Assembly (NCBI RefSeq): GCF_030388325.1
Contig: NZ_CP103794.1
Coordinates: forward strand, 5,084,001-5,148,000
DNA from: Flavobacterium johnsoniae
Lineage (GTDB): Bacteria > Bacteroidota > Bacteroidia > Flavobacteriales > Flavobacteriaceae
Direction: 5' to 3'
Length of the DNA stretch: 64,000 nt
Of this stretch, positions 1 through 64,000 are shown one piece after another. Positions within the stretch are counted from its first letter, which is position 1; each line of letters starts with the position of its first letter. Below the pieces are notes generated by a model that was given only the letters and a program-made list of their open reading frames with translations, was not told the DNA's origin and made no database searches. A program made the position numbers and the translations under genes.

Positions 1-1021
1 TAAAATCTGAAAAAGAAACTGGTTTGTCATTGATATCTTTATAAGTAAAATCTAACCCTTTCTGTCCTACACTTTTATGCAACACTTTTTCGTACTCTAA
101 TAAAAATGCTTTACTAGCATCTGAAACCATTAATGGTTTAATACTTGGCGCAATTTTCTCGTATTCTTCGATTTTCATTCTAGAAGTTGCAACGGCATCG
201 CGCAAATAAACATCTTTAAGCGCTGGATCTGTAATATGCGTAATTGCTTCTGTTAAATCTAAACGTTTTGGCGCATCACCAGAATTCATTGTTACATAAA
301 AGAAATAATTTGACATTAGAGAAACGCCATTTTGCAATTTTAATAAATCTGGATCTGTAAACTTTTTATCTGTCTGCCAAGTTTTTATTACGGCAGGACG
401 ATCGTCTTTATCTGGAAATGCAGTTCTTGGCATTCTGAAAAAAGTATAAGTCAATTCTTCAACATCTGTTGCAACGGCCAATTTTAATAATTTATTGAAT
501 GTCGCGTCTTTCGTTTTTATAGATTTAGAAAATTCATCAGCTTTTGCAACTCCTTTGTCAATGAAAGGATAAAATTCTACGTAAGTTACATTTCCGCCTA
601 ATCTCGCAAAAGGTGCAAATTCGTTATAGATTTCATTTGCTTTTTGAACTAAAGCGTTCTGTCCGATATTTTTTCCGCTCAAAACGTAAGAATCTTTACT
701 TATTGCAAGATTGATATCCAATTTTGGCTCTAAATACAAACGAATTAATTGGTTTCTGCTTTTAAATTGTCCATAATCCACATAATAAAAGCCAGCGGCT
801 GAAACTGGTGTCAAAAAGCCAAACTCCCCCAGAGAATTAACTTTTGCGGTAGCCGCAACAACTGGCTTTCCTTCTTCAACATTGTAAAGCGTGATTTCTT
901 TTGTTTTTAAATCTGGAATCGCAATTGTTCCTTTAATTACTGCATAATCAGACAGATTTACAGCATAACTCATTTGAACCATAATAAAGGTCATAATGAA
1001 ATAAAAAGCATTCTTTTTCAT
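1..1021 (-). CDS. TlpA-like thiol-disulfide protein, C-terminus cut by window edge
   Basis: Reading from the ATG at 1021, the frame stays open to the left edge (about 340 residues). It starts with a signal peptide (MKKNAFYFIMTFIMVQMSYA). A beta-rich region follows that looks like the DUF4369-type N-terminal domain found in Bacteroidota TlpA proteins, then a helical stretch. The last visible residues (GLDFTYKDINDKPVSFSDF) match the usual entry into an AhpC/TSA-TlpA thioredoxin fold, so the catalytic CxxC would lie outside the window. It sits 24 bases after the aspartic protease gene on the same strand, probably as the last part of the SusCD operon. The family is inferred, because the active site is not visible. 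Confidence 0.62.
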   Translation of the reverse strand, partial: MKKNAFYFIMTFIMVQMSYAVNLSDYAVIKGTIAIPDLKTKEITLYNVEEGKPVVAATAKVNSLGEFGFLTPVSAAGFYYVDYGQFKSRNQLIRLYLEPKLDINLAISKDSYVLSGKNIGQNALVQKANEIYNEFAPFARLGGNVTYVEFYPFIDKGVAKADEFSKSIKTKDATFNKLLKLAVATDVEELTYTFFRMPRTAFPDKDDRPAVIKTWQTDKKFTDPDLLKLQNGVSLMSNYFFYVTMNSGDAPKRLDLTEAITHITDPALKDVYLRDAVATSRMKIEEYEKIAPSIKPLMVSDASKAFLLEYEKVLHKSVGQKGLDFTYKDINDKPVSFSDF

Positions 1022-1045
1022 ATTTTTTGTTTTTTGTTGATAGTT

Positions 1046-2518
1046 TTAAATTGAAATTTGCATGGATTGATCGCCCTGCTCGATGATAAAATCTTTGCTT
1101 TCCTTAGATTCTTTCAGCTTTTTAAGATTTTCTGGTTTTAATAAATCTTTGGCTTCGAAATCATTTATCTGAGTCACTTTTGCTCCGGTTTTTATTTTCT
1201 TTAAATCTTCATTTTGCTGATCTATAATTCTTTTTACTATTAAATTTTGGTTGTCATCAAAATCTAAATCCATTCCGCCTAAGTAGAAATAAGGTGTTTT
1301 TTTGAAGTTTTTATTGGGTTCTAAATAAACCGTTTTGTGCAAAAGATCAATCGTAAAATTGAAGCGTTTAATTAAATCGATTCCTAAAGATCCATCGGCG
1401 AAAGCCCAGTTTTTATTGGCTTCGTCATATTCTTGAAGCGCTACGGTTACGTTTGGAAAATTATTTCCGTTAATTGCCACATTCGGAATTGCGCCGCCTA
1501 CGATTTTGGTTTGTTTTCCTAAACTGTAATTCACAGAAGTATATTCTGTTTTGAAGTTTGCTTCCAGATTATTTTTATGATTGAAAGGTCCGTACGCGAT
1601 TAAATCGTAACCTGCACCAGTATCAAAAGTAAAATTGCCTTCGACTGTTTTTTTGTCTTCAAAAGTCAGATTCATTTTTACGACTGGAAGTCCCGATTTA
1701 TAATCAAAAACAAATGGTTTTGCTTTTCCCCAATAATTGAAATTTCCAAAATTGTACAAATCGATTGTCATCGTATCAAAATTGACAGACGTAATGAAAT
1801 TTCGCAACAAGTTTGCGCCAAACAATCCGTCGTAAACACCATGTTTCGGAAAAATGACCAAACCTTGATTTTTTAAAACCTGATCGCCAATATAAATGGT
1901 ATTGTCCGCAGAATACTTTACTTCTTGACTTCCGCCAACCACAGAAGCCGATTTGGTTTTGGTTACCACAACTCCAGCTTTGTAAGCACTATCGGGATTT
2001 AAAGCCATTCCGTCTGCGCCGGTATCAAAAAGCATTAAAAATTCTCTATCGGCTTTATTTAATTTTATTTTAATGGCGATTCCGTTTTCGATAATTTCAA
2101 ACGGAATACTTGCCACTTCTTTTACTGCTGCATGTCTGTCGACTTTGTATAAACCATCAAAAAATGTTACGTACAATATTTTATTCTCCGAATTGAAAAC
2201 AAACTGAGTCGGCTTTTTTTCTTTTCCTTTAAAACAAAAATCAGCCAAAACATAGGTTTCGTTTTTCATTTCCACCTTTTTTCCAATTTGAATAGAATCC
2301 AAAACAGGAAACGCATTGAAAATTCCGTTCAAATAATATTCGTTTGATGAAGCATCTCCAACACCAACAGTAAACTGTGGTGCCAAAAGATTTTTCATGC
2401 TGTTGTAATCTTTATTCTGAAATGCTTTTTCGAAAATTTCAATAGATTTCTGAATGCTATTTTGTGCATTAATCGAACAGCTAAAAATCAATATTGAAAA
2501 CAAGAAGATCTTTTTCAT
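1046..2518 (-). CDS. Exported two-lobed aspartic protease with PDZ-like tail
   Basis: This 490-residue protein has a signal peptide (about 1-19). Residues 20-130 look like a small DUF3887/SnoaL-type domain. Two retropepsin-like lobes follow, each with an Asp-Thr-Gly-Ala motif (FDTGADG with D165, FDTGAG with D299) and a hydrophobic-hydrophobic-Gly element (GLFGANLL near 231, GSLGIDLI near 377). Two DTG motifs in one chain suggest an intramolecular pair, as in pepsin. The last 70 residues resemble a PDZ domain. It lies 5 bases from the thioredoxin gene, so the two are co-transcribed. The likely place of action is the periplasm or cell surface; the substrate is unknown, and peptides brought in by the neighbouring SusCD pair are a guess. 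Confidence 0.8.
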   Translation of the reverse strand: MKKIFLFSILIFSCSINAQNSIQKSIEIFEKAFQNKDYNSMKNLLAPQFTVGVGDASSNEYYLNGIFNAFPVLDSIQIGKKVEMKNETYVLADFCFKGKEKKPTQFVFNSENKILYVTFFDGLYKVDRHAAVKEVASIPFEIIENGIAIKIKLNKADREFLMLFDTGADGMALNPDSAYKAGVVVTKTKSASVVGGSQEVKYSADNTIYIGDQVLKNQGLVIFPKHGVYDGLFGANLLRNFITSVNFDTMTIDLYNFGNFNYWGKAKPFVFDYKSGLPVVKMNLTFEDKKTVEGNFTFDTGAGYDLIAYGPFNHKNNLEANFKTEYTSVNYSLGKQTKIVGGAIPNVAINGNNFPNVTVALQEYDEANKNWAFADGSLGIDLIKRFNFTIDLLHKTVYLEPNKNFKKTPYFYLGGMDLDFDDNQNLIVKRIIDQQNEDLKKIKTGAKVTQINDFEAKDLLKPENLKKLKESKESKDFIIEQGDQSMQISI

Positions 2519-2523
2519 TTCAA

Positions 2524-3393
2524 TTACTTTTGTGAAGCCGACGGATTAACTACCACTTTTTCTACTCCAAAATCTTTCAATAAAATACCAGAATATTTTT
2601 CGAATTCTTCTGGTGTGTAGAGTTCTTTAGAATCATTTACTAATTCTGTAAAACCTTTTAAATCCTTCTTTTTTTCGAACTCTTTTTTCTTGCGTTGCAA
2701 AATGGAAAATACGTGAGTTGTCACATTCCATCTTCCATAGTCTTTCGCAAATTTTTTACTGTTTAAAAGAAAGGCGTCATCGTATTGTTTACCGACTCTT
2801 AAACCTGTAACGATTACAAAAGAAATTTCGTCGGAAGCGTCTTTAGATTTTAAATACGAATCGATTACTTCAAAAGGAACATTTCTTTTTCCGTCTAAAT
2901 AAGCTTGTTTGTAAAAATCTGGATAGTCTTTTTCTTGAATTTCTGGGCTGTACTTTTTGAAATTCCCTTTTTTAGCCGATTCTTTAGCGTTTTGAAGCAA
3001 GGCTGTAAATTGCTCTACGTTATGAAAACCGCCAGCAATATCAATTATTTTTCCATCGGCATTCATCAACAAAAAAGTTGGAAAACCAGTTACGCCATAT
3101 TTCATGCACAACTTTTTACCAATTTCTTCTTTCAAAATATCCGATTTGAAAGTGACAAAATCAGCATTTAAAAGAGCCGCTACTTTTGGATCTGGAAATA
3201 CTTCTTTGTCCATTTGTGCGCAAGGCATACAACCTGTGAAATACAAATCGACAAAGATTAATTTTTTCTCCGTTTGAGCTTGTTTTTTGGCTTGTTTCCA
3301 GCTTTCTTCTGTAGATTGTGTCTGTGCTTTTAAGGCAAAAGAATGACAGGCAAGCAGCAAAACTGCGCTTGCGATTTTAAAAAATCGTTTCAT
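2524..3393 (-). CDS. Exported thioredoxin-family protein
   Basis: The product is 289 residues with a signal peptide (cleavage near 24). The thioredoxin fold spans about 30-135 and has a CMPC active site at C55-C58 (YFTGCMPCAQ) and the cis-proline region GVTGFPTFLL. The C-terminal half is helical and unassigned. CxPC with an acidic following helix is typical of the DUF255/thioredoxin_7-like proteins of Bacteroidota. The likely role is a periplasmic disulfide reductase or isomerase. It is flanked by the aspartic protease downstream and the PKD-like lipoprotein upstream. A 10-bp hairpin at 3413-3440 separates it from the latter, so its expression may be tuned separately. Confidence 0.82.
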   Translation of the reverse strand: MKRFFKIASAVLLLACHSFALKAQTQSTEESWKQAKKQAQTEKKLIFVDLYFTGCMPCAQMDKEVFPDPKVAALLNADFVTFKSDILKEEIGKKLCMKYGVTGFPTFLLMNADGKIIDIAGGFHNVEQFTALLQNAKESAKKGNFKKYSPEIQEKDYPDFYKQAYLDGKRNVPFEVIDSYLKSKDASDEISFVIVTGLRVGKQYDDAFLLNSKKFAKDYGRWNVTTHVFSILQRKKKEFEKKKDLKGFTELVNDSKELYTPEEFEKYSGILLKDFGVEKVVVNPSASQK

Positions 3394-3412
3394 AAAATGT
3401 GGGTTTTAGAAG

Positions 3413-3440
3413 CCGAATGAAGCTGTTGCACTTCATTCGG
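3413..3440 (-). terminator. Intercistronic hairpin between lipoprotein and thioredoxin genes
   Basis: Perfect 10-bp arms (CCGAATGAAG / CTTCATTCGG) with an 8-base loop lie in the 70-base gap. There is no clear U-tract on the minus strand, so partial termination or RNA processing is more likely than full termination. Confidence 0.5.
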
Positions 3441-3463
3441 ATTTATATATTTTAGGTTTTTAA

Positions 3464-4936
3464 TTATCTCGCACGGTAAGCAACATCAACAATTTTGCAT
3501 AAACCTGAGTAGCTATAGTCAAGAACCAAATCTCCATTTACAGGCGGAACTGTAAATAATTCTAATTTGCCCGTTGTACCATAACTTCCGACGATTAATT
3601 TTTTATTGTATAATTTATTTGCTCTTCCATTACAATCTAAATAAGTGATTACTTCATTGCCTTTGTCTAGCATTAATTTTGCAGATTGAGTTCCGTTATC
3701 GTACTCGTATAATTTTCCTCCAACTGCATAAAATAAATATCCAGAATCTGGACTTACCGCGAATTTTGTGGCTTTATCAAAATCTGGTGCGTTTAATATT
3801 TCTCTGTAATACGTTTGCGCTAAGGCTTTATTGAATCGAAGCAAATGAAATTTACCTGTTGTAACATTCTTTAGAACCGCAAAATTTTCAAAAGAATTAT
3901 ACGAAGATGTGGTCATGTAAACCAAATCGCAATTGGTATTATTCCAATCCAAAACAGTTGTAGAACCAACAACTGGTGGCATTATAGAACAGTTTCCTTT
4001 TACGACATTCATACGCACAAAACGACGCAAATCTTTATCAAATAAAACTGGAGGACTAGAATATCCCTGATTATCCGCTATAAAGGGCGCAGCATTAAAC
4101 GGTTTTGTTTCTGTATCTAAAATATTATTAGGCAAACCATATCTCACTTGTTGAACTTTTACATAACTGTAAACATTTCCATTGCTGTAGATAAGATTTT
4201 CTCCTGCTCCCGCCGATTTCATAAAATCGACCCCAAAATTGGTATCAAAAGCACCGCCTACACTTTCGTAAGCTATATTTTGAGATTGTGTCCAAGCAAA
4301 AGAATCTGGTTCTAATCGAGAGGTTCCGCTTTCTGAAGCTGTAACGTAAATTCCGTAAGCTGTAGAAGTCGCAGTCGCATTTCCAAAACATTCTACATCG
4401 ACTGCTTTTCCGCTTAGTTTTAGAGCTGAGCCAGCCGCATCTAAAACATCATTAATAACACGAGTAGTACCATTCGGAATTATAGAAACCATATCTAATC
4501 TCGCTTTTCCATCAACATCTCCGACTACAAGCCAGCCTTCATAAATAGCTGAAACAACATTGAGTGTAAAATAGTTCTGCTGCCAAGTAACTCCCGTATC
4601 TTTATCTGTAATTAAATAGTAAACCAGGTATTTTCCAGGCGCTAATTTTACTAAGTCATCAAAATCTCTTTTGGTACTTATAACATTTCTAGCAGTCTTT
4701 ATTGCTACCCATTCAAATGTATAACGATCAGGATTGGTTCCGTCATCTTTCGTAAACTTCAAAGTTGGAGCTAACTTAAAACGTTCTCCTGTATATACCG
4801 TATATTCTTTATCTATGCCCGTTACATTTACGGTGTTGATATCGGTATAATTATAATTGCCTTCATCGCTGACACAACTGTTTGCTAAAATCATTAGAAA
4901 CAGTAAAGCGATTTTTATTTGTATCTTTTTAATCAT
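3464..4936 (-). CDS. PKD-like surface lipoprotein of a SusCD locus
   Basis: This 490-residue lipoprotein has a lipobox ending LANSC (Cys21). An N-terminal Ig/PKD-like region covers about 30-125 (YTVYTGERFKLAPTL, then the strand FEWVAI). The rest is a long beta-rich region, possibly propeller-like, with repeated short strands. It belongs to the family usually annotated as PKD-like family lipoprotein, found with DUF4843 and SusD genes. It is probably anchored on the outer surface as an accessory binding protein of the SusCD transporter. Its gene lies 35 bases after the DUF4843 gene. The ligand cannot be read from sequence. Confidence 0.75.
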   Translation of the reverse strand: MIKKIQIKIALLFLMILANSCVSDEGNYNYTDINTVNVTGIDKEYTVYTGERFKLAPTLKFTKDDGTNPDRYTFEWVAIKTARNVISTKRDFDDLVKLAPGKYLVYYLITDKDTGVTWQQNYFTLNVVSAIYEGWLVVGDVDGKARLDMVSIIPNGTTRVINDVLDAAGSALKLSGKAVDVECFGNATATSTAYGIYVTASESGTSRLEPDSFAWTQSQNIAYESVGGAFDTNFGVDFMKSAGAGENLIYSNGNVYSYVKVQQVRYGLPNNILDTETKPFNAAPFIADNQGYSSPPVLFDKDLRRFVRMNVVKGNCSIMPPVVGSTTVLDWNNTNCDLVYMTTSSYNSFENFAVLKNVTTGKFHLLRFNKALAQTYYREILNAPDFDKATKFAVSPDSGYLFYAVGGKLYEYDNGTQSAKLMLDKGNEVITYLDCNGRANKLYNKKLIVGSYGTTGKLELFTVPPVNGDLVLDYSYSGLCKIVDVAYRAR

Positions 4937-4971
4937 TTTTATATGTTTTGATATGAAATGAATTGGATAAT

Positions 4972-5742
4972 TTATGGAAGGAACATTTCTGTACCATCTT
5001 CTTCGTAAATAGTATTTCCAGATTTCTTCTGATCGGCCAAATAACGTTTCATGAAATTCTGGTAATACGTCACATCAGGAACTGTTAATCCTGCAGAACC
5101 GAGTTTTTGTGCAAACATTTCAGGCTGCAAGTCCATAAGCTCGCACATTAAAAAGAATTTTTTAGGTGTAAAAACTCCCAAATAAGCGGCAAACCATCCT
5201 GGAGGTTGTGATAATTTATCATCGAAAGTTATCTTACAACGAATAAAACTTATGGTTTTCTTGGTAATAGAATTCACTATTTTGTTTTGCATTTTTGTTG
5301 TAAACCATTCATTCTCTTCAAGATTTAAAACCAATGTATATTGTTTGGTTTTCATATCTGGAGTTCTAAAAAAGACAACATCTACTGTATCTACTCGATG
5401 TCCAGCATGAAGATAAATTTCTTTAGGTAATTGAAAATGAGTCCCTTCAATTGCTGTACTTGATGGATCAATAGTAAGTTTAACTTTTCTATCCACATCG
5501 CTTAGTTTTCCTTGAACTCTAATAGGAATTCTGAAAAGTCTAGCCGTAATAGTTGGCTTGTCTAAACCGAAACTAAATCCAGTGCTGTCGCGCACAGGTT
5601 CACTAATTCCGTTCGGAGCATATAAAGCGTTAGAAAAATAAATATTATCGGTGTCTTCGTAAGTTGCGATTTCTTCTCTCTCGCAAGATGTAAATCCTAA
5701 AAAAGAAACGAAGATTATACTTAAAATCAATATCTTATTCAT
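4972..5742 (-). CDS. DUF4843 lipoprotein
   Basis: The product is 256 residues with a lipobox ending GFTSC (Cys20). The body is beta-rich, with the features I associate with DUF4843: an early IYFSNALY segment, then strands around TARLFRIPIRVQGK. The order SusC-SusD-DUF4843-PKD-like is a recurrent arrangement in Bacteroidota. It lies 15 bases after susD and 35 bases before the PKD-like gene, so it is part of the same transcript. The probable role is a surface accessory lipoprotein of the transporter; its exact function is unknown. Confidence 0.77.
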   Translation of the reverse strand: MNKILILSIIFVSFLGFTSCEREEIATYEDTDNIYFSNALYAPNGISEPVRDSTGFSFGLDKPTITARLFRIPIRVQGKLSDVDRKVKLTIDPSSTAIEGTHFQLPKEIYLHAGHRVDTVDVVFFRTPDMKTKQYTLVLNLEENEWFTTKMQNKIVNSITKKTISFIRCKITFDDKLSQPPGWFAAYLGVFTPKKFFLMCELMDLQPEMFAQKLGSAGLTVPDVTYYQNFMKRYLADQKKSGNTIYEEDGTEMFLP

Positions 5743-5757
5743 ATTTAATCTTTTAAA

Positions 5758-7203
5758 TTATTGATAATTAATTTCAGAATCTGGAAGTGGCACCACATAT
5801 TGAACAGCACTCATTGTCAAGTTTCCTGATGCAGCCGAACCATTTGGAATAGTGGTAGAATTGATTCTTTTGTAATAGAAAAACAACTGCCCTTCTCCGA
5901 TAAATTCTTTTCTGTATTCTTTTGTAACCTCAGTTGCTAAAACTGCTGTTGCGGCTAAATTGGTAAGACCTCTATTAAAACGAAGCGTATTTAAGTACGA
6001 AATTCCAGTTGCCGGAACAGTTGAAGTTTCGGCTGCGATTAAATACATTTCCGAAAGCTTAAACATCGGAATCTGTAGACGAAACAGTTTAGTTTTGTCG
6101 TTAACATCTTCATATTTAAAGAATGTTTTTTGGGTTTTTCCTCCTACAATTGGAATTTTCCAACTTGGAAGACTTCTGTAATCGTTATCATTCGATTCAA
6201 AAACAGCATTGATTCTTGTCAATAATGGAGAATATATTTTACTATCTGCCAAACTAGAATCGAACAAATCTTTTTGTTTGGTGTATAAAGTATAATCGCT
6301 TAATGCAAAGAAATTTTCTGAAGAAAAAATACGGTCAGGATCTGCCGAATTCGTTGCATCTAAAAAAGTTGTCCAAGGAAAAAGCGTATTCGATTTTGTA
6401 AAATTTATTACTTCATTTGCTACAACCGAAGCAGCAGTTTTATTATCAGAATACAAAAGAACACGTGCCTTTAAACATTTTACAGCCAAATAATTCATTC
6501 TATTTCCTCTGTTTGCAGCATAATACGGATTACCTCCAAAAGCTCCTGAAGTTGCATATTTTCCATTAGTCAAAACAGGGTCATTTGCTAGCAGAACTAA
6601 CGCCTGATCCAAATCGGCAAGTATTTTTGTAATTACATCTTTAGCCGGAAGAATCGGATTATTGGTTGGCGCATATTTATCATAATAAGGTATTCCTGGA
6701 TCAGCAGGAGCTACTTTATAGATTGGCCCATAAAGACGTAGCATATCAAAATGAAGCATAGCGCGAATTGCAATTGCTTCTCCTTTTAACAAATCGGCTT
6801 TGTCGCTCGAAATTACCCCAGCGTGTTCATCTATACTTTCTAGAAATTTATTAGCTGATAAAATTGTTGTAAAAGCCGTTTCCCAAATACCTGTAAAAGT
6901 TTCTTTAGGCGTTTTTTCTGCATAAGCATATGTCGTCATTGTATATTTTGAATGACTTGAATTCATATTATACTGCTGTGCCAAAATCTCAACTGCGTCC
7001 ATTGTTAGCTGTTTTCCATAAAGATTATTAGCCGCCAATTGCAGATAAAGTCCGTTATGCACATTCTGAACTCCTGCCTCCGAATTATACAATTGCGATT
7101 CTAAGATTTTATCCTGAGGTACCACATCTAGAAAATCACTACAGCCCACAACTGAAAGAGATACTAGAAAAAGGAATGAAATTTTATATAAATACTTTTT
7201 CAT
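5758..7203 (-). CDS. RagB/SusD family nutrient-uptake lipoprotein
   Basis: This 481-residue SusD-like protein has a lipobox ending VVGC (Cys21) followed by SDFLDVVPQDK, the classic SusD start. The N-terminal half carries the TPR-like helices (YNSEAGVQNVHNGLYLQL; GEAIAIRAMLHFDMLRLYG). The C-terminal part has the RKEFIGEGQLFFYYKR motif typical of the family. It forms the lid over the SusC barrel at the cell surface and captures ligand. The gene follows susC by 5 bases. Sequence does not reveal whether the ligand is glycan or peptide; RagB-type members bind peptides. Confidence 0.93.
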   Translation of the reverse strand: MKKYLYKISFLFLVSLSVVGCSDFLDVVPQDKILESQLYNSEAGVQNVHNGLYLQLAANNLYGKQLTMDAVEILAQQYNMNSSHSKYTMTTYAYAEKTPKETFTGIWETAFTTILSANKFLESIDEHAGVISSDKADLLKGEAIAIRAMLHFDMLRLYGPIYKVAPADPGIPYYDKYAPTNNPILPAKDVITKILADLDQALVLLANDPVLTNGKYATSGAFGGNPYYAANRGNRMNYLAVKCLKARVLLYSDNKTAASVVANEVINFTKSNTLFPWTTFLDATNSADPDRIFSSENFFALSDYTLYTKQKDLFDSSLADSKIYSPLLTRINAVFESNDNDYRSLPSWKIPIVGGKTQKTFFKYEDVNDKTKLFRLQIPMFKLSEMYLIAAETSTVPATGISYLNTLRFNRGLTNLAATAVLATEVTKEYRKEFIGEGQLFFYYKRINSTTIPNGSAASGNLTMSAVQYVVPLPDSEINYQ

Positions 7204-7208
7204 ACTAA

Positions 7209-10200
7209 TTAAAATGATAAGTTTAAATTAAGTGAGTAGATTCTTGAAAAAGGATAATCAATACCTCGTTCTGCTTTGATCGTAGATACTTGGAAAAATT
7301 CGTTTGCAATTGCATTAAATCCTAAACCTGTTAATCCAGCTCTTTTTAGCCAAGCTCTATCGGTTACTCGATATCCTAAACGAATAGATTCTCCTGCGAT
7401 ATAATCGTCTTTTTGAATAAAACGAGAAGATATTGGAGTCGAATTTGTTAAACCAATAGCTTTAAATTGTGCTATTTGACCTGGTGTTGTCCATCGATCT
7501 GTAAAAGCTCTAGCGTCTTGATTATCAAAAATATTGTCTTTCGAAATATTTTCAACTTTGTTGTATAAAGCACTGTTAAATCTTTCTGCACCAAAGCTAT
7601 ATCTTACAAATAATCCGAAACTAAAACCTTTGTAGGTTACGTTTGTAGAAACAACTCCAGTGGCAATTTCTCTTGAATTCCCCATTACAACCTCGTCACT
7701 TTTATCTAATGTGAAAGTCGATTGTCCATTTTTCTTCAAGAAAACTTCTCTTCCCGTTGCAGGGTCAATTCCTAGAGAAGGAACGGCCCAAAGATCGTTG
7801 CTGCTTGCACCGTCATAATAACGGGTAAGACTTGATGTTTTTTGAGCTGCCTCGTTTAAAGAAGATAATGCATTATTGAAACCGCCTAATTTATTATCTC
7901 CTGAAGCTCCCATTATACCAACTCCCCAGATAAAATTCTTTTGAAGATCGTAGATAAAGTTGTAGTTCAATTTCCATTCTACGCCTTCTGTAGTTAAATA
8001 ACCAACATTTAACGGATACGCATTTACACCTGTAGAAGCCGCTAAATCGATAGCAACAATTTGTGGAGAAGTTTTACGTCTGTATGCTCCTAATGTTGCG
8101 GTTAATCTATTTCTGAACATCGCCAAATCTAATCCAACCGATAAATCTTTAGTTCTTTGTGCTTCTAAATTCGGGTTTGCTAATTGAGAAACAGCCAATC
8201 CTGGGCCAAAAACATTCGTATTAATATTATAAGAGTAAACATCGAAAGAGGCAAAACCTACTAGATTTTGGTTTCCTGTCTGCCCAATATTTCCACGAAG
8301 CTTTAAAATATTAACAATGTTTTCGTTCATTTTAAATTCATTGTTAATGTTCCATCCAAAACCTACGCCCCAATATGGAGAATATTTTTTGTTGGTTCCA
8401 AAGTTCGTTGCTCCCGAAATGGTATGGGTAAAATCGAACAGATATTTTCTGTCATAAGCGTAGTTAATCTGATTGGTTAAATCTACGCTTCGAACTAATT
8501 GCGTATAAACTCTAGGTTTTCCGTTTGGCTGGTATCCAAAAGCAAATGCTGGGTTTCCTTCAACACCTAATGGAAATCCTCTTAAAGTAGTTCCAAAAGC
8601 ATTATTTTGAGTTTCTAATGCCGAAGCTCTAACCGTATAATTGAAAGAATGCACATCTCTAAAAACATTAGAATAGGTTGCGCCAAGATTAGCATTCCAT
8701 TTATCAGTAATTGCCTCATTTCTATAATATGAACCTTTTTCAGTTGCAATGTCCGTAATATATCTGGTGTCGTCTGGTGATATAAAAACAGTTGCAATTG
8801 TACTGTTTCTAGATACTGATATTGCTCCAGTTGTTTTAAGATGCGCATTTACATCATAATTAATAGCAAAGTTATTGGTGAAATTGAAAATATTTGATTT
8901 GTTATAACTTCCCAAGAAAACATTGTACAACGGGTTTGGAGCCTGATTTACCACTATATTTTTATCTTCCAACGGCAATGAAGAACCATCCAAATAGCGG
9001 GTTATAACTCCATATTCATTATGCTTCGGGTAATACGGACTTACTTTTGCCCAAGTTTCGAAAGAACCATAAGGCGATTCTTGATTATCTCCCCCCGAAA
9101 CAAAAGTCTGGTTGTTAATATTCCATTTATCTTTTCGGTAAGTTAGTGAAGTATTATATCCCCAAGTATTATGTTCTGTTCCTTTCATAGTACCTGTGAC
9201 CTTTTTATAATTTCCAGCGATATTGAATCTAAATTCGTCACTTCCGCCGCCAAAATTCAAACTATGCCCAGAGGTAATTCCCATTTGGATTGGTTCATTT
9301 AACCAATACGTATTTACACCACTGCGAACCGCTGCCAAACGTCTTTGATATTCTTTTTGAACTTTAAAATCGTACTCAGAAGCAGGATTTGTTGTAGTAT
9401 AAACTCCAGAAAGTCTTTCGAATTCTAGTTTTTGCTCGGAATTCATTAAATTATAAACACTTAAATCTGCCAATTCGTAAGAAGAATTATAAACATAAGA
9501 GAATTGTAATTTCCCCGGAATTGGTTTAGTGGTTTCGATTACTACAACTCCATTTGCAGAGCGAGAACCATATAATGCAGTTGAAGCTGCGTCTTTCAAC
9601 AAAGTAATACTTGCAATTCTATTAATATCTAAATCGACAACTTGCTGCAAAGTCGTTGGAAATCCGTCTAGAATAAATAACGGCTGATTCGGATCGTCTT
9701 TAAACTGGCTATCAACCTGATTTGCTGTTAAGCTCGTCTGTCCTCTCACCTCAATTGTTGGCAGAATATTTGGGTTAGAACCTACTAAATTATTATTAAC
9801 CACAATAAAAGAAGGATCTAATGATTTTAAAGCCTGAACAGCATTTTGCGTAGAAATCTGTCTTAGCTCTTCGCCTTTAAAAACCGTTACTGCTCCAGTA
9901 ATCAATTCTTTTTTACGAACTGTAACCCCCGTATTTACAACAACTCCTTCAAGCTGTTTGGTTTCTTGTATTAAAGTAACATTTATTACTTTTCTTTTGT
10001 TTACTTCAACAATCTGTGCTTTATGTCCAATGTAAGTAAACAAAACTTGACCGTCTTCTGGTGCGCTAATTGTATATTTCCCATCAAAATCGGTTTGTAC
10101 CGCTGCATTGGTTCCTCGCACTTTTATGTTAACGCCAGGAAGCGGCTCTTTGGCTTCGTTGGTTACAGTACCTTTAATTTCAATAATTTTAGATTGTAAA

Positions 10201-10586
10201 ACCACTACTTTTTCTGCAGCTCTTTCTTTTACAACAATTGTATTTCCATTAGAAAAACTAAAATCAAAATCTTTATTAGAAAAACTGGCTTCTAATAATT
10301 CATTCACTTTAATTTTTCCTTTTTTTAAATGTACTTTAGGTAATTTTTTAAATAAATCTTCCTGATAAATAAAAGTGTAGTTGGTTTGTTTTGTGATGAT
10401 ATCAAAAACTTCGTCAACAGTTACTGTTTTATCAGCCGTAATTACAACTTTTGAGTTCTGTGAAAATAGATTTACGGGAGAAAAACCAAAAATTGTAGTA
10501 CAAAACAAGAAGATAAAAGTTCTCATAATGTTAATAATTAGCCGATCTCTAAAATAGAAATAGGCGCTGGTTAATTTAAATTTCAT
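7209..10586 (-). CDS. SusC/RagA TonB-dependent transporter with N-terminal signalling domain
   Basis: This outer-membrane receptor is 1125 residues long. An STN (secretin/TonB short N-terminal) domain covers about 43-120 and is the part that signals to a FecR anti-sigma factor. A carboxypeptidase-regulatory-like domain (IKGTVTNEAKEPLPGVNIKVRG) follows, then the plug (LKDAASTALYGSRSANGVVVI), then the barrel. It imports the ligand captured by SusD using TonB energy. FecR and the sigma factor are encoded just upstream, so ligand-triggered autoinduction is expected. The frame opens at 10586, but the signal peptide (MRTFIFLFCTTIFGF) begins at the internal Met at 10526; such leader extensions are common in STN-type SusC genes. 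Confidence 0.94.
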   Translation of the reverse strand: MKFKLTSAYFYFRDRLIINIMRTFIFLFCTTIFGFSPVNLFSQNSKVVITADKTVTVDEVFDIITKQTNYTFIYQEDLFKKLPKVHLKKGKIKVNELLEASFSNKDFDFSFSNGNTIVVKERAAEKVVVLQSKIIEIKGTVTNEAKEPLPGVNIKVRGTNAAVQTDFDGKYTISAPEDGQVLFTYIGHKAQIVEVNKRKVINVTLIQETKQLEGVVVNTGVTVRKKELITGAVTVFKGEELRQISTQNAVQALKSLDPSFIVVNNNLVGSNPNILPTIEVRGQTSLTANQVDSQFKDDPNQPLFILDGFPTTLQQVVDLDINRIASITLLKDAASTALYGSRSANGVVVIETTKPIPGKLQFSYVYNSSYELADLSVYNLMNSEQKLEFERLSGVYTTTNPASEYDFKVQKEYQRRLAAVRSGVNTYWLNEPIQMGITSGHSLNFGGGSDEFRFNIAGNYKKVTGTMKGTEHNTWGYNTSLTYRKDKWNINNQTFVSGGDNQESPYGSFETWAKVSPYYPKHNEYGVITRYLDGSSLPLEDKNIVVNQAPNPLYNVFLGSYNKSNIFNFTNNFAINYDVNAHLKTTGAISVSRNSTIATVFISPDDTRYITDIATEKGSYYRNEAITDKWNANLGATYSNVFRDVHSFNYTVRASALETQNNAFGTTLRGFPLGVEGNPAFAFGYQPNGKPRVYTQLVRSVDLTNQINYAYDRKYLFDFTHTISGATNFGTNKKYSPYWGVGFGWNINNEFKMNENIVNILKLRGNIGQTGNQNLVGFASFDVYSYNINTNVFGPGLAVSQLANPNLEAQRTKDLSVGLDLAMFRNRLTATLGAYRRKTSPQIVAIDLAASTGVNAYPLNVGYLTTEGVEWKLNYNFIYDLQKNFIWGVGIMGASGDNKLGGFNNALSSLNEAAQKTSSLTRYYDGASSNDLWAVPSLGIDPATGREVFLKKNGQSTFTLDKSDEVVMGNSREIATGVVSTNVTYKGFSFGLFVRYSFGAERFNSALYNKVENISKDNIFDNQDARAFTDRWTTPGQIAQFKAIGLTNSTPISSRFIQKDDYIAGESIRLGYRVTDRAWLKRAGLTGLGFNAIANEFFQVSTIKAERGIDYPFSRIYSLNLNLSF

Positions 10587-10698
10587 AAATTTACATGTTA
10601 ATTGGTTGGTTGGTTGTTAAAACTGATTAATGGATTAATACATAGAAAGGGATAAAGTGCAGTACGGTGAGAGGTCTAAACTTTAATCCCTTTTCTTT

Positions 10699-11841
10699 TT
10701 ATTTGATAATAATCTTATCATCTTTTTTCTCATAGGCATTAATAAAATTAATATTCTTGATTGTCGTTAATATGTCTTCTAATTTTTGATTTTTGTTTAA
10801 AACTCCATTAAACTTAACATTCCCAAGAGCCGGATCTGCAAACACAATATCTACATCATACCATCTTGACAGTACTTTTGCAATTTCTTTGAGAGGCATT
10901 CCTTTAAATACAAATAAGCCTTTTCTCCAAGAAATTTCGTTGTAAACATCAACTTCAGAAACGGTAATATTTCCGTTGTATTCTGAAATTCTCGATTGTT
11001 CATTCGGAACCAAAGTTTTTCTTTTACTTGCATTACTTACTGCAACTACACCTTCGACCAAAGTGGTGTAAATAGTCGATTCGTCTCGATACGCTTTAAT
11101 GTTAAATTGAGTTCCAATAACTTCAACATTTTGATTTTCGGTTTTAACTTTAAATCTTGAACCTTTATGTTTCGTGCTTGGCGAAACTTCAAAATAAGCT
11201 TCTCCGTAAACCAATTCTACTTGTCTGGTTTCTCCATCTACAAAAGCGACCGGGTATTTTAATTGCGATTCCGAATTCAGCCAAACTTTAGTGCTATCTG
11301 CCAATTGAACAAAAAATTGTCCTCCTCTCGGAATTGTTAAAAGATTATTGGCAATAGTTGAACCTTTTGAATTATAAATCAACTTTTCTCCGTTACTCGA
11401 AGCATTTCCTTTTGTATACGATTTTCCTTTTTCTAAAGCGATAACAGATCCGTCTTCTAAAGTCAAAGTTGCTTTGTCACTTCCAATTAGAATTTCTTTG
11501 TGTGCAACCTGCGGAGTTTCAATTTTAAGCGGATTTGTTTTATTGATTATTAATGAAATCGAAATCAACAATAATAAAGATGCCGCCATCGCAACCAGTT
11601 TAAATCTGTTTGTGGCATAAAACGGTTTCAGGCGAATAACTTCTTTTTCCTCAGATTGAATCGCATTTTGAAGACGCGTTCTCATTTTGAGTTCCATTTC
11701 TTCTTTAGAACCAAGCGCATCATTCCAGTTTTCATCTGTTTGAAAACTTTCGTAAAAATTCAATAGTTTATTATTCTCCTCGAGATTGGTATCACCGGAA
11801 AGATATCTATTTAGTAAAACTAAAAAATCCTCTTTTTTCAT
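10699..11841 (-). CDS. FecR-family anti-sigma factor
   Basis: This is an inner-membrane protein that transmits the signal from the SusC STN domain to the cytoplasmic sigma factor. A short cytoplasmic helical part precedes one membrane segment (LVAMAASLLLLISISLII). A periplasmic FecR domain follows (PRGGQFFVQLADSTKVWLN; VELVYGEAYFEV). A C-terminal DUF4974-type STN-like domain ends the protein (FKGMPLKEIAKVLSRWYDVD). I prefer the ATG at 11841 (380 residues) over the open frame start at 11883, because MKKEDFLVLLNRYLSG is the usual family N-terminus. It lies between the sigma gene and susC, all on the minus strand. Confidence 0.9.
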   Translation of the reverse strand: MKKEDFLVLLNRYLSGDTNLEENNKLLNFYESFQTDENWNDALGSKEEMELKMRTRLQNAIQSEEKEVIRLKPFYATNRFKLVAMAASLLLLISISLIINKTNPLKIETPQVAHKEILIGSDKATLTLEDGSVIALEKGKSYTKGNASSNGEKLIYNSKGSTIANNLLTIPRGGQFFVQLADSTKVWLNSESQLKYPVAFVDGETRQVELVYGEAYFEVSPSTKHKGSRFKVKTENQNVEVIGTQFNIKAYRDESTIYTTLVEGVVAVSNASKRKTLVPNEQSRISEYNGNITVSEVDVYNEISWRKGLFVFKGMPLKEIAKVLSRWYDVDIVFADPALGNVKFNGVLNKNQKLEDILTTIKNINFINAYEKKDDKIIIK

Positions 11842-11995
11842 TTTTTTTGTATTATTCGGGGAGTATATTAAGTAAGTATCCAAAAAGACACCTACCCCCT
11901 AGTCCAAATTGTATTTTTTTTATTTTTTTTGAAAAATGACTAAAAAAAGAAGAAAACGCACACACCATCAATCCGACAACAATATTTAATTCCTG

Positions 11996-12631
11996 CTAAA
12001 AGATATTTTTTGTGAGCCATAAAATCATTGCCATACTGATACTTTCTCCCATAGAAGATCGAATGGTATGCAAAGCTTTTGTAATATGATTTTCGACTGT
12101 TTTTGTAGAAATGTTAAGTCGTTCGGCAATTTCTTTATGACTAAGCTGTTCTTCTCTGCTTAGTTTATAAACTGCCTGACATTTTTCTGGAAGAGATTCG
12201 ATAATTAAATTCAATTGTTGCACCAATTCGTCGTGCATTAATTGTGTTTCTGGCGTAGAAGTTAAAAAGCGTTTTTCTAAATCATCAAAAAGTTCGACGT
12301 GAATTTTGTCTTTATTTTTTCTTAAATGATTAAAAACCTGATATCTAGCGCAGGCATACATATAACCTTTTAACGAAATATGAATTTCAATTTTTTCACG
12401 ATTATGCCAGATATTCATAAAAATATCCTGAATAATATCTTCGCATAATTCCTTGTCTTTGATAACATTATAAGCAGACATAAAGAGTGCCTGCCAAAAT
12501 TTATTATACAATTCTGTCAATGCCGATTCATCGCCGTCGCGGAGACGATCGATTAAAATTTGATCTTGATTTAAGACAGTATTCGACAATGATTGCGGTT
12601 TTAAGAGAATTGAATAATTCGCAACAAACAT
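11996..12631 (-). CDS. ECF RNA polymerase sigma-70 factor (Bacteroidota SusC-linked type)
   Basis: This is a sigma factor of about 211 residues. Region 2 is visible as ALTELYNKFWQALFMSA and DIIQDIFMNIWHNRE. Region 4 is a helix-turn-helix (LSHKEIAERLNISTKTVENHI). The frame is open to 12688, but the Met at 12631 gives a length closer to the family norm. It is expected to activate the susC operon when released by the adjacent FecR protein. The C-terminus carries an unusual hydrophobic tail (SMAMILWLTKNIF), common in this SusC-linked subgroup. Confidence 0.92.
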   Translation of the reverse strand: MFVANYSILLKPQSLSNTVLNQDQILIDRLRDGDESALTELYNKFWQALFMSAYNVIKDKELCEDIIQDIFMNIWHNREKIEIHISLKGYMYACARYQVFNHLRKNKDKIHVELFDDLEKRFLTSTPETQLMHDELVQQLNLIIESLPEKCQAVYKLSREEQLSHKEIAERLNISTKTVENHITKALHTIRSSMGESISMAMILWLTKNIF

Positions 12632-13015
12632 AATAAATTTGCCGATTAATCCTAATTTGTTCTCGACAACACAGCCATATAATTGCAATAGTTCTTAATT
12701 TTAATATTTTAAAAAAACTAAAAATTTGACAATTATAACTCTTAATATTATTTATTTTTTCAATTTAAACAACTTCTTTCACTAAAATAAAATGAATTTT
12801 ACAAAATATACTTCATAAATTCATGTTAAGTTAAAATTGTATTTTTATTAAATTTAGAAAAATTGACGTAGCCAATTTCTTTAAATCTCTAAATTGAAAT
12901 TCTTTAAGTTTATTTTAAATAAAAAATCAAAAGACTTTACGGAATGTAATTTTTGTAACAAAAAAACAATTCCAAAAAGTCTTTAATTTATTTCTCGATA
13001 AAGATTACTCTGATT
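12632..13015. other. Gene-free stretch between sigma gene and GH43 gene
   Basis: This AT-rich stretch holds the upstream region of the sigma gene and the terminator of the GH43 gene. I see no coding frame in it. Confidence 0.5.
12930..12984 (-). terminator. Hairpin downstream of the GH43 gene
   Basis: The arms AAAGACTTT (12930-12938) and AAAGTCTTT (12976-12984) enclose a second inverted pair, GGAAT/ATTCC. It lies just past the GH43 stop codon and is A/T rich on both sides. Confidence 0.5.
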
Positions 13016-13969
13016 TTATTTTAACGGATTAGCTTTTACACCTTCATTAGTTAAAACAACCGGTTTAATAAAACCTTTTTCATCAAAAAACATTTCTTCG
13101 ATGCAAGTTTCTCTCGAATGCATAACTGTTTCTGTCAATGGTCTTCTGTGATACACAATATAATATTGCTCTTTATTCGGCACTTTTATAACAGAATGAT
13201 GTCCAGCGGCACGCGCAATTTTCGGATCAGATTCTAAAACTTTTCCAATTCTTTTAAAGGGTCCCATTGGCGAATCTGCAATTCCATATGCCACACAATA
13301 ATCCGGCCCGCCCCAATCGCCTTCAGACCACATAAAATAATATTTATTGTTTTTGATAAACATAAAAGGACCTTCTGTATAATTATCAGGCGTCATTTCT
13401 TTGAAAATCGTTTTATCTTCAAAAGGAATAAAACCAGTAAAATCAGATTTCAATTTAGCGATATTGCAATGTCTCCAACCGCCATAAATTAAATAATGCT
13501 GACCGTCTTTGTCTTTAAAAACAAATTGATCAATTGGCTGAGCACCATTAATAATTTTATCAACCAAAGGTTTTCCTAAATAATCTTTATAAGGCCCTTC
13601 TGGTTTTGAAGCTACGGCAACTCCAATTCCGCCTTTTTCTCCTTCATGAATATCATTCGCACCAAAAAACAGGAAATATTTGTTTTTATTTTTAATGATA
13701 GACGGCGCCCACATAGCTCGTTTTGCCCATTTTACAGCCGTTGTATCTAAAATTCTTGGATGCTTTGTCCAATTTACCAAATCTGGCGAAGAAAAAGCAT
13801 CGAAGAAAACCTGATCATCAAAAGGTGCCGAATAAGTTGGAAAAACCCAATATGTTTTATCGAAAATAATGCCTTCGGGATCTGCATACCAGCCTTTAAA
13901 AATTGGATTATTTTGTGCAAATGAATGCAGCGAAGTAAGCATCAGAAAACCGAAGAGAATCTTTTTCAT
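13016..13969 (-). CDS. Secreted GH43-like glycoside hydrolase
   Basis: This 317-residue enzyme has a signal peptide cut near residue 19 and a five-bladed propeller-type GH43 core. The three expected acidic residues are visible: D30 in WYADPEG (general base), D147 in PIDQF (pKa modulator) and E199 in YTEGPF (general acid). WAPSIIKNKNKYFLFFGAND is a family hallmark. GH43 members are mostly arabinofuranosidases or beta-xylosidases, and the specificity cannot be told here. The gene is monocistronic, divergent from the MocR-type regulator and separate from the SusCD locus. Confidence 0.9.
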   Translation of the reverse strand: MKKILFGFLMLTSLHSFAQNNPIFKGWYADPEGIIFDKTYWVFPTYSAPFDDQVFFDAFSSPDLVNWTKHPRILDTTAVKWAKRAMWAPSIIKNKNKYFLFFGANDIHEGEKGGIGVAVASKPEGPYKDYLGKPLVDKIINGAQPIDQFVFKDKDGQHYLIYGGWRHCNIAKLKSDFTGFIPFEDKTIFKEMTPDNYTEGPFMFIKNNKYYFMWSEGDWGGPDYCVAYGIADSPMGPFKRIGKVLESDPKIARAAGHHSVIKVPNKEQYYIVYHRRPLTETVMHSRETCIEEMFFDEKGFIKPVVLTNEGVKANPLK

Positions 13970-14077
13970 AGTTTTTTTTTATTTTAAAAGTAATAAAACA
14001 TTTTAAAGTATTGAATTTGAGTTTCAAACTTTTCATAAAATGTACTTTCAATCTATTTTTTGATTTTATAAATATTG

Positions 14078-14085
14078 TATTTTTG
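14078..14085 (+). promoter_or_regulatory. Bacteroidota -7 promoter element for the MocR gene
   Basis: TATTTTTG fits the TAnnTTTG consensus and lies 43 bases before the start codon. No well-spaced -33 element is seen. Confidence 0.45.
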
Positions 14086-14128
14086 GACTAGAAAATAGTT
14101 TTCATTCAATAAACTTAAAACAGTCCAG

Positions 14129-15541
14129 ATGCTTCGTCCTTGGCCATTAGAAATTCAGCTTGACAAAAAATCAGACAAAGCGATTTATCTTCAAATCGCT
14201 GATGCAGTTATCGATGCGGTAAAAACAGGAAAATTAGTAAGCGGAAATGCGCTTCCGGGAAGCAGGCAGTTGGCACAATTATTAAAAGTAAATCGCAACA
14301 CAGTTGTGGAAGCTTTGGATGTTTTAACTGCCGAAGGATGGCTTGAAACTTTTGATAGAAAAGGCACTTTTGTAACGAATTCACTTCCGAAAATCGATCA
14401 TTCATTAGAGAATAAAAAAGAGCAAAAAACTTCAACTGAAGAACAAAAGAGTTTTTTAGTTTTTGATGATGGACTTCCAGACAGTCGATTGGCGCCAATG
14501 AATGATTTGGCAAGAGCTTATCGCGAATTGTTTAGCCGAAAATCGCGTTGGCAAATTATGGGTTACAGCAGCGAATTGGGAAATTTGGAATTTAGAAAAT
14601 CGATTGCTCAAATGCTCAATTTTAAACGTGGCATGAGTATTTCTCACGATCAAATCTGCATAACACGCGGAAGCCAAATGGCGATGTATTTGGCTTCGCA
14701 TTGCATTCTGAAATCTGGTGATTTTGTTTTGATTGAAAATCCTGGCTATAAACCTGCTTGGGAAACTTTTGAAAATTCTGGCGCAAAATTGCTTCCAATC
14801 GATGTAGAATCAGACGGATTGAATATCGATCAAGTCGAAGAATATTTGCAAACTCATCAAAACATAAAGGCAATTTATGTTACGCCTCATCATCAATTTC
14901 CGACTACGGTAACATTGTCTTTAAAAAAGAGATTAAAACTAATTGAACTTTCAAATCAATATAACTTTACGATTATTGAAGACGATTATGATAATGAATT
15001 TCATTTTGGTCAACGTCCGATTCTTCCCATTTCGAGTTATTTGGCTTTAAAAAACTATGTTTATATTGGCAGTTTTAGTAAAGTTGTTGCGCCCGCGCTG
15101 CGTATTGGTTATTTAGTTAGTTCTCAAGAAAATATCCAGAAAATCGGAAATCACAGAAAAATAATTGATGTTCAGGGCGATAATATTATGGAAGAAGCGA
15201 TTTTAAACCTCATCAATGAAGGAAAAATAAAACGTCATCTTAAAAAAGCTAATTTGATTTATAAAAGTAAAAGAGATTTTTTTGAAAGCATTTTAAATCA
15301 ACATCTTAAAGACAAAATAAGCTTTTCAAAACCCGAAGGCGGACTTGCTTTTTGGATTGTTCCAAAAGCTGAAATTGATGTTTTGGATGTTTTTGAAAAA
15401 CTAAAATCGCAAGGCATTCAGATTATGAGTCCAGATCGATTTAGTTTTGATAAAACAATTAAAGGTTTCCGTTTAGGATACGCTTCACTTTCCGAAAAGC
15501 AAATCGAGGAAGGAATTAAGGCGCTTGCTAAATTTTTGTAA
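14129..15541 (+). CDS. MocR-type transcription regulator (GntR wHTH fused to aminotransferase fold)
   Basis: This 470-residue protein has an N-terminal GntR winged helix (about 15-90: IYLQIADAVIDAVKTGKL; LAQLLKVNRNTVVEALDVL). A fold-type-I aminotransferase domain (about 110-470) follows, with the PLP-lysine segment GSFSKVVAPALRIGYLV and the upstream YVTPHHQFPTT. MocR proteins bind PLP as a cofactor or effector and control genes such as pdxST or amine metabolism. No obvious target gene is adjacent: GH43 diverges on the left, and DUF2024 and yggS lie on the right. Its start codon is supported by the promoter element 43 bases upstream. Confidence 0.9.
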   Translation: MLRPWPLEIQLDKKSDKAIYLQIADAVIDAVKTGKLVSGNALPGSRQLAQLLKVNRNTVVEALDVLTAEGWLETFDRKGTFVTNSLPKIDHSLENKKEQKTSTEEQKSFLVFDDGLPDSRLAPMNDLARAYRELFSRKSRWQIMGYSSELGNLEFRKSIAQMLNFKRGMSISHDQICITRGSQMAMYLASHCILKSGDFVLIENPGYKPAWETFENSGAKLLPIDVESDGLNIDQVEEYLQTHQNIKAIYVTPHHQFPTTVTLSLKKRLKLIELSNQYNFTIIEDDYDNEFHFGQRPILPISSYLALKNYVYIGSFSKVVAPALRIGYLVSSQENIQKIGNHRKIIDVQGDNIMEEAILNLINEGKIKRHLKKANLIYKSKRDFFESILNQHLKDKISFSKPEGGLAFWIVPKAEIDVLDVFEKLKSQGIQIMSPDRFSFDKTIKGFRLGYASLSEKQIEEGIKALAKFL

Positions 15542-15577
15542 AAAGTCTAAAAAAAAACATATTTAAACGCGGATTTT

Positions 15578-15660
15578 ACGGATTTGCTATCGCAAAGACG
15601 CGGAAAAAAAACTGATTTTAAAATCTGCGTCTATCAGCCTCTTTGCGATAGCAAATCCGT
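15578..15660. repeat. Long inverted repeat between MocR and DUF2024 genes
   Basis: Perfect 20-base arms (15578-15597 and 15641-15660) are separated by 43 bases. The flanks are also similar (GCGGATTTTACGG on the left, CCGTTTTATCAGCG on the right). It lies between convergent genes. It may act as a bidirectional terminator, but the length suggests a dispersed palindromic repeat. Confidence 0.75.
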
Positions 15661-15680
15661 TTTATCAGCGTCCAATTCAT

Positions 15681-15944
15681 TTAATTACAATTTTCCATTT
15701 CAATAATAGAAAAACCATTTGCCCGAACTTGATTTTCGACTTCAATTGGAGCTTTATCAATGTGACAGAAACGACATTCTTTAGAAGATAAAGCTTGTCC
15801 TTCTTGATTTACACTTTTTAGGTAAATTTTACCGTATTCATACACTTGTTCTGCATCGTTCACATTTTCGTCTACCAAAATATCAAAATGCATAATTTTT
15901 CCGTCTTTGCGGGTTACGTAAGTATCCCAAACTGCTATTTTCAT
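15681..15944 (-). CDS. DUF2024 family small protein
   Basis: This 87-residue cytoplasmic protein begins MKIAVWDTYVTRKDGKIMHFDI, the hallmark of DUF2024. It contains the conserved CRFCHID segment (CxxCH, cysteines near 59 and 62), which could bind a metal. I know of no established function. It is convergent with the MocR gene and divergent from yggS. Confidence 0.85.
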   Translation of the reverse strand: MKIAVWDTYVTRKDGKIMHFDILVDENVNDAEQVYEYGKIYLKSVNQEGQALSSKECRFCHIDKAPIEVENQVRANGFSIIEMENCN

Positions 15945-15951
15945 TTCCTAA

Positions 15952-15985
15952 GTTTCTAAGTTACTAAGTCGCTAAGGGACTAAGT
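15952..15985. repeat. CTAAGT-rich short tandem repeat
   Basis: About four imperfect 8-10 base units centred on CTAAG sit directly upstream of the DUF2024 start. It is the reverse-oriented counterpart of the CTTAG-rich stretches at 42235-42276 and 63190-63236. Confidence 0.6.
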
Positions 15986-16105
15986 TTTATTGTTTTTATT
16001 CGACAAATTTACGCTGGTTTTGAAACTGCTGAATAATCCAGTTTTTTCATTTTTTGAAAGATTCTGGTCCAGTAAGATTTTGAGGTTTCGATTTAATTTT
16101 GTGAT

Positions 16106-16837
16106 ATGAAAAACGAGATTATTTTTAATTTGATAAAAGTTCATCAGCGAATCGAAGATGCGTGTCGAATCTCTAAAAGAAATCCTAATGAAGTTCAGCT
16201 TTTATTAGCGACAAAAACTGTTTCGCCAGAACAAATTCGTATTGCAATTGAAGCCGGAGAAAGTTTAATGGGCGAAAATAAAATGCAGGAATTACGAGAT
16301 AAAGATGCCGAATTGAAACATCTTCCTGTAGAACGACATTTTATTGGGCATCTTCAAACCAACAAAATCAAAGACGTTTTCAAATATGTGACTTGCATTC
16401 AATCTTTAGACCGAATAAGTTTGGCTGATGAACTTCAGAAACAGCTTCAAAATCAAAATAGAAAATTAGATGTTTTTATTCAGGTTAATACTTCTTATGA
16501 AGAAAGTAAATTCGGTTTGGCGCCAGAGGAAGTTTTGTCTTTCATTAAAAAAATAAAAACGTATGAAAATCTAAATATTAAAGGTTTAATGACAATCGGA
16601 CTTTTAGATGTTGAGAAAGAAAAGATGATTCCGTCACTTAGACTTTTAAGAACGATTCGAGATGAAATTTATGCCGAAAAAATAGAAGGTTTACAAGATT
16701 TAAAACTTTCTATGGGAATGTCTCAAGATTTAGAACTTGCGATCGCTGAAGGCTCTAACATAGTGAGAATTGGCACTTCGATTTTTGGAAATCGTTTTTT
16801 AGGAAAAGAAATATGGAATGAAAACATTGCAGAATAA
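16106..16837 (+). CDS. yggS: YggS family pyridoxal phosphate homeostasis protein
   Basis: This 243-residue TIM-barrel protein carries the PLP lysine at K37 (LLLATKTV). The other family motifs are visible: GENKMQEL, RHFIGHLQTNK, IQVNTSYEESKFG and GLMTIG. The C-terminus has SMGMSQDLELAIAEGSNIVRIG. YggS/PROSC proteins have no enzymatic activity and buffer cellular PLP. Length and motifs are complete. The AAA ATPase gene follows after 29 bases but has its own promoter element. Confidence 0.95.
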   Translation: MKNEIIFNLIKVHQRIEDACRISKRNPNEVQLLLATKTVSPEQIRIAIEAGESLMGENKMQELRDKDAELKHLPVERHFIGHLQTNKIKDVFKYVTCIQSLDRISLADELQKQLQNQNRKLDVFIQVNTSYEESKFGLAPEEVLSFIKKIKTYENLNIKGLMTIGLLDVEKEKMIPSLRLLRTIRDEIYAEKIEGLQDLKLSMGMSQDLELAIAEGSNIVRIGTSIFGNRFLGKEIWNENIAE

Positions 16838-16841
16838 AACT

Positions 16842-16849
16842 TAATTTTG
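16842..16849 (+). promoter_or_regulatory. Putative -7 promoter element for the AAA ATPase gene
   Basis: TAATTTTG matches TAnnTTTG, immediately after the yggS stop codon and 18 bases before the ATPase start. Confidence 0.45.
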
Positions 16850-16866
16850 CAGCAAATAAAACGCAG

Positions 16867-17574
16867 ATGAACCTGAATGATCTTACCGTAATTGATAACG
16901 AAAAAATTGCTTTAGACGATTTATTTTTTAGTGAAGAAAATAAAGCAGCCTTACTTCAAATTATCAAAGAACATCAATATATTGAAGAATTAAAAAAGTA
17001 CAATCTTAAAGTAGATAATAAAATTTTACTGCACGGAAGTTCTGGATGCGGTAAAACGACAACGGCAAAAGCGATTGCGAATACTTTAAACAAAAAAATT
17101 ATCATCGTAAACCTCAGCACGGTTATTGACGCGCGAATTGGTGAGACTTCTAAAAACTTAAAAGCTATTTTTGATAAAGCAATTCGCGAAAGAGCAGTTT
17201 TGTTTTTAGATGAATTTGATCAAATTGGCAAAAGCCGCGACAGCGACGATAAAGATGTGGGGGAAATGAGACGTTTGGTTAATACTATTATTCAGCTTTT
17301 TGATTATTTCCCAACAGATAGTTTAGTAATCTGCGCAACAAATCATTATGAGATAATTGACAGCGCTTTATTAAGAAGATTTCAGCTTCGTTTAAAATAC
17401 GAAATGCCTTCTGAAAGTCATTTGGATATTTATTACGATAAAATTTTAAGTGAATTCCCAAAACAATTTCAAAATACCGAAAGACGTTATGCTATTTCAT
17501 ACGCCGAAGCTTTAGATTATATTCATACTTCTATGAAAAAACAGATTATCGCTTCTTTAGATATTCAACAATAA
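16867..17574 (+). CDS. Small stand-alone AAA+ ATPase
   Basis: This 235-residue protein is essentially one AAA core. Walker A is GSSGCGKT (57-64) and Walker B is VLFLDEFDQ (111-119). Sensor 1 is ICATNHYE (N159), and arginine-finger candidates lie at ALLRRFQLRL (R170-R171). The N-terminal 45 residues are helical, and there is no substrate-recruiting or protease domain. AAA proteins of this size often pair with a peptidase or another partner encoded next door, but none is adjacent here. A strong terminator follows at once. The function is unknown. Confidence 0.88.
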   Translation: MNLNDLTVIDNEKIALDDLFFSEENKAALLQIIKEHQYIEELKKYNLKVDNKILLHGSSGCGKTTTAKAIANTLNKKIIIVNLSTVIDARIGETSKNLKAIFDKAIRERAVLFLDEFDQIGKSRDSDDKDVGEMRRLVNTIIQLFDYFPTDSLVICATNHYEIIDSALLRRFQLRLKYEMPSESHLDIYYDKILSEFPKQFQNTERRYAISYAEALDYIHTSMKKQIIASLDIQQ

Positions 17575-17580
17575 ATCAAA

Positions 17581-17606
17581 AAACCCGTTGCAAATGCAAC
17601 GGGTTT
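17581..17606 (+). terminator. Intrinsic terminator after the AAA ATPase gene
   Basis: A 12-bp perfect stem (AAACCCGTTGCA / TGCAACGGGTTT) has a two-base loop and is followed by a T-run. The convergent GT2 gene ends at 17649, so it may work in both directions. Confidence 0.9.
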
Positions 17607-17648
17607 TTCTTTACGGAGTTTTTATATAGAATGAATAGTGTACAAATT

Positions 17649-19094
17649 TTATAATCCTCTTGTCAACCATCCTTTTTTGTTAGCTGTTGCTATCGCATAA
17701 GGCGCAATCCAGAACAAACTGAAAGTATAGAAAACACTGTAAGAGTAAGCCCAGAAAGACTCAGACAAGTTGTATCTTTTTGCATAAAAGATCATAGAAA
17801 AACTTGAAAAAATTAAGATTCCTAAAAATGTTGAACTTAAAAATAATATAGGGTGAACTGCAATAAAGTATAACATAAATAAGATAAATGGATATGTCAT
17901 TGCAATTTTAAAGAATTGGTTTAAGAACAACATTCTCGGACCAAATTTTGAATCTTTTCTAAAATCTGTAAAAACATATTTTGCCATCATCAAGTTTTCG
18001 CGAACATTACTTCTCGCCCATCTGATGAACATTTTGTATAAGCCTTTGTATTCTTCTGGAACGTTTGTCAATACAACTGCATTTCTCTGAAATCTAACTT
18101 CAAAACCTTGTTTCAAAATCATATTTGTCAAAGCACGATCTTCTCCAATATCTGACGGTTCACCCATAAAAGTTTGGTTGATCCATTCTGGAAGACAGTT
18201 GAATACAGCATCTCTTTTGTAAGCTGCCAAAGCTCCAGGTGTGCATAATACAGAACCTAACTGACTTTCTGCAGAACGTTGAAATTCGAAACTCATTACA
18301 AAACTAACATTCAACATTTTTGGTAAAATAGCCGATTTGTTGTTTAAAACTTGAACGTTTCCTGCAACTGCGCCACATTTTTCGTTTACCACAAACGGAC
18401 TAACCAAGTTTCTTAAAGTATCTTTTTTAACGATAGAATCGCTATCTACAGTTACAAATATTTCTCCAGTTCCTAATTTAAATCCTCTGTATAAAGCTTG
18501 ACGTTTTCCTTGGTTTTTTGGCTGTTGAAAAATCGTTACGCGATCTCCCAATTTTGCTTTTGCTTCTTGCATCCAATACCAAGTGTCATCTTTACTTCCA
18601 TCGTCAATTGCTAAAAGCTGTAATTTTTCTGCTGGATAATCGCTATCTGCAAGACTTAACAAAGTATCCCAAACTAATTTTCCTTCATTGTAAGCCGGAA
18701 CGATAATCGTACATGTTGGCAACAATTCATCTGATACAGATTCGATTGGTTTATATTTTAAATACAAATAAGAGCTGTACAAGAAAACTCCTGTTTGATA
18801 AAAGAATAAAATCGTTGTAATGATTAAAAATGGCAATCCCCAAGTTGAGGCTACTCTTTCAAAATGAAATTGTTCAAAATCATCTTGCAATAAAAATACC
18901 GAACAAACTCCAGCAATCATCAAAAAGAATGTTGCAATAATAATTGCTAATCCTATTGAACTTGTAGGTCGTTCAACGTGTATTTTTTGCGTTTTTTCTT
19001 TAGTTCCAAAAATAGAACCGCTTAATGCTTTTTCGCTTAGTACCGAACTACCGTTCGCGTAAAATTGTTTTGAGATAATTGTTTCGCTTTCCAT
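17649..19094 (-). CDS. Membrane-embedded GT2 glycosyltransferase (poly-GlcNAc/hyaluronan synthase type)
   Basis: The product is 481 residues. It has two N-terminal membrane segments (about 47-70 and 88-112) and a cytoplasmic GT2 domain with IDDGSKDDT, the DxD motif VDSDS, GEDRALTN and an IRWARSN motif that replaces the usual QxxRW. Two or more C-terminal membrane segments follow. This layout matches processive polysaccharide synthases such as PgaC or HasA. A single-gene locus without a deacetylase or export partner leaves the product open. The long 519-base upstream region suggests elaborate regulation. Confidence 0.88.
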   Translation of the reverse strand: MESETIISKQFYANGSSVLSEKALSGSIFGTKEKTQKIHVERPTSSIGLAIIIATFFLMIAGVCSVFLLQDDFEQFHFERVASTWGLPFLIITTILFFYQTGVFLYSSYLYLKYKPIESVSDELLPTCTIIVPAYNEGKLVWDTLLSLADSDYPAEKLQLLAIDDGSKDDTWYWMQEAKAKLGDRVTIFQQPKNQGKRQALYRGFKLGTGEIFVTVDSDSIVKKDTLRNLVSPFVVNEKCGAVAGNVQVLNNKSAILPKMLNVSFVMSFEFQRSAESQLGSVLCTPGALAAYKRDAVFNCLPEWINQTFMGEPSDIGEDRALTNMILKQGFEVRFQRNAVVLTNVPEEYKGLYKMFIRWARSNVRENLMMAKYVFTDFRKDSKFGPRMLFLNQFFKIAMTYPFILFMLYFIAVHPILFLSSTFLGILIFSSFSMIFYAKRYNLSESFWAYSYSVFYTFSLFWIAPYAIATANKKGWLTRGL

Positions 19095-19613
19095 GTTTAT
19101 ACTCCTTTTTAATTTCTTTAATTTGGCTTTTAGTAAAATCTTCTTCCTTTCTCATTAATTTGAAACTCGTATGGGGAGAAACAATTAAAAAACAGATACA
19201 TCAAAGATTTTGACATAAACACAATTTGCAAGCGTCGTGCCAATACGGTTCTAAGCTGTTGTAGAGGCATTTAAAAAAAAGAGGCGAAAAAATAGTGTAT
19301 AATTATTTCACACTTTATGGATACGGTATACACAAAAATTGGAAAAATTAAGATTGAAAAGTGCGATTTTTAAAGGGATTTGCGCATTCTATTACACAGA
19401 AAAAATAAAAAATCAAGAGCAGTTTGAAGAATAAAAATATCTCGTAATTTTAAAAAACGATAAACTTTAAATTAAATTGTTTGAAAGTATAAAAAAGCCA
19501 TCTAATTGTTTTTTTCATATTATAAAAAAAACATCTCTCAAAAAAACAGAAATCTTACATAAAAAAGTTAAATTTATAAAATATAATTAACAGTAAATTT
19601 TAGGAGACTAAGA
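19095..19613. other. Long divergent intergenic region
   Basis: These 519 AT-rich bases separate the GT2 gene (minus) from the response regulator (plus). They must hold both promoters. I found no ORF, strong hairpin or clear consensus promoter in them. Confidence 0.5.
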
Positions 19614-20063
19614 ATGGTTATAAAGCATTACAATCTTTTATTAGCAGATGATGACGAAGATGATTGCGATTTCTTTAGAGAAGCTCTGAGTGAAACGTCA
19701 ATCAAAGCAGAACTTTTTATGGTGCATGACGGCGTGCAATTGATGAATTATTTAGAAAATAATGAACTCAAAACTTTTCCTGATGTCATTTTTCTTGATT
19801 TAAACATGCCTCGTAAGAACGGTATTGAATGTTTAACGGAAATTAAAGAAAATGAAAAACTGAAAAATCTGCCCATTATTATTTTTTCGACTTCACTTGA
19901 CAGCGAAATTGTAAATAATCTATATCAAAAAGGCGCTTCATACTACATTCGTAAACCTGGAGAATTTTCTAAACTAAAAACTGTTATTGAAAAAGCATTG
20001 ACTGTAGCATCTCAAAATAATTTTAACCAGCCCGAAAGAGCCAATTTCATATTGCAACCCTAA
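19614..20063 (+). CDS. Single-domain response regulator
   Basis: This 149-residue REC domain carries the acidic pair D12/D13 (LLADDDEDD), the phospho-acceptor D62 (IFLDLNMPRKNG), the conserved Thr/Ser region IIFSTS, and K in YYIRKPGEF. It has no output domain and resembles Rcp1-type regulators paired with phytochrome-like or PAS kinases. It is followed after 11 bases by the large PAS kinase, so the two form an operon and probably a signalling pair. Confidence 0.93.
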   Translation: MVIKHYNLLLADDDEDDCDFFREALSETSIKAELFMVHDGVQLMNYLENNELKTFPDVIFLDLNMPRKNGIECLTEIKENEKLKNLPIIIFSTSLDSEIVNNLYQKGASYYIRKPGEFSKLKTVIEKALTVASQNNFNQPERANFILQP

Positions 20064-20074
20064 ATCTTCTTTGG

Positions 20075-23000
20075 ATGAACCGTAACAAAAAGGAACATTA
20101 CTTTCTGTCCGAAGGTGGAGAAATGGGCAGTTTAATTCGTTCAGAAGACTGGAGCAAAACGTCTTTGGGAGATCCTGAGAAATGGCCTCAAAGCCTCAAA
20201 ACCATGACAGCAATGATGCTTGGCAATCCTTTTGGGATGTATATTGCTTGGGGGAAAAATTATACGCAATTGTACAATGATGCTTTTCGTCCAATTTTAG
20301 GAGCAACGAAACATCCAGAAGCTTTGGGCGGAAGTTCTCAAAAAACATTCGCAGAAATATGGGATCAGATTGGCCCGATGTTCGCCGATGTGATGAAAGG
20401 AAATGCAGTTAGTTTTCCTGATTTTAAAGTTCCCCTGCATCGAAATGGATATATAGAAGATTGTTTTTTCGATTTTTCATACAGCCCGATAAAAATAGAA
20501 GATGGTTCTGTTGGCGGAATTTTAGTTACCGTTATTGAAACCACCGAAAAGAAAATTGTTGCCGATGCATTGCAAGAAAGTAATGCGCGTTTTGTCAATA
20601 ATATTATGCAGGCTCCAGTAGCGATGTGTATTTTTAGAGGCAAAGATCATGTTGTTGAAATTGCCAACGAACAAATGATGCAACTTTGGCAAACAAAAGC
20701 CGAAGATATTATCAATCAGCCTATTTTTGAGGTTTTACCCGAATTGAAAAAACAAGGTCTTGGCGAAATTCTACAGAACATTTATATCGACGGAAAAAAA
20801 GTTACAACCGACGAAACCTTTGTGCAACTAACTCGTAACGGAAAAACTGAAAACACTTATATCAATTTTGTTTACGAAGCGCTAAGAGATTCTGACGGAA
20901 CTATTTCTGGTGTTGTAGCAATTGCCACCGAAGTAACTGCTCAGGTTTTGGCTCGTTCTAAAGTCGAAGAAAGCGAACAAAAAATTAGACAATTGGTAGA
21001 AAACGCTCCTTTTCCGATAGCTGTTTATGTTGGAAAAGAAATGCGCATTGAACTTGCCAATGAATCGATTATAAATATCTGGGGAAAAGGTTCTGATGTA
21101 ATAGGAAAAACGTACAAGGAAATCCTACCCGAATTACAAAATCAATCTATTTTTGAACAAGTTGCTACAGTATTTGAAACTGGGCAATCTTATCATTCTA
21201 GAAATTCACGTGTTGATATTGTAAAAGATAATGTATTGCAACCGTTCTATTTCAATTACAGTTTTACGCCTCTCTACGACACAAGTGGTAAAATTTATGC
21301 TGTAATGAATACAGCGGTAGAAATTACCGATTTATTCTTAGCAAAACAGAAAATTGAAGAAAGCGACAAACGTTTCCGAGATACAGTTCGACAAGCTCCA
21401 GTAGGAATTACAATTCTCCGTGGTCCAGATTATGTTGTCGAAATGGCAAATGAAGCGTATCTAAAAATTGTTGCTCGCGAAGAGAAGAGTTTTGTCGGAA
21501 GACCACTTTATGATTCACTTCCCGAAGTTAAAGAAACTGTTAGCGCATTATTAGACGGAGTTTTGAAAACTGGAATTCCTTTTAATGGATATGAAGTTCC
21601 TGTTCCAATTAATAGATACGGAAAAATTGAAATTTTTTATTTCGATTTTCTTTACCATCCATTAAAAGAAGAAGACGGAAGTATTTCTGGCATTTTGGTT
21701 ACTGTAACTGAGGTTACGGATAAAGTTGAAGCTAGAAAGAAAATCGAACTTAATGAAGATCGTCTTAAAATTGTAGTTGAAGCAAGCGAATTAGGAACTT
21801 GGGAACTTAATGTAAAAACAAGAGCACCGATTTATTCTCAACGATATCTTGAAATTGTTGGCGGTTATACCGAAGAAGTTTCTTTAACTCATGAAGAATT
21901 ATTGGCACATCTTCATCCAGATGATATGCATGTAAGAAATCAAGGTTTTAAAGATGCTTTAAATTCCGGTTTTCTAAATTACGAAGTTCGTGTAATTTGG
22001 AAAGATCAATCTATACATTGGATTGAAGGAAAAGGAAAAGTTTTTTACGATGAAAACAACGAACCTGAAAAACTAATTGGAACAATTAGAGATATTACCG
22101 AAGAGAAAAAGTATCAGCAAAAAATTGAAGAAAGCGCAAAAAAATTACGCAACCTCATCATGTACTCGCCTGTGCCGATAGCGATTTTGAAAGGAAATGA
22201 TTTTGTTATCGAAATGGCAAATTATGTTCTTTTGGATAATATCTGGAAAAAACAGCAAAATGAAGTTGAAGGAAAAAATCTTTTAAAAATCTTTCCAGAA
22301 CTTCAAAAACAGAAATACGGAAAATTATTAAAAAAAGTATACGAATCTGGCGAAGTTTATGCCGAATCTGAATCTTTGCTTTTGATTGAAAATGAAATCG
22401 GAAGTAATCAATTTTATGTTGACTTTGAATTTGCTCCGCTCCGCGAAAGCGATAATTCGATTTCAGGAATCAGAATGACGTTGATTGACGTTACGGAAAA
22501 AGCAGAAGCTCGTAAAAAAATTGAAGAAAGCGAAACAAGATTTCGTTCATTAACAGAAAGTATTCCGCAGTTAATTTGGGAAACTGATGCTGAAGGAAAC
22601 GCCTTATTTACTTCTGGAAAATGGTTTGAATACACAGGCATAGAACCAGGTCTAGAAGGTTCTTGGGAAGCCATGATTCATCCTGATGATTTTGATGAAA
22701 ATGTAAAAATCTGGCAGCACGCGCTTTCAACTGGAGAAATGTATCGATGTGATGTAAGAATGCGGAGAAAAGACGGCTCTTATAGATGGCACACTGTTAT
22801 TGGAGAACCTGTTTTAGATCCAGATGAGAAAATCATAAAATGGGTTGGCGCTTTTACTGATATTCATACCGAAAAAGCTTTTACACAAGAATTAGAACAA
22901 CAGGTTACAGCAAGAACAAGAGAATTAATTCAGATAAACGAATCGCTTAGAAAAAGTGAAGAACGTTATCATTTAATGGTCGAAGAGGTTCAGGAATATG

Positions 23001-24094
23001 CCATTTTATACCTAAGCGCACATGGAATTATTGAAAACTGGAATGCTGGTGCCGAAAAAATAAAAGGCTATAAAGCTGATGAAATTATCGGAAAATATTT
23101 TTCTATTTTTTACACCGAAGAAGATCAAAAAAGCAAACTTCCAGAAAAACTTTTACAGCTTGCCATAGAAAACGGAAAAGTAGTTCATGAAGGCTGGCGA
23201 AAACGAAAAGACGGAAGTAAATTTTGGGCAAGTGTTGTAATTACGGCTATACATAATAAACAAGATGAAATTATTGGTTTCTCTAAAGTGACACACGATT
23301 TAACGGAAAGAAAAAAAGCCGATGATACACTAAAAATTTACGCTCAGGAATTGGAGCAAAAAAACAATGAACTGGAAGAAATGAACAAAGAACTTCAGTC
23401 ATTTGCTTATATTTCTAGTCATGATTTGCAGGAACCGCTTAGAAAAATACAAACTTTCGCCTCGCAGATTATGGACAAAGAATTTGATAACTTGTCTGAA
23501 AATGCAAAAGATAAATTTAGAAGAATGCAGAATGCGGCACAGCGAATGCAAACTTTAATTAATGATTTATTAGCTTATTCGAGAACAAATATTCAGGAAC
23601 GTATTTTTGTAAAAACAGATCTTTCTCAAATCATAAAAGAAGTAAAAGAAGATTTAACAGAAGAATTAGAGCAAAAAAATGCTGTTATTGAGATCGAGAA
23701 AACTTGTAAAGTTGACATTATTCCATTTCAGTTCAAGCAATTATTATATAATTTGATTAGCAATTCATTAAAATTTTCTAATCCTGAAATTCCGATTGTA
23801 ATTAAGATTAAAAGTGAAATTGCATTTGCAGAAGAATTCGACAACGAAAAACTGATTCCGACCAAAAAATATTGTCATATTCAGGTTTCAGATAATGGAA
23901 TTGGTTTTGAATCTCAATACAACAAAAAGATATTCGAAGTTTTCCAGCGCCTACACGGAAGAGATCGTTACAACGGAACCGGAATCGGGTTGGCAATTGT
24001 AAAAAAGATCGTAGAAAACCATAACGGATTTATTACGGCTTCTGGCATATTAAATGAAGGTGCTACTTTTGACATTTATATTCCAGTAAATTAA
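20075..24094 (+). CDS. Very large soluble multi-PAS sensor histidine kinase
   Basis: The product is 1339 residues with no signal peptide or membrane segment, so it should be cytoplasmic. I count about eight PAS/PAC units from residue 20 to 1090, several sharing the linker pattern ARKKIEESE. A short coiled coil follows near 1085-1110, then a HisKA domain with H1116 (YISSHDLQEPLRK). The HATPase domain has its N, G1 and G2 boxes visible (LLYNLISNSLKFSN; VSDNGIGF; GTGIGLAIVKKIV). The repeated PAS units are similar, which suggests internal duplication. The partner is probably the REC protein encoded 11 bases upstream. Signals are unknown; PAS domains may bind heme, flavin or small metabolites. Confidence 0.93.
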   Translation: MNRNKKEHYFLSEGGEMGSLIRSEDWSKTSLGDPEKWPQSLKTMTAMMLGNPFGMYIAWGKNYTQLYNDAFRPILGATKHPEALGGSSQKTFAEIWDQIGPMFADVMKGNAVSFPDFKVPLHRNGYIEDCFFDFSYSPIKIEDGSVGGILVTVIETTEKKIVADALQESNARFVNNIMQAPVAMCIFRGKDHVVEIANEQMMQLWQTKAEDIINQPIFEVLPELKKQGLGEILQNIYIDGKKVTTDETFVQLTRNGKTENTYINFVYEALRDSDGTISGVVAIATEVTAQVLARSKVEESEQKIRQLVENAPFPIAVYVGKEMRIELANESIINIWGKGSDVIGKTYKEILPELQNQSIFEQVATVFETGQSYHSRNSRVDIVKDNVLQPFYFNYSFTPLYDTSGKIYAVMNTAVEITDLFLAKQKIEESDKRFRDTVRQAPVGITILRGPDYVVEMANEAYLKIVAREEKSFVGRPLYDSLPEVKETVSALLDGVLKTGIPFNGYEVPVPINRYGKIEIFYFDFLYHPLKEEDGSISGILVTVTEVTDKVEARKKIELNEDRLKIVVEASELGTWELNVKTRAPIYSQRYLEIVGGYTEEVSLTHEELLAHLHPDDMHVRNQGFKDALNSGFLNYEVRVIWKDQSIHWIEGKGKVFYDENNEPEKLIGTIRDITEEKKYQQKIEESAKKLRNLIMYSPVPIAILKGNDFVIEMANYVLLDNIWKKQQNEVEGKNLLKIFPELQKQKYGKLLKKVYESGEVYAESESLLLIENEIGSNQFYVDFEFAPLRESDNSISGIRMTLIDVTEKAEARKKIEESETRFRSLTESIPQLIWETDAEGNALFTSGKWFEYTGIEPGLEGSWEAMIHPDDFDENVKIWQHALSTGEMYRCDVRMRRKDGSYRWHTVIGEPVLDPDEKIIKWVGAFTDIHTEKAFTQELEQQVTARTRELIQINESLRKSEERYHLMVEEVQEYAILYLSAHGIIENWNAGAEKIKGYKADEIIGKYFSIFYTEEDQKSKLPEKLLQLAIENGKVVHEGWRKRKDGSKFWASVVITAIHNKQDEIIGFSKVTHDLTERKKADDTLKIYAQELEQKNNELEEMNKELQSFAYISSHDLQEPLRKIQTFASQIMDKEFDNLSENAKDKFRRMQNAAQRMQTLINDLLAYSRTNIQERIFVKTDLSQIIKEVKEDLTEELEQKNAVIEIEKTCKVDIIPFQFKQLLYNLISNSLKFSNPEIPIVIKIKSEIAFAEEFDNEKLIPTKKYCHIQVSDNGIGFESQYNKKIFEVFQRLHGRDRYNGTGIGLAIVKKIVENHNGFITASGILNEGATFDIYIPVN

Positions 24095-24119
24095 TTTCAA
24101 TTAAAAAAGAATTAAAAAA

Positions 24120-24152
24120 AAACGGAAACTGCTTTTAGAGCTGTTTCCGTTT
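24120..24152 (+). terminator. Bidirectional terminator after the PAS kinase gene
   Basis: A 10-bp stem (AAACGGAAAC / GTTTCCGTTT) with a 13-base loop is flanked by A-runs and T-runs. It serves the kinase (plus) and perhaps the convergent lipoprotein gene. Confidence 0.8.
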
Positions 24153-24194
24153 TCCATTTCAAAGCACATTGAAATTATCTCAAAACAATTTTTC

Positions 24195-24608
24195 TTATCT
24201 ACTGTAAACTGTAATAGCTCCAGTTGTTTTATCTTTTAATTTTAATTCTTTGTTTGTCAGATTCATGATATCACTAGTTGTAGTAACACCATTAATTGTA
24301 AGAGTTAAATCATTATGAGATCTTACGTAAGTTCCAGTAGTTTCAACTAAAGCACAGTTTGAGCCGTTATAATCTCCGTAAACTGCTGCATTACTCAATC
24401 TAAGATCTAAATAATCTGTAGAACAGCCTGGTTGGTTTGCCGCAGCATCAACTAAAACTTCTTGTCCTCCAACAATAGATCCTGTTTGTCTAAGATTATA
24501 TTTCCCTTGTAACGGAATAATTGTTTCTCCTTCATTATCATCATTGCTGCAAGATGTTGCAAAAAAACCGATGCTTAATAGTCCTAATAATATTGCTTTA
24601 TTTTTCAT
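24195..24608 (-). CDS. Small lipocalin-like lipoprotein
   Basis: This 137-residue protein has a lipobox ending FATSC (Cys20) and a Ser-Asn-Asp-Asp tether. The beta-rich body starts LQGKYNLRQTG, which fits the lipocalin-like family of small Bacteroidota lipoproteins. Two cysteines (in QPGCSTDY and SNCALVE) may form a disulfide. The function is unknown. It is a monocistronic gene. Confidence 0.7.
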   Translation of the reverse strand: MKNKAILLGLLSIGFFATSCSNDDNEGETIIPLQGKYNLRQTGSIVGGQEVLVDAAANQPGCSTDYLDLRLSNAAVYGDYNGSNCALVETTGTYVRSHNDLTLTINGVTTTSDIMNLTNKELKLKDKTTGAITVYSR

Positions 24609-24885
24609 GGTAGATTTTTTGTTTTATTTGTTATTAATTTTAATACTGCTAAATTAAATGTATAATCTTACAGAAAATTCCATGATTTTAGGATTATTTT
24701 ACATAAATCGCATTTTAACTTTATTTTAATGACTTTTTCTTATAAAAAACAAATTGTTCGAATTATACTAAAAACTCTGTATTTTATAAATATTATAAAT
24801 CACTTTTCATATTTAATTATTTGATAATAATCACTTTACAATAATTTCACATTAGTTTCGGTAATTTGAAATAAAACTAATCGTT

Positions 24886-24969
24886 ATGAAATTATTCAAC
24901 CTAAATTTTCTAGTATCATTCAAAGAATGGCTTTTTTTAAGAGCAATGCAATCTTCTTTCCTACATTAA
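24886..24969 (+). CDS. Possible 27-residue ORF upstream of the beta-glucosidase
   Basis: An ATG-initiated frame (MKLFNLNFLVSFKEWLFL...) ends 34 bases before the GH1 gene. It could be a leader peptide or chance. Codon choice is compatible with coding, but there is no independent support. Confidence 0.25.
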   Translation: MKLFNLNFLVSFKEWLFLRAMQSSFLH

Positions 24970-25003
24970 TAAACCATTTTAAATAAAGGAAAGTACAGAT
25001 TGA

Positions 25004-26356
25004 ATGAATAAAATTGAAAGCTCATTTTTGAACAAAAACCAATTTGGTGAAGATTTCTTGTGGGGTGTATCAACCGCCGCTTTCCAAATTGAAGGTGCAC
25101 ATGATTCTGACGGAAAAGGTTCTTCTATTTGGGATGTTTTTACGTCTCAAAAAGGAAAAATAAAAAACGGTCATCATGCCCTAACTGCCTGCGATTTCTA
25201 TAATACTTATCAGGACGATATTAAACTAATTAACGAATTAAATATTCCGAATTTTAGATTTTCTATCAGCTGGCCTAGAATTATGCCAACGGGAATCCAC
25301 CCAATAAATCAAGCAGGAATAGATTACTACAATAAAATTATAGATTCGCTACTTGCATCTGGAATCGAACCTTGGATTACGCTTTATCATTGGGATTTAC
25401 CTCATGCGCTTGAAGTCAAAGGAGGTTGGACGAATCGTGAGTCTGTTAATTGGTTTGCCGAATATGTAGAAGTTTGTGTACAATACTTTGGTGATCGCGT
25501 AAAAAACTGGATGGTAATCAACGAACCCTCTGTTTTTACTGGCGCCGGTTATTTTTTAGGAATTCATGCGCCAGGCCGAAAAGGAATCACTAATTATTTA
25601 AAAGCCATGCACCATGTTACTCTTGCAACTGCCGCTGGTGCCAAAATAATTCGCGAACGCATTCCAAACGCCAACATCGGAACGACATTCTCTTGCACTC
25701 ATATCGAACCTGCAACAGAAAGTGCCAAAGATCTTGAAGCCTCAAAACGTGTCGATACATTATTAAACAGAACTTTTATTGAGCCAATTTTAGGATTAGG
25801 TTATCCGCAGAAAGATCTTCCGGTTCTTAAAAAACTCAATAGCTATATTGCACCCGACGATTTGAATAATCTGGCTTTTGATTTTGACTTCATAGGTCTG
25901 CAATGTTATACTAGAGAAGTCGTAAAATCGTCTATTCTGACGCCTTATATTGGCGCAGAACTTGTAAGTGCCGAGAAACGGAATGTAATCGCAACCGAAA
26001 TGGGTTGGGAAGTTTATCCGCCTGCTATTTATCATGTGCTGAAAAAGTTTAATGAATATAAAGGCATCAAAAAAATTATTATTACCGAAAACGGAGCCGC
26101 ATTTCCAGATATTGTAAAAAATGGAAAAGTTCACGACATAAAACGAACACATTTTATTCAAGATAACTTGGAACAGATTTTAAAGGCAAAAAATGATGGC
26201 GTAAATGTCGACGGCTATTTTGTTTGGAGTCTGACTGATAATTTTGAATGGGCAGAAGGTTACAACGCCAGATTCGGATTAATTCATGTGGATTTTGAAA
26301 CACAAAAAAGAACCATAAAAAATTCAGGATTTTGGTTTAAAGATTTTCTATCTTAA
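25004..26356 (+). CDS. GH1 family beta-glucosidase
   Basis: This 450-residue TIM-barrel enzyme has no signal peptide, so it should be cytoplasmic. The acid/base is E174 (INEPS) and the nucleophile is E362 (IITENGAAF). The N-terminal signature FLWGVSTAAFQIEGA and WSLTDNFEWAEGY near the C-terminus are both intact. GH1 enzymes cleave beta-glucosides and related disaccharides taken up into the cell. Length is normal for the family. A strong bidirectional terminator follows. Confidence 0.96.
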   Translation: MNKIESSFLNKNQFGEDFLWGVSTAAFQIEGAHDSDGKGSSIWDVFTSQKGKIKNGHHALTACDFYNTYQDDIKLINELNIPNFRFSISWPRIMPTGIHPINQAGIDYYNKIIDSLLASGIEPWITLYHWDLPHALEVKGGWTNRESVNWFAEYVEVCVQYFGDRVKNWMVINEPSVFTGAGYFLGIHAPGRKGITNYLKAMHHVTLATAAGAKIIRERIPNANIGTTFSCTHIEPATESAKDLEASKRVDTLLNRTFIEPILGLGYPQKDLPVLKKLNSYIAPDDLNNLAFDFDFIGLQCYTREVVKSSILTPYIGAELVSAEKRNVIATEMGWEVYPPAIYHVLKKFNEYKGIKKIIITENGAAFPDIVKNGKVHDIKRTHFIQDNLEQILKAKNDGVNVDGYFVWSLTDNFEWAEGYNARFGLIHVDFETQKRTIKNSGFWFKDFLS

Positions 26357-26375
26357 AAATCGAATATCTAAAATA

Positions 26376-26414
26376 AAAAAAGCCTTTTGCAATTTAATTG
26401 TGAAAGGCTTTTTT
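26376..26414. terminator. Bidirectional terminator between GH1 and lipoprotein genes
   Basis: The arms AAAAAAGCCTTT (26376-26387) and AAAGGCTTTTTT (26403-26414) form a perfect 12-bp stem with A/T tails on both sides, between convergent genes. Confidence 0.88.
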
Positions 26415-26433
26415 ATTGAAATTCAAGCAACTT

Positions 26434-26799
26434 CTAATGAAGCCTGAATTTATATTGCTGTTTCAAAATTCCGATATGCACTTTTCCATTGTCTTTTAAA
26501 TGAGCTGTTACCAGAACATATTTTTCTTCTGGATAATTTACAGTATAACTAAAAGTTGTATCCTTCGTTTTAACCTCAAATAAATGCTTTCCATCATCCG
26601 AAACTGGCAAAGCTAAGGTTTCATAAGTTGTTAATGCATTTGTGGCTTTTAAATTGAGATCTTGAATTTTCTTTTTATCCAGAAATACTTCCAGTTTTAA
26701 GTTGTCCAATTTCATATTGGTTGGCTGTTCAAATGAGACAACATACTTTTTACAGCCAAAAATGCATAAAATAATTCCAAAAAAGAGAAGCTTTTTCAT
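26434..26799 (-). CDS. Small lipoprotein of unknown function
   Basis: This 121-residue protein has a lipobox ending IFGC (Cys16). The rest is short beta strands with no motif I recognise. The lipobox and the terminator directly downstream support it as a real gene. Confidence 0.65.
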   Translation of the reverse strand: MKKLLFFGIILCIFGCKKYVVSFEQPTNMKLDNLKLEVFLDKKKIQDLNLKATNALTTYETLALPVSDDGKHLFEVKTKDTTFSYTVNYPEEKYVLVTAHLKDNGKVHIGILKQQYKFRLH

Positions 26800-26980
26800 A
26801 GCAAAATATTTTTAAAATGAATGCTTTTACAAACCAAACAAATTCATTTAATCTTTTATAAATATAAAAAAATATTACAAATCAATTGTCAATAAAAAGG
26901 CAAGTTTTATTGGCTTTAAAACCAATAATTTATAGATAAAAAAAGAGCAAAAAAAAGATAAAAAAAAACAGCTAATTTAT

Positions 26981-27011
26981 TGATAAACACTAGGTTTATC
27001 AGATTTTTTTT
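26981..27011 (+). terminator. Orphan intrinsic terminator in a gene-free region
   Basis: An 8-bp stem (TGATAAAC / GTTTATCA) is followed within three bases by an eight-T run. No plus-strand gene lies just upstream, since the GH1 transcript is already terminated at 26414. It may end a small unannotated RNA or read-through transcript. Confidence 0.5.
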
Positions 27012-27690
27012 CTTATCTTTATAGTGTAAATAAAAGTAAATATATGCCGAAAAACAAACTTTTTAAAAGCCAAAATTACACTTTAAAAAACCATTCTTTT
27101 AAGCATTTCATTTTTCAAAATGCTTCCGAATTTCATTTCAAAATTTTCCAATTCATTCTTATTTCTGCACAAAATATAAGCAGAAAAAAAACATCTGAGC
27201 AAACGCTCCAATTACAATCTTAATTATCGCGAAAAGATTTATTTTCTGAATCATTTTTTTTAGAAAATAAAGCTTTTAAATCAAACAAAAGATTTTCTTT
27301 CTGGGAACTTCTTTAGATTCTTCATGTTTATTATTCACCAAAATCATTTTTATATGCCATTATTTTTGACTTCTACACTTAGATTCTTTCTTGCAAATTC
27401 AATTTTTGTTCAATTCTGTATTATTTCTATATTTTTTAGCGTTTCGAAACCAACTTTTATCGGACTTTTTGCATCTATTAAAATAGAGATTAGTTTCAAC
27501 TTCAATAACATTTAACAACCAAAATAAGATTTTCAATTTATTTTTCTGGGAATTCTTAGGAATCTCTGGGAAAAGCAGGAATTCTGGGAATCCCTTATAA
27601 ACAAAGGCTTCAAAGTGCCTTTACTTTGCATCAGAAATTAGATCAAGTTTTGTCTGCAGACTTAAACAATATGTAAAACTAGTTCTAATT
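27012..27690. other. Gene-free stretch upstream of the structured leader
   Basis: This is AT-rich sequence with no frame I believe. The motif TTCTGGGAA occurs three times (near 27299, 27544 and 27580). It may contain a decayed gene or an unannotated RNA. Confidence 0.4.
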
Positions 27691-27799
27691 AAATTGTGAA
27701 AAACCGTAAGACCGAGTTTATTCGGGAAGTATAAATTACGTCTTACAGTTCTACACAACCACTTCCCTCAAAACAATTTGGTGTCGCCAAAATAAACTC
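27691..27799 (+). ncRNA. Candidate structured 5' leader with competing helices
   Basis: Helix A pairs GAGTTTATT (27714-27722) with AATAAACTC (27791-27799). Nested inside it, helix B pairs GGGAAGT (27724-27730) with ACTTCCC (27761-27767). A third pairing, GTAAGAC (27706-27712) with GTCTTAC (27740-27746), crosses both, so it implies a pseudoknot or alternative folds. A further 7-bp pairing joins 27691-27697 to 27773-27779, and a small hairpin forms at 27777-27791. It ends 51 bases before the small lipoprotein start. The pairings are seen in the sequence; the function is inferred. Confidence 0.42.
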
Positions 27800-27850
27800 T
27801 GGAACATTCCGGACAGCCACACCTATGTCTAATTTCTAAATTAAATCAAA

Positions 27851-28051
27851 ATGAAAAAATTTACACTATTGTTCGCTTTTGCGTTATTGTTCACTATATT
27901 TTCTTGTACTCCTGATGAGTATGAGACTCAACCAACTAAAAAAATCGAAAAACCATTCGATCACTTAAAAGGTGAAGATTCTGGAACTCCAGGTCCTGGT
28001 GACGACCCAACCGCACCAATTAAACCTCCAGTAAAACCAGAGCCTCAATAA
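27851..28051 (+). CDS. Small Pro-rich lipoprotein
   Basis: The product is 66 residues. It has a lipoprotein signal (LFTIFSC, Cys19), a charged tether, and a low-complexity tail rich in Pro, Gly and Asp (GTPGPGDDP; PIKPPVKPEP). It has no fold beyond the anchor. It lies 54 bases ahead of the TPR histidine kinase, so it may be the first gene of that operon. It could be a small sensor or spacer protein for the kinase, but that is a guess. Confidence 0.62.
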   Translation: MKKFTLLFAFALLFTIFSCTPDEYETQPTKKIEKPFDHLKGEDSGTPGPGDDPTAPIKPPVKPEPQ

Positions 28052-28087
28052 AAATTATATTTTTAGTATGGAATTAATTACTATTTT

Positions 28088-28127
28088 CGGGGAAAGTAAA
28101 TTTATATGTTACGGTCCCCGTTTTTTT
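28088..28127 (+). promoter_or_regulatory. Terminator-like hairpin spanning the kinase start codon
   Basis: CGGGGA (28088-28093) pairs with TCCCCG (28115-28120), followed by seven T. The kinase ATG (28106-28108) lies in the 21-base loop. Confidence 0.5.
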
Positions 28128-29830
28128 ATTTTATTATCTTACTTTCTTTCTTTTCTTGCAAAGAAAAAAAAATTATTAATTCTAATACACAAGCGGTAAG
28201 TAAAGAAGCTGGTATTTTAAGAGATAAAGCCGATGAAAATTTTCAAAAACAAAACCTAAATATTGCTTTTTACGAGTTTAATAAATCTAAACTACTTTTT
28301 GAAACTGTAAAAGATAGTGCTAACATCTCCTACGTACTCATACAAATGGCTTCAATTCAACAAATTAATGGAGATTATTATGGAAGCAAAGAAACGGTGA
28401 CAGAAGCATTACCATATGCTAAAAATAACAGAAATCATATCAGTTGTATAAATAGCAGATTGGGTATTGCTGATAAAGAACTTTCACTCTACAACGATGC
28501 CATTTTTTACTATAAAGAAACTATTAAATACTCCAATCCTGAAGAGAAACACTTACCTCTAAGTAATATTGCGGCTGTTTATATTCAACAAAAAAAATAT
28601 GAAAAAGCGATTACCATTCTAGAATCCCTTTTGGCACAAAAATTTATAGATAATAAATCTAAAGCTACTTCTAAAGCTAGAATGCAAGATAACTTAGGTT
28701 ATGCTTATTTCAAAAATGGTTCAGATGAAAAAGGTTTCCATTTAATGGATGAAAGCCTGCAATTACGAAAAGAAATTAAGGATAATTACGGAAGCATTGA
28801 AAGCTATTTGCATCTTGGCGATTATTATTCTAAAAAAGACCTTCAAAAATCAGATGAAAATGCTCTTGCGGCTTACAATGCTGCTACAAAACTTAATAGC
28901 GTTGATGAAAGATTAGAAGCATTGCAAATTTTAATTTCTAATAATCATAGTGCTCAAGATAGCAAATATGTAAAAAAGTTTTTTAGTTTAAACGACAGCA
29001 TTATAAAAGTTAGAAATAACTTTAAAAATAAGTTCGCTAAAATAAAATACGATTCTAAAAAAGAAAAAGACGAAAACGAAAAGCTCCGTTTAGAAAAAGC
29101 AGAAAATCAGTTATCGTTGCAAAGAGCTAATTATATGCGTATTGTATTTGTAATTATTTTTGTTTTCTTGGTTATTTTAATTGCTATTTTAATTCGTTAT
29201 TACAAAAATAAAAACAAGGCAATAGAATTAAAAACTTCTTACGATACCGAAACCCGAATTGCTAAAAAAATACATGACGAATTGGCAAACGATGTGTTTC
29301 AAGTAATTGCTTTTGCCGAATCGCAAACTTTAAGTACAGAAAACACAAAAGAAAATCTGCTTCAAAAACTGGATGATATTTACGGACGTGTAAGAGGAAT
29401 TTCTAGAGAAAACAACAATATCGATACTGGAATAAATTTCACCAAAACTATAAAAGAAATGCTTTCAGCTTATAACACAGCCGAAAGAAACATTATGATA
29501 ACCAATTTAGAGCAAATAAACTGGGAAGCTATTGATGAAATGAAGAAGATTACTATTAGTCGTATTTTACAGGAATTAATGGTAAATATGAAAAAACACA
29601 GTGGCGCCAATCTTGTTGTAATTAAATTTGAGAGCGATCAAAAATCAATCCTAATAAATTATATGGATAATGGTGTTGGTTGCGAAAAAAACACGATTGT
29701 TCAAAATGGTCTTCAAAACATGGCAAACCGAATTCTAGCCTTCAACGGAACTTTTGATATTGAAACCGCACCCGATAAAGGATTTAAAGTTAAAATAACA
29801 ATGCCAGAACAGACGCAGATTAAAGCTTAG
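28106..29830 (+). CDS. TPR-containing sensor histidine kinase
   Basis: The 574-residue product starts with a lipoprotein-like signal (LLSFFSC). About 300 residues of tetratricopeptide helices follow, predicted periplasmic, then one membrane segment (about 347-369). A coiled-coil linker leads to a HisKA_3-type dimerisation helix with H390 (KKIHDELANDVFQ), then an HATPase domain (ELMVNMKKHSG; YMDNGVGCEK). This is the NarX/ComP-like architecture common in Bacteroidota, normally paired with a LuxR-type regulator. No regulator gene is adjacent, so the kinase is an orphan. A terminator follows immediately. Confidence 0.9.
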   Translation: MLRSPFFYFIILLSFFSCKEKKIINSNTQAVSKEAGILRDKADENFQKQNLNIAFYEFNKSKLLFETVKDSANISYVLIQMASIQQINGDYYGSKETVTEALPYAKNNRNHISCINSRLGIADKELSLYNDAIFYYKETIKYSNPEEKHLPLSNIAAVYIQQKKYEKAITILESLLAQKFIDNKSKATSKARMQDNLGYAYFKNGSDEKGFHLMDESLQLRKEIKDNYGSIESYLHLGDYYSKKDLQKSDENALAAYNAATKLNSVDERLEALQILISNNHSAQDSKYVKKFFSLNDSIIKVRNNFKNKFAKIKYDSKKEKDENEKLRLEKAENQLSLQRANYMRIVFVIIFVFLVILIAILIRYYKNKNKAIELKTSYDTETRIAKKIHDELANDVFQVIAFAESQTLSTENTKENLLQKLDDIYGRVRGISRENNNIDTGINFTKTIKEMLSAYNTAERNIMITNLEQINWEAIDEMKKITISRILQELMVNMKKHSGANLVVIKFESDQKSILINYMDNGVGCEKNTIVQNGLQNMANRILAFNGTFDIETAPDKGFKVKITMPEQTQIKA

Positions 29831-29850
29831 ACTTTAAAACATAATAAATA

Positions 29851-29882
29851 AAAAGCCTTTCAGAATATCCCGAAAGGCTTTT
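29851..29882. terminator. Bidirectional terminator after the TPR kinase gene
   Basis: An 11-bp perfect stem (AAAAGCCTTTC / GAAAGGCTTTT) with a 10-base loop lies between convergent genes. Confidence 0.85.
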
Positions 29883-29918
29883 CTCTTCAAAAACAATAAA
29901 TATTATAACCTCTTCAGC

Positions 29919-30452
29919 TTATAATGTTTCGTTTAAAACGGTAACCGCCTCTTTCCAATTATTCACTCTTAGATGATGCGTTTTGTTCACATTATGAAAT
30001 GCAGTAAACATTATTGGTTTCCCAATGCAATAATCCAAATTTTTACAATGATCGTCAATCAAATAATCGGTTTTGATTATTCTTTTGCTTCCGCATAAAA
30101 CTATATTTTCCCATTTAATAAAAGGAAAATGTTCGCCTAACCAAGCTACTTTTTCCGCAAGCGAAAGAGGAAATTCTGTCGCAGCTGATACAATAAATAT
30201 TTCGAAATTCTTTTGTAATTCTAGAACACTTTTAACGGCATCGTCCATCACAGGCAATGTTCTGAAAAAATTATCTTTATTTAAAACATCAAACATTAAT
30301 TTTCTGTCTTTAAAAGCTTCTTCTTCACTTAATCCCTGAATACTTTCTTTTGTTAAACTCGTTCCGTACGCTTTGTTGTAATGATTTATTAGCTGTGATT
30401 CTACATCAGCCAACACACCATCCATATCGATTGCAATTGTTTTCTTTTCCAT
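29919..30452 (-). CDS. 5'(3')-deoxyribonucleotidase (NT5C type)
   Basis: This 177-residue HAD-superfamily phosphatase has motif I as AIDMDGVLAD (nucleophile D9, acid D11), motif II as IVSAATEFP, and motif IV as LIDDHCKN. The size and the DMDGVLAD start match the deoxy-pyrimidine 5' nucleotidase type C family, which dephosphorylates deoxynucleoside monophosphates. It is divergent from the DeoR-type regulator. The start codons are about 100 bases apart, so co-regulation is possible. Confidence 0.88.
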   Translation of the reverse strand: MEKKTIAIDMDGVLADVESQLINHYNKAYGTSLTKESIQGLSEEEAFKDRKLMFDVLNKDNFFRTLPVMDDAVKSVLELQKNFEIFIVSAATEFPLSLAEKVAWLGEHFPFIKWENIVLCGSKRIIKTDYLIDDHCKNLDYCIGKPIMFTAFHNVNKTHHLRVNNWKEAVTVLNETL

Positions 30453-30496
30453 CGTAATTATATTTTGCTGCTAAAATACGCAAAAACAGCATTAAA

Positions 30497-30529
30497 TTGC
30501 AAATTATTACAATATTTTATTTATTTTTG
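30497..30529 (+). promoter_or_regulatory. Promoter of the DeoR-type regulator
   Basis: TTG (30497-30499), a 22-base spacer and TATTTTTG (30522-30529) match the Bacteroidota -33/-7 consensus. Transcription would start just before the ATG at 30552, supporting that start over the longer open frame. Confidence 0.65.
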
Positions 30530-30551
30530 CAATATAAAACCGCAAAAAAAA

Positions 30552-31301
30552 ATGAAGAAAGAAGAGCGCCAGAAAACGATTTTAGAATATTTATCAAAAG
30601 AACATCGTGTAACTTCAGTAGAATTAAGTGAATATCTGAGTGTTTCTGAAGACACTATAAGACGTGATTTGAAAGAACTTTCAGATCAAGGACTTTTAAA
30701 AGCGGTACGTGGCGGTGCGGTTGCTCCTTCCCCAATTCCGTTGCATTATAGAAAGAGAGAAAAACACGATCTTGAAAATAAAAAGATTATTGCAGAAAAA
30801 GCGATTTCTTATCTCAAAGATGGACAAGTCGTATTTATTGATGGCGGAACAACTTCTTTGGCTTTGGTAGCCAGTTTTCCACATGATTTAAAACTGACTG
30901 TTATTACTAATAGTTTTCCCGTTGCAGTTTTGGCAGAAGATTTACCAAATATCGAATTGATTTTTGCTGGAGGAAGAATGTGCAAAACGTCTTTTGCAAC
31001 TTCGAGTATTGAAACGATTGATTTTTTTAGGAATTTCAGAGCAGACGTCTTCATTTTAGGAATTTGCAGTATTCATCATGAACGTGGCATTACGGGAATT
31101 TTATACGACGATTCTATGCTGAAAAAAAATATGATTCAGAACTCGAACTTTGTTATCGCCTTAAGTTCTATCGAAAAAGTTGAAACTGCTGAATCTTATT
31201 TTGTCTGCCCAATAAAAGACATCAATGTTTTGGTAACCAATGCTTCTCCAGAAGATGAAATTTTAAAACCTTATAAAGAAAAAGGAATTACTGTTTTGTA
31301 A
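30552..31301 (+). CDS. DeoR/GlpR-family transcription regulator
   Basis: The product is 249 residues from the ATG at 30552; the frame is open from 30465, but the promoter lies inside that part. The DeoR helix-turn-helix is at the N-terminus (RQKTILEYLSKEHRVTSVELSEYLSVSEDTIRRDLKEL). The sugar-phosphate-binding DeoRC domain follows (FIDGGTTSLALV; VITNSFPVAVLAE; GGRM). It is expected to sense a phosphorylated sugar or polyol and repress metabolic genes. It sits divergent from the deoxyribonucleotidase, a plausible target. The distant glpD (55.2 kb) is another possibility, for which I have no direct support. Confidence 0.9.
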   Translation: MKKEERQKTILEYLSKEHRVTSVELSEYLSVSEDTIRRDLKELSDQGLLKAVRGGAVAPSPIPLHYRKREKHDLENKKIIAEKAISYLKDGQVVFIDGGTTSLALVASFPHDLKLTVITNSFPVAVLAEDLPNIELIFAGGRMCKTSFATSSIETIDFFRNFRADVFILGICSIHHERGITGILYDDSMLKKNMIQNSNFVIALSSIEKVETAESYFVCPIKDINVLVTNASPEDEILKPYKEKGITVL

Positions 31302-31386
31302 TAAAAAAAGCCTTTCAGGATTTTGAACATGTCCCAAAAGCCTTTTAATTATTTTTAAAATCATATAATTAAGATAGAAACTAAAT

Positions 31387-31953
31387 TTAGTTTTCAGCCA
31401 AAGTATTCATTAAAGGTCTCAGGTCATAAAACATTTGTCTTGTATCTTCACCTTTGTCATTCTCAGAAAGGAATTTAAACCCAAGTTTTTCATAAAACCC
31501 TAGTGATTTGTCGTAAGCATCTACAGTTAGCAACTGACAAGCGCATTTACTGTTTTGCTCTAATGCCAAATCAATAACAAAATTCACTAAAGCCTTGCCA
31601 ATTCCTTTTCTATCCTTTTTTGTGGTTTCACAAACAGCTAACCGACCAATTTTAATGGCTGGAAATTGTCTTAAATGTCTTTTACGATGACTTAATATTT
31701 CTTTTATCCATCTTTTAAAAGCACTTTTAGATGCGAATTGATTTTCTTGAACTGCTAAAGCATCATTATATATACTTAGATATGCAATAGTTTTTTCTTC
31801 GCTTTCAAGAATATACGTAGTTGCTAATAAATCTTGTTTATAAGGAATTGCTTTATCATTTAGAAAACCATTCAAATCATTGTCACCACATTCAAAAGGT
31901 TTAATTTGTGTAGTGGAATGTAATTCGAAAAATGAAAATCCAGTAAAAGGCAT
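31387..31953 (-). CDS. GNAT acetyltransferase, TacT/AtaT-like candidate toxin
   Basis: This 188-residue GNAT protein matches the layout of tRNA-acetylating toxins. It opens with a FECGDNDLNGFLNDKA segment, the family's FxCGxxxLdxwL motif. The segment LATTYILESEEKTIAYLSI aligns with the family's sRTYV..YYSLA region. The acetyl-CoA loop follows as IGRLAVCETTKKDRKGIG, then DAYDKSLGFYEKLGF. It directly follows a 53-residue ORF with a TAATG stop/start overlap, typical of toxin-antitoxin operons. Family knowledge: TacT, AtaT and KacT acetylate charged tRNA. Whether this one is toxic is inferred. A non-toxin GNAT is the alternative. Confidence 0.75.
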   Translation of the reverse strand: MPFTGFSFFELHSTTQIKPFECGDNDLNGFLNDKAIPYKQDLLATTYILESEEKTIAYLSIYNDALAVQENQFASKSAFKRWIKEILSHRKRHLRQFPAIKIGRLAVCETTKKDRKGIGKALVNFVIDLALEQNSKCACQLLTVDAYDKSLGFYEKLGFKFLSENDKGEDTRQMFYDLRPLMNTLAEN

Positions 31954-32114
31954 TAATTAACTTTTAAAAGTTCTTTTAGTTTATTCGCATCAACGCGAAT
32001 TGCTTTTAAAGAGTCTGTGCTAACTTTTTTATCTCTATTTAAATCAATAGTTTTATAAAAGTCAACCGCTTCTTTTCCTTTTAAAATTGGAGTATTTTTA
32101 ATTGGCTTGGCCAT
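31953..32114 (-). CDS. Candidate antitoxin of the GNAT pair (53 residues)
   Basis: The frame starts MAKPIKNTPILKGKEA at the ATG at 32114 and ends in TAA, whose last base is the A of the toxin ATG, so translation is probably coupled. The product is small, Lys-rich and helical (KEAVDFYKTI; KLKELLKV). It is not an obvious ribbon-helix-helix of the DUF1778 kind usual for TacT partners, so it may be a different antitoxin type. The MxKPIKNTPxLKGK start resembles small proteins next to PIN or GNAT toxins in Bacteroidota, as far as I recall. Confidence 0.65.
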   Translation of the reverse strand: MAKPIKNTPILKGKEAVDFYKTIDLNRDKKVSTDSLKAIRVDANKLKELLKVN

Positions 32115-32220
32115 TGTTTTTATTTTTTTAAATAGATATTTTATTTTTCAAAAGTACAAACAAAAAACATACTCGCAATACTTTTAATTATTTTTTAAAA
32201 ATATTCTTACATTAAAATTT

Positions 32221-32258
32221 AAAAAGCCTTTCAGGATTTTACTCCCAAAAGGCTTTTT
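32221..32258. terminator. Terminator between RND operon end and toxin-antitoxin pair
   Basis: The 11-bp arms AAAAAGCCTTT and AAAGGCTTTTT surround a 16-base loop, just past the outer-membrane factor stop codon. It ends the minus-strand efflux transcript. Confidence 0.83.
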
Positions 32259-32281
32259 CACTACAAATTAACAGGCAAATT

Positions 32282-33730
32282 TTATTTCCATCCGCCGCCC
32301 AAGTCTCTGTAAACATGTACAGCAGCATTCAATTGCTCTTTTTTAGTATCTACTAATTCTAATTTTGCTTCTAATGCATCTCTTTGTGTCATTAAAACTT
32401 CAAAATAATCTACTCTTGCCGATTTAAATAAATCGTTAGAAACATCAATAGAAGTATTTAACGCATCAACTTGCTTCGATTTTAAATCATAACCTTTCTG
32501 TAAGTTATCAATCTTAGACAATTGATTTGACACTTCTAAATAAGCATTTAAAACCGTACGGTCATAATTGTATAATGCCTGAAGCTGTCTTGCGTTTGCA
32601 CTTGCAAATTCTGCTTTAATTGCATTTCTATTAATCAACGGCGCAACAAGATCTCCAGCTAATGAATATAGAAGAGATTCTGGCATTGTAAACAAGTAAG
32701 ATGGCTTAAATGCATTTACTCCAATTGCAGCAGAAATATCTAACGAAGGATAAAACTCTGCACGAGCTACTTTTACGTCTAATTTTGCTGCTACTAATTC
32801 TAATTCAGCTTGTTTTACATCTGGACGATTTTCTAACAATTGAGATGGAATTCCAGAAGTTACAACAGCTGGCAATAAGCTTAAGAAATTATTGTTGTTC
32901 GTTCTTTTAATTTCTTGAGGATATCTACCCAACAAAAAGTTGATTTTGTTTTCGGTCTCTTTGATTTGTTGTAGAATATCAAATTCCAAACTTTGAGAAG
33001 TTAAAACTTCTGCTTCAAATTTCTTAACTCCCAATTCAGTTGCTCTTGCCGCTTGTTTTTGAGCTTTTACAATTTCTAAAGCGTTAGTTTGCAATTTGAT
33101 TGTTTGTTTTACAATATCCAATTGATTATCTAAAGCCATTAATTCGTAATAAGAATCGGCAACTTCTGCGATGAGGTTTGTAATTACGAAATTTTTCCCT
33201 TCAACAGTAGCCAAATATCTGTTTAAAGCCGCTTTTTTAGAATTGCGTAGTTTTTTCCAGATATCAACTTCCCAATTCGCGTAAGCAGAAATGGTAAAAT
33301 CTCCAAGCGGATCTGGCATTTCTTTACCTGGTTTAATTTCTGTAGAAGCATCACCAGCACCTTGGCTTGTATATCTACCTACTTTTTCTACTCCTGCGCC
33401 TGCGCGAACGCCAACTGTTGGCAACAAAAGCCCTTTTCTAACTCGAATATCATTCTTTGCAATTTCAATTTCTTGTAAAGTGATATTTAATTCCTGATTA
33501 TTTTTAAGAGCAATATCTATTAAATCTACTAGATTCTGATCTTTAAAGTAATCTTTCCAGTTTAACGCTGCCGTATTATTGTTTGCATCTTGAGTCTGAC
33601 CCATTCCAAACGATTCTGGAACTGGTGCAGATGGCGTTATTGCTGCCTCAGGTGCAGGGGTTTTACACCCTGCAACTGTAAGACATACAGCCAATGCAAT
33701 ACTATATTGATATGTTTTGAATTTATACAT
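32282..33730 (-). CDS. RND efflux outer-membrane factor (OprM/NodT type lipoprotein)
   Basis: The product is 482 residues from the ATG at 33730, with a lipobox ending LTVAGC. Two OEP repeats are visible (LVDLIDIALKNNQELNITLQEI; RPDVKQAELELVAAKLDVKVARAEFYPSLDI). It forms the TolC-like trimeric channel of the tripartite pump. It overlaps the end of the inner-membrane RND gene by 8 bases, so translation is coupled. Confidence 0.93.
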   Translation of the reverse strand: MYKFKTYQYSIALAVCLTVAGCKTPAPEAAITPSAPVPESFGMGQTQDANNNTAALNWKDYFKDQNLVDLIDIALKNNQELNITLQEIEIAKNDIRVRKGLLLPTVGVRAGAGVEKVGRYTSQGAGDASTEIKPGKEMPDPLGDFTISAYANWEVDIWKKLRNSKKAALNRYLATVEGKNFVITNLIAEVADSYYELMALDNQLDIVKQTIKLQTNALEIVKAQKQAARATELGVKKFEAEVLTSQSLEFDILQQIKETENKINFLLGRYPQEIKRTNNNNFLSLLPAVVTSGIPSQLLENRPDVKQAELELVAAKLDVKVARAEFYPSLDISAAIGVNAFKPSYLFTMPESLLYSLAGDLVAPLINRNAIKAEFASANARQLQALYNYDRTVLNAYLEVSNQLSKIDNLQKGYDLKSKQVDALNTSIDVSNDLFKSARVDYFEVLMTQRDALEAKLELVDTKKEQLNAAVHVYRDLGGGWK

Positions 33731-36700
33731 GATTGTTGTCAATTTCTTCTGTTAATGGATTTTCTTCTTCATGTTTCACCAATTTGTATCGTTCTGCAAT
33801 TTTGGCAAAAATGTAATACAATCCCGGAATTACGAATACTCCACAAATAGTTCCTATAAGCATACCTCCAGCTGCTGCTGTACCAATTGTTCTGTTACCA
33901 ATTTTACCTGGACCATTTGCAAAAACCAGCGGAATTAATCCGGCGATAAAAGCAAACGAAGTCATCAAAATAGGACGAAACCTCGCTTTTGCACCTTCCA
34001 TTGCAGATTCTAAAACAGATCTTCCTGCTGCGTGTCTTTGTATCGCAAATTCTACAATCAATACGGCATTTTTACCTAATAATCCGATAAGCATTACCAT
34101 GGCAACTTGCGCGTAAATATTGTTTTCTAATCCTGCTATTTTTAATAAAAGGAATGCTCCAAAAATACCTGCTGGCAAAGAGAAAATTACAGACAACGGT
34201 AAAATGAAACTTTCGTATTGCGCTGCTAAAACTAAGTACACAAATCCTAAACAGATTAAGAATACCCAAATAGCTTGATTACCTTGCGCTACCTCATCGG
34301 CAGAAATACCTGCCCAGTCAATATCATATCCTCTTGGTAATTTTTTTGCTGCAATTTCCTGAATTACTTTAATCGCTGTACCAGAACTGTAACCCGCTGC
34401 TGGCGAACCACTAATTTGCGTTGAGGTATACATGTTATGTCTTGTGATTTCTGAAAGTCCGTATACTTTTTCTAATCTCATAAAAGCAGAATAAGGAACC
34501 ATTTCATCACGATCATTTTTCACATATAATTTCAAGATATCATCTGGCTGTGCACGATATTCTGGTGAAGCTTGAACGATTACTTTATAGTTGATTCCGA
34601 ATTTAATAAAACTAATTTCGTAATTACTACCAACCAGAGTTGACAAAGTATTCATCGCATTTTCGATAGAAACTCCTTTTTGCTGTGCCAAATCGTTGTC
34701 TACTTTCATCATATATTGAGGGAAACTAGAGCTGTAGAAACTAAACACGTTAGATAATTCTGGCTGTTTATTTAATTCAGCAACAAAATCATTATTTACC
34801 TGTTCCATTCTCTTATAGTCTCCAGAACCTGTTTTATCTAATAAACGAAGCTCAAATCCTCCAGCAGCGCCATATCCTGGTACAGCAGGCGGTTGGAAAA
34901 ATTCGATATTCGCTCCTGTAATATCTTTACATTTTTCCTCCATTTCATGCATAATCTCCACAACAGATTCTTTTCTGTCGTTCCAGTCCTTAAGGTTCAC
35001 CAAACACGTTCCTGAGTTTGCTCCCGTACCTTCAGAAAGAATCTCGTAACCTGCCAATGACGAAACTGATTTTACGCCATCAATTTCTTCTGCAATTTTC
35101 TGAACTCTCTCTGCAATATTATTCGTTCTTTCTAAAGAAGAACCTGGAGGTGTCTGAATAACAGCATAAAACATTCCCTGATCCTCATTCGGAATAAATC
35201 CAGAAGGAACATTACTGCTTATAATCCAAGTTCCAGCACAAAAAACAAGAAGCGCCACAACAGTAACTACTCTTCTGTTTACGATTTTGCCCAATAAATT
35301 TTGATATTTACCTTGCGCTAAATTGAATTTTTCGTTAAAAGCATCAATAAATCTGTTAGCTGGTGTTGGCTTTTTAGGTTGTCCGTGATTGTTTTTTAGC
35401 ATCATTGCACAAAGTGCCGGTGTTAAAGTTAATGCCACAATACCAGAAAGAATAATCGCAGTTGCCATTGTTACAGAGAACTGTCTGTAGAAAACTCCCA
35501 CAGGACCAGACATAAACGCAACCGGAATAAATACTGCCGCCATAAGAAAGGTAATTGCAATAATTGCCCCCGCGATTTCATGCATTGCTTTCTTAGTTGC
35601 TTTGAATGGCGACAGATGTTCTTCTTCCATCTTGGCGTGAACGGCCTCGATAACTACAATCGCGTCATCGACGACGACCCCAATGGCTAATACTAAAGCA
35701 AACAATGTAATTAAATTCAACGAAATATCGAAAAATGTCATAAATACAAATGTTCCTACCAATGAAACTGGAACCGCAATTGCTGGAATAACCGTAGAAC
35801 GCCAATCTCCTAAGAAAAGGAAAACCACTAAACCTACCAGAATAAATGCTTCAACAAGCGTGTGAATTACTTTTTCGATAGAAGCATCAAGGAATTTAGA
35901 AACGTCATACGAAATTTCATAATCCATTCCTTTTGGAAATCTCTGTTTGATTTTTTCCAGTTTTGCTTTTACTTCTTCAATAACCTGATTTGCGTTACTT
36001 CCAAAAGATTGCTTCAATACGATTGCCGCAGATGGTCTTCCATTCAAATTAGAATAGATATCGTACATCGAACTTCCAAATTCAACTTTCGCAACATCTT
36101 TCAATCTTAAAAGCTCTCCGTTTGGATTTGCTTTTACAACAATATTCTCATATTGCTCTTTTGTAGTAAAACGACCAGAATATTTCAATACATACTCGAA
36201 TGCTTGCGAACGTTTACCAGAACTTTCTCCTGTTTTTCCTGGAGAAGCTTCCAAACTCTGACTTGATAATGCTTCCATAATCTCATCAGCAGAAATTTTA
36301 TAAGCCAACATACGATCTGGTTTCAACCAAATACGCATTGCATATTCACGTGTTCCTAAGATATCTCCAGAACCAATACCATTTACCCTTTTCAATTCAG
36401 AAAGTACGTTAATATCGGCATAGTTGTATAAGAACTTCATGTCGGTATTTTTGTCTGTACTGTAAAGATTCACGTACATCAACATACTTGGCACTTCTCG
36501 AGTAATCTTAATACCTTCTCTAATTACCAAAGGTGGAAGTTTATTAGTAACCGAAGCCACACGATTCTGAACGTTTACCGCAGCTTGATTAGGATCTGTT
36601 CCTAAATTAAAAACCACTTTAATTGTAGCTTCACCATCGTTTCCGGCATCAGAAGCCATATATTTCATTCCTGGAACACCGTTTAAAGCTCTTTCCAAAG

Positions 36701-36890
36701 GAATAACAACCGCCTTAACCATCAATTCACCGTTAGATCCAGGATAATCTGCTGTAACATTCACCATTGGAGGTGAAATTGTAGGGAATTGTGTAATTGG
36801 TAAATTCAATACCGACAAAACCCCTAAAAAGACAATTATCAGCGATATTACAATCGACAGAACAGGTCTTTGAATAAATTTATTAAACAT
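33723..36890 (-). CDS. Hydrophobe/amphiphile RND efflux pump, inner-membrane subunit (AcrB/MexB type)
   Basis: This 1055-residue protein has 12 membrane segments and two large periplasmic loops. It begins MFNKFIQRPVLSIVISL. The proton-relay acidic pair in TM4 (GVVVDDAIVVIEAV), the PVAFMSGP motif and FxxAxGIxVDD-like segments are present, and length is normal for HAE1 pumps. It exports drugs, detergents or bile-like compounds using proton motive force. It sits between its adaptor (upstream) and outer-membrane factor (downstream), separated from the adaptor gene by a palindromic repeat. Confidence 0.96.
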   Translation of the reverse strand: MFNKFIQRPVLSIVISLIIVFLGVLSVLNLPITQFPTISPPMVNVTADYPGSNGELMVKAVVIPLERALNGVPGMKYMASDAGNDGEATIKVVFNLGTDPNQAAVNVQNRVASVTNKLPPLVIREGIKITREVPSMLMYVNLYSTDKNTDMKFLYNYADINVLSELKRVNGIGSGDILGTREYAMRIWLKPDRMLAYKISADEIMEALSSQSLEASPGKTGESSGKRSQAFEYVLKYSGRFTTKEQYENIVVKANPNGELLRLKDVAKVEFGSSMYDIYSNLNGRPSAAIVLKQSFGSNANQVIEEVKAKLEKIKQRFPKGMDYEISYDVSKFLDASIEKVIHTLVEAFILVGLVVFLFLGDWRSTVIPAIAVPVSLVGTFVFMTFFDISLNLITLFALVLAIGVVVDDAIVVIEAVHAKMEEEHLSPFKATKKAMHEIAGAIIAITFLMAAVFIPVAFMSGPVGVFYRQFSVTMATAIILSGIVALTLTPALCAMMLKNNHGQPKKPTPANRFIDAFNEKFNLAQGKYQNLLGKIVNRRVVTVVALLVFCAGTWIISSNVPSGFIPNEDQGMFYAVIQTPPGSSLERTNNIAERVQKIAEEIDGVKSVSSLAGYEILSEGTGANSGTCLVNLKDWNDRKESVVEIMHEMEEKCKDITGANIEFFQPPAVPGYGAAGGFELRLLDKTGSGDYKRMEQVNNDFVAELNKQPELSNVFSFYSSSFPQYMMKVDNDLAQQKGVSIENAMNTLSTLVGSNYEISFIKFGINYKVIVQASPEYRAQPDDILKLYVKNDRDEMVPYSAFMRLEKVYGLSEITRHNMYTSTQISGSPAAGYSSGTAIKVIQEIAAKKLPRGYDIDWAGISADEVAQGNQAIWVFLICLGFVYLVLAAQYESFILPLSVIFSLPAGIFGAFLLLKIAGLENNIYAQVAMVMLIGLLGKNAVLIVEFAIQRHAAGRSVLESAMEGAKARFRPILMTSFAFIAGLIPLVFANGPGKIGNRTIGTAAAGGMLIGTICGVFVIPGLYYIFAKIAERYKLVKHEEENPLTEEIDNNHV

Positions 36891-36939
36891 TTGTATATTT
36901 TTTAAATGATTAAACTTATTGAAGTTTAAAATGTTTCAG

Positions 36940-36988
36940 GTTTCAGGTTTCAAGTTTCAGGTTCAGTATATAACTTGAAACCTGAAAC
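36940..36988. repeat. GTTTCAGG palindromic repeat, copy A
   Basis: The 17-base arm GTTTCAGGTTTCAAGTT (36940-36956) and its exact reverse complement (36972-36988) lie inside the RND operon, between adaptor and pump genes. The same arms recur at 61959-62022 and 62514-62559. Confidence 0.9.
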
Positions 36989-37010
36989 TTGAAACTATTA
37001 AAACAAAAAA

Positions 37011-38093
37011 CTATTCTGCTTTTAAACGTAAATGATTGATAACCTCTTTTGGAGATTGGTAATCATATTTGATTTTATCGTTTTCTTTTACTTTCTGAAC
37101 TCCTTCTAATAAAATTCTATCATTTTCAGAAATACCACTTTTAATTACATATAAATCAGGAATTTCTCCAGTAATAGTAATTTCTCTTGAACTTACTTTA
37201 TCGTCTTTTCCTACTACGAAAACATACTTTTTATCTTGAATTTCGTAAGTTGCTTTTTGTGGAATCACAATAGCATTTTTCAACGGAACATTCATTTGAA
37301 CTTGTCCAGTTTCTCCGTTTCTAAGCAGTTTTCCAGAATTTGGGAATCTTGCTCTAAAAGCGATATTTCCAGTTTCGTTATTGAATTCACTTTCTATAAC
37401 TTCAACATTTCCTTTTTCTTTAAAAATGTCTCCATTAGCCAAAACCAAATTCACTTTATTGTCAGCACGATCTTTAATATTCGTTTCATAACTAATATAT
37501 TCTGGCTCAGAAACATTGAAATAAGCAAACATCTGGCTGTTGTCTGAAAGACTTGTCAATAATTCGCCTTCATCAATTAAACTTCCTAATTTTAACGGAA
37601 TTCTATCGATTGTTCCGTCAAAAGGAGCTCTAATTTCGGTAAATGATAAATGAAGTTTTGCTAATGACACTTCTGCTCTTGCCGATTGTAGTTTAGCTTG
37701 AGCAACACTTAATTCGTTTTTAGAAACGATATTTTTATCTGCCAACAATTTTGAATTCTGCAATTCGATTTCAGCCGATTTTTGTTCTGCCTGCGCTTTA
37801 AGCAATTCAGACTGATACATGTTTGGCATAATTTTAAACAACAGTTGTCCTTTTTTCACAAACTGTCCTTCATCAACATAAATATTTTGTAGAAAACCTT
37901 TTTCTTGTGCGCGCAGTTCGATATTACGCACAGATTTTATTTGTGAAACATATTCTTTTGTGAATGAAGTATCGATTTTAACCGGATTAGTAACCGTAAA
38001 TTTTTCAACTTCTTCTTTTTCTTCTTTTTTAGATGTACAACTAGTCAAGCACACCAAGGCAATTAAGCCTGAGAGAACAATGATTTTTTTCAT
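37011..38093 (-). CDS. RND efflux periplasmic adaptor (membrane fusion protein) lipoprotein
   Basis: The product is 360 residues with a lipobox ending LTSC (Cys19). Lipoyl/barrel-sandwich halves are visible (RAQEKGFLQNIYVDEGQFVKKGQ; LSFTEIRAPFDGTIDR) around an alpha-hairpin coiled coil (about 90-140). Beta-barrel and membrane-proximal domains follow (IVIPQKATYEIQDKKYVFVV). It is the first gene of the three-gene efflux operon and links the pump to the outer-membrane channel. I see no regulator gene beside it. Confidence 0.94.
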   Translation of the reverse strand: MKKIIVLSGLIALVCLTSCTSKKEEKEEVEKFTVTNPVKIDTSFTKEYVSQIKSVRNIELRAQEKGFLQNIYVDEGQFVKKGQLLFKIMPNMYQSELLKAQAEQKSAEIELQNSKLLADKNIVSKNELSVAQAKLQSARAEVSLAKLHLSFTEIRAPFDGTIDRIPLKLGSLIDEGELLTSLSDNSQMFAYFNVSEPEYISYETNIKDRADNKVNLVLANGDIFKEKGNVEVIESEFNNETGNIAFRARFPNSGKLLRNGETGQVQMNVPLKNAIVIPQKATYEIQDKKYVFVVGKDDKVSSREITITGEIPDLYVIKSGISENDRILLEGVQKVKENDKIKYDYQSPKEVINHLRLKAE

Positions 38094-38271
38094 GATTTAG
38101 TTTGGAAATTAAGCTTATGAATGCTTTGGAATAAAAATTCCTTTTGGATGTTAAAATGCATCAGTCGGCCGTAGTCCAGACCTTAAAAGTCATATAAGCG
38201 GAAGTAGAAAAAATATACAACAGCAAGATACGCAGAGATCAAAACTCAGGTAACCGATGTATACTTTAAAA

Positions 38272-38655
38272 TCAAATTCTTAATACTTGTTGAGTAATGT
38301 ATAAAGGATTTGAATGCCCAAAGAAAGGCGTAGAAATTTTAAAACGATTGGAATCTTTTGCAGCAGATTGATCTGAAAGAGCCAGATACAATTCATCTAC
38401 TAAGCTGTAAGAAGCAGCAAAAATTTTATTCGTAAGTCCATCAACATCATCATTTCCTAGAAGATCTTCTTCAAGATCAATATCAGTAGCATCTTCAATG
38501 GTAGAAGATCCACGTTCATGATTCGTAAACTTTACTCGATGTTTCTTTTCAAGATTATGGTGTTGAGGTAAGCCAAAAGTATTTGCATTAAGATATTGGC
38601 CTCCGCCGAACAGAAGCATATTCATGAATACTAAAAATACTATTAACTTTCTCAT
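38272..38655 (-). CDS. Small exported protein of unknown function
   Basis: The product is 127 residues from the ATG at 38655. The frame extends to 38715, but the signal peptide MRKLIVFLVFMNMLLFGGG starts at 38655. An acidic segment sits mid-protein (DATDIDLEEDLLGNDDVD). The rest has no motif I recognise. The signal peptide argues that it is a real gene. Confidence 0.55.
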   Translation of the reverse strand: MRKLIVFLVFMNMLLFGGGQYLNANTFGLPQHHNLEKKHRVKFTNHERGSSTIEDATDIDLEEDLLGNDDVDGLTNKIFAASYSLVDELYLALSDQSAAKDSNRFKISTPFFGHSNPLYITQQVLRI

Positions 38656-38808
38656 TTGGGTGCGAAAGTAATAAAAGATTGTAATAAAAAAAATAAAATA
38701 AGAAAGTCTTAACATTGAATATCAAACGAAAACGTTTTCTATCGAAATAAAACGAAACGAATCATTTAAAAACCTTAACAACAACACACAGTACTAAAAA
38801 TCAACAAC

Positions 38809-39213
38809 TTACAAAACCTTTTCCATAACTATAAATTCTTGTCCAGCTTTAGTAAAAACATTCTCCGTATCGTTCATACCAAACTTTTCGTAAAATTTTT
38901 TCTTTTCCTTTCTGGCATTGCACCAAATTTTTTTAAGCTTTTTTTCTTGAGCTAATGCAAAAATGTACTTTAATAATTGAGATGCGATTCCTTTTCCTTG
39001 ATAAGAATCTAAAGTTGCTAATTTTCTAAATTGCATTTCTTCATTCGAAATAAAACAAGAAACAATAGAAATCAATTTGTCATTTTCGAAAACACCATAA
39101 TGAAGACCAAAATTATCTTCTTCCAATTGTACAAATTCAAAAGGCTGATCTGGCCACATCACTTCATGTCTAATCTGCCAAGTGTCTGATGCCTCAATTG
39201 CTTTAATTTCCAT
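38809..39213 (-). CDS. GNAT family N-acetyltransferase
   Basis: This compact 134-residue GNAT domain has an acetyl-CoA loop visible as KLATLDSYQGKGIASQLL (motif A) and a C-terminal FYEKFGM. It begins MEIKAIEASDTWQIRHEVMWPDQPFE, which I have seen in small free-standing GNATs of Bacteroidota. The substrate is unknown. Confidence 0.85.
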   Translation of the reverse strand: MEIKAIEASDTWQIRHEVMWPDQPFEFVQLEEDNFGLHYGVFENDKLISIVSCFISNEEMQFRKLATLDSYQGKGIASQLLKYIFALAQEKKLKKIWCNARKEKKKFYEKFGMNDTENVFTKAGQEFIVMEKVL

Positions 39214-39297
39214 TTGTAATTGATTTCAAGTTTTTCTTCAAAAATAAATCATTTATTACTAATTAGAAAAGCCAAACATTTATTCAAAATTTAAATA

Positions 39298-39325
39298 AAA
39301 AAGGGAATCAACTGATTCCCTTTTT
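39298..39325 (-). terminator. Terminator of the TPR-like exported protein gene
   Basis: A 13-bp perfect stem (AAAAAGGGAATCA / TGATTCCCTTTTT) with a two-base loop abuts the stop codon. Confidence 0.9.
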
Positions 39326-39940
39326 TTACATTTTAACGTAATAACTTTCTTCGTTATCACTTTTTATTTTTTCAATTCCATCTTCTGTTTTTACCGCAAC
39401 ATTTATTACATGTAAAACATCAGCTTTATCATTAACGCTACAATTCCAGATTGTTCCGTCAGAAAGTATTATTTCTGAAAATAAAGAAGCAGCGCCATTT
39501 GCATCATTATAAATTAAATCTTCTTTCTTTAGAAGTTTTTTTTCCTTTGTTTTTTTATTCATAGAATAAAAAACAATTTCATTTTCAGAAATTTCAACAA
39601 TCTCATCAAAATCAGATTGTTGATTTACATTTGATGAAGCCGTAGCCCAAACTGGACGATTTCCTGATTTTTTCCAGGTTCCGATAGCGTTATCCAGAAT
39701 TTCTTTTCTTAAAACTTCTCGTAACGTATCTACTTTTTTAATAGCTTCCTGACCAATTTCGTTTTCAGGTTTAATTTTTGCAACTAAAGAAAACAAGTCG
39801 ATAGCTTTTACAAAATCTGATTTTTTATAATAAGAAACGGCCAAATCATATTTGGATTTTTGAAATGCATCTTTTTGATTAGTCTGTGCAAAACACTGAA
39901 GAGTAATCAAAAAAACAAGTAGGGGAAAAGTCTTTTTCAT
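39326..39940 (-). CDS. Exported TPR-like protein of unknown function
   Basis: This 204-residue protein has a signal peptide (cut near 18). One or two TPR-like helix pairs follow (KYDLAVSYYKKSDFVKAIDLFSLVAKIKPENEIG), then a beta-rich C-terminal region of about 110 residues (GTWKKSGNRPVW). It is flanked by strong terminators, so it is monocistronic. CAAACATA just upstream (39964-39971) reads TATGTTTG on the minus strand, a fair -7 element. Confidence 0.7.
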   Translation of the reverse strand: MKKTFPLLVFLITLQCFAQTNQKDAFQKSKYDLAVSYYKKSDFVKAIDLFSLVAKIKPENEIGQEAIKKVDTLREVLRKEILDNAIGTWKKSGNRPVWATASSNVNQQSDFDEIVEISENEIVFYSMNKKTKEKKLLKKEDLIYNDANGAASLFSEIILSDGTIWNCSVNDKADVLHVINVAVKTEDGIEKIKSDNEESYYVKM

Positions 39941-40041
39941 TATTTTTTAGTAGGTTTATTTATTATGCAAACATACTTTTTTTTTAAAACATTTGTACGG
40001 TTTTCCTCATTTTTTAAATGCTTATTTTTGTAATAAAAACA

Positions 40042-40076
40042 AAAAAGTCTCTTTTTCATTAGAAAAGAGACTTTTT
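40042..40076 (-). terminator. Terminator of the M1 peptidase gene
   Basis: A 14-bp perfect stem (AAAAAGTCTCTTTT / AAAAGAGACTTTTT) with a 7-base loop lies 22 bases after the stop codon. Confidence 0.9.
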
Positions 40077-40098
40077 ACGAGAGTATTTTTTAAAATTA

Positions 40099-41976
40099 TT
40101 ATTTAATATGCAAAATATTATTTTCTGGAGTTGCATCCATAAAAATGCCTCCGTCAAGTTCTATATGATTGATTTTCTTTGTGCTTTTTAAAATAATTTT
40201 TGCTGTTTTTTGATTCTTTTCCCAAATCGCTGGCGTTTGATGAATTGTTGCTTTTGAATTGTCGGCATATGTAATAACAACATCGAAAGGAATTGCAAAA
40301 CCACCAATATTTTCTATAGTAATAACTTTTTTATCTGTAGAAATTCCTTTTATTCCAAGATCTAAATAGTTATTGGTAAAAAACCAGTTGTTGAAAAACC
40401 AATTTAGATTTTTCCCTGTTGCGGTATTAAACGAATTAAAATAATCCCACGGAATTGGGTGTTTTCCGTTCCAAGTATCCATGTAATAATGCAATGCTTT
40501 TTTGAACAAATCATCTCCCAACAAATCTTTTAAAGCCAAATACGAAAGAGAAGCTTTTCCGTAGGAATTATTTCCGTATCCTGCTCCAGAAACTTGTGTA
40601 GACATCGAAATAATAGGCTGATCTTGTTCTGTAGATCGATCTGAAATATATCTTTTCACCCTAAAATCTTTATAAAACTTATCTGCAGCTTCTTTTCCAT
40701 GCTCTGCAATTCCGATTAAATATTCGAAAGTCGTTGCCCAACCTTCGTCCATAAAAGCGTAACGTGTTTCATTAATTCCCATGTAAAAAGGAAAATAAGT
40801 ATGCGCCACTTCATGATCTTGAACTAATTGTGCAAAAACTGGATCTCCCATCTGCGAATCGTTACACATCATTGGATATTCCATATCTGCAAAACCTTGA
40901 AAAGCAGTCATTTTTGAAAATGGATACGGAACCCCCGGCCAATTGTTAGAAAACCAATCTAATGCGTATTGATTGTTTTTTACCGAATTTACGAAATCTG
41001 TTCCTGTAACATTGTAAGCCGCCTGAACGCTTGCACGACGATTTGTTTTCTTGTCTACAATAACACTGCTTGCATCCCATAAATAATGATCGCTTAAACC
41101 GAAACAAACGTCTGAGATATTTTTGGCTTCAAATTTCCAAACATTCCAATCGTATTGTTTGGTTACGATATCGCTTTTCATTTCTTGTTCGTTGGCAATA
41201 TGCAGAATTTCATCTGTTGTGTATGATTTTTTTAAACGTGAAGCGAATTCTGGCTGTAAAACCTCATCTGGATTTAATAAATCTCCTGTTGCATAAACGA
41301 CATAATTTCTAGGCGCTTTTACAGAAAAAACATAATCATTAAAATCATTATAAAATTCTTGACGGTCTGTATGAGGCAATTTATCCCAACCATTATAATC
41401 ATCATAAACCGACACACGAGGATAACTGTAAGCTACAAAAAAAGTGGTTTCGTCAATCTGTCCTTCTCTCCCGCTCTCTTTCGATAACGGATAATTCCAT
41501 TCTATGTTTAAAGTAATTTTAGAATGAGGTAAAATTGCTTTTTTCAATTTCACAGTTCCAACAGTTCCCCATTTTCTGGCATTTTCTTTATAAACTTCAT
41601 TTTCTATTTTTAATGAAGTAATTGTCAATCCGTCGCTTAAGAAGTCGTCGCTTACTTCACTTCCACGAGGTGAAGAAGGTTTGTGAAGATTATTTACAAA
41701 ACGAATAGCTATACTTTTCAATGTGTCTTTACTATTATTTTCGTAAATAATGGTTTCAATTCCGCTTACTAATCTCGTTTTCGGATCAACTGAGATTTCC
41801 ATGTTATATTTTCCGCGATTCTGCCAATAGTTTTTTCCAGGTTTTCCATCTTTAGAACGCGTTCCGTTTGCGTAAGCCTCTTTTATATTACGTGGCATGT
41901 AAAGATCCTGTGCAAAGGTATTTTGAGTAAAAAGAACAAATGCGAGTACTGCAAATTGCAATAATTTCTTTTCCAT
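40099..41976 (-). CDS. Secreted M1-family zinc metallopeptidase
   Basis: The product is 625 residues with a signal peptide (cut near 22). The zinc site is HEVAH (H388, E389, H392) with the third ligand E411 in FMDEGWATTFEY, giving the HExxH-18-E arrangement of M1. The GxMEN-like element reads GFADMEYPMM, so the usual Asn is replaced by Tyr. It probably acts as a periplasmic or surface aminopeptidase, or as a non-canonical M1 enzyme. It is monocistronic, with a -7 element (TAAATTTG on minus) at 42045-42052. Confidence 0.92.
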   Translation of the reverse strand: MEKKLLQFAVLAFVLFTQNTFAQDLYMPRNIKEAYANGTRSKDGKPGKNYWQNRGKYNMEISVDPKTRLVSGIETIIYENNSKDTLKSIAIRFVNNLHKPSSPRGSEVSDDFLSDGLTITSLKIENEVYKENARKWGTVGTVKLKKAILPHSKITLNIEWNYPLSKESGREGQIDETTFFVAYSYPRVSVYDDYNGWDKLPHTDRQEFYNDFNDYVFSVKAPRNYVVYATGDLLNPDEVLQPEFASRLKKSYTTDEILHIANEQEMKSDIVTKQYDWNVWKFEAKNISDVCFGLSDHYLWDASSVIVDKKTNRRASVQAAYNVTGTDFVNSVKNNQYALDWFSNNWPGVPYPFSKMTAFQGFADMEYPMMCNDSQMGDPVFAQLVQDHEVAHTYFPFYMGINETRYAFMDEGWATTFEYLIGIAEHGKEAADKFYKDFRVKRYISDRSTEQDQPIISMSTQVSGAGYGNNSYGKASLSYLALKDLLGDDLFKKALHYYMDTWNGKHPIPWDYFNSFNTATGKNLNWFFNNWFFTNNYLDLGIKGISTDKKVITIENIGGFAIPFDVVITYADNSKATIHQTPAIWEKNQKTAKIILKSTKKINHIELDGGIFMDATPENNILHIK

Positions 41977-42044
41977 AAGTAGCTCTTAGGTATTTTAAAT
42001 TAGTTTTTGATATCGTATTAGTGGATTTTTTTTTACGAATGTTA

Positions 42045-42052
42045 CAAATTTA
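42045..42052 (-). promoter_or_regulatory. Putative -7 element for the M1 peptidase gene
   Basis: CAAATTTA on plus is TAAATTTG on minus, 69 bases before the start codon. Confidence 0.4.
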
Positions 42053-42140
42053 GTTATTAATTATTAATTGTGAATTGTAAATTGTTAATGATGAAATGCG
42101 AAATGTGAGATGTTAGAACTTAGATAAAAGACGAAACAGA

Positions 42141-42212
42141 CAAGAAGCAAGAGACAAGATGAAAAATTTAGAAAGTTTCGGTATTAATATAAGTCTTTTC
42201 TCTTGCTTCTTG
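42141..42212. repeat. Inverted repeat in the M1-gapN intergenic region
   Basis: CAAGAAGCAAGAGA (42141-42154) and its exact reverse complement (42199-42212) are separated by 44 bases. It belongs to a 365-base gene-free stretch rich in repeats. Confidence 0.75.
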
Positions 42213-42234
42213 CATCTTTCTACTCTCTTCAAAA

Positions 42235-42276
42235 AAAACTTAGAACCTCAGCACCTTATAACCTTAGTATCTTAAA
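42235..42276. repeat. CTTAG-rich 9-base tandem repeat
   Basis: Imperfect 9-base units (CTTAGAACC, TCAGCACCT, TATAACCTT and so on) resemble the stretch at 63190-63236 and, reversed, 15952-15985. Confidence 0.6.
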
Positions 42277-42341
42277 AAGAAAAAACCGCCCGCTACAAAA
42301 AGTAACAGACGGCATCTACAATTAATATATAACTTGAATTA

Positions 42342-43922
42342 TTATAAAATATAATCGGTATTGATAAAATTAGATTCTTTACTGTTTAGCAATTCTTGCA
42401 GAATCTGATTATTATAATCGATATCTTTTGAAGCTACAAACGTACGGATAGAGAAAGAACGTAAAGCATCTGGAATACTTAAAGTTCCTACAGCCGAATC
42501 TTTTCTTCCTGTAAATGGGAAAGCGTCTGGCCCTCTTTGGCAAGAACTGTTTAGGTTTACTCTACAAACTAAATTCACCAAAGCATCAATAAGTGGAGCA
42601 AGAGTTTTAATGTCTTTTCCAAACAAACTTACTTGCTGTCCGTAGTTTGATTCTGCCATATCTTTCAAAGGTTCTCTAATATCTTTGAACGAAAGAACCG
42701 GAACAACTGGTCCGAATTGTTCTTCATGATACACTCGCATGTCTTTATTTACTGGATATAAAACGGCTGGAAAAATATAATTATCCGTATGTTTTCCTCC
42801 TTTTTCATTAATGATTTTTGCACCTTTAGAAGTGGCATCATCAATTAAACCTTGAATATAACTTGGTTTTTCAGTTTCTGGAAGCGGCGTTAAAGAAACT
42901 CCTTTTTCCCATGGATTTCCGAAAACTAAACCATCTACTTTTTCAGCAAAACGTTTATTGAATTCTTCTCTAATAGATTCGTGAACATATAATACTTTTA
43001 AAGCTGTACAACGTTGTCCGTTGAAAGACAAACTTCCTGTAATACATTCTTGGATAGCCAAATCTAAATCGGCATCTGGAAGAATAATTGCTGGATTTTT
43101 AGCTTCTAAACCTAAAATCAAACGCAATCTGTTTTTATTTGGATGCTGATCTTGTAACGCAATTGCCGATTTACTGTTTCCGATTAATGCTAAAACATCA
43201 ATTTTTCCAGATTTCATAATCGGAGAAGCCACTTCTCTTCCTCTGCCATAAACAATATTGATAACCCCTTTTGGGAAACTGCTTCTAAAAGCTTCTAATA
43301 ATGGTGAAATACATAAAACACCATGTTTAGCAGGTTTGAAGATTACGGTATTTCCCATAATCAAAGCCGGAATCAGTAATGAGAAAGTTTCGTTTAAAGG
43401 ATAATTGTAAGGTCCAAGACACAAAACAACACCAAGAGGTCCGCGGCGAATCATCGCGTTTACACCTTGCACTTTTTCAAAATGCGAACTGCGTCCGTTT
43501 AATTCTTTATAACTAGCAATAGTATCATAAATATATTCTACCGTTCTGTCGAATTCTTTTTGTGAGTCTCCAAGATTTTTTCCAATTTCCCACATCAAAA
43601 GTTTTACAACTTCTTCGCGGGTTTCTTTCATTTGTCTCACAAAATTCTCCATGCTTTTTATACGATCGGCAACTTTCATAGTTGGCCATAAACCTTGCCC
43701 CATATCGTATGCATTGGTAGCAGCTTCAACAACTTCTGCTGCTTCTTTTTCTGCCATAAAAGGAATAGATCCTAATAAAGTTGGAGAATACTTTTCTGTC
43801 GAAGAAATAGTAGAAAACACAGGTGTGGTTTGCCCTGTCCATTGTTTCAACTCTCCGTTTACAAGATAAGTATCTTGGTTTATCAGCGTAGTAATCTGAT
43901 ATTCTTCTGGAATAAAACTCAT
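42342..43922 (-). CDS. gapN: NADP-dependent glyceraldehyde-3-phosphate dehydrogenase (non-phosphorylating)
   Basis: This 526-residue aldehyde-dehydrogenase-superfamily enzyme carries N174 (GPYNYP), general base E273 (LGLEAKNP) and nucleophile C305 (NGQRCTALK). The sequence around [12 protein letters not shown] and [20 protein letters not shown] fits the GapN branch, which oxidises glyceraldehyde-3-phosphate directly to 3-phosphoglycerate and makes NADPH. It has its own transcription unit, since a terminator for the upstream rhodanese gene lies between them. Confidence 0.9.
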
Positions 43923-43966
43923 AATTTGGTTATTTTAAGGTCTGGTAATTTATTTTCAAAAGAAAA

Positions 43967-43988
43967 AAGAGGCTTTTGTATGCCTCTT
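43967..43988 (-). terminator. Terminator of the rhodanese gene
   Basis: AAGAGGC / GCCTCTT stem with an 8-base loop; the A-run on plus at 43963-43968 gives a U-tract on the minus transcript. Confidence 0.7.
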
Positions 43989-43994
43989 CTTCTT

Positions 43995-44306
43995 TTATGG
44001 TTGTACTGTTTCGCCTTCCCAATCCAGGATTCCTCCAAGCAGATTGTAAGCGTTTTGTATACCCAATTCGTTCATAACTTGGCATGCTTTTGCACTTCTT
44101 GCTCCAGAACGACAGTATACGTAATAGTTTTTATTTTTATCTAATTCTTCAATTTCATAAATAAAACCTTGTCCTTTATTGATATCAATGTTCAGAGCAT
44201 TCTCAATGTAGCCATCATTAAATTCGTCTTCAGTTCTTACGTCAAGTATTACTGCATTTTCGTCAGCGTTTAACTGAGCAACCCAATCTTCTTGTGATAA
44301 ATTCAT
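43995..44306 (-). CDS. Single-domain rhodanese-like sulfurtransferase
   Basis: This 103-residue rhodanese fold has the active-site loop YCRSGARSA, with the catalytic Cys in CRSGxR. The first residues (WVAQLNADENAVILDVRTEDEFNDGYI) and end (NLLGGILDWE) are standard. It moves sulfane sulfur between thiols. It lies about 350 bases from the Crp/Fnr gene, divergent, and is part of the scattered sulfur-handling set in this region. Confidence 0.93.
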   Translation of the reverse strand: MNLSQEDWVAQLNADENAVILDVRTEDEFNDGYIENALNIDINKGQGFIYEIEELDKNKNYYVYCRSGARSAKACQVMNELGIQNAYNLLGGILDWEGETVQP

Positions 44307-44544
44307 AATAAAATGTGTTTTTGTAAAATTACGACGTTTCTATATATAAAAAACGTACCAAATGCGATTTCGATTATTATTCTCAGAAAACGTTTTAGAG
44401 AAACAATTATAATCAGTGAATTACAAATTTAGTTACTATTTTTAAAAATTCAGTCCACAAAATCGATAGAAAATAGGATTTTTTCATTTACATAAAATTG
44501 ATATTAAATCTAATTTTCTGATAATTAATCCCATTTCAATCTAT

Positions 44545-44552
44545 TATCTTTG
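44545..44552 (+). promoter_or_regulatory. -7 promoter element for the Crp/Fnr gene
   Basis: TATCTTTG matches the consensus exactly and implies a leader of about 100 bases before the ATG at 44658. Confidence 0.6.
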
Positions 44553-44594
44553 CAACAAATTATAGCTTTTGATTTCTTTTTGATAAAATACTCT

Positions 44595-44642
44595 GCCACG
44601 AATTACACAAATTTCCACAAATTGATTTGAGTAATTCATGGC
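44595..44642. repeat. GCCACGAATTA imperfect inverted repeat in the Crp/Fnr leader
   Basis: GCCACGAATTA (44595-44605) pairs with TAATTCATGGC (44632-44642) with one mismatch. Inside are ACGAATTACAC-like 9-base units related to those at 45281-45306. It ends 15 bases before the start codon. Confidence 0.6.
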
Positions 44643-44657
44643 TAAAAAATAAAGTCC

Positions 44658-45299
44658 ATGCAAAATTCATTAAAAAACATTTTTCCAAACTTCTCCAACG
44701 AACTTATCGAAACCATAGAAAAAAATGGAACACTTCAGGATTTTGAAGCGGGAACTATTTTAATGCGCACGGGACAGTATATTAAAAACACGGCTTTAAT
44801 TACCAAAGGTAAAATCAAAATTTATCGAGAAGGAGAAGATGGCGGCGAATTTTTATTGTATTATTTACAGCCAGGTCAAGCTTGCGCAATTTCGATGATT
44901 TGCACAGTTAAAAGCGAGAAAAGTCAGATTATGGCAAAAGTGGTCGAAGATGTTTCAGTAATGATGATTCCGCTGCAATCAATGGACAAATGGATGATGG
45001 AGCACAGATCTTGGTACGAATTCGTAATTGAAACCTACAGAAGTCGTTTTGAAGAAGTTCTGGAAGTGGTTGATAATATTGCTTTCCGCTCTATGGACGA
45101 AAGGTTGGAATTTTATTTAAAAAGACATTCTGATGCCTGCGGTTGTTCTGAAGTAAATCTTTCGCATCAGGAAATTGCAACCGAACTGAATACTTCTCGT
45201 GAAGTTGTTTCTAGATTATTAAAAAAAATGGAACAACGCGGTTTGGTCAAACTCAACCGAAATCAGATTGAGTTATTAAACACGAATTTCACGAATTAA
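44658..45299 (+). CDS. Crp/Fnr-family regulator, candidate sulfide/persulfide sensor
   Basis: The product is 213 residues. The cyclic-nucleotide-binding fold covers about 10-130, but the cAMP phosphate cassette is not conserved (QPGQACAISMICTVKS instead). A dimer helix (about 125-150) and a winged helix-turn-helix (LSHQEIATELNTSREVVSRLLKKM) follow. It lacks the N-terminal Cys cluster of Fnr. Its four cysteines are C76, C82, C161 and C163; the C161-G-C163 pair just before the DNA-binding domain could sense thiol or persulfide state. It lies between the rhodanese and TauE genes. The C-terminal residues LLNTNFTN are encoded by a dispersed repeat. Confidence 0.9.
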   Translation: MQNSLKNIFPNFSNELIETIEKNGTLQDFEAGTILMRTGQYIKNTALITKGKIKIYREGEDGGEFLLYYLQPGQACAISMICTVKSEKSQIMAKVVEDVSVMMIPLQSMDKWMMEHRSWYEFVIETYRSRFEEVLEVVDNIAFRSMDERLEFYLKRHSDACGCSEVNLSHQEIATELNTSREVVSRLLKKMEQRGLVKLNRNQIELLNTNFTN

Positions 45300-45306
45300 C
45301 ACGAAG
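45281..45306. repeat. ACGAATT-type 9-base repeat overlapping the Crp/Fnr stop codon
   Basis: Three units (CACGAATTT, CACGAATTA, ACACGAAGT) run across the 3' end of the gene and its TAA. Confidence 0.6.
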
Positions 45307-45318
45307 TTTTTTTATTGA

Positions 45319-45419
45319 ACCATTAAGATATTAAGAGAATTAAGTTTTTATTTTCTTTCACTTAATGTTACTGAAGATAATTAAGCGCTCCTACTTAATT
45401 AACTTAATATCTTAATGGT
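45319..45419. repeat. ACCATTAAGATATTAAG palindromic repeat, copy 1
   Basis: Perfect 17-base inverted arms (45319-45335 and 45403-45419) lie between the Crp/Fnr and tauE genes. The same arms occur at 53280-53388. Confidence 0.9.
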
Positions 45420-45437
45420 AAAATTTATTTCGATTCT

Positions 45438-45481
45438 GTGATAAATGTTACTGTAGGTTTCTAATTTCCGAAGCAACTTTG
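45438..45481 (+). promoter_or_regulatory. Crp/Fnr-like site and -7 element upstream of tauE
   Basis: GTGAT-AAAT-GTTAC (45438-45451) is centred 36.5 bases before the end of a near-consensus -7 element, CAACTTTG (45474-45481). The motif and spacing equal those at 51784-51827. Confidence 0.55.
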
Positions 45482-45497
45482 CATTAAAATAAATGCA

Positions 45498-46283
45498 ATG
45501 GAATATTTAGGCTTTTTTGCTGCTATCATAATCGGAATTTCACTTGGCTTAATTGGCGGAGGCGGTTCTATTTTAACTATTCCAATTTTAGTTTATTTAT
45601 TTAAAGTAAATCCAGATCAGGCAACTTCTTATTCTCTATTTATTGTTGGACTTACTGCTTTATTTGGAAGTTACAGCCATTATAAAATGGGAAATCTGAA
45701 ATTGAAATCGGCTTTGTATTTCGCCATTCCTTCAATTATTTCGATTTTAATAATTCGCGAAGTAATTTTTCCTCAAATTGCAAAAACCTTATTCTGCATC
45801 GCCTCTTATTCGGTTTCAAAAGATTTTCTAATTATGATAATCTTTTCTGTATTGATGATTACTGCGGCAATTTCGATGATTAAAAAAAATCAGCCTGAAA
45901 TAAAAAATACCGAAACGAATTATTTACAGTTAAGTTTTATTGGATTTTTGGTCGGAATTGTAACGGGTTTTCTAGGCGCCGGCGGTGGATTTTTAATTAT
46001 TCCAGCCTTGCTTTTTTTCGCCAACTTACCTATGAAACAAGCCGTTGGAACTTCATTATTAATTATTACAATTAATTCTTCAATAGGTTTTGCGGGCGAT
46101 TTATACATCGGAACGCCAATCGATTACACTTTTTTATTAAGCGTTTCTGCAATGGCTTTAATCGGAATGCTGATCGGAAGTCAGCTTTCTAAAAAAATAG
46201 ACGGAACAAAACTAAAACCTCTTTTTGGCTGGTTTGTTCTCGTTATGGGATTTTATATAATTACTAAAGAAGTTTTGTTTTAG
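45498..46283 (+). CDS. TauE/SafE family sulfite/organosulfur exporter
   Basis: This 261-residue membrane protein has about eight membrane segments in two homologous halves. The glycine-rich signatures GLIGGGGSILTIPILVYL and GFLGAGGGFLIIPALLFF mark the duplicated TauE repeats. It is predicted to export sulfite, sulfoacetate or thiosulfate-like anions. The gene follows the Crp/Fnr regulator, separated by a palindromic repeat, and a candidate Crp/Fnr site precedes its promoter. Export of sulfite made by the persulfide dioxygenase at 51.9 kb is a coherent role. Confidence 0.92.
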   Translation: MEYLGFFAAIIIGISLGLIGGGGSILTIPILVYLFKVNPDQATSYSLFIVGLTALFGSYSHYKMGNLKLKSALYFAIPSIISILIIREVIFPQIAKTLFCIASYSVSKDFLIMIIFSVLMITAAISMIKKNQPEIKNTETNYLQLSFIGFLVGIVTGFLGAGGGFLIIPALLFFANLPMKQAVGTSLLIITINSSIGFAGDLYIGTPIDYTFLLSVSAMALIGMLIGSQLSKKIDGTKLKPLFGWFVLVMGFYIITKEVLF

Positions 46284-46362
46284 AATAAACGCATCACACT
46301 GGTCGTGCAGATCTTTGTAGATTTTAATTTATATTTTGAATTTAGTTTTTACTTGTAGAGTA

Positions 46363-46395
46363 ATCTTTGTCAAAGTTTTATACTTTGACAAAGAT
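46363..46395. terminator. TTTGTCAAAG palindromic terminator/repeat, copy 1
   Basis: ATCTTTGTCAAAGT (46363-46376) and its exact complement (46382-46395) flank a 5-base loop, between convergent tauE and XRE genes. The core recurs at 51010-51042. Confidence 0.8.
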
Positions 46396-46414
46396 GAAAC
46401 TAATTTTATCGCTT

Positions 46415-46801
46415 CTAAATTTCTCCAAATTTATCTTTATAGCGCTCTAATTCGTTTTCGGTAATATTGAGAAGTTTTTCTAACAACTGTATTTTGTCTT
46501 CGTAAAGCTCTTTTAACTCAGATGAATTATCTGCATTAATTAAAATACTTCCGTTGTTATTTCCTGTTATCTTATTGAAATTGTTAAAGTATTTATCGTA
46601 ATCAAAACTAATAATATCTTCTACACTAACGTCTAAAATTCTTCCAATTTCAACCAGTTTTTCATAACTCAGAGACGTTTTTCCTTTTTCAATTTTGCTA
46701 TAACCTGCCTGTGTTACGCCTAATCTTTCTGCCATATACTCTTGAGTGTAATTTTTTAACTCTCTAATATTTTTTATTTTGTTTTTAATCGTTGCGGCCA
46801 T
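46415..46801 (-). CDS. XRE-family helix-turn-helix regulator
   Basis: The product is 128 residues. The HTH_3 domain (about 5-65) reads IRELKNYTQEYMAERLGVTQAGYSKIEKGKTSLSYEKL. A helical, possibly coiled-coil C-terminus follows (YEDKIQLLEKLLNITENELERYKDKF), probably for dimerisation. The size is typical of Bacteroidota solo XRE regulators. A palindrome at 46822-46870 lies directly upstream and could be its operator. The neighbours upstream are a 33-residue ORF and a membrane protein. Confidence 0.9.
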   Translation of the reverse strand: MAATIKNKIKNIRELKNYTQEYMAERLGVTQAGYSKIEKGKTSLSYEKLVEIGRILDVSVEDIISFDYDKYFNNFNKITGNNNGSILINADNSSELKELYEDKIQLLEKLLNITENELERYKDKFGEI

Positions 46802-46821
46802 AATTTCGTAATTTGGGGTCC

Positions 46822-46870
46822 GTATAGTTAAAACAGCCCGCCGTTAAATTCAATAACGGCATAACTATAC
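46822..46870. promoter_or_regulatory. Two-tier palindrome upstream of the XRE gene
   Basis: The outer arms GTATAGTT / AACTATAC (46822-46829, 46863-46870) enclose the inner arms CCGTTA / TAACGG. It lies 21 bases before the XRE start codon. It could be an operator, or a terminator of the 33-residue ORF. Confidence 0.55.
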
Positions 46871-46916
46871 TTATTTTTGGTATTCTAAAGCTACTTCATA
46901 ATTAACAATATATGAC

Positions 46917-47018
46917 TTAGCGTTTCGTTAATTTTTTCTTTTTTGTTATAAAATAACCATAAATCAAAGCTACCATTATGACTACTAAATCATAATGGGA
47001 AATATCAAATACAAACAT
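46917..47018 (-). CDS. Possible 33-residue single-span membrane peptide
   Basis: The frame begins MFVFDISHYDLVVIMVALIY, has one hydrophobic span, and ends in a Lys/Arg tail (TKKKKLTKR). The C-terminal positive charges after a span fit a real small membrane protein. It lies 10 bases after the 134-residue membrane protein gene. Confidence 0.45.
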   Translation of the reverse strand: MFVFDISHYDLVVIMVALIYGYFITKKKKLTKR

Positions 47019-47028
47019 TCTATTTAAT

Positions 47029-47433
47029 TTAAGCTGTTTTTTGAATATTTCTTTCGAACTGAAGATCTAAATAGTAGTCTATTTGTTTTCCAACTAAAAC
47101 ACGATCTTTTGATTCAATTTTGGTTTTTATTTCTTTTTGATAAATATCTTTCACAAAAATGAAATACACAAATTCTGTCGGATCACTAAATCTAACAGTT
47201 ATGATAAGCGTGTAGCATAAAAGCGCCGGAATGATATAATATAAATCCATTATATCAGAAAATATCATACAATAATAAGTTACCGCTGTTACGACGGCAA
47301 AAGCTGTATTTTCAAGAAAATATTTTTTTCTTTTTTTCAGCAGTCCAATTTCTTTAATTTCGTCAAAATCGTACTGCCAATTTTTAGATTTATAAGAAAA
47401 TCTAATCTTGTTGGGTAAAATAGTTAAGGGCAT
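47029..47433 (-). CDS. Two-span membrane protein of unknown function
   Basis: The product is 134 residues. A short cytoplasmic beta-like start (MPLTILPNKIRFSYKSKNWQ) precedes two membrane spans (about 43-59 and 64-82), followed by a charged cytoplasmic tail. The start resembles bacterial PH-like or YcxB-like small membrane proteins, with weak support. It probably shares a transcript with the 33-residue ORF. Confidence 0.55.
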   Translation of the reverse strand: MPLTILPNKIRFSYKSKNWQYDFDEIKEIGLLKKRKKYFLENTAFAVVTAVTYYCMIFSDIMDLYYIIPALLCYTLIITVRFSDPTEFVYFIFVKDIYQKEIKTKIESKDRVLVGKQIDYYLDLQFERNIQKTA

Positions 47434-47637
47434 ATAATTTGTAGGTAAAAAAGATTTAAGCTTTTAGTAAAAATCAATATCTAAAAATTCTTTAGGGGGA
47501 AAAATTCTTAGATACGCAATATTAAGCATTAACTTATTTTTTTTCTTACAATAAAAATTATAGAATATAACTATTGGTTGTAATTAAATCTTTAATAAAC
47601 GATTACGCTTATAAAGTTTCCTTATTTAGGATATTTT
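47434..47637. other. Gene-free upstream region of the membrane protein gene
   Basis: AT-rich, with no frame of note and no strong hairpin seen. Confidence 0.4.
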
Positions 47638-47727
47638 TTGGGCGTTTCCTACGGCCGGGCTATCCGCTTGTATCTTTTTATTTTTAAAGAAAAAATAAAA
47701 AGGATACCGCTTCTATCCCTAACGCGA
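47638..47727. repeat. Structured dispersed intergenic element (GGGCGTT...CCCTAACGC type)
   Basis: The outer pairing GCGTT (47642-47646) / AACGC (47721-47725) encloses a strong hairpin: GTATC plus TTTTTATTTTT (47670-47685) pairs with AAAAATAAAAA plus GATAC (47691-47707), with one bulged G and a 5-base loop. The CCGCTT motif occurs on both sides of the hairpin. I recall very similar elements between many Flavobacteriaceae genes. Its role is unknown. Confidence 0.65.
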
Positions 47728-47810
47728 ACCTGATACGAAGTAACCTTTTTTCTTAATTTCAATGAATTTCTTCCAGTTTTAACTGTAAGTGAGCAAATTT
47801 ATATAAATAA

Positions 47811-47847
47811 AAGGCTTTAGCCAAACTTATTATTTAGCTAAAGCCTT
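47811..47847. terminator. Hairpin upstream of the 47868 terminator
   Basis: AAGGCTTTAGC / GCTAAAGCCTT, 11-bp stem with a 15-base loop. It may be a second terminator in tandem. Confidence 0.6.
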
Positions 47848-47867
47848 CTGAAAATCAAATAAAAAAA

Positions 47868-47887
47868 CCTCCAGTTAAAACTGGAGG
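47868..47887 (-). terminator. Terminator of the 168-residue protein gene
   Basis: The stem CCTCCAGTT / AACTGGAGG has a two-base loop; seven A on plus (47861-47867) give the U-tract on minus. Confidence 0.85.
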
Positions 47888-47900
47888 CAACTCTTTTTTA

Positions 47901-48407
47901 TTAAACTCCTATTAAAATTGTATCAGATCCTTGAAAATAATCTATAATTTCCTTTAAATTATCTTCATTTTTTTGATGAACATCTTCAATCTGTCCAGGA
48001 TAAAAATCAATCCATCTATTATGATCTCTGTACAATTGCTGACCTTCATTCAGATCAGCATTTCTTCTTTCTTCTGATCGAATAAAAACGGTCTTAATTT
48101 GTAAATTATTCTTAGCGAATAAAGAATTACAGACCTTAAAATCTTCAACATTATAAGCCGCATTTCCAATCAAAATATCACCCTCCAACTTTTTAATTTC
48201 TTTCACCAAATTTTCATACTTCTTAATTCTCTCTCCAGTGTAAGAATCAAAATTGTATTTTTCATTAATTTCATGAATATTAATTTTACAAAAATCCACT
48301 AAATCATCAAATACACTTTCATTTACAGGTAAATTAACTGTTAAACAAATAATCTTCTGATCACTCGATTGATTTTCACGAGTCCTAAAAAAATCTAATA
48401 TTTTCAT
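47901..48407 (-). CDS. Cytoplasmic protein of unknown function
   Basis: The product is 168 residues with no signal peptide or membrane span. The pattern of alternating strands and helices (KIICLTVNLPVN; EGDILIGNAAYN; LQIKTVFIRS; SDTILIGV) suggests an alpha/beta Rossmann-like fold. I do not recognise the family. It lies 36 bases after cydB and before a strong terminator, so it is probably the last gene of the cyd operon. Confidence 0.6.
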   Translation of the reverse strand: MKILDFFRTRENQSSDQKIICLTVNLPVNESVFDDLVDFCKINIHEINEKYNFDSYTGERIKKYENLVKEIKKLEGDILIGNAAYNVEDFKVCNSLFAKNNLQIKTVFIRSEERRNADLNEGQQLYRDHNRWIDFYPGQIEDVHQKNEDNLKEIIDYFQGSDTILIGV

Positions 48408-48443
48408 TAATAAAAAAAATGGTTTTAAAAATTGCCTCCAGAA

Positions 48444-49520
48444 TCAATGTTCCCCATATCCAATATCATCCATTTTTCCGCTAAAAACGCGATATTGAAT
48501 AATAAAATAAATAATGACCAGAAACAAAGCCACAAAAAACCAGCTTAATCCAGCGTTTAATCCATATTCGTGAGCAGCAGTATTATAAATCGTTAATGAC
48601 GGATTCACTTTATTGGTTGAAGGCAAAACATTTGGAAATATTGAAACTGCTGTTGAAGCAAATCCTCCCACTAAAAATAAGGTTGAAAAAATAAAACCAT
48701 GGCCATCTTTTTTAAACGAACGAACTTTAAACAATCCTAAAATTCCAACAAAAGTCATTAAAGGAAAAAACCATAAAATCGGATTTTCAACAAAATTATG
48801 AAACGGTTTTGGCTCAATAAAATGCCAAATTTGAAGTGAAATACAAACTAAAACCAGCAAAACAATATTCAAAGCAAAAACAACTTTTTTCAATTTCGGA
48901 TTCAAAGCAGAATTTGTTTTATAAATAATCCAGTTTGCGCCGTGAATAGTCAGCGCTACTACACTAACAATTCCTAAGAAAAGCGTAAACCAATCGATAA
49001 TTCCCAATTCATTTGCTTGCGGACTAAAAGTTGGATTCCATAAAGGCAAAAAGAAATAATGTGGTTCTTGTGTAGAAACTCCGTTTTGTACCATTCCGAG
49101 ATTTACTCCTCGAACAATATTTCCAAGAGCAATTCCGAAAAACAAAGCCAAAAGCAGACTTGCGATTCCGAAAACTTTATCCCAAATGCTTTCCCACATA
49201 TGATTATGCACTTGTCCGCGCATTTCCAATCCGATCGCACGGAAAATCAAAAGCCATAAGATCATTATTAAAGGCAAATAAAATCCGCTAAAAGAAGAAG
49301 CATATAAAGTTGGAAAAGCGAAAAATAAAACTCCGCCAGCCGCAATCAGCCAAACTTCATTGGCATCCCAAAACGGACCAATAGCGTTAGTAATTGCTTT
49401 TTTATCTTTTTCTGTGTCGGCAAAAAATAAATGAATAATTCCTGCACCAAAATCATAGCCGTCTAAAACCAGATAAACAGCCAGAATTCCCATTAAAACT
49501 ACGTACCAAAAAAATTCCAT
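48444..49520 (-). CDS. cydB: Cytochrome bd ubiquinol oxidase subunit II
   Basis: This 358-residue protein has nine or so membrane segments. The CydB start is clear (FFWYVVLMGILAVYLVLDGYDFGAG), as is the FWDANEVWLIAAGGVLFFAFP signature. It pairs with CydA to reduce oxygen with quinol electrons at high affinity. Bd oxidases are known to tolerate sulfide, which fits the surrounding sulfur genes. It follows cydA by two bases. Confidence 0.96.
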   Translation of the reverse strand: MEFFWYVVLMGILAVYLVLDGYDFGAGIIHLFFADTEKDKKAITNAIGPFWDANEVWLIAAGGVLFFAFPTLYASSFSGFYLPLIMILWLLIFRAIGLEMRGQVHNHMWESIWDKVFGIASLLLALFFGIALGNIVRGVNLGMVQNGVSTQEPHYFFLPLWNPTFSPQANELGIIDWFTLFLGIVSVVALTIHGANWIIYKTNSALNPKLKKVVFALNIVLLVLVCISLQIWHFIEPKPFHNFVENPILWFFPLMTFVGILGLFKVRSFKKDGHGFIFSTLFLVGGFASTAVSIFPNVLPSTNKVNPSLTIYNTAAHEYGLNAGLSWFFVALFLVIIYFIIQYRVFSGKMDDIGYGEH

Positions 49521-49522
49521 AC

Positions 49523-50869
49523 TTATATTTTTTCTGTTGAAAGTTCCACATTGTGCGGTCCTTTATTGATAATTTTTCCAATTAAAAGCAAAAACAACAT
49601 TCCGAGCAAAAGGTATAAACCAATAAAACCTAACAATGTAAATAAGGTGTTTCCGGAAGAAACCGTTGGCGAAGCTCCAGCTGAAGTTCGCAATAAATTG
49701 TAAACCAACCAAGGCTGTCTTCCTAATTCTGCTGTGTACCAACCTGTTGTATTTGCAATATATGGAAACGGCATCATGAACATTAACGACCACAAAATCC
49801 ATTTGGTTTCAAAAAGTTTTCCTCTTAGTAATTGAAAAAGTGAAATAACCATTAAGCCAATAAAAACGGTTCCGAGTCCAACCATAATATGATAGGCGTA
49901 ATACAAACCAGAGATATTAGTTGGATGGAGATCTTCTTCAAACTGATCTAAACCTTTAATTTCCTGATCCCAATTTCCGTAAGTCAAGAAACTCAGAATG
50001 TTTGGAACAGCAATTTTATTATCTAGTTTTTTGTCTTTTACGTCGGGCTGACCAATCAAAACAATTTCTGAACCTTTCTTTTCGGTATGAAAAATTCCCT
50101 CCATTGCAGCAAAAGTTACGGGTTGATATTTGACAACATTTTTAGCTGCTAAATCTCCCGTTGGAACTGCAACTACAATACTCGAAATCAATCCGAAAAT
50201 TACACCTGTTTTAAGGAATAATTTTCCGAAAGAAACATTCTTTTTGCTTAAAATATAAAAAGCTCCAATTCCAGCAACTACAAAAGAACTTGTTACTAAA
50301 GAAGCCGCTTGATTGTGCAAATAAGAAGGCCAAAGCCACGGATTTAAAAATAAAGCTTGAAAATTAGTCAATACAAATTTTCCGTTTTCTAAAATTTCAT
50401 AACCAACCGGATTTTGCATCCAAGAATGAGTGGCAATGATTAAAAATCCGCTCGCCCAAGAACCAATCATAATTAATAATCCGGTTACAAAATGCCATTT
50501 ATGTCCGAGCAGTTTTTCTCCAAATAAAAAAATTCCTAAGAAAGAAGATTCGAGAAAGAAAGAAAACATTCCTTCCATTGCGAGGGTTTGTCCGATGATT
50601 CCGCCTGTTAATTCGGAAAATTTCGCCCAGTTGGTTCCGAATTGAAACTCCATCGGAATTCCGGTTACAACGCCCATCGCAAAATTGAGAGCGAAGATTT
50701 TCATCCAAAAATGGGTGGCGTGATTGTATGTTTCTTCTTTAGTTTTGAGGTATTTCCACTTGAAGTAAACAATGATCAAGGAAAGACCCATTGTAAGTTG
50801 TGGAAAAAGATAATGAAAAGTGATCGTGAAGGCAAATTGCATTCGATCATAAAAGAGCATTTCTTCCAT
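49523..50869 (-). CDS. cydA: Cytochrome bd ubiquinol oxidase subunit I
   Basis: The product is 448 residues from the ATG at 50869. I choose this start because it puts the heme ligand His at position 19 (MQFAFTITFHYLF), as in other CydA proteins; the frame is open to 50908. The second heme region (WLWPSYLHNQAASL) and the GWYTAELGRQPW motif are present. The C-terminal part of the Q-loop insert is absent, so this is a short Q-loop CydA. The operon is cydA-cydB and perhaps the 168-residue protein. There is no cydX-like ORF that I could see. Confidence 0.96.
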   Translation of the reverse strand: MEEMLFYDRMQFAFTITFHYLFPQLTMGLSLIIVYFKWKYLKTKEETYNHATHFWMKIFALNFAMGVVTGIPMEFQFGTNWAKFSELTGGIIGQTLAMEGMFSFFLESSFLGIFLFGEKLLGHKWHFVTGLLIMIGSWASGFLIIATHSWMQNPVGYEILENGKFVLTNFQALFLNPWLWPSYLHNQAASLVTSSFVVAGIGAFYILSKKNVSFGKLFLKTGVIFGLISSIVVAVPTGDLAAKNVVKYQPVTFAAMEGIFHTEKKGSEIVLIGQPDVKDKKLDNKIAVPNILSFLTYGNWDQEIKGLDQFEEDLHPTNISGLYYAYHIMVGLGTVFIGLMVISLFQLLRGKLFETKWILWSLMFMMPFPYIANTTGWYTAELGRQPWLVYNLLRTSAGASPTVSSGNTLFTLLGFIGLYLLLGMLFLLLIGKIINKGPHNVELSTEKI

Positions 50870-51009
50870 AATGGTAATTTGTTTATGAAGTTCCACAAAT
50901 TTAACCATTAGAACCCGAATTAACGTCCTTTAAAAAAAGTTTATCGCTTGATATTTGTTAAACTTTTCAACAATTTAAAAGAGTAGAAATGACACTTATG
51001 TGCTTAAGC

Positions 51010-51042
51010 AACTTTGTCAAAGTTTCAAACTTTGACAAAGTT
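51010..51042. terminator. TTTGTCAAAG palindromic terminator/repeat, copy 2
   Basis: A 16-bp perfect palindrome (AACTTTGTCAAAGTTT and its complement) has a single central base. It lies just downstream of the HD-domain gene on minus and shares its core with 46363-46395. Confidence 0.8.
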
Positions 51043-51057
51043 TTTATGCTCGAAACA

Positions 51058-51651
51058 TTATTCTTTCTTCAAAATCCCTTTTTCAACGCTTTCATTAATC
51101 AAACCTTCAGCGTAATTCCATATCGATTTTGAACCGGTTTTAATGACGCTTTTCTTTTCATAGACTTTATCGTACTTCACTCCAAACTCTTTCCATGTTC
51201 CGCCGTTGTTAGAAGTGTTTTGCAATAAAGGCTCTAATCTGTCCATCGATCTTGCAAATTTGGCTTCGTTGGTTTCTCCAGCTTCAAATTCTTCCCAAAT
51301 TGAAATTAATTCATCCGCTTGATTTTTAGGCAACAAGCCAAAAATCCTATTTGCTGCCAAACGCTCTTCATCTGTATTATCATGACTTTTTATGGTATCA
51401 TAAATAAAAACATCGCCAGCGTCAATTTCTACTATATCATGAATCAAAACCATTTTTACGACTTTCAAAACATCAATCGGTTCGTTTGAATGCTCTGCTA
51501 AAACAATTGCCATTAATGCCAAATGCCAACTGTGTTCTGCGTCATTTTCGCAACGGTCGCTGTTAAACAATTTCGTTTTGCGTTGAATGTATTTTACTTT
51601 ATCAATTTCTTTTATAAAAGCAATTTGATCTAATAAGTCTTTCGTGTTCAT
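51058..51651 (-). CDS. HD-domain hydrolase, YfbR/HDDC2-like
   Basis: The product is 197 residues from the ATG at 51651. The metal-binding HD motifs are visible (NDAEHSWHLALMA; VLIHDIVEIDAGD). Size and layout match HDDC2/YfbR-type 5'-deoxynucleotidases, which remove phosphate from deoxynucleoside monophosphates. The start is chosen because a -7 element (CAAAATTA on plus near 51685) lies just upstream. A second nucleotidase of another fold occurs at 29919-30452. Confidence 0.88.
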   Translation of the reverse strand: MNTKDLLDQIAFIKEIDKVKYIQRKTKLFNSDRCENDAEHSWHLALMAIVLAEHSNEPIDVLKVVKMVLIHDIVEIDAGDVFIYDTIKSHDNTDEERLAANRIFGLLPKNQADELISIWEEFEAGETNEAKFARSMDRLEPLLQNTSNNGGTWKEFGVKYDKVYEKKSVIKTGSKSIWNYAEGLINESVEKGILKKE

Positions 51652-51783
51652 TTTTTTTTGTTTTGAAATGACATTCGTCATATGCAAAATTAAAGCTTAA
51701 AGCGTAATTGCTCAACTTAAAATTAATTTATCTCAACAGAATATGACAAACTCCACATTTTTTTACACAAAAACCTAATTTCT

Positions 51784-51831
51784 GTAACATAAGTCACCTA
51801 TTTTTTTAAAAAACAAAGTTACCTTTGTAAC
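51784..51831 (+). promoter_or_regulatory. Promoter with Crp/Fnr-like sites for the persulfide dioxygenase
   Basis: The -7 element TACCTTTG (51820-51827) ends 27 bases before the ATG. Site 1, GTAAC-ATAA-GTCAC (51784-51797), is centred 36.5 bases before the end of that element. Site 2, GTTAC-CTTT-GTAAC (51818-51831), is a perfect 5-4-5 palindrome overlapping the element. Site 1 shares 12 of 17 bases with the site before tauE. Confidence 0.6.
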
Positions 51832-51853
51832 CCATCATTTTACAATACCTATC

Positions 51854-53272
51854 ATGAAAATAGAGCAAATTTACACCGGATGCCTTGCGCAAGGTGCATA
51901 CTATATCACCTCAAATGGCGAAGCGGCCATTATTGATCCGCTTAGAGAAACGCAACCTTACTTAGATCGTTTAGAACGTGACGGAGTAAAGTTGAAATAT
52001 ATTTTTGAAACACATTTTCACGCCGATTTCGTTTCTGGACACGTCGATTTAAGCAAAGAAACTGGAGCGCCAATCGTTTACGGACCAAATGCTGCTTGTG
52101 AGTTTGACTGTATTTCTGCAAAAGACGGACAAGAATTTAAACTTGGAAAAGTAACTATAAAAGTTTTGCACACGCCAGGACATACTATGGAAAGCACTAC
52201 TTTTTTATTAATTGACGAAAACGGAAAAGATCACGCGATTTTCTCTGGAGACACTTTATTTATTGGAGATGTTGGTCGTCCTGATTTAGCTCAAAAAGCA
52301 GCGGGAATGACGCAAGATCAGTTGGCTGGAATTTTATTTCATTCTTTAAGAGATAAAATCATGACTTTGGCTGATGATGTAATCGTTTATCCGGCTCACG
52401 GTGCAGGAAGTGCTTGTGGAAAAAACATGAGCAAAGAAACCGTTTCTACAATTGGAAACCAGAAAGCAACCAATTACGCTCTTCGCGCAGATATGACCGA
52501 AGAAGAATTTATTAAAGAAGTTACAGACGGATTATTGCCTCCTCCAGCCTATTTCAGCATGAATGTCGCTATGAATAAACAAGGTTACGAAAGCTTTGAA
52601 ACTGTTTTACACAACGGAATGAAAGCCATAAATGTAACCGAATTCGAAGCCGTTGCTGAAGAAACTGGCGCTTTGATTTTAGATACAAGAAGCGCGGCCG
52701 ATTTTAGTAAAGCATTTATTCCGCAATCTATTAATATTGGTATTAATGGCGATTTTGCTCCTTGGGTTGGAACTTTAATTGCTAATGTAAAACAACCAAT
52801 CATTTTGGTTACTACAGTTGGATTGGAAGAAGAAACCGTAACACGTTTAAGCCGAGTTGGTTTCGATACGATTATCGGACATTTGGAAGGCGGTTTTGAA
52901 GCTTGGCAAAAAGCAGGTTTCGAAACAGATTCTGTAAAACGAATTACAGCCGAACAATTTGCTAATGAAGTTGATATTCAAAAAGACAAAATAATCGACA
53001 TTCGTAAAGAAACCGAATACGAAGCTGAGCATATAGAAGACGCTTACAGCAAACCTTTAGCTTATATTAATGACTGGGTAAAAGACATTAATCCGAATGA
53101 GCATTTTTATCTGCATTGCGCAGGAGGTTACAGAAGTATGATTGCCGCTTCAATTTTACAAGCACGCGGATTTAGAAATTTCTCTGAAGTTGAAGGCGGT
53201 TTTGGAGCGATTTCTAAAACAAATGTTCCAAAATCGGATTTTGTTTGTCAAAGCAAAACATTAAAAGCATAA
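51854..53272 (+). CDS. Persulfide dioxygenase-like metallo-beta-lactamase fused to two rhodanese domains
   Basis: The product is 472 residues. The MBL domain (about 1-240) has the metal motif THFHADFVSGH (H54, H56, D58, H63), H110 in TPGHT, D133 in SGDTLF and H182, the pattern of ETHE1/CstB-type non-heme iron persulfide dioxygenases. Rhodanese domain 1 (about 255-355) has VTTVGLEEE where the catalytic Cys should be, so it is inactive. Rhodanese domain 2 (about 365-465) keeps C422 (LHCAGGYRS). CstB-like fusions oxidise persulfides to sulfite and transfer sulfur. A well-formed promoter with Crp/Fnr-like sites precedes it. Confidence 0.93.
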   Translation: MKIEQIYTGCLAQGAYYITSNGEAAIIDPLRETQPYLDRLERDGVKLKYIFETHFHADFVSGHVDLSKETGAPIVYGPNAACEFDCISAKDGQEFKLGKVTIKVLHTPGHTMESTTFLLIDENGKDHAIFSGDTLFIGDVGRPDLAQKAAGMTQDQLAGILFHSLRDKIMTLADDVIVYPAHGAGSACGKNMSKETVSTIGNQKATNYALRADMTEEEFIKEVTDGLLPPPAYFSMNVAMNKQGYESFETVLHNGMKAINVTEFEAVAEETGALILDTRSAADFSKAFIPQSINIGINGDFAPWVGTLIANVKQPIILVTTVGLEEETVTRLSRVGFDTIIGHLEGGFEAWQKAGFETDSVKRITAEQFANEVDIQKDKIIDIRKETEYEAEHIEDAYSKPLAYINDWVKDINPNEHFYLHCAGGYRSMIAASILQARGFRNFSEVEGGFGAISKTNVPKSDFVCQSKTLKA

Positions 53273-53279
53273 TTTTTTC

Positions 53280-53388
53280 ACCATTAAGATATTAAGTTAA
53301 TTAAGTTGAAAAGCTTAATTTTTCTTAGCCCAACTTTGAAAAGTTTCATAAAGCCAGATTGGCTTAATTTTCTTAATATCTTAATGGT
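53280..53388. repeat. ACCATTAAGATATTAAG palindromic repeat, copy 2
   Basis: Perfect 17-base inverted arms (53280-53296, 53372-53388) lie between the dioxygenase and the YeeE/YedE genes. The arms are identical to those at 45319-45419. Confidence 0.9.
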
Positions 53389-53422
53389 TTAAAATAAAAA
53401 AAAAAATAAATTTTAAAAGTAA

Positions 53423-53992
53423 ATGAGTATACTTGAAATTATAAGAGAACCATGGCCTTGGTATGTTGCGGGTCCATTAATTGGATTAACAGTTCCAATT
53501 TTATTAATTATCGGAAATAAATCTTTCGGGATTAGTTCTTCGTTACGTCATATTTGTGCGGCGTGTATTCCTGCAAATATTTCGTTTTTTAAATACGATT
53601 GGAAAAAAGAAAGCTGGAATTTATTCTTCGTTCTCGGAATATTTCTAGGCGGTTTTATTGCTGCTTATTTATTATCAAATCCAAATCCTGTTGAAATAGC
53701 TCCTGAATTGTCAGAGAAATTAGCCACTTACGGAATAACAGATCACACAGGTTTAGTGCCTTCACAATTATTTTCTTGGGAAAGTTTATTAACACTCCGT
53801 GGATTTATCATGATTGTAGTTGGCGGATTCTTAGTTGGTTTCGGAACTCGTTACGCGGGCGGATGCACAAGCGGACACGCAATTATGGGATTATCAAATT
53901 TACAATGGCCTTCTTTAGTGGCAACAATCTGTTTTATGATTGGCGGTTTTGTAATGGCACTTTTGATTTTACCTTATATTCTTTCACTTTAA
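53423..53992 (+). CDS. YeeE/YedE family sulfur-transport protein, N-terminal-half type
   Basis: This 189-residue membrane protein has five to six spans. The conserved cysteine motifs SSLRHICAACIP and YAGGCTSGHAIMG are those of YeeE/TsuA-type thiosulfate transporters. Here the transporter is split in two genes; the second half follows after 10 bases. Imported or exported sulfane sulfur species would feed the neighbouring rhodanese and dioxygenase. It is probably co-transcribed with the dioxygenase gene through the palindromic repeat, since no separate promoter is evident. Confidence 0.9.
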   Translation: MSILEIIREPWPWYVAGPLIGLTVPILLIIGNKSFGISSSLRHICAACIPANISFFKYDWKKESWNLFFVLGIFLGGFIAAYLLSNPNPVEIAPELSEKLATYGITDHTGLVPSQLFSWESLLTLRGFIMIVVGGFLVGFGTRYAGGCTSGHAIMGLSNLQWPSLVATICFMIGGFVMALLILPYILSL

Positions 53993-54002
53993 AATTTGAA
54001 AA

Positions 54003-54479
54003 ATGAATTTAGAAAATAAAAATATTGACGGAGAAGGAATAAACGCAAGCCAGAAAAAAGAAACTGCATTAGGAAATTTTAAATATCTAATTGTTGGAAT
54101 CTTTTTCGGAATTGTATTCGTAAAAGCAGAAATCATTAGTTGGTTTCGTATTCAGGAAATGTTTAATTTGGAATCATTTCACATGTATGGTGTAATCGGC
54201 TGCGCTGTAGCGGCTGGGTTAATATCTGTGCAATTGATTAAGAAATTCAATATTAAAACCTTGCAAGGCGAAAAAATTGAAATTCAACCAAAGACTTTCA
54301 ATAAAGGACAAATCTACGGCGGATTACTATTTGGTTTCGGCTGGGCAATTACTGGCGCTTGTCCAGGACCACTTTTTGCTCAAATTGGTACGGGAGCAAC
54401 TGTTATTGTAGTTACACTTCTAAGTGCAATTGCGGGAACTTGGGTTTATGGTTTGATAAAAGATAAACTGCCTCATTAA
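54003..54479 (+). CDS. YeeE/YedE family protein, second half (DUF6691 type)
   Basis: This 158-residue membrane protein has four or so spans. The conserved Cys lies in GWAITGACPGPLFAQIGTG, and FGIVFVKAEIISWFRIQEMF near the start is typical of DUF6691. It is the partner of the preceding gene. Split YeeE/YedE pairs next to MBL-rhodanese genes are frequent in Bacteroidota. Confidence 0.9.
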   Translation: MNLENKNIDGEGINASQKKETALGNFKYLIVGIFFGIVFVKAEIISWFRIQEMFNLESFHMYGVIGCAVAAGLISVQLIKKFNIKTLQGEKIEIQPKTFNKGQIYGGLLFGFGWAITGACPGPLFAQIGTGATVIVVTLLSAIAGTWVYGLIKDKLPH

Positions 54480-54499
54480 TTCTTTATAAAAATTAAAAA

Positions 54500-55018
54500 A
54501 TGAATTCTAAAGAACAGCTCGTATTAAGAAAAGCAGTTATTTCTGAAGTTCCAGTAATTTGGGAAATCCTGCAAGATGCCATTGAACAGAGACGATTAGA
54601 CGGAAGTACACAATGGCAAGACGGTTATCCGAACGAACTTACTGTTAAAAATGATATCGAAAAGGGTTGCGGTCACGTACTAACAGAAAATGAATCTATT
54701 TTGTGTTATGCTGCTATTATGTTCGACAGAGATCCTGCTTACGAAAACATCGAAGGCAAATGGCTGACTGATGGCGATTATACTGTTGTACACCGCGTCG
54801 CAGTTTCAAAACTAGCAAAAGGAAAAGGGATTGCAACAAAACTATTTGAAAAGATTGAAGGTTTATCTACAGATAATAATATTTATAGCATAAAAGTAGA
54901 CACCAATTTTGATAATGTCCCGATGCTTAAAATTTTAGAAAAATTGAAATATACTTTTTGTGGCGAAGTCTATTTAAGAGGCTCCGCAAGAAAAGCATTT
55001 GAAAAACAATTAACTTAA
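54500..55018 (+). CDS. GNAT family N-acetyltransferase
   Basis: This 172-residue GNAT has the acetyl-CoA loop VHRVAVSKLAKGKGIATKLFEK. The N-terminal pattern (LRKAVISEVPVIWEILQDAIEQRRLDGS) is that of a common Firmicutes/Bacteroidota acetyltransferase subgroup. The substrate is unknown. It follows the YeeE genes by 20 bases on the same strand and ends in a strong terminator, so it is likely the last gene of the sulfur operon. Confidence 0.87.
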   Translation: MNSKEQLVLRKAVISEVPVIWEILQDAIEQRRLDGSTQWQDGYPNELTVKNDIEKGCGHVLTENESILCYAAIMFDRDPAYENIEGKWLTDGDYTVVHRVAVSKLAKGKGIATKLFEKIEGLSTDNNIYSIKVDTNFDNVPMLKILEKLKYTFCGEVYLRGSARKAFEKQLT

Positions 55019-55041
55019 AAAGAAAAAGTTAGCAACAATAA

Positions 55042-55074
55042 AAACCCGACAGTTTATAAAAATCTGTCGGGTTT
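55042..55074 (+). terminator. Intrinsic terminator after the GNAT gene
   Basis: An 11-bp stem (AAACCCGACAG / CTGTCGGGTTT) with an 11-base loop is followed by a T-rich tail. Confidence 0.9.
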
Positions 55075-55152
55075 ATTTTTATATTTTCTAATCAACTTGA
55101 AACAAAATAAAATCAGAAAATTTTTCTTCATCAATTTTTAATTTGCTTTTGT

Positions 55153-55160
55153 TAAGTTTG
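55153..55160 (+). promoter_or_regulatory. Putative -7 element for glpD
   Basis: TAAGTTTG fits TAnnTTTG and ends 26 bases before the ATG. Confidence 0.5.
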
Positions 55161-55186
55161 CTTTAAACAAAAAGTCCCGTAAAAAT

Positions 55187-56764
55187 ATGAATCGTTCAGA
55201 GCAATTATTAAAGCTACAAAATATCGAAAATTGGGACGTAATAATAATTGGCGGTGGAGCAAGCGGACTCGGAACTGCTATTGACGCTGCGAGCCGAGGT
55301 TATAAAACAATCTTATTTGAAGCTGTCGATTTTGCAAAAGGAACTTCAAGCCGAAGCACAAAACTGGTTCATGGCGGAGTACGCTATTTGGCACAAGGCG
55401 ATGTACATTTGGTTAGAGAAGCATTAAAAGAAAGAGGTTTACTGGCACAAAATGCAAATCATTTGGTAAAAAATCAATCGTTCGTTATTCCAAATTACCA
55501 TTGGATTAGTGCCTACTTTTATACAATCGGATTAAAATTTTACGATCTTTTATCTGGCGGTTTGAGTTTAGGAAGTTCTAAATATCTTTCTAAAAAGAAA
55601 ACTATAGAAATGCTTCCAAACGTCGAAGAAGAAGGTTTGGTAAATGGCGTTATTTATCACGACGGTCAGTTTGATGATTCGCGTCTAGCGATTAATCTTG
55701 CACAGACTGCTGTAGAAAATGGAGCTTGTGTTTTGAATTATTCTAAAATTATCAATTTATTAAAAGATGATAAAAACCAAATAATTGGTGTTCAAGTAAC
55801 TGATCAAGAAACTGGTTTGAATTATAATGTAAAAGGTTCTGTAGTTGTAAATGCAACAGGAGTTTTTACAAATGCCATAATGAAATTAAATGATACTGTT
55901 TACAAAAAATATATTGTTCCAAGTCAAGGAATTCATTTAGTATGCGACAAATCATTTTTACCTGGAGAACATGCATTGATGATTCCGAAAACCAAAGATG
56001 GCAGAGTTTTATTTGCTGTTCCTTGGCATAATCATATTGTTGTGGGCACAACCGATACTTTAATAAAAAAGCAAAGTTTAGAACCAATTGCATTAGAAAG
56101 CGAAATTCAATTTGTCTTGGAAACTGCACAACGTTTTTTAGCAAAAAAACCTACCCGAGCCGACGTATTATCTGTTTTTGCAGGTTTACGTCCGTTGGCA
56201 GCGCCTAAAGAAGAAGGAAAAAGCACTAAAGAAGTTTCGAGAAGTCATAAAATCATTGTCTCTGAAACTGGTTTAATAACCATTACTGGTGGAAAATGGA
56301 CAACTTATAGAAAAATGGCAGAAGAAATAATTGATAAAGCAATTCTAAAAGGACAACTTCCAAAAAAACCTTGTGTTACGGAACATTTATCTATTCACGG
56401 AAATAAACCAACAAATAATCTTGATCGTGAAAATCACTTATATATATATGGTAGTGATATTTCAAAAATTCTGCAATTACAGGAAAACGAACCAGAATTA
56501 AAAGAGAAACTGCATCCAAATTATGAATTCAAAATGGCTGAAGTTGTTTGGGCAATTCGTTACGAAATGGCAAGAACCGTTGATGATATTTTAGCAAGAC
56601 GCGTTCGTTTGCTTTTTTTAGATGCCAGAGCTGCGATTGAAGTTTCAGAAAAAACAGCACGATTGCTAGCCAAAGAACTTGGTCGTAACGAAGATTGGAT
56701 TGCTAAAGAAGTTTCAAATTTTACCACAATTGCCAAAGGTTTTCTTCTTTCTGAATTTCAATAA
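55187..56764 (+). CDS. glpD: Aerobic glycerol-3-phosphate dehydrogenase
   Basis: The product is 525 residues. The FAD-binding motif IIGGGASGLGTAIDAASRG (about 20-38) is complete, followed by KGTSSRSTKLVHGGVRYL. The substrate domain and the C-terminal DAO_C domain (VVWAIRYEMARTVDDILARR) are intact. It oxidises glycerol-3-phosphate to dihydroxyacetone phosphate and passes electrons to quinone at the inner membrane. It is a single-gene unit with no glpK or glpF beside it. Confidence 0.95.
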   Translation: MNRSEQLLKLQNIENWDVIIIGGGASGLGTAIDAASRGYKTILFEAVDFAKGTSSRSTKLVHGGVRYLAQGDVHLVREALKERGLLAQNANHLVKNQSFVIPNYHWISAYFYTIGLKFYDLLSGGLSLGSSKYLSKKKTIEMLPNVEEEGLVNGVIYHDGQFDDSRLAINLAQTAVENGACVLNYSKIINLLKDDKNQIIGVQVTDQETGLNYNVKGSVVVNATGVFTNAIMKLNDTVYKKYIVPSQGIHLVCDKSFLPGEHALMIPKTKDGRVLFAVPWHNHIVVGTTDTLIKKQSLEPIALESEIQFVLETAQRFLAKKPTRADVLSVFAGLRPLAAPKEEGKSTKEVSRSHKIIVSETGLITITGGKWTTYRKMAEEIIDKAILKGQLPKKPCVTEHLSIHGNKPTNNLDRENHLYIYGSDISKILQLQENEPELKEKLHPNYEFKMAEVVWAIRYEMARTVDDILARRVRLLFLDARAAIEVSEKTARLLAKELGRNEDWIAKEVSNFTTIAKGFLLSEFQ

Positions 56765-57002
56765 ACATCAAATTTGACTGATCTTAAGCTATTTAAGTTA
56801 ATAGCTTTTCAAACTGTCTTACAAAAGTCTTTTTTCAAGCTTTTTTCGATTCGTCAGCTTTTTTCAGTTTTAAATTTAAGTTAAACATCAAAATATCAAT
56901 ACTTTAAAAAGCAAAAATACGTTACTTTTATAATAACAAAAATTCAGATTGTACGCATGAACATTCAGAAGTTTATCAATTAACAAAATTTTAACATGAC
57001 AC

Positions 57003-57046
57003 TTGTATATACAAATATTAAAAGTTTTACATTTGTATATACAAAT
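57003..57046 (+). promoter_or_regulatory. marR-operon promoter covered by twin palindromic operators
   Basis: Operator 1 has the core TTGTATATACAA (57003-57014). Operator 2 has the same core at 57033-57044 within a 16-base perfect palindrome (57031-57046). The -33 TTG is 57003-57005 and the -7 TACATTTG is 57028-57035 with a 22-base spacer, so each operator overlaps one promoter element. Centre-to-centre distance is 30 bases, about three helical turns. Confidence 0.82.
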
Positions 57047-57061
57047 TATACACTTACGACT

Positions 57062-57523
57062 ATGACAATTGAAGAGGTTATTAAGAGTACAGTTAAGATG
57101 GATAATGCGAAAAAAGTTATTCTGAATATCATGTACACACAAAATGTGATTCAGGATCATTTTAACGAGTTGATAAAACCGTATGATCTTTCTGGAGAAC
57201 AATACAATGTGCTGCGTATATTAAGAGGACAAAAAGGAAATCCTGTTAATATGTGTGTGATACAAGAACGTATGTTAGCTAAAACGAGTAATACAACCCG
57301 ATTAGTTGATAAATTATTATTGAAAGAATTCGTTACAAGAAATGTCTGCCCTGATAATAGAAGAAAAATCGAAGTTTTGATTACACAAAAAGGACTAGAC
57401 GTTTTAAAAGAATTAGATCCGAAAGTAGATGCACACGAACGCGCATTTGCCGAGAATATAAGTCCAGAAGAATTAGAATTATTAAACAAATTATTAGAAA
57501 AATACCGAACTCAACAAAATTAA
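57062..57523 (+). CDS. MarR-family transcription regulator
   Basis: The product is 153 residues from the ATG at 57062. The longer frame from 56996 would run through the promoter and operators, so I reject it. The MarR winged helix is clear (LSGEQYNVLRILRG; CVIQERMLAKTSNTTRLVDKLL; NRRKIEVLITQKGLDVL). One Cys (in VNMCVIQ) and one in RNVCPDNRRK could sense oxidants or quinones. It sits first in an operon with a nitroreductase and a YceI protein and is expected to repress it. Confidence 0.93.
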   Translation: MTIEEVIKSTVKMDNAKKVILNIMYTQNVIQDHFNELIKPYDLSGEQYNVLRILRGQKGNPVNMCVIQERMLAKTSNTTRLVDKLLLKEFVTRNVCPDNRRKIEVLITQKGLDVLKELDPKVDAHERAFAENISPEELELLNKLLEKYRTQQN

Positions 57524-57527
57524 TATT

Positions 57528-58160
57528 ATGAGCACAATTTTAGAAAATCTTAATTGGAGATATGCAACAAAAAGATTTGATGCAACAAAAAAAATCTCTG
57601 ATGCTGATTTAAATACTTTGAAAGAAGCTGTAAGATTAGCCGCTTCTTCATACGGATTGCAACCATTTAAAGTAGTAATTGTAGAAAATCCAGAAATTAG
57701 AGAAAAATTAAAAGCTGCGGCTTACGGACAAACTCAAATTACTGATGCTTCTCAATTATTTATTTTCGCAAACGACTTAAACGCAGGACCAGAATCTGTG
57801 GCAGCTTATATCAAAAACATTAGCGAAACAAGAGGTGTTCCTACTGAAGCTTTAGGCGGTTTTGAAGATATGATGAACAATGTAATTTCAAATTTATCTC
57901 AAGAAAATAAAAACATCTGGACGGCAAAACAAACTTACATTGCTTTAGGAACTTTATTGGCAGCTGCAGCAGAATTAAAAATCGATGCTACTCCAATGGA
58001 AGGTTTTAATCCATCTCAATTCAACGAAATTTTAGGTTTCGATAAATTAGGTTTAAACGCTTCAGTTATTGCAACTGTAGGTTACAGACATGATGAGGAC
58101 GACGCTCAGCATTACAAAAAAGTTAGAAAATCTCAAGAAGAATTATTTATCACACTATAA
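57528..58160 (+). CDS. Nitroreductase-family NAD(P)H-dependent oxidoreductase
   Basis: This 210-residue FMN protein begins LNWRYATKRFDATKKISD, the NfsB-type start (YATKxFD), with the FMN-binding Ser-Ser-Gly-Leu-Gln segment (AASSYGLQPFKV). The C-terminus has VGYRHDEDDAQHYKKVRKS, as in NfsB and dihydropteridine reductase homologues. It reduces quinones or nitro compounds. The start is 4 bases after the marR stop, so it is surely co-transcribed. Confidence 0.94.
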   Translation: MSTILENLNWRYATKRFDATKKISDADLNTLKEAVRLAASSYGLQPFKVVIVENPEIREKLKAAAYGQTQITDASQLFIFANDLNAGPESVAAYIKNISETRGVPTEALGGFEDMMNNVISNLSQENKNIWTAKQTYIALGTLLAAAAELKIDATPMEGFNPSQFNEILGFDKLGLNASVIATVGYRHDEDDAQHYKKVRKSQEELFITL

Positions 58161-58191
58161 TTATTTATTAATCAAATTCAAATTTTACAAC

Positions 58192-58758
58192 ATGAAAAAT
58201 TTAAAAACAATTGCAATAGCATTATTCGTAGCAGCAGCTGGTATCTCAGTAAACGCTCAAACTAAAAAAATCGACGTAAAAGCGTCTACTATCAAATGGG
58301 TTGGTAAAAAAGTAACTGGAGAGCACTCTGGAACTGTAAACTTCAAAGACGGAGCTGTAGTTTTAAAAGGAAACAAATTAGTTGGTGGTAGCTTTACTGT
58401 TGACATGACTTCATTAACTTCTACAGATTTAACAGGAGAATACCAAGGAAAATTAAACGGTCACTTAAAAGCTGACGATTTCTTCGGAACTGATAAATTC
58501 CCAACTTCAAAATTAGTTATCAAAAAAATCGGTGCTAAATCTGCTGATGTTTACACTGCAACTGCAGACTTAACTATCAAAGGAATTACTAACCCAGTTA
58601 CTTTTGATATTACTGTAAAAGGAAATACTGCTACAACTGCTTTCAAAGTTGACAGAACTAAATACGGTATCAAATACAACTCTGGTAACTTCTTCGAAAA
58701 CTTAGGAGACAAAACTATCAATGACGATTTCGAATTGGCTGTAGCTTTAAAATTCTAA
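58192..58758 (+). CDS. YceI-family periplasmic lipid-binding protein
   Basis: The product is 188 residues from the ATG at 58192, with a signal peptide (cut after AGISVNAQ). The YceI lipocalin-like barrel is clear (STIKWVGKKVTGEHSGTV; ADLTIKGITNPVTFDI; RTKYGIKYNSG). YceI proteins bind isoprenoid quinones or fatty acids. Together with the reductase and MarR this suggests a quinone or redox-cycler stress operon. The frame is open from 58090, inside the previous gene, but the signal peptide fixes the start. Confidence 0.94.
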   Translation: MKNLKTIAIALFVAAAGISVNAQTKKIDVKASTIKWVGKKVTGEHSGTVNFKDGAVVLKGNKLVGGSFTVDMTSLTSTDLTGEYQGKLNGHLKADDFFGTDKFPTSKLVIKKIGAKSADVYTATADLTIKGITNPVTFDITVKGNTATTAFKVDRTKYGIKYNSGNFFENLGDKTINDDFELAVALKF

Positions 58759-58788
58759 TTTCATAGCCTTACTAATTCAAAATATAAT

Positions 58789-58819
58789 AAACCCCGACAT
58801 TATTTAAATGTCGGGGTTT
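58789..58819 (+). terminator. Intrinsic terminator of the marR-nitroreductase-yceI operon
   Basis: A 12-bp perfect stem (AAACCCCGACAT / ATGTCGGGGTTT) is followed by a T-run. Confidence 0.92.
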
Positions 58820-58893
58820 ACTTTTTACAAAAACTTTTCACAAGCTTAACATTCTTAATACTAAGCTAACGCATTCGTAATAAACATCAGGAC

Positions 58894-58921
58894 TTTGATT
58901 AACATAGGGCTTCTACTTTTG
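58894..58921 (+). promoter_or_regulatory. Promoter of the beta-helix protein gene
   Basis: TTTG (58894-58897), a 16-base spacer and TACTTTTG (58914-58921) lie 43 bases before the ATG. Confidence 0.6.
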
Positions 58922-58964
58922 GGACAATTAAAAAAATCAAAAACTAGAAATCCAAATCATAGTT

Positions 58965-60242
58965 ATGAAAACAAAATTACACATTGCTCTTATTATCTTC
59001 ACAATCAGCTTTTTCGCACACGCTCAACAACAACCAAAAGGAATCATTGGTACAAATAACTGGATGAACAATTGGACCAATTTTAATCCTGCAAAAACAG
59101 AATACAACGAAGCAACAAATATTATTGCTGGAACAATAGATAAAGACACTAGATTAGTAAAACGAAATACTTATCAATTAGTTGGTGTAGTTTATGTTAC
59201 CAATAATGCCGTTTTAACTATCGAACCTGGAACAGTTATTCGTGGAGACGATAAAACATGTGGAACTCTTGTAATTACGAATGGAGCTAAAATTCTTGCC
59301 GAAGGTTTAGAAACTGATCCTATCGTATTTACTTCGAATAAAGAAAAAACTATCAGAAAACCTGGAGATTGGGGCGGAATTATTGTCTTAGGAAAAGCTC
59401 CAATAAATTCTCTAGGCGGCGTTCATACTTTACCTTTTGATTTAGAAGCAAACTTAAATCATTACGGAGGTCAAGATGCAGAAGACAATTCGGGAATTTT
59501 AAAATATGTTCGAATTGAATATGCGGGAAGAAAATTAAGTTCTACAAAAGAATTAAATGGTCTTTCTTTGGCTGGTGTTGGTAGAAAAACACAATTAAGC
59601 AACATTCAAATAAGTTTTTCGAATGATGATTCTTTCGAATGTTATGGAGGCGATTTGAATATGACTAATTTAATTTCGTACAGAACTACAGATGATGATT
59701 TTGATTTTACTCAAGGAGCTCAAATTAATATTTCTAACAGTATTGCAGTTCGCCATCCTTTTTCATCAGATATTTCAGGATCAAGATGTTTTGAAGTAGA
59801 TTCGTATGAGAAAGTCGCAACAACAGATATGACTAAAAAAATGACTAAAATAAATGCTAACAATATTACTTTAGTTAATTTAGAAGAAAACAATCAAGGT
59901 TTGGTTAGAGAATCTATTTTTGTGAGAGAAAATACATTTTTCAATTTAAGCAACAGTATTGTTTCTGGTTTTGCGCCTTTCGTTTTATTAGAAGGAGCTA
60001 TTGGAAATGGAGATGTAAATCTTTCTAAAATGAGTTTTAAAAACACAATTGTAAACAATTGCAATGGCGGAATTACAAGCGAATCTGCAAGTAGCAATGA
60101 TTCAATTCAGAATTATTACAATCCAAATTCTGGTTTAGAATACACAAAAATGAAAAACACAGAATTGTTTGCAACGCCTAACATAAAAGGAAACCCAGAT
60201 TTTAGAGCTAGCACAAACAATACAATAGCAATTGGAAATTAA
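58965..60242 (+). CDS. Secreted parallel beta-helix protein
   Basis: The product is 425 residues with a signal peptide (cut near 20). Repeating strand-turn units (VLTIEPGTVIRGDD; GTLVITNGAKILAEGLETDPIVF; ITLVNLEENNQGLV) indicate a right-handed parallel beta-helix. There is no type IX secretion C-terminal domain and no catalytic motif I can name. Similar proteins in Flavobacterium accompany TonB-dependent receptors, but none is adjacent here. The function is unknown. Confidence 0.75.
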   Translation: MKTKLHIALIIFTISFFAHAQQQPKGIIGTNNWMNNWTNFNPAKTEYNEATNIIAGTIDKDTRLVKRNTYQLVGVVYVTNNAVLTIEPGTVIRGDDKTCGTLVITNGAKILAEGLETDPIVFTSNKEKTIRKPGDWGGIIVLGKAPINSLGGVHTLPFDLEANLNHYGGQDAEDNSGILKYVRIEYAGRKLSSTKELNGLSLAGVGRKTQLSNIQISFSNDDSFECYGGDLNMTNLISYRTTDDDFDFTQGAQINISNSIAVRHPFSSDISGSRCFEVDSYEKVATTDMTKKMTKINANNITLVNLEENNQGLVRESIFVRENTFFNLSNSIVSGFAPFVLLEGAIGNGDVNLSKMSFKNTIVNNCNGGITSESASSNDSIQNYYNPNSGLEYTKMKNTELFATPNIKGNPDFRASTNNTIAIGN

Positions 60243-60339
60243 GCTTTTACAGCAATCTTAGTATTTAAAATTTAACAAATTTTCAGTTTTAGAAAAGTTT
60301 TTTTTTAATTTTTATATACTACAATTCAAATTACATTTA

Positions 60340-60347
60340 TATCTTTG
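60340..60347 (+). promoter_or_regulatory. -7 promoter element of the trp operon
   Basis: TATCTTTG, an exact TAnnTTTG match, lies 17 bases before the leader-peptide ATG. Confidence 0.7.
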
Positions 60348-60364
60348 TCTCAACAAAAACAAAT

Positions 60365-60421
60365 ATGAGAACATTATTAAACAATTCTTGGTGGTGGAAC
60401 AATTTACGTCAGACGTCGTGA
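60365..60421 (+). CDS. trpL: trp operon leader peptide
   Basis: The 18-residue frame MRTLLNNSWWWNNLRQTS has three adjacent Trp codons at positions 9-11, which is very unlikely by chance in a 57-base frame directly upstream of trpE. It is the ribosome-stalling sensor of charged tRNA-Trp. Its stop codon overlaps the antiterminator arm (60415-60421), so a ribosome that finishes the peptide would mask that arm. Confidence 0.94.
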   Translation: MRTLLNNSWWWNNLRQTS

Positions 60422-60491
60422 ACAAAGCTTCCTATGGTATTGTAAAACTATAAATATAAAAGGCTTGTCATCACGACAAGCCTTTTTTTTT
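60415..60491 (+). promoter_or_regulatory. trp attenuator: competing antiterminator and terminator
   Basis: The terminator is AAAAGGCTTGTC (60458-60469) paired with GACAAGCCTTTT (60475-60486), loop of five, then a T-run to 60491. The antiterminator is GTCGTGA (60415-60421) paired with TCACGAC (60471-60477), continued by ACA/TGT (60422-60424 with 60466-60468) and AGCTT/AGGCT-type pairs (60426-60430 with 60461-60465), with a two-base and a one-base bulge. The two helices share 60461-60477 and cannot coexist. Confidence 0.88.
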
Positions 60492-60541
60492 GGTCCAAAT
60501 TGAAATTAAAAAATTAACGAAACAACATAAAACTAAATATT

Positions 60542-61942
60542 TTGAAACCTTTTATTCTTAATACGCATTACAAACAAATTCTTGCAGATACGGTTACTCC
60601 TGTTAGTATTTACTTTAAAATCAGAGATAAATTCCCGAACAGCTTATTACTGGAAAGTAGTGATTATCACGGAAATGACAACAGTTTTTCTTATATCTGC
60701 TGCAACCCTATTGCTACTATAAAAATCGAAAATGAAGTTATCTCAAAAACTTTTCCAGACGGAACTTCAGAAAAAACAAATATTGATGCTACAACAAACA
60801 TTCCGCAAGTAATTCAGGAATTTTCAAGTCAGTTTCAATCAGAAAAGAATGATTTCAAATTCATCAATAATGGTTTATTCGGATACATTTCTTATGATGC
60901 TGTTCGTTACTTCGAAAAAGTTTCAATTGCAAAAAAAGATAATGCAACTTCGATTCCAGATGTTTTTTATGCTGTTTATCAAAACATTATTGCAATTAAC
61001 CATTTTAAAAATGAAGCTTACATTTTCTGCCATAGCGTTGACGGAAAAAACAATATCGCAGAAATTGAACAATTGCTTCAATCTAGAAATATTGCTTCTT
61101 ATAAATTCTCTAAAGAAGGTGAAGGTTTCTCTAATTTAACTGATGAAGAGTTTAAGCAAAATGTAGCTCTTGCAAAAAAACACTGTTATAGAGGCGATGT
61201 TTTCCAATTGGTTCTTTCACGTCGTTTTACACAAGGTTTTAAAGGTGATGAATTTAATGTTTATAGAGCTTTAAGAAGTATAAATCCTTCTCCGTATTTA
61301 TTCTTTTTTGATTATGGAGATTTCAAAATATTTGGTTCTTCGCCAGAAGCACAAATTATTGTAAAAGACAGAAAAGCAGAAATTCATCCGATTGCAGGAA
61401 CTTTCAAAAGAACTGGAAATGATGAGCAAGATGCGCTCTTAGCCAAAGAACTTTCTGAAGATAAAAAAGAAAATAGCGAACACGTTATGCTTGTTGACTT
61501 AGCAAGAAATGATTTGAGCAGAAATGGTCACGATGTAAATGTGGAAAAATATAGAGAAGTGCAGTTTTTCTCTCACGTAATTCATCTAGTTTCTAAAGTT
61601 ACGGGACATTTGCATGATAAAGCTACGACAATGCAAGTTGTTGCAGATACTTTTCCTGCAGGAACTTTAAGCGGTGCGCCAAAACACAGAGCGATGCAAT
61701 TAATTGAAGATTGCGAAAAAACAAATCGTAATTTTTACGGCGGCGCAATTGGTTTCATGGATTTTAACGGAAATTTTAATCACGCCATTATGATTCGAAC
61801 TTTCCTTTCTAAAAATCATCAATTGCATTGTCAAGCTGGAGCCGGAATTGTTGCAAGCTCAGATGAAGAAAGCGAAATGCAGGAAGTTTACAATAAACTA
61901 AGAGCTTTAAACACAGCTTTGGAAATTGCAGAAAAAATATAA
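60542..61942 (+). CDS. trpE: Anthranilate synthase component I
   Basis: This 466-residue enzyme starts with TTG, preceded by an AT-rich region. The chorismate-binding domain is complete (DVFQLVLSRRFTQGF; SPYLFFFDYGDFKIFGSSPEAQI; HPIAGTFKRTGNDEQDALLAKELSEDKKENSEHVMLVDLARNDL). It makes anthranilate from chorismate and the ammonia released by TrpG. It is the first structural gene after the attenuator. Confidence 0.95.
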   Translation: MKPFILNTHYKQILADTVTPVSIYFKIRDKFPNSLLLESSDYHGNDNSFSYICCNPIATIKIENEVISKTFPDGTSEKTNIDATTNIPQVIQEFSSQFQSEKNDFKFINNGLFGYISYDAVRYFEKVSIAKKDNATSIPDVFYAVYQNIIAINHFKNEAYIFCHSVDGKNNIAEIEQLLQSRNIASYKFSKEGEGFSNLTDEEFKQNVALAKKHCYRGDVFQLVLSRRFTQGFKGDEFNVYRALRSINPSPYLFFFDYGDFKIFGSSPEAQIIVKDRKAEIHPIAGTFKRTGNDEQDALLAKELSEDKKENSEHVMLVDLARNDLSRNGHDVNVEKYREVQFFSHVIHLVSKVTGHLHDKATTMQVVADTFPAGTLSGAPKHRAMQLIEDCEKTNRNFYGGAIGFMDFNGNFNHAIMIRTFLSKNHQLHCQAGAGIVASSDEESEMQEVYNKLRALNTALEIAEKI

Positions 61943-61958
61943 GTTTTTTTTGTTTCAG

Positions 61959-62022
61959 GTTTCAGGTTTCAAGTTATTGAAACGCAAAGCAAACCTGAAA
62001 CTTGAAACTTGAAACCTGAAAC
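61959..62022. repeat. GTTTCAGG palindromic repeat, copy B
   Basis: The same 17-base arms as copy A (61959-61975 and 62006-62022) lie between trpE and the lipoprotein gene. Confidence 0.9.
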
Positions 62023-62047
62023 AATAAACTAACAAATCTTAAAACCC

Positions 62048-62488
62048 ATGAAAAAAGTAGTTTCAATTTTAATTTTAATCATTACCATTACGTCATGCAA
62101 TTCAGAAAAGAAGAATCCAATTGAAGGAACCTGGCGTCTTATATCAGCAGAAACAACCGAAAAAGATTCTACTTTTTCAACTTTCAATAAAAATGCTAAA
62201 ATGATTAAAATTATAAACGAAACTCATTTTGCTTTTTTAAATCATGATTTGAAAAACGGAAAAGATTCAACAACAGCATTATATTTTGCAGGAGGCGGAA
62301 AATATACTTTAAAAGATAGTATTTACACTGAAAATCTAGAATATTTTAATAACCGCAACTGGGAAAACAACAAATTCGAATTTGTAGTAAAAGTTCAAAA
62401 CGACACCTTAATTCAAAAAGGAATCGAAAAAGTAGAAAAATTAGGCGTAGATCATATTATAATTGAGAAATACGTTCGAGAGAAATAA
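62048..62488 (+). CDS. Lipocalin-like lipoprotein inserted in the trp operon
   Basis: This 146-residue protein has a lipobox ending TITSC (Cys17). The start of the mature part (NPIEGTWRLISAE) resembles the lipocalin-like/DUF4488 family. Nothing links it to tryptophan synthesis. It lies between trpE and trpG and is flanked on both sides by identical palindromic repeats, which suggests an insertion. Confidence 0.75.
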   Translation: MKKVVSILILIITITSCNSEKKNPIEGTWRLISAETTEKDSTFSTFNKNAKMIKIINETHFAFLNHDLKNGKDSTTALYFAGGGKYTLKDSIYTENLEYFNNRNWENNKFEFVVKVQNDTLIQKGIEKVEKLGVDHIIIEKYVREK

Positions 62489-62513
62489 GAAAATTTTGTT
62501 TCAGGTTTTCTTT

Positions 62514-62559
62514 GTTTCAGGTTTCAAGTTGTTGGAACGTGAAACTTGAAACCTGAAAC
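62514..62559. repeat. GTTTCAGG palindromic repeat, copy C
   Basis: The same 17-base arms (62514-62530, 62543-62559) lie between the lipoprotein gene and trpG, 17 bases before the trpG ATG. Confidence 0.9.
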
Positions 62560-62576
62560 GTGAAAAAAACAAGACA

Positions 62577-63143
62577 ATGAAAAAAATACTAGTTATAGAC
62601 AATTACGATAGTTTCACTTACAATTTAGTGCACTATTTAGAAGATTTAAACTGCGAAGTTACCGTTTACAGAAACGACGAATTCGATATCGATGAAATTG
62701 CTTCGTTTGATAAAATTTTACTTTCGCCAGGACCTGGAATTCCAGATGAAGCAGGTTTGCTAAAAGCCGTAATCGAAAAATACAGTCCGACAAAAAGCAT
62801 TCTTGGCGTTTGTTTAGGACAACAAGCAATTGGAGAAGTTTTTGGCGGAACACTTTCTAACCTTGATAAGGTTTATCACGGTGTTGCCACAAATGTAAAA
62901 ACCGTTGTAGATGACGAAATTCTTTTTGAAGGTTTAGGAAAAGAATTTGAAGTTGGACGTTATCATTCTTGGGTTGTAGACACCAATCTTCCAGACGAAC
63001 TTGAAGCAACTTCATTTGACGAAAACGGACAAGTAATGTCTTTAAGACACAGAAATTATGACGTTAGAGGCGTTCAGTTTCACCCAGAAAGTGTCTTAAC
63101 TCCAAACGGAAAAAAAATGTTAGAGAATTGGATTAAGAGTTAG
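62577..63143 (+). CDS. trpG: Anthranilate synthase component II (glutamine amidotransferase)
   Basis: This 188-residue class I amidotransferase starts ILVIDNYDSFTYNLVHYL. The catalytic Cys is in GVCLGQQAIGE, and His and Glu are in VQFHPESVLT. It supplies ammonia to TrpE. It could also serve PabB, as in other Bacteroidota, which I cannot exclude. Confidence 0.94.
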   Translation: MKKILVIDNYDSFTYNLVHYLEDLNCEVTVYRNDEFDIDEIASFDKILLSPGPGIPDEAGLLKAVIEKYSPTKSILGVCLGQQAIGEVFGGTLSNLDKVYHGVATNVKTVVDDEILFEGLGKEFEVGRYHSWVVDTNLPDELEATSFDENGQVMSLRHRNYDVRGVQFHPESVLTPNGKKMLENWIKS

Positions 63144-63189
63144 TGATCGGTGATCAGAATTTTAGTATTCAGTCACAGTTTACAGTCAG

Positions 63190-63236
63190 AGTAAAAAACT
63201 CACGACCTTAGAATCTCAGCAACTTAGAACCTTAAA
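63190..63236. repeat. CTTAG-rich 9-base repeat between trpG and trpD
   Basis: Units such as CTTAGAATC, TCAGCAACT, TAGAACCTT end 4 bases before the trpD ATG. They resemble 42235-42276. Confidence 0.6.
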
Positions 63237-63240
63237 AAAA

Positions 63241-64000
63241 ATGAAAACTATATTAAACAAATTAATCAATCACGAAGTTCTTTCTAAAGAAGAAGCAAAA
63301 CAAGTATTGATTAATATTTCAAGCGGTCAATACAATCCGAGTCAGATTTCGGCATTTTTGACTGTATTTATGATGCGAAGCATTACAATTGATGAACTTT
63401 CGGGATTTCGCGAAGCTTTATTAGAATTATGTATTCGTGTCGATTTATCTGCCTATAACACTATCGATTTATGCGGAACGGGTGGCGATGGAAAAGATAC
63501 TTTCAATATTTCTACTTTGGCTTCTTTTGTTTCAGCTGGAGCTGGAATTAAAGTTGCAAAACACGGAAATTACGGAGTTTCATCAATTTCTGGATCAAGC
63601 AACGTGATGGAAAAAATGGGAATTAAATTCAGTAACGATCCTTCTTTTTTAGAAAAATGTATTGATCAGGCTGGAATCTGCGTTTTACATGCTCCTCTAT
63701 TTCACCCAGCGATGAAAAATGTCGGACCAATTAGAAAGGAATTGGCGGTAAAAACCTTCTTTAATATGTTGGGACCAATGGTAAATCCTTCATTTCCGCA
63801 AAATCAATTAGTTGGGGTTTTCAACTTAGAGTTGGCAAGAATGTATGCTTATTTATACCAAAATACAGATACTAATTTTACGATTTTACATTCGCTTGAC
63901 GGATATGATGAAATTTCGTTAACAGGCGCAACCAAAACAATTTCAAACCATATGGAAGGAATGCTAAAACCAGAAGATTTTGGCGTTCGTCTTTTATCTC
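63241..64000 (+). CDS. trpD: Anthranilate phosphoribosyltransferase, C-terminus cut by window edge
   Basis: About 253 residues are visible from the ATG at 63241. The PRPP-binding motif DLCGTGGDGKDTFNIST and KHGNYGVSSISGSSNVMEKMG are intact, as is NVGPIRKELAVKTFFNMLGP. It attaches phosphoribose to anthranilate. The gene runs off the right edge; trpC, trpF, trpB and trpA would be expected beyond. Confidence 0.95.
   Translation, partial: MKTILNKLINHEVLSKEEAKQVLINISSGQYNPSQISAFLTVFMMRSITIDELSGFREALLELCIRVDLSAYNTIDLCGTGGDGKDTFNISTLASFVSAGAGIKVAKHGNYGVSSISGSSNVMEKMGIKFSNDPSFLEKCIDQAGICVLHAPLFHPAMKNVGPIRKELAVKTFFNMLGPMVNPSFPQNQLVGVFNLELARMYAYLYQNTDTNFTILHSLDGYDEISLTGATKTISNHMEGMLKPEDFGVRLLS

Follow-up and report, generated by a model that had tools for sequence, protein, structure and literature searches.

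A Bacteroid-trp leader ahead of trpE in Flavobacterium johnsoniae, a probable ribosome-mediated attenuator with a lysine-codon counterpart in relatives

The trp leader and its RNA family

The window (the whole stretch of 64,000 nucleotides of F. johnsoniae DNA that was analysed) carries trpE, trpG and trpD in its last part, preceded by a short frame with three adjacent Trp codons (Table 1). The trpE product has its best family match in TIGR00564 with 445 bits, below the model cut-off of 517.7. A small lipoprotein-like frame lies between trpE and trpG, and the gene upstream of the leader extends from 58965 to a stop at 60242. The original prediction described here a complete trp attenuator, with a TAnnTTTG promoter, an 18-residue frame containing WWW, a 12-bp terminator and a competing antiterminator. 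Re-reading of the sequence found every one of its coordinates to be correct, and placed the promoter box, the ATG, the TGG codons and the TGA as in Table 1.

Table 1. Features of the trp leader locus (positions in the window)
Feature	Position	Strand	Remarks
-7 box TATCTTTG (TAnnTTTG), housekeeping promoter	60340..60347	+	read from sequence
Leader peptide frame MRTLLNNSWWWNNLRQTS	60365..60421	+	18 codons, ATG 60365, stop TGA 60419-60421
Three adjacent Trp codons (TGG), WWW	60389..60397	+	sensor
Match to Rfam RF01692, Bacteroid-trp	60345..60469	+	66.5 bits, cut-off 49
1:2 hairpin, outer helix	60381..60443	+	60381-60388 with 60436-60443, one mismatch 60386:60438
1:2 hairpin, inner helix (anti-antiterminator)	60403..60422	+	60403-60408 with 60417-60422
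Antiterminator, 5' strand	60415..60430	+	core 60415-60421, overlapping the leader stop codon
Antiterminator, 3' strand	60461..60477	+	terminator 5' arm 60461-60466; loop and first three 3'-arm bases 60471-60477
Intrinsic terminator	60458..60491	+	stem 60458-60469 / 60475-60486, loop 60470-60474, T-run to 60491
trpE, anthranilate synthase component I	60542..61942	+	TTG start; first controlled gene
trpG, glutamine amidotransferase of anthranilate synthase	62577..63143	+	TIGR00566 over cut-off
trpD, anthranilate phosphoribosyltransferase	63241..63999	+	TIGR01245 over cut-off; leaves the window at its end

In 124 of 132 loci a TAnnTTTG box lies no more than 45 nt from the ATG of the leader, against 58 of 2584 in a random-stretch control. 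Since the -7 box recognized by the housekeeping sigma factor of F. psychrophilum is described as spanning -12 to -5 (PMC9723704), transcription is predicted to start near 60352, which would make the 5' leader some 13 nt long. In the frame, 7 codons separate the last Trp codon from the stop, counted as in the relatives below. The fold of the whole leader has a z-score of -2.54, with 3 of 200 shuffles equally low. The terminator, which sits between the leader frame and the first gene as attenuators require, has the 12 pairs announced for it and a 5-nt loop, and the terminator scan that detects it here gave a mean of 0.0 in shuffled sequences (n=50). Between the end of the T-run and the start of trpE there are 50 nt, and relatives vary in how far the first long frame lies from the leader. 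On the minus strand the hairpin is terminator-like as well.

The match to RF01692 covers model positions 1 to 131 (E = 5e-6 for the whole window), and the traits of this family, a short frame with adjacent Trp codons ahead of trpE-trpG-trpD, are present. Bacteroid-trp was presented as a likely cis-regulatory RNA of Bacteroidetes by Weinberg et al. 2010 (PMC2864571). According to Rochat et al. 2019 (PMC6414381), the element is conserved upstream of the trp operon in F. psychrophilum; they compare it to the leader of E. coli, which has elements for termination and antitermination. The element of the window is thus already known, the family having been published in 2010 and compared with the E. 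coli trp attenuator since; what is new is that its layout was tested for the family, and that a Lys-coded twin was found in relatives. An antiterminator of Bacteroid-trp was not found among the titles and abstract openings listed for the literature on attenuation in Bacteroidetes. At the Rfam cut-off, RF01692 and RF01705 (Flavo-1) were the sole families in the window, and neither the proteobacterial trp leader model nor the T-box model gave a match there.

Conservation and pairing in relatives

Of 150 genus genomes 97 had a match to RF01692, as did 42 in a draw of 395 across the phylum (stricter filters), giving 136 distinct places across the two sets. Genomes were scored for TrpE by matches of at least 360 bits, none of which reaches the TIGR00564 cut-off; the remaining matches listed are below 283 bits, and the split between the two groups is our own. 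By this measure 104 of the 150 genus genomes have a TrpE-type match. RF01692 was present in 95 of these and in 2 of the 46 others, and in 93 it precedes the TrpE match by 78-568 nt on the same strand. The other 11 TrpE genomes all display a leader with a run of TGG codons and a script-called terminator before trpE; ten of these leaders start at ATG and one, in G123, apparently at GTG. All 104 TrpE genomes therefore carry a Trp leader, 93 by RF01692 and 11 on inspection. A WW frame opening at ATG was seen at 134 of the 136 RF01692 places, the exceptions being L086, which seems to start at GTG, and L122, a Lys leader described below. Seven loci precede trpB, not trpE (L032, L036, L057, L101, L114, L116 and L123; TIGR00263 over cut-off in 7/7), and in the last four of these the frame has 26-31 codons and extends past the core. 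Tandem leaders were sought in 398 genus genomes with a single narrow pattern. Of its 18 matches, those in G041 and G020 had been recognized before, while the starts displayed for the other 16 look, by eye, like coding sequence.

Covariation was studied on an alignment of 122 of 135 loci (119 distinct rows), without the 11 divergent loci, L086 and L122, and with G088 not in it; cells counted as changed are counts of sequences, not of evolutionary events. The terminator pairs in 99.4% of cells, with both-side changes in 5 pairs and 21 cells, values that 0 of 500 shuffles reached, and it was the sole structure recovered by RNAalifold over the 122 aligned rows.

A third structure besides terminator and antiterminator, missed by the original prediction, is the 1:2 hairpin, which rivals the antiterminator for the same strand. 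Its outer helix is paired in 83.7% of cells and 5 of its 8 pairs have changes on both sides, although 60382:60442 is unpaired in 67 rows. The inner helix has 30 doubly changed cells versus 7.7 in shuffles, all of them in the pair 60403:60422 (U-A 84, C-G 28, A-U 2, other 5), so that both-side variation is confined to one pair. The first of these two bases occupies a third codon position, the second lies past the stop codon; this is the clearest single compensatory pair. The whole 1:2 hairpin showed no clear excess over shuffles, its doubly changed pairs being matched by 37/500 and its pair types by 88/500. On a TrpE tree of 118 loci, the supported contrasts, among those listed, numbered 3 for 60403:60422 (1.4 concordant on average, 0 against) and 5 for 60461:60483 of the terminator (4.0 concordant, 0 against), numbers of independent changes that are insufficient for significance.

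The RF01692 model consists of one long hairpin around the Trp codons that ends inside the 5' arm of the terminator, and it describes the 1:2 hairpin. Mapped on the window, 15 of its 24 pairs form, 6 are mismatched and 3 fall on deletions; the outer helix holds, in the same register as given here. The inner register differs: that of RF01692 fits the relatives in 71.9% of cells, versus 96.2% for the shifted register of Table 1, and was rejected as the poorer fit. The pairing of the Trp codons with 60428-60433 in the model was likewise discarded, as it had no covariation (500/500 shuffles as high). A small ACG/CGU part of the RF01692 inner register has some double changes too, and both inner registers may therefore form. 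The window differs from the model in having a terminator and an antiterminator, both of which the model is without.

The antiterminator joins 60415-60421 to 60471-60477 (7 pairs) and 60425-60430 to 60461-60466 (6 pairs), the partner of the core being four loop bases and the first three of the 3' arm. The predicted fold has 13 pairs and an energy of -17.0 kcal/mol; two further pairs are possible, so that the "roughly 15-bp" helix first proposed was a fair estimate. Over the relatives 93.3% of cells are paired (96.9% in the core) versus 22.6-47.6% for slid partners. Four of 14 pairs and 7 cells are doubly changed, with 4/500 and 0/500 shuffles as high, respectively, and 66/500 for pair types; the pair 60427:60464 fails in 41 of 119 rows. 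Covariation support for this helix is thin because the strand is nearly invariant. The compensatory changes looked for in relatives were thus present in the terminator and the 1:2 hairpin, and the Trp codons were conserved, but the antiterminator hardly varied.

When the strand was shuffled, 5 of 100 duplexes were as low in energy as that of the window. Among 126 of 133 loci with a script-called terminator (the other 7 show a stem by eye that failed the script rules), 105 had at most 5/100 shuffles as low and 41 had 0/100. The antiterminator of the window is carried by conservation, not by energy. Strand swapping between 11 divergent loci provided a weak control: in 1 of 11 the native terminator outperformed all others, and that of the window was beaten by 1 of 10. 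In L121 the terminator GUC/GAC is replaced by AUC/GAU and the facing G of the antiterminator by A (by eye); the next pair is lost, and the duplex as computed stops short of the changed positions. By eye, the pairing is still possible with altered letters in L032, L036 and L057; in the strand-shuffle score 7/100 were as low for L032 and 1/100 for L036. Among leaders unmatched by RF01692, the strand again pairs with the loop and the 3' arm in L144-L149, and with the loop and the 5' arm in L143 and L151-L153; the copies of L150 are less clear. A pattern made of strand 2 and the terminator 5' arm matched the genome of the window once, at the trp leader itself, and the backward-read control gave one match per strand. 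The antiterminator is probably unusual in that its core takes the terminator loop and the first 3'-arm bases. If so, it would block nucleation of the hairpin and not merely remove its 5' arm.

Leaders with lysine codons

One of the RF01692 places, L122, scores 46.2 bits, below the cut-off, and precedes an aspartokinase gene followed by a lysA-like gene; its leader peptide is MNTWIIKKGKKQYLRRTS. A model, R1, was built on what follows the Trp codons in 42 Trp loci (of 46 picked), with L122 left out; its E-values are rough. Over the 150 genus genomes, R1 found the trp loci and ten others at 52.2-78.9 bits, which are L122 and L176-L184. All ten have leader peptides with Lys codons (KKGKK in 7; KKQKK, KVKK and RKGKK in the others), and in 10/10 the next gene encodes an aspartokinase (TIGR00657 over cut-off). 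The best model of these enzymes is NF006570, lysine-sensitive aspartokinase 3, at 380-401 bits, below its cut-off of 455. In the three loci checked lysA follows, over the TIGR01048 cut-off in L178 and L180 and truncated by the end of the stretch in L122. The 395 phylum genomes added L185 (KKAKK) and L186 (KKGKK), which belong to another genus of the same order and precede the same gene; the R1 scores of the twelve Lys loci range over 52-79 bits. In the genus, 13 listed NF006570 matches score 370 bits or more and have an open frame below 600 aa; ten of them are the Lys loci and the remaining three lie in G074, G092 and G104. No Rfam family reached its cut-off in the ten genus Lys loci. Two further phylum matches at 45-46 bits, L187 and L188, were rejected as they are not leaders. 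Below about 49 bits, several genus R1 matches fall on the opposite strand of trp loci.

The Lys leaders (L122 and L176-L186) share with the window the 3' half, the TCGTGA that overlaps the stop codon, the kind of terminator and the distance from sensor to stop, whereas they differ in their Lys codons and in the lysine genes downstream. In 12/12 the last Lys codon stands 7 codons before the stop, just where the window has its last Trp codon. Their TCGTGA faces TCACGA in the terminator loop; in L177 and L180 this is TCGCGA, which gives a G-U pair. The sensor codons fit the pathway, with Trp before trp genes and Lys, in 12/12, before genes for lysine-type aspartokinases. Such a Lys leader before aspartokinase was not found in the titles and abstract openings of the literature searched, and lysC and lysine receive no mention in the main text of PMC9723704.

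The replacement of Trp by Lys at an unchanged distance from the stop supports a stalled ribosome as the sensor. The 3' half of Bacteroid-trp is probably a portable scaffold, used with Trp codons before trpE or trpB and reused with Lys codons before lysine-type aspartokinase genes. If this is true, evolution has already run the codon-swap experiment, with a result that points to the stalled ribosome. The Lys version suggests that an attenuator scaffold may be re-aimed at another amino acid by a few codon changes, which bears on the origin of such switches, and a known RNA family would gain a concrete, mutable mechanism that has no counterpart in its Rfam model.

Folding by ribosome position and the attenuation reading

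Folds were computed for different ribosome positions, with a footprint assumed to end 12 nt beyond the first base of the A site. With this footprint, a ribosome at any of the Trp codons does not cover 60415-60430, and at the stop codon it hides the RNA up to 60431. When the free RNA ended at 60477-60480, the computed probability of the antiterminator core was 0.98-0.99 for a Trp-stalled ribosome versus 0.00 for one at the stop codon, as expected from the stalled-versus-finished geometry originally proposed; with no ribosome it was also 0.98-0.99. By 60486 the terminator was at 0.94-0.96 in all states, and at full length at 0.94-0.97 in every ribosome state. Folding at 20 and 28 degrees had a similar outcome. 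The masked-folding comparison that had been suggested thus separates the states at partial length, with free RNA ending at about 60474-60484 only, but does not discriminate between them at full length. Because the terminator is then favoured whatever the ribosome does, the scheme would need a kinetic choice. With the polymerase at the end of the T-run, the RNA outside it would end roughly at 60477-60480, so that the antiterminator would be complete at about the time when termination is decided.

The same computation on E. coli trpL (NC_000913.3) gave a terminator at 0.82-0.86 at full length in all states; since E. coli trpL folds likewise, a static preference for the terminator is no argument against the mechanism. 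Before the 3' arm was made, the E. coli antiterminator was at 0.92 with a Trp-stalled ribosome, with a residual 0.37-0.40 of pairs at the stop. Without ribosome it was at 0.09-0.12 at the partial stage, against 0.98-0.99 in the window, which suggests that the 1:2 hairpin of the window guards its strand less than that of E. coli. An untranslated leader may therefore read through more in the window. Both leaders have a short peptide with adjacent Trp codons, alternative hairpins and a stop codon whose position lets a finishing ribosome hide strand 2. The window has three Trp codons where E. coli trpL has two, and, unlike in E. coli, its strand 2 overlaps the stop codon and its antiterminator core pairs with the terminator loop and 3' arm besides the 5' arm.

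Very probably the leader of the window, a member of RF01692, controls the trp operon as a ribosome-mediated transcription attenuator. Its sequence elements, their conservation and pairing potential, the compensatory changes in the terminator and 1:2 hairpin, and the relatives with Lys in place of Trp support the attenuation first proposed. In the proposed mechanism, RNA polymerase would start near 60352 and a ribosome would translate the 18-codon frame. With plentiful charged tRNA-Trp, the ribosome would reach the TGA and cover the RNA to about 60431, hiding 60415-60430; the 60458-60486 hairpin would then form and transcription would stop in the T-run before trpE. If charged tRNA-Trp were short, the ribosome would stall at 60389-60397, disturbing the 1:2 hairpin and freeing 60415-60430, which could pair with the emerging 60461-60477 and so take the 5' arm, the loop and the first 3'-arm bases of the terminator. 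Its formation would be prevented and the polymerase would continue into trpE.

The absence of any dependence on ribosome position in the full-length folds would also suit a genuine terminator controlled by other means, for example a protein that binds Trp or a T-box that reads uncharged tRNA, with the frame being incidental. We consider this extremely improbable, as in the window the Rfam cut-off is reached only by RF01692 and Flavo-1, 134/136 places and the 11 genus leaders unmatched by RF01692 retain the Trp run, and the same scaffold before lysine genes has Lys codons at an equal distance from the stop. Control could instead be exerted on translation, through access to the trpE start, with a hairpin and T-run that would be no efficient terminator in this phylum. 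Shine-Dalgarno sequences are described as absent in the group (PMC9723704), which fits such a scheme, but it is made very improbable by a conserved stem that runs into T up to 60491 and has double changes in 5 pairs, and by the 50 nt and variable spacing noted above. The chance that the hairpin merely ends the upstream gene (58965-60242), the frame being a fortuitous ORF, appears negligible: the terminator-like character of the hairpin on the minus strand speaks for it, but the stop at 60242 is separated from the hairpin by a promoter box and the Trp frame, and this reading is contradicted by the association of the unit with trpE or trpB in relatives.

Attenuation by a stalled ribosome needs close coupling of translation and transcription, and leaders present throughout the lineage (104/104 TrpE genomes sampled) make this coupling testable in Bacteroidota. 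Structured 5' elements before pheA and hisG of F. psychrophilum, without Rfam match, are described in PMC9723704, which suggests leader-peptide attenuation before amino-acid operons. They differ from the leader of the window in amino acids and sequence. In the genome of the window itself, pheA and hisG are preceded by leaders rich in Phe and His.

Variants of the Trp leader

The attenuator scaffold of the Trp leader, whose 3' half comprises the strand over the stop codon and the terminator loop and arms, was also found carrying Lys codons (KKGKK-like) upstream of lysine-type aspartokinase genes, in 10 of 150 genomes of the genus and in 2 of another genus. A second type of Trp leader in the genus, represented by the loci L144, L145, L146, L147, L148 and L149, encodes the peptide NTNWWH...W-stop, with one Trp codon immediately preceding the stop. 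These leaders are not matched by RF01692, the Rfam family of the attenuator in the window.

In genomes G041 (L172 and L150) and G020 (L173 and L153), trpE is preceded by two Trp leaders in tandem, both of which have a separate terminator; the TGG runs are spaced by 188 and 211 nt. The TAnnTTTG promoter box was absent between the paired leaders, as well as from the 160 nt upstream of the first TGG run. A narrow pattern scan of 398 genus genomes revealed no tandem Trp leaders beyond these two.

Distance from promoter box to leader peptide

The spacing between the TAnnTTTG box and the leader ATG was bimodal, with 4–7 nt in 28 of 124 loci and 12–24 nt in 96. Since the box is placed at -12 to -5 in PMC9723704, a spacing of 4 nt would start the message at the leader ATG itself, and part of the leader peptides thus look leaderless.

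Other leaders in the own genome and further features

Among the three further leader peptides of the genome that the window comes from, MISIQLHHHHLHYCSQAMC and MATNRFYFSNNFYFFFSRSQDCAMVI are each followed by a terminator-like hairpin, as judged by eye; the third is MKSNSTKYQSTMTTPTRVAIAATIISTTTTTTP. Elements of pheA and hisG are mentioned for F. psychrophilum in PMC9723704.

Leader loci and further features of the window
Feature	Loci	Window position	Strand	Remark
Lys-codon leaders	L122, L176, L177, L178, L179, L180, L181, L182, L183, L184, L185, L186			before lysine-type aspartokinase genes
Further leader peptides, own genome	L137, L138, L139			upstream of hisG, pheA and a long gene of the aspartokinase type
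Rfam RF01705 Flavo-1 match		47649-47728	minus	
Lipoprotein-like frame		62048-62488		between trpE and trpG; family match marginal only
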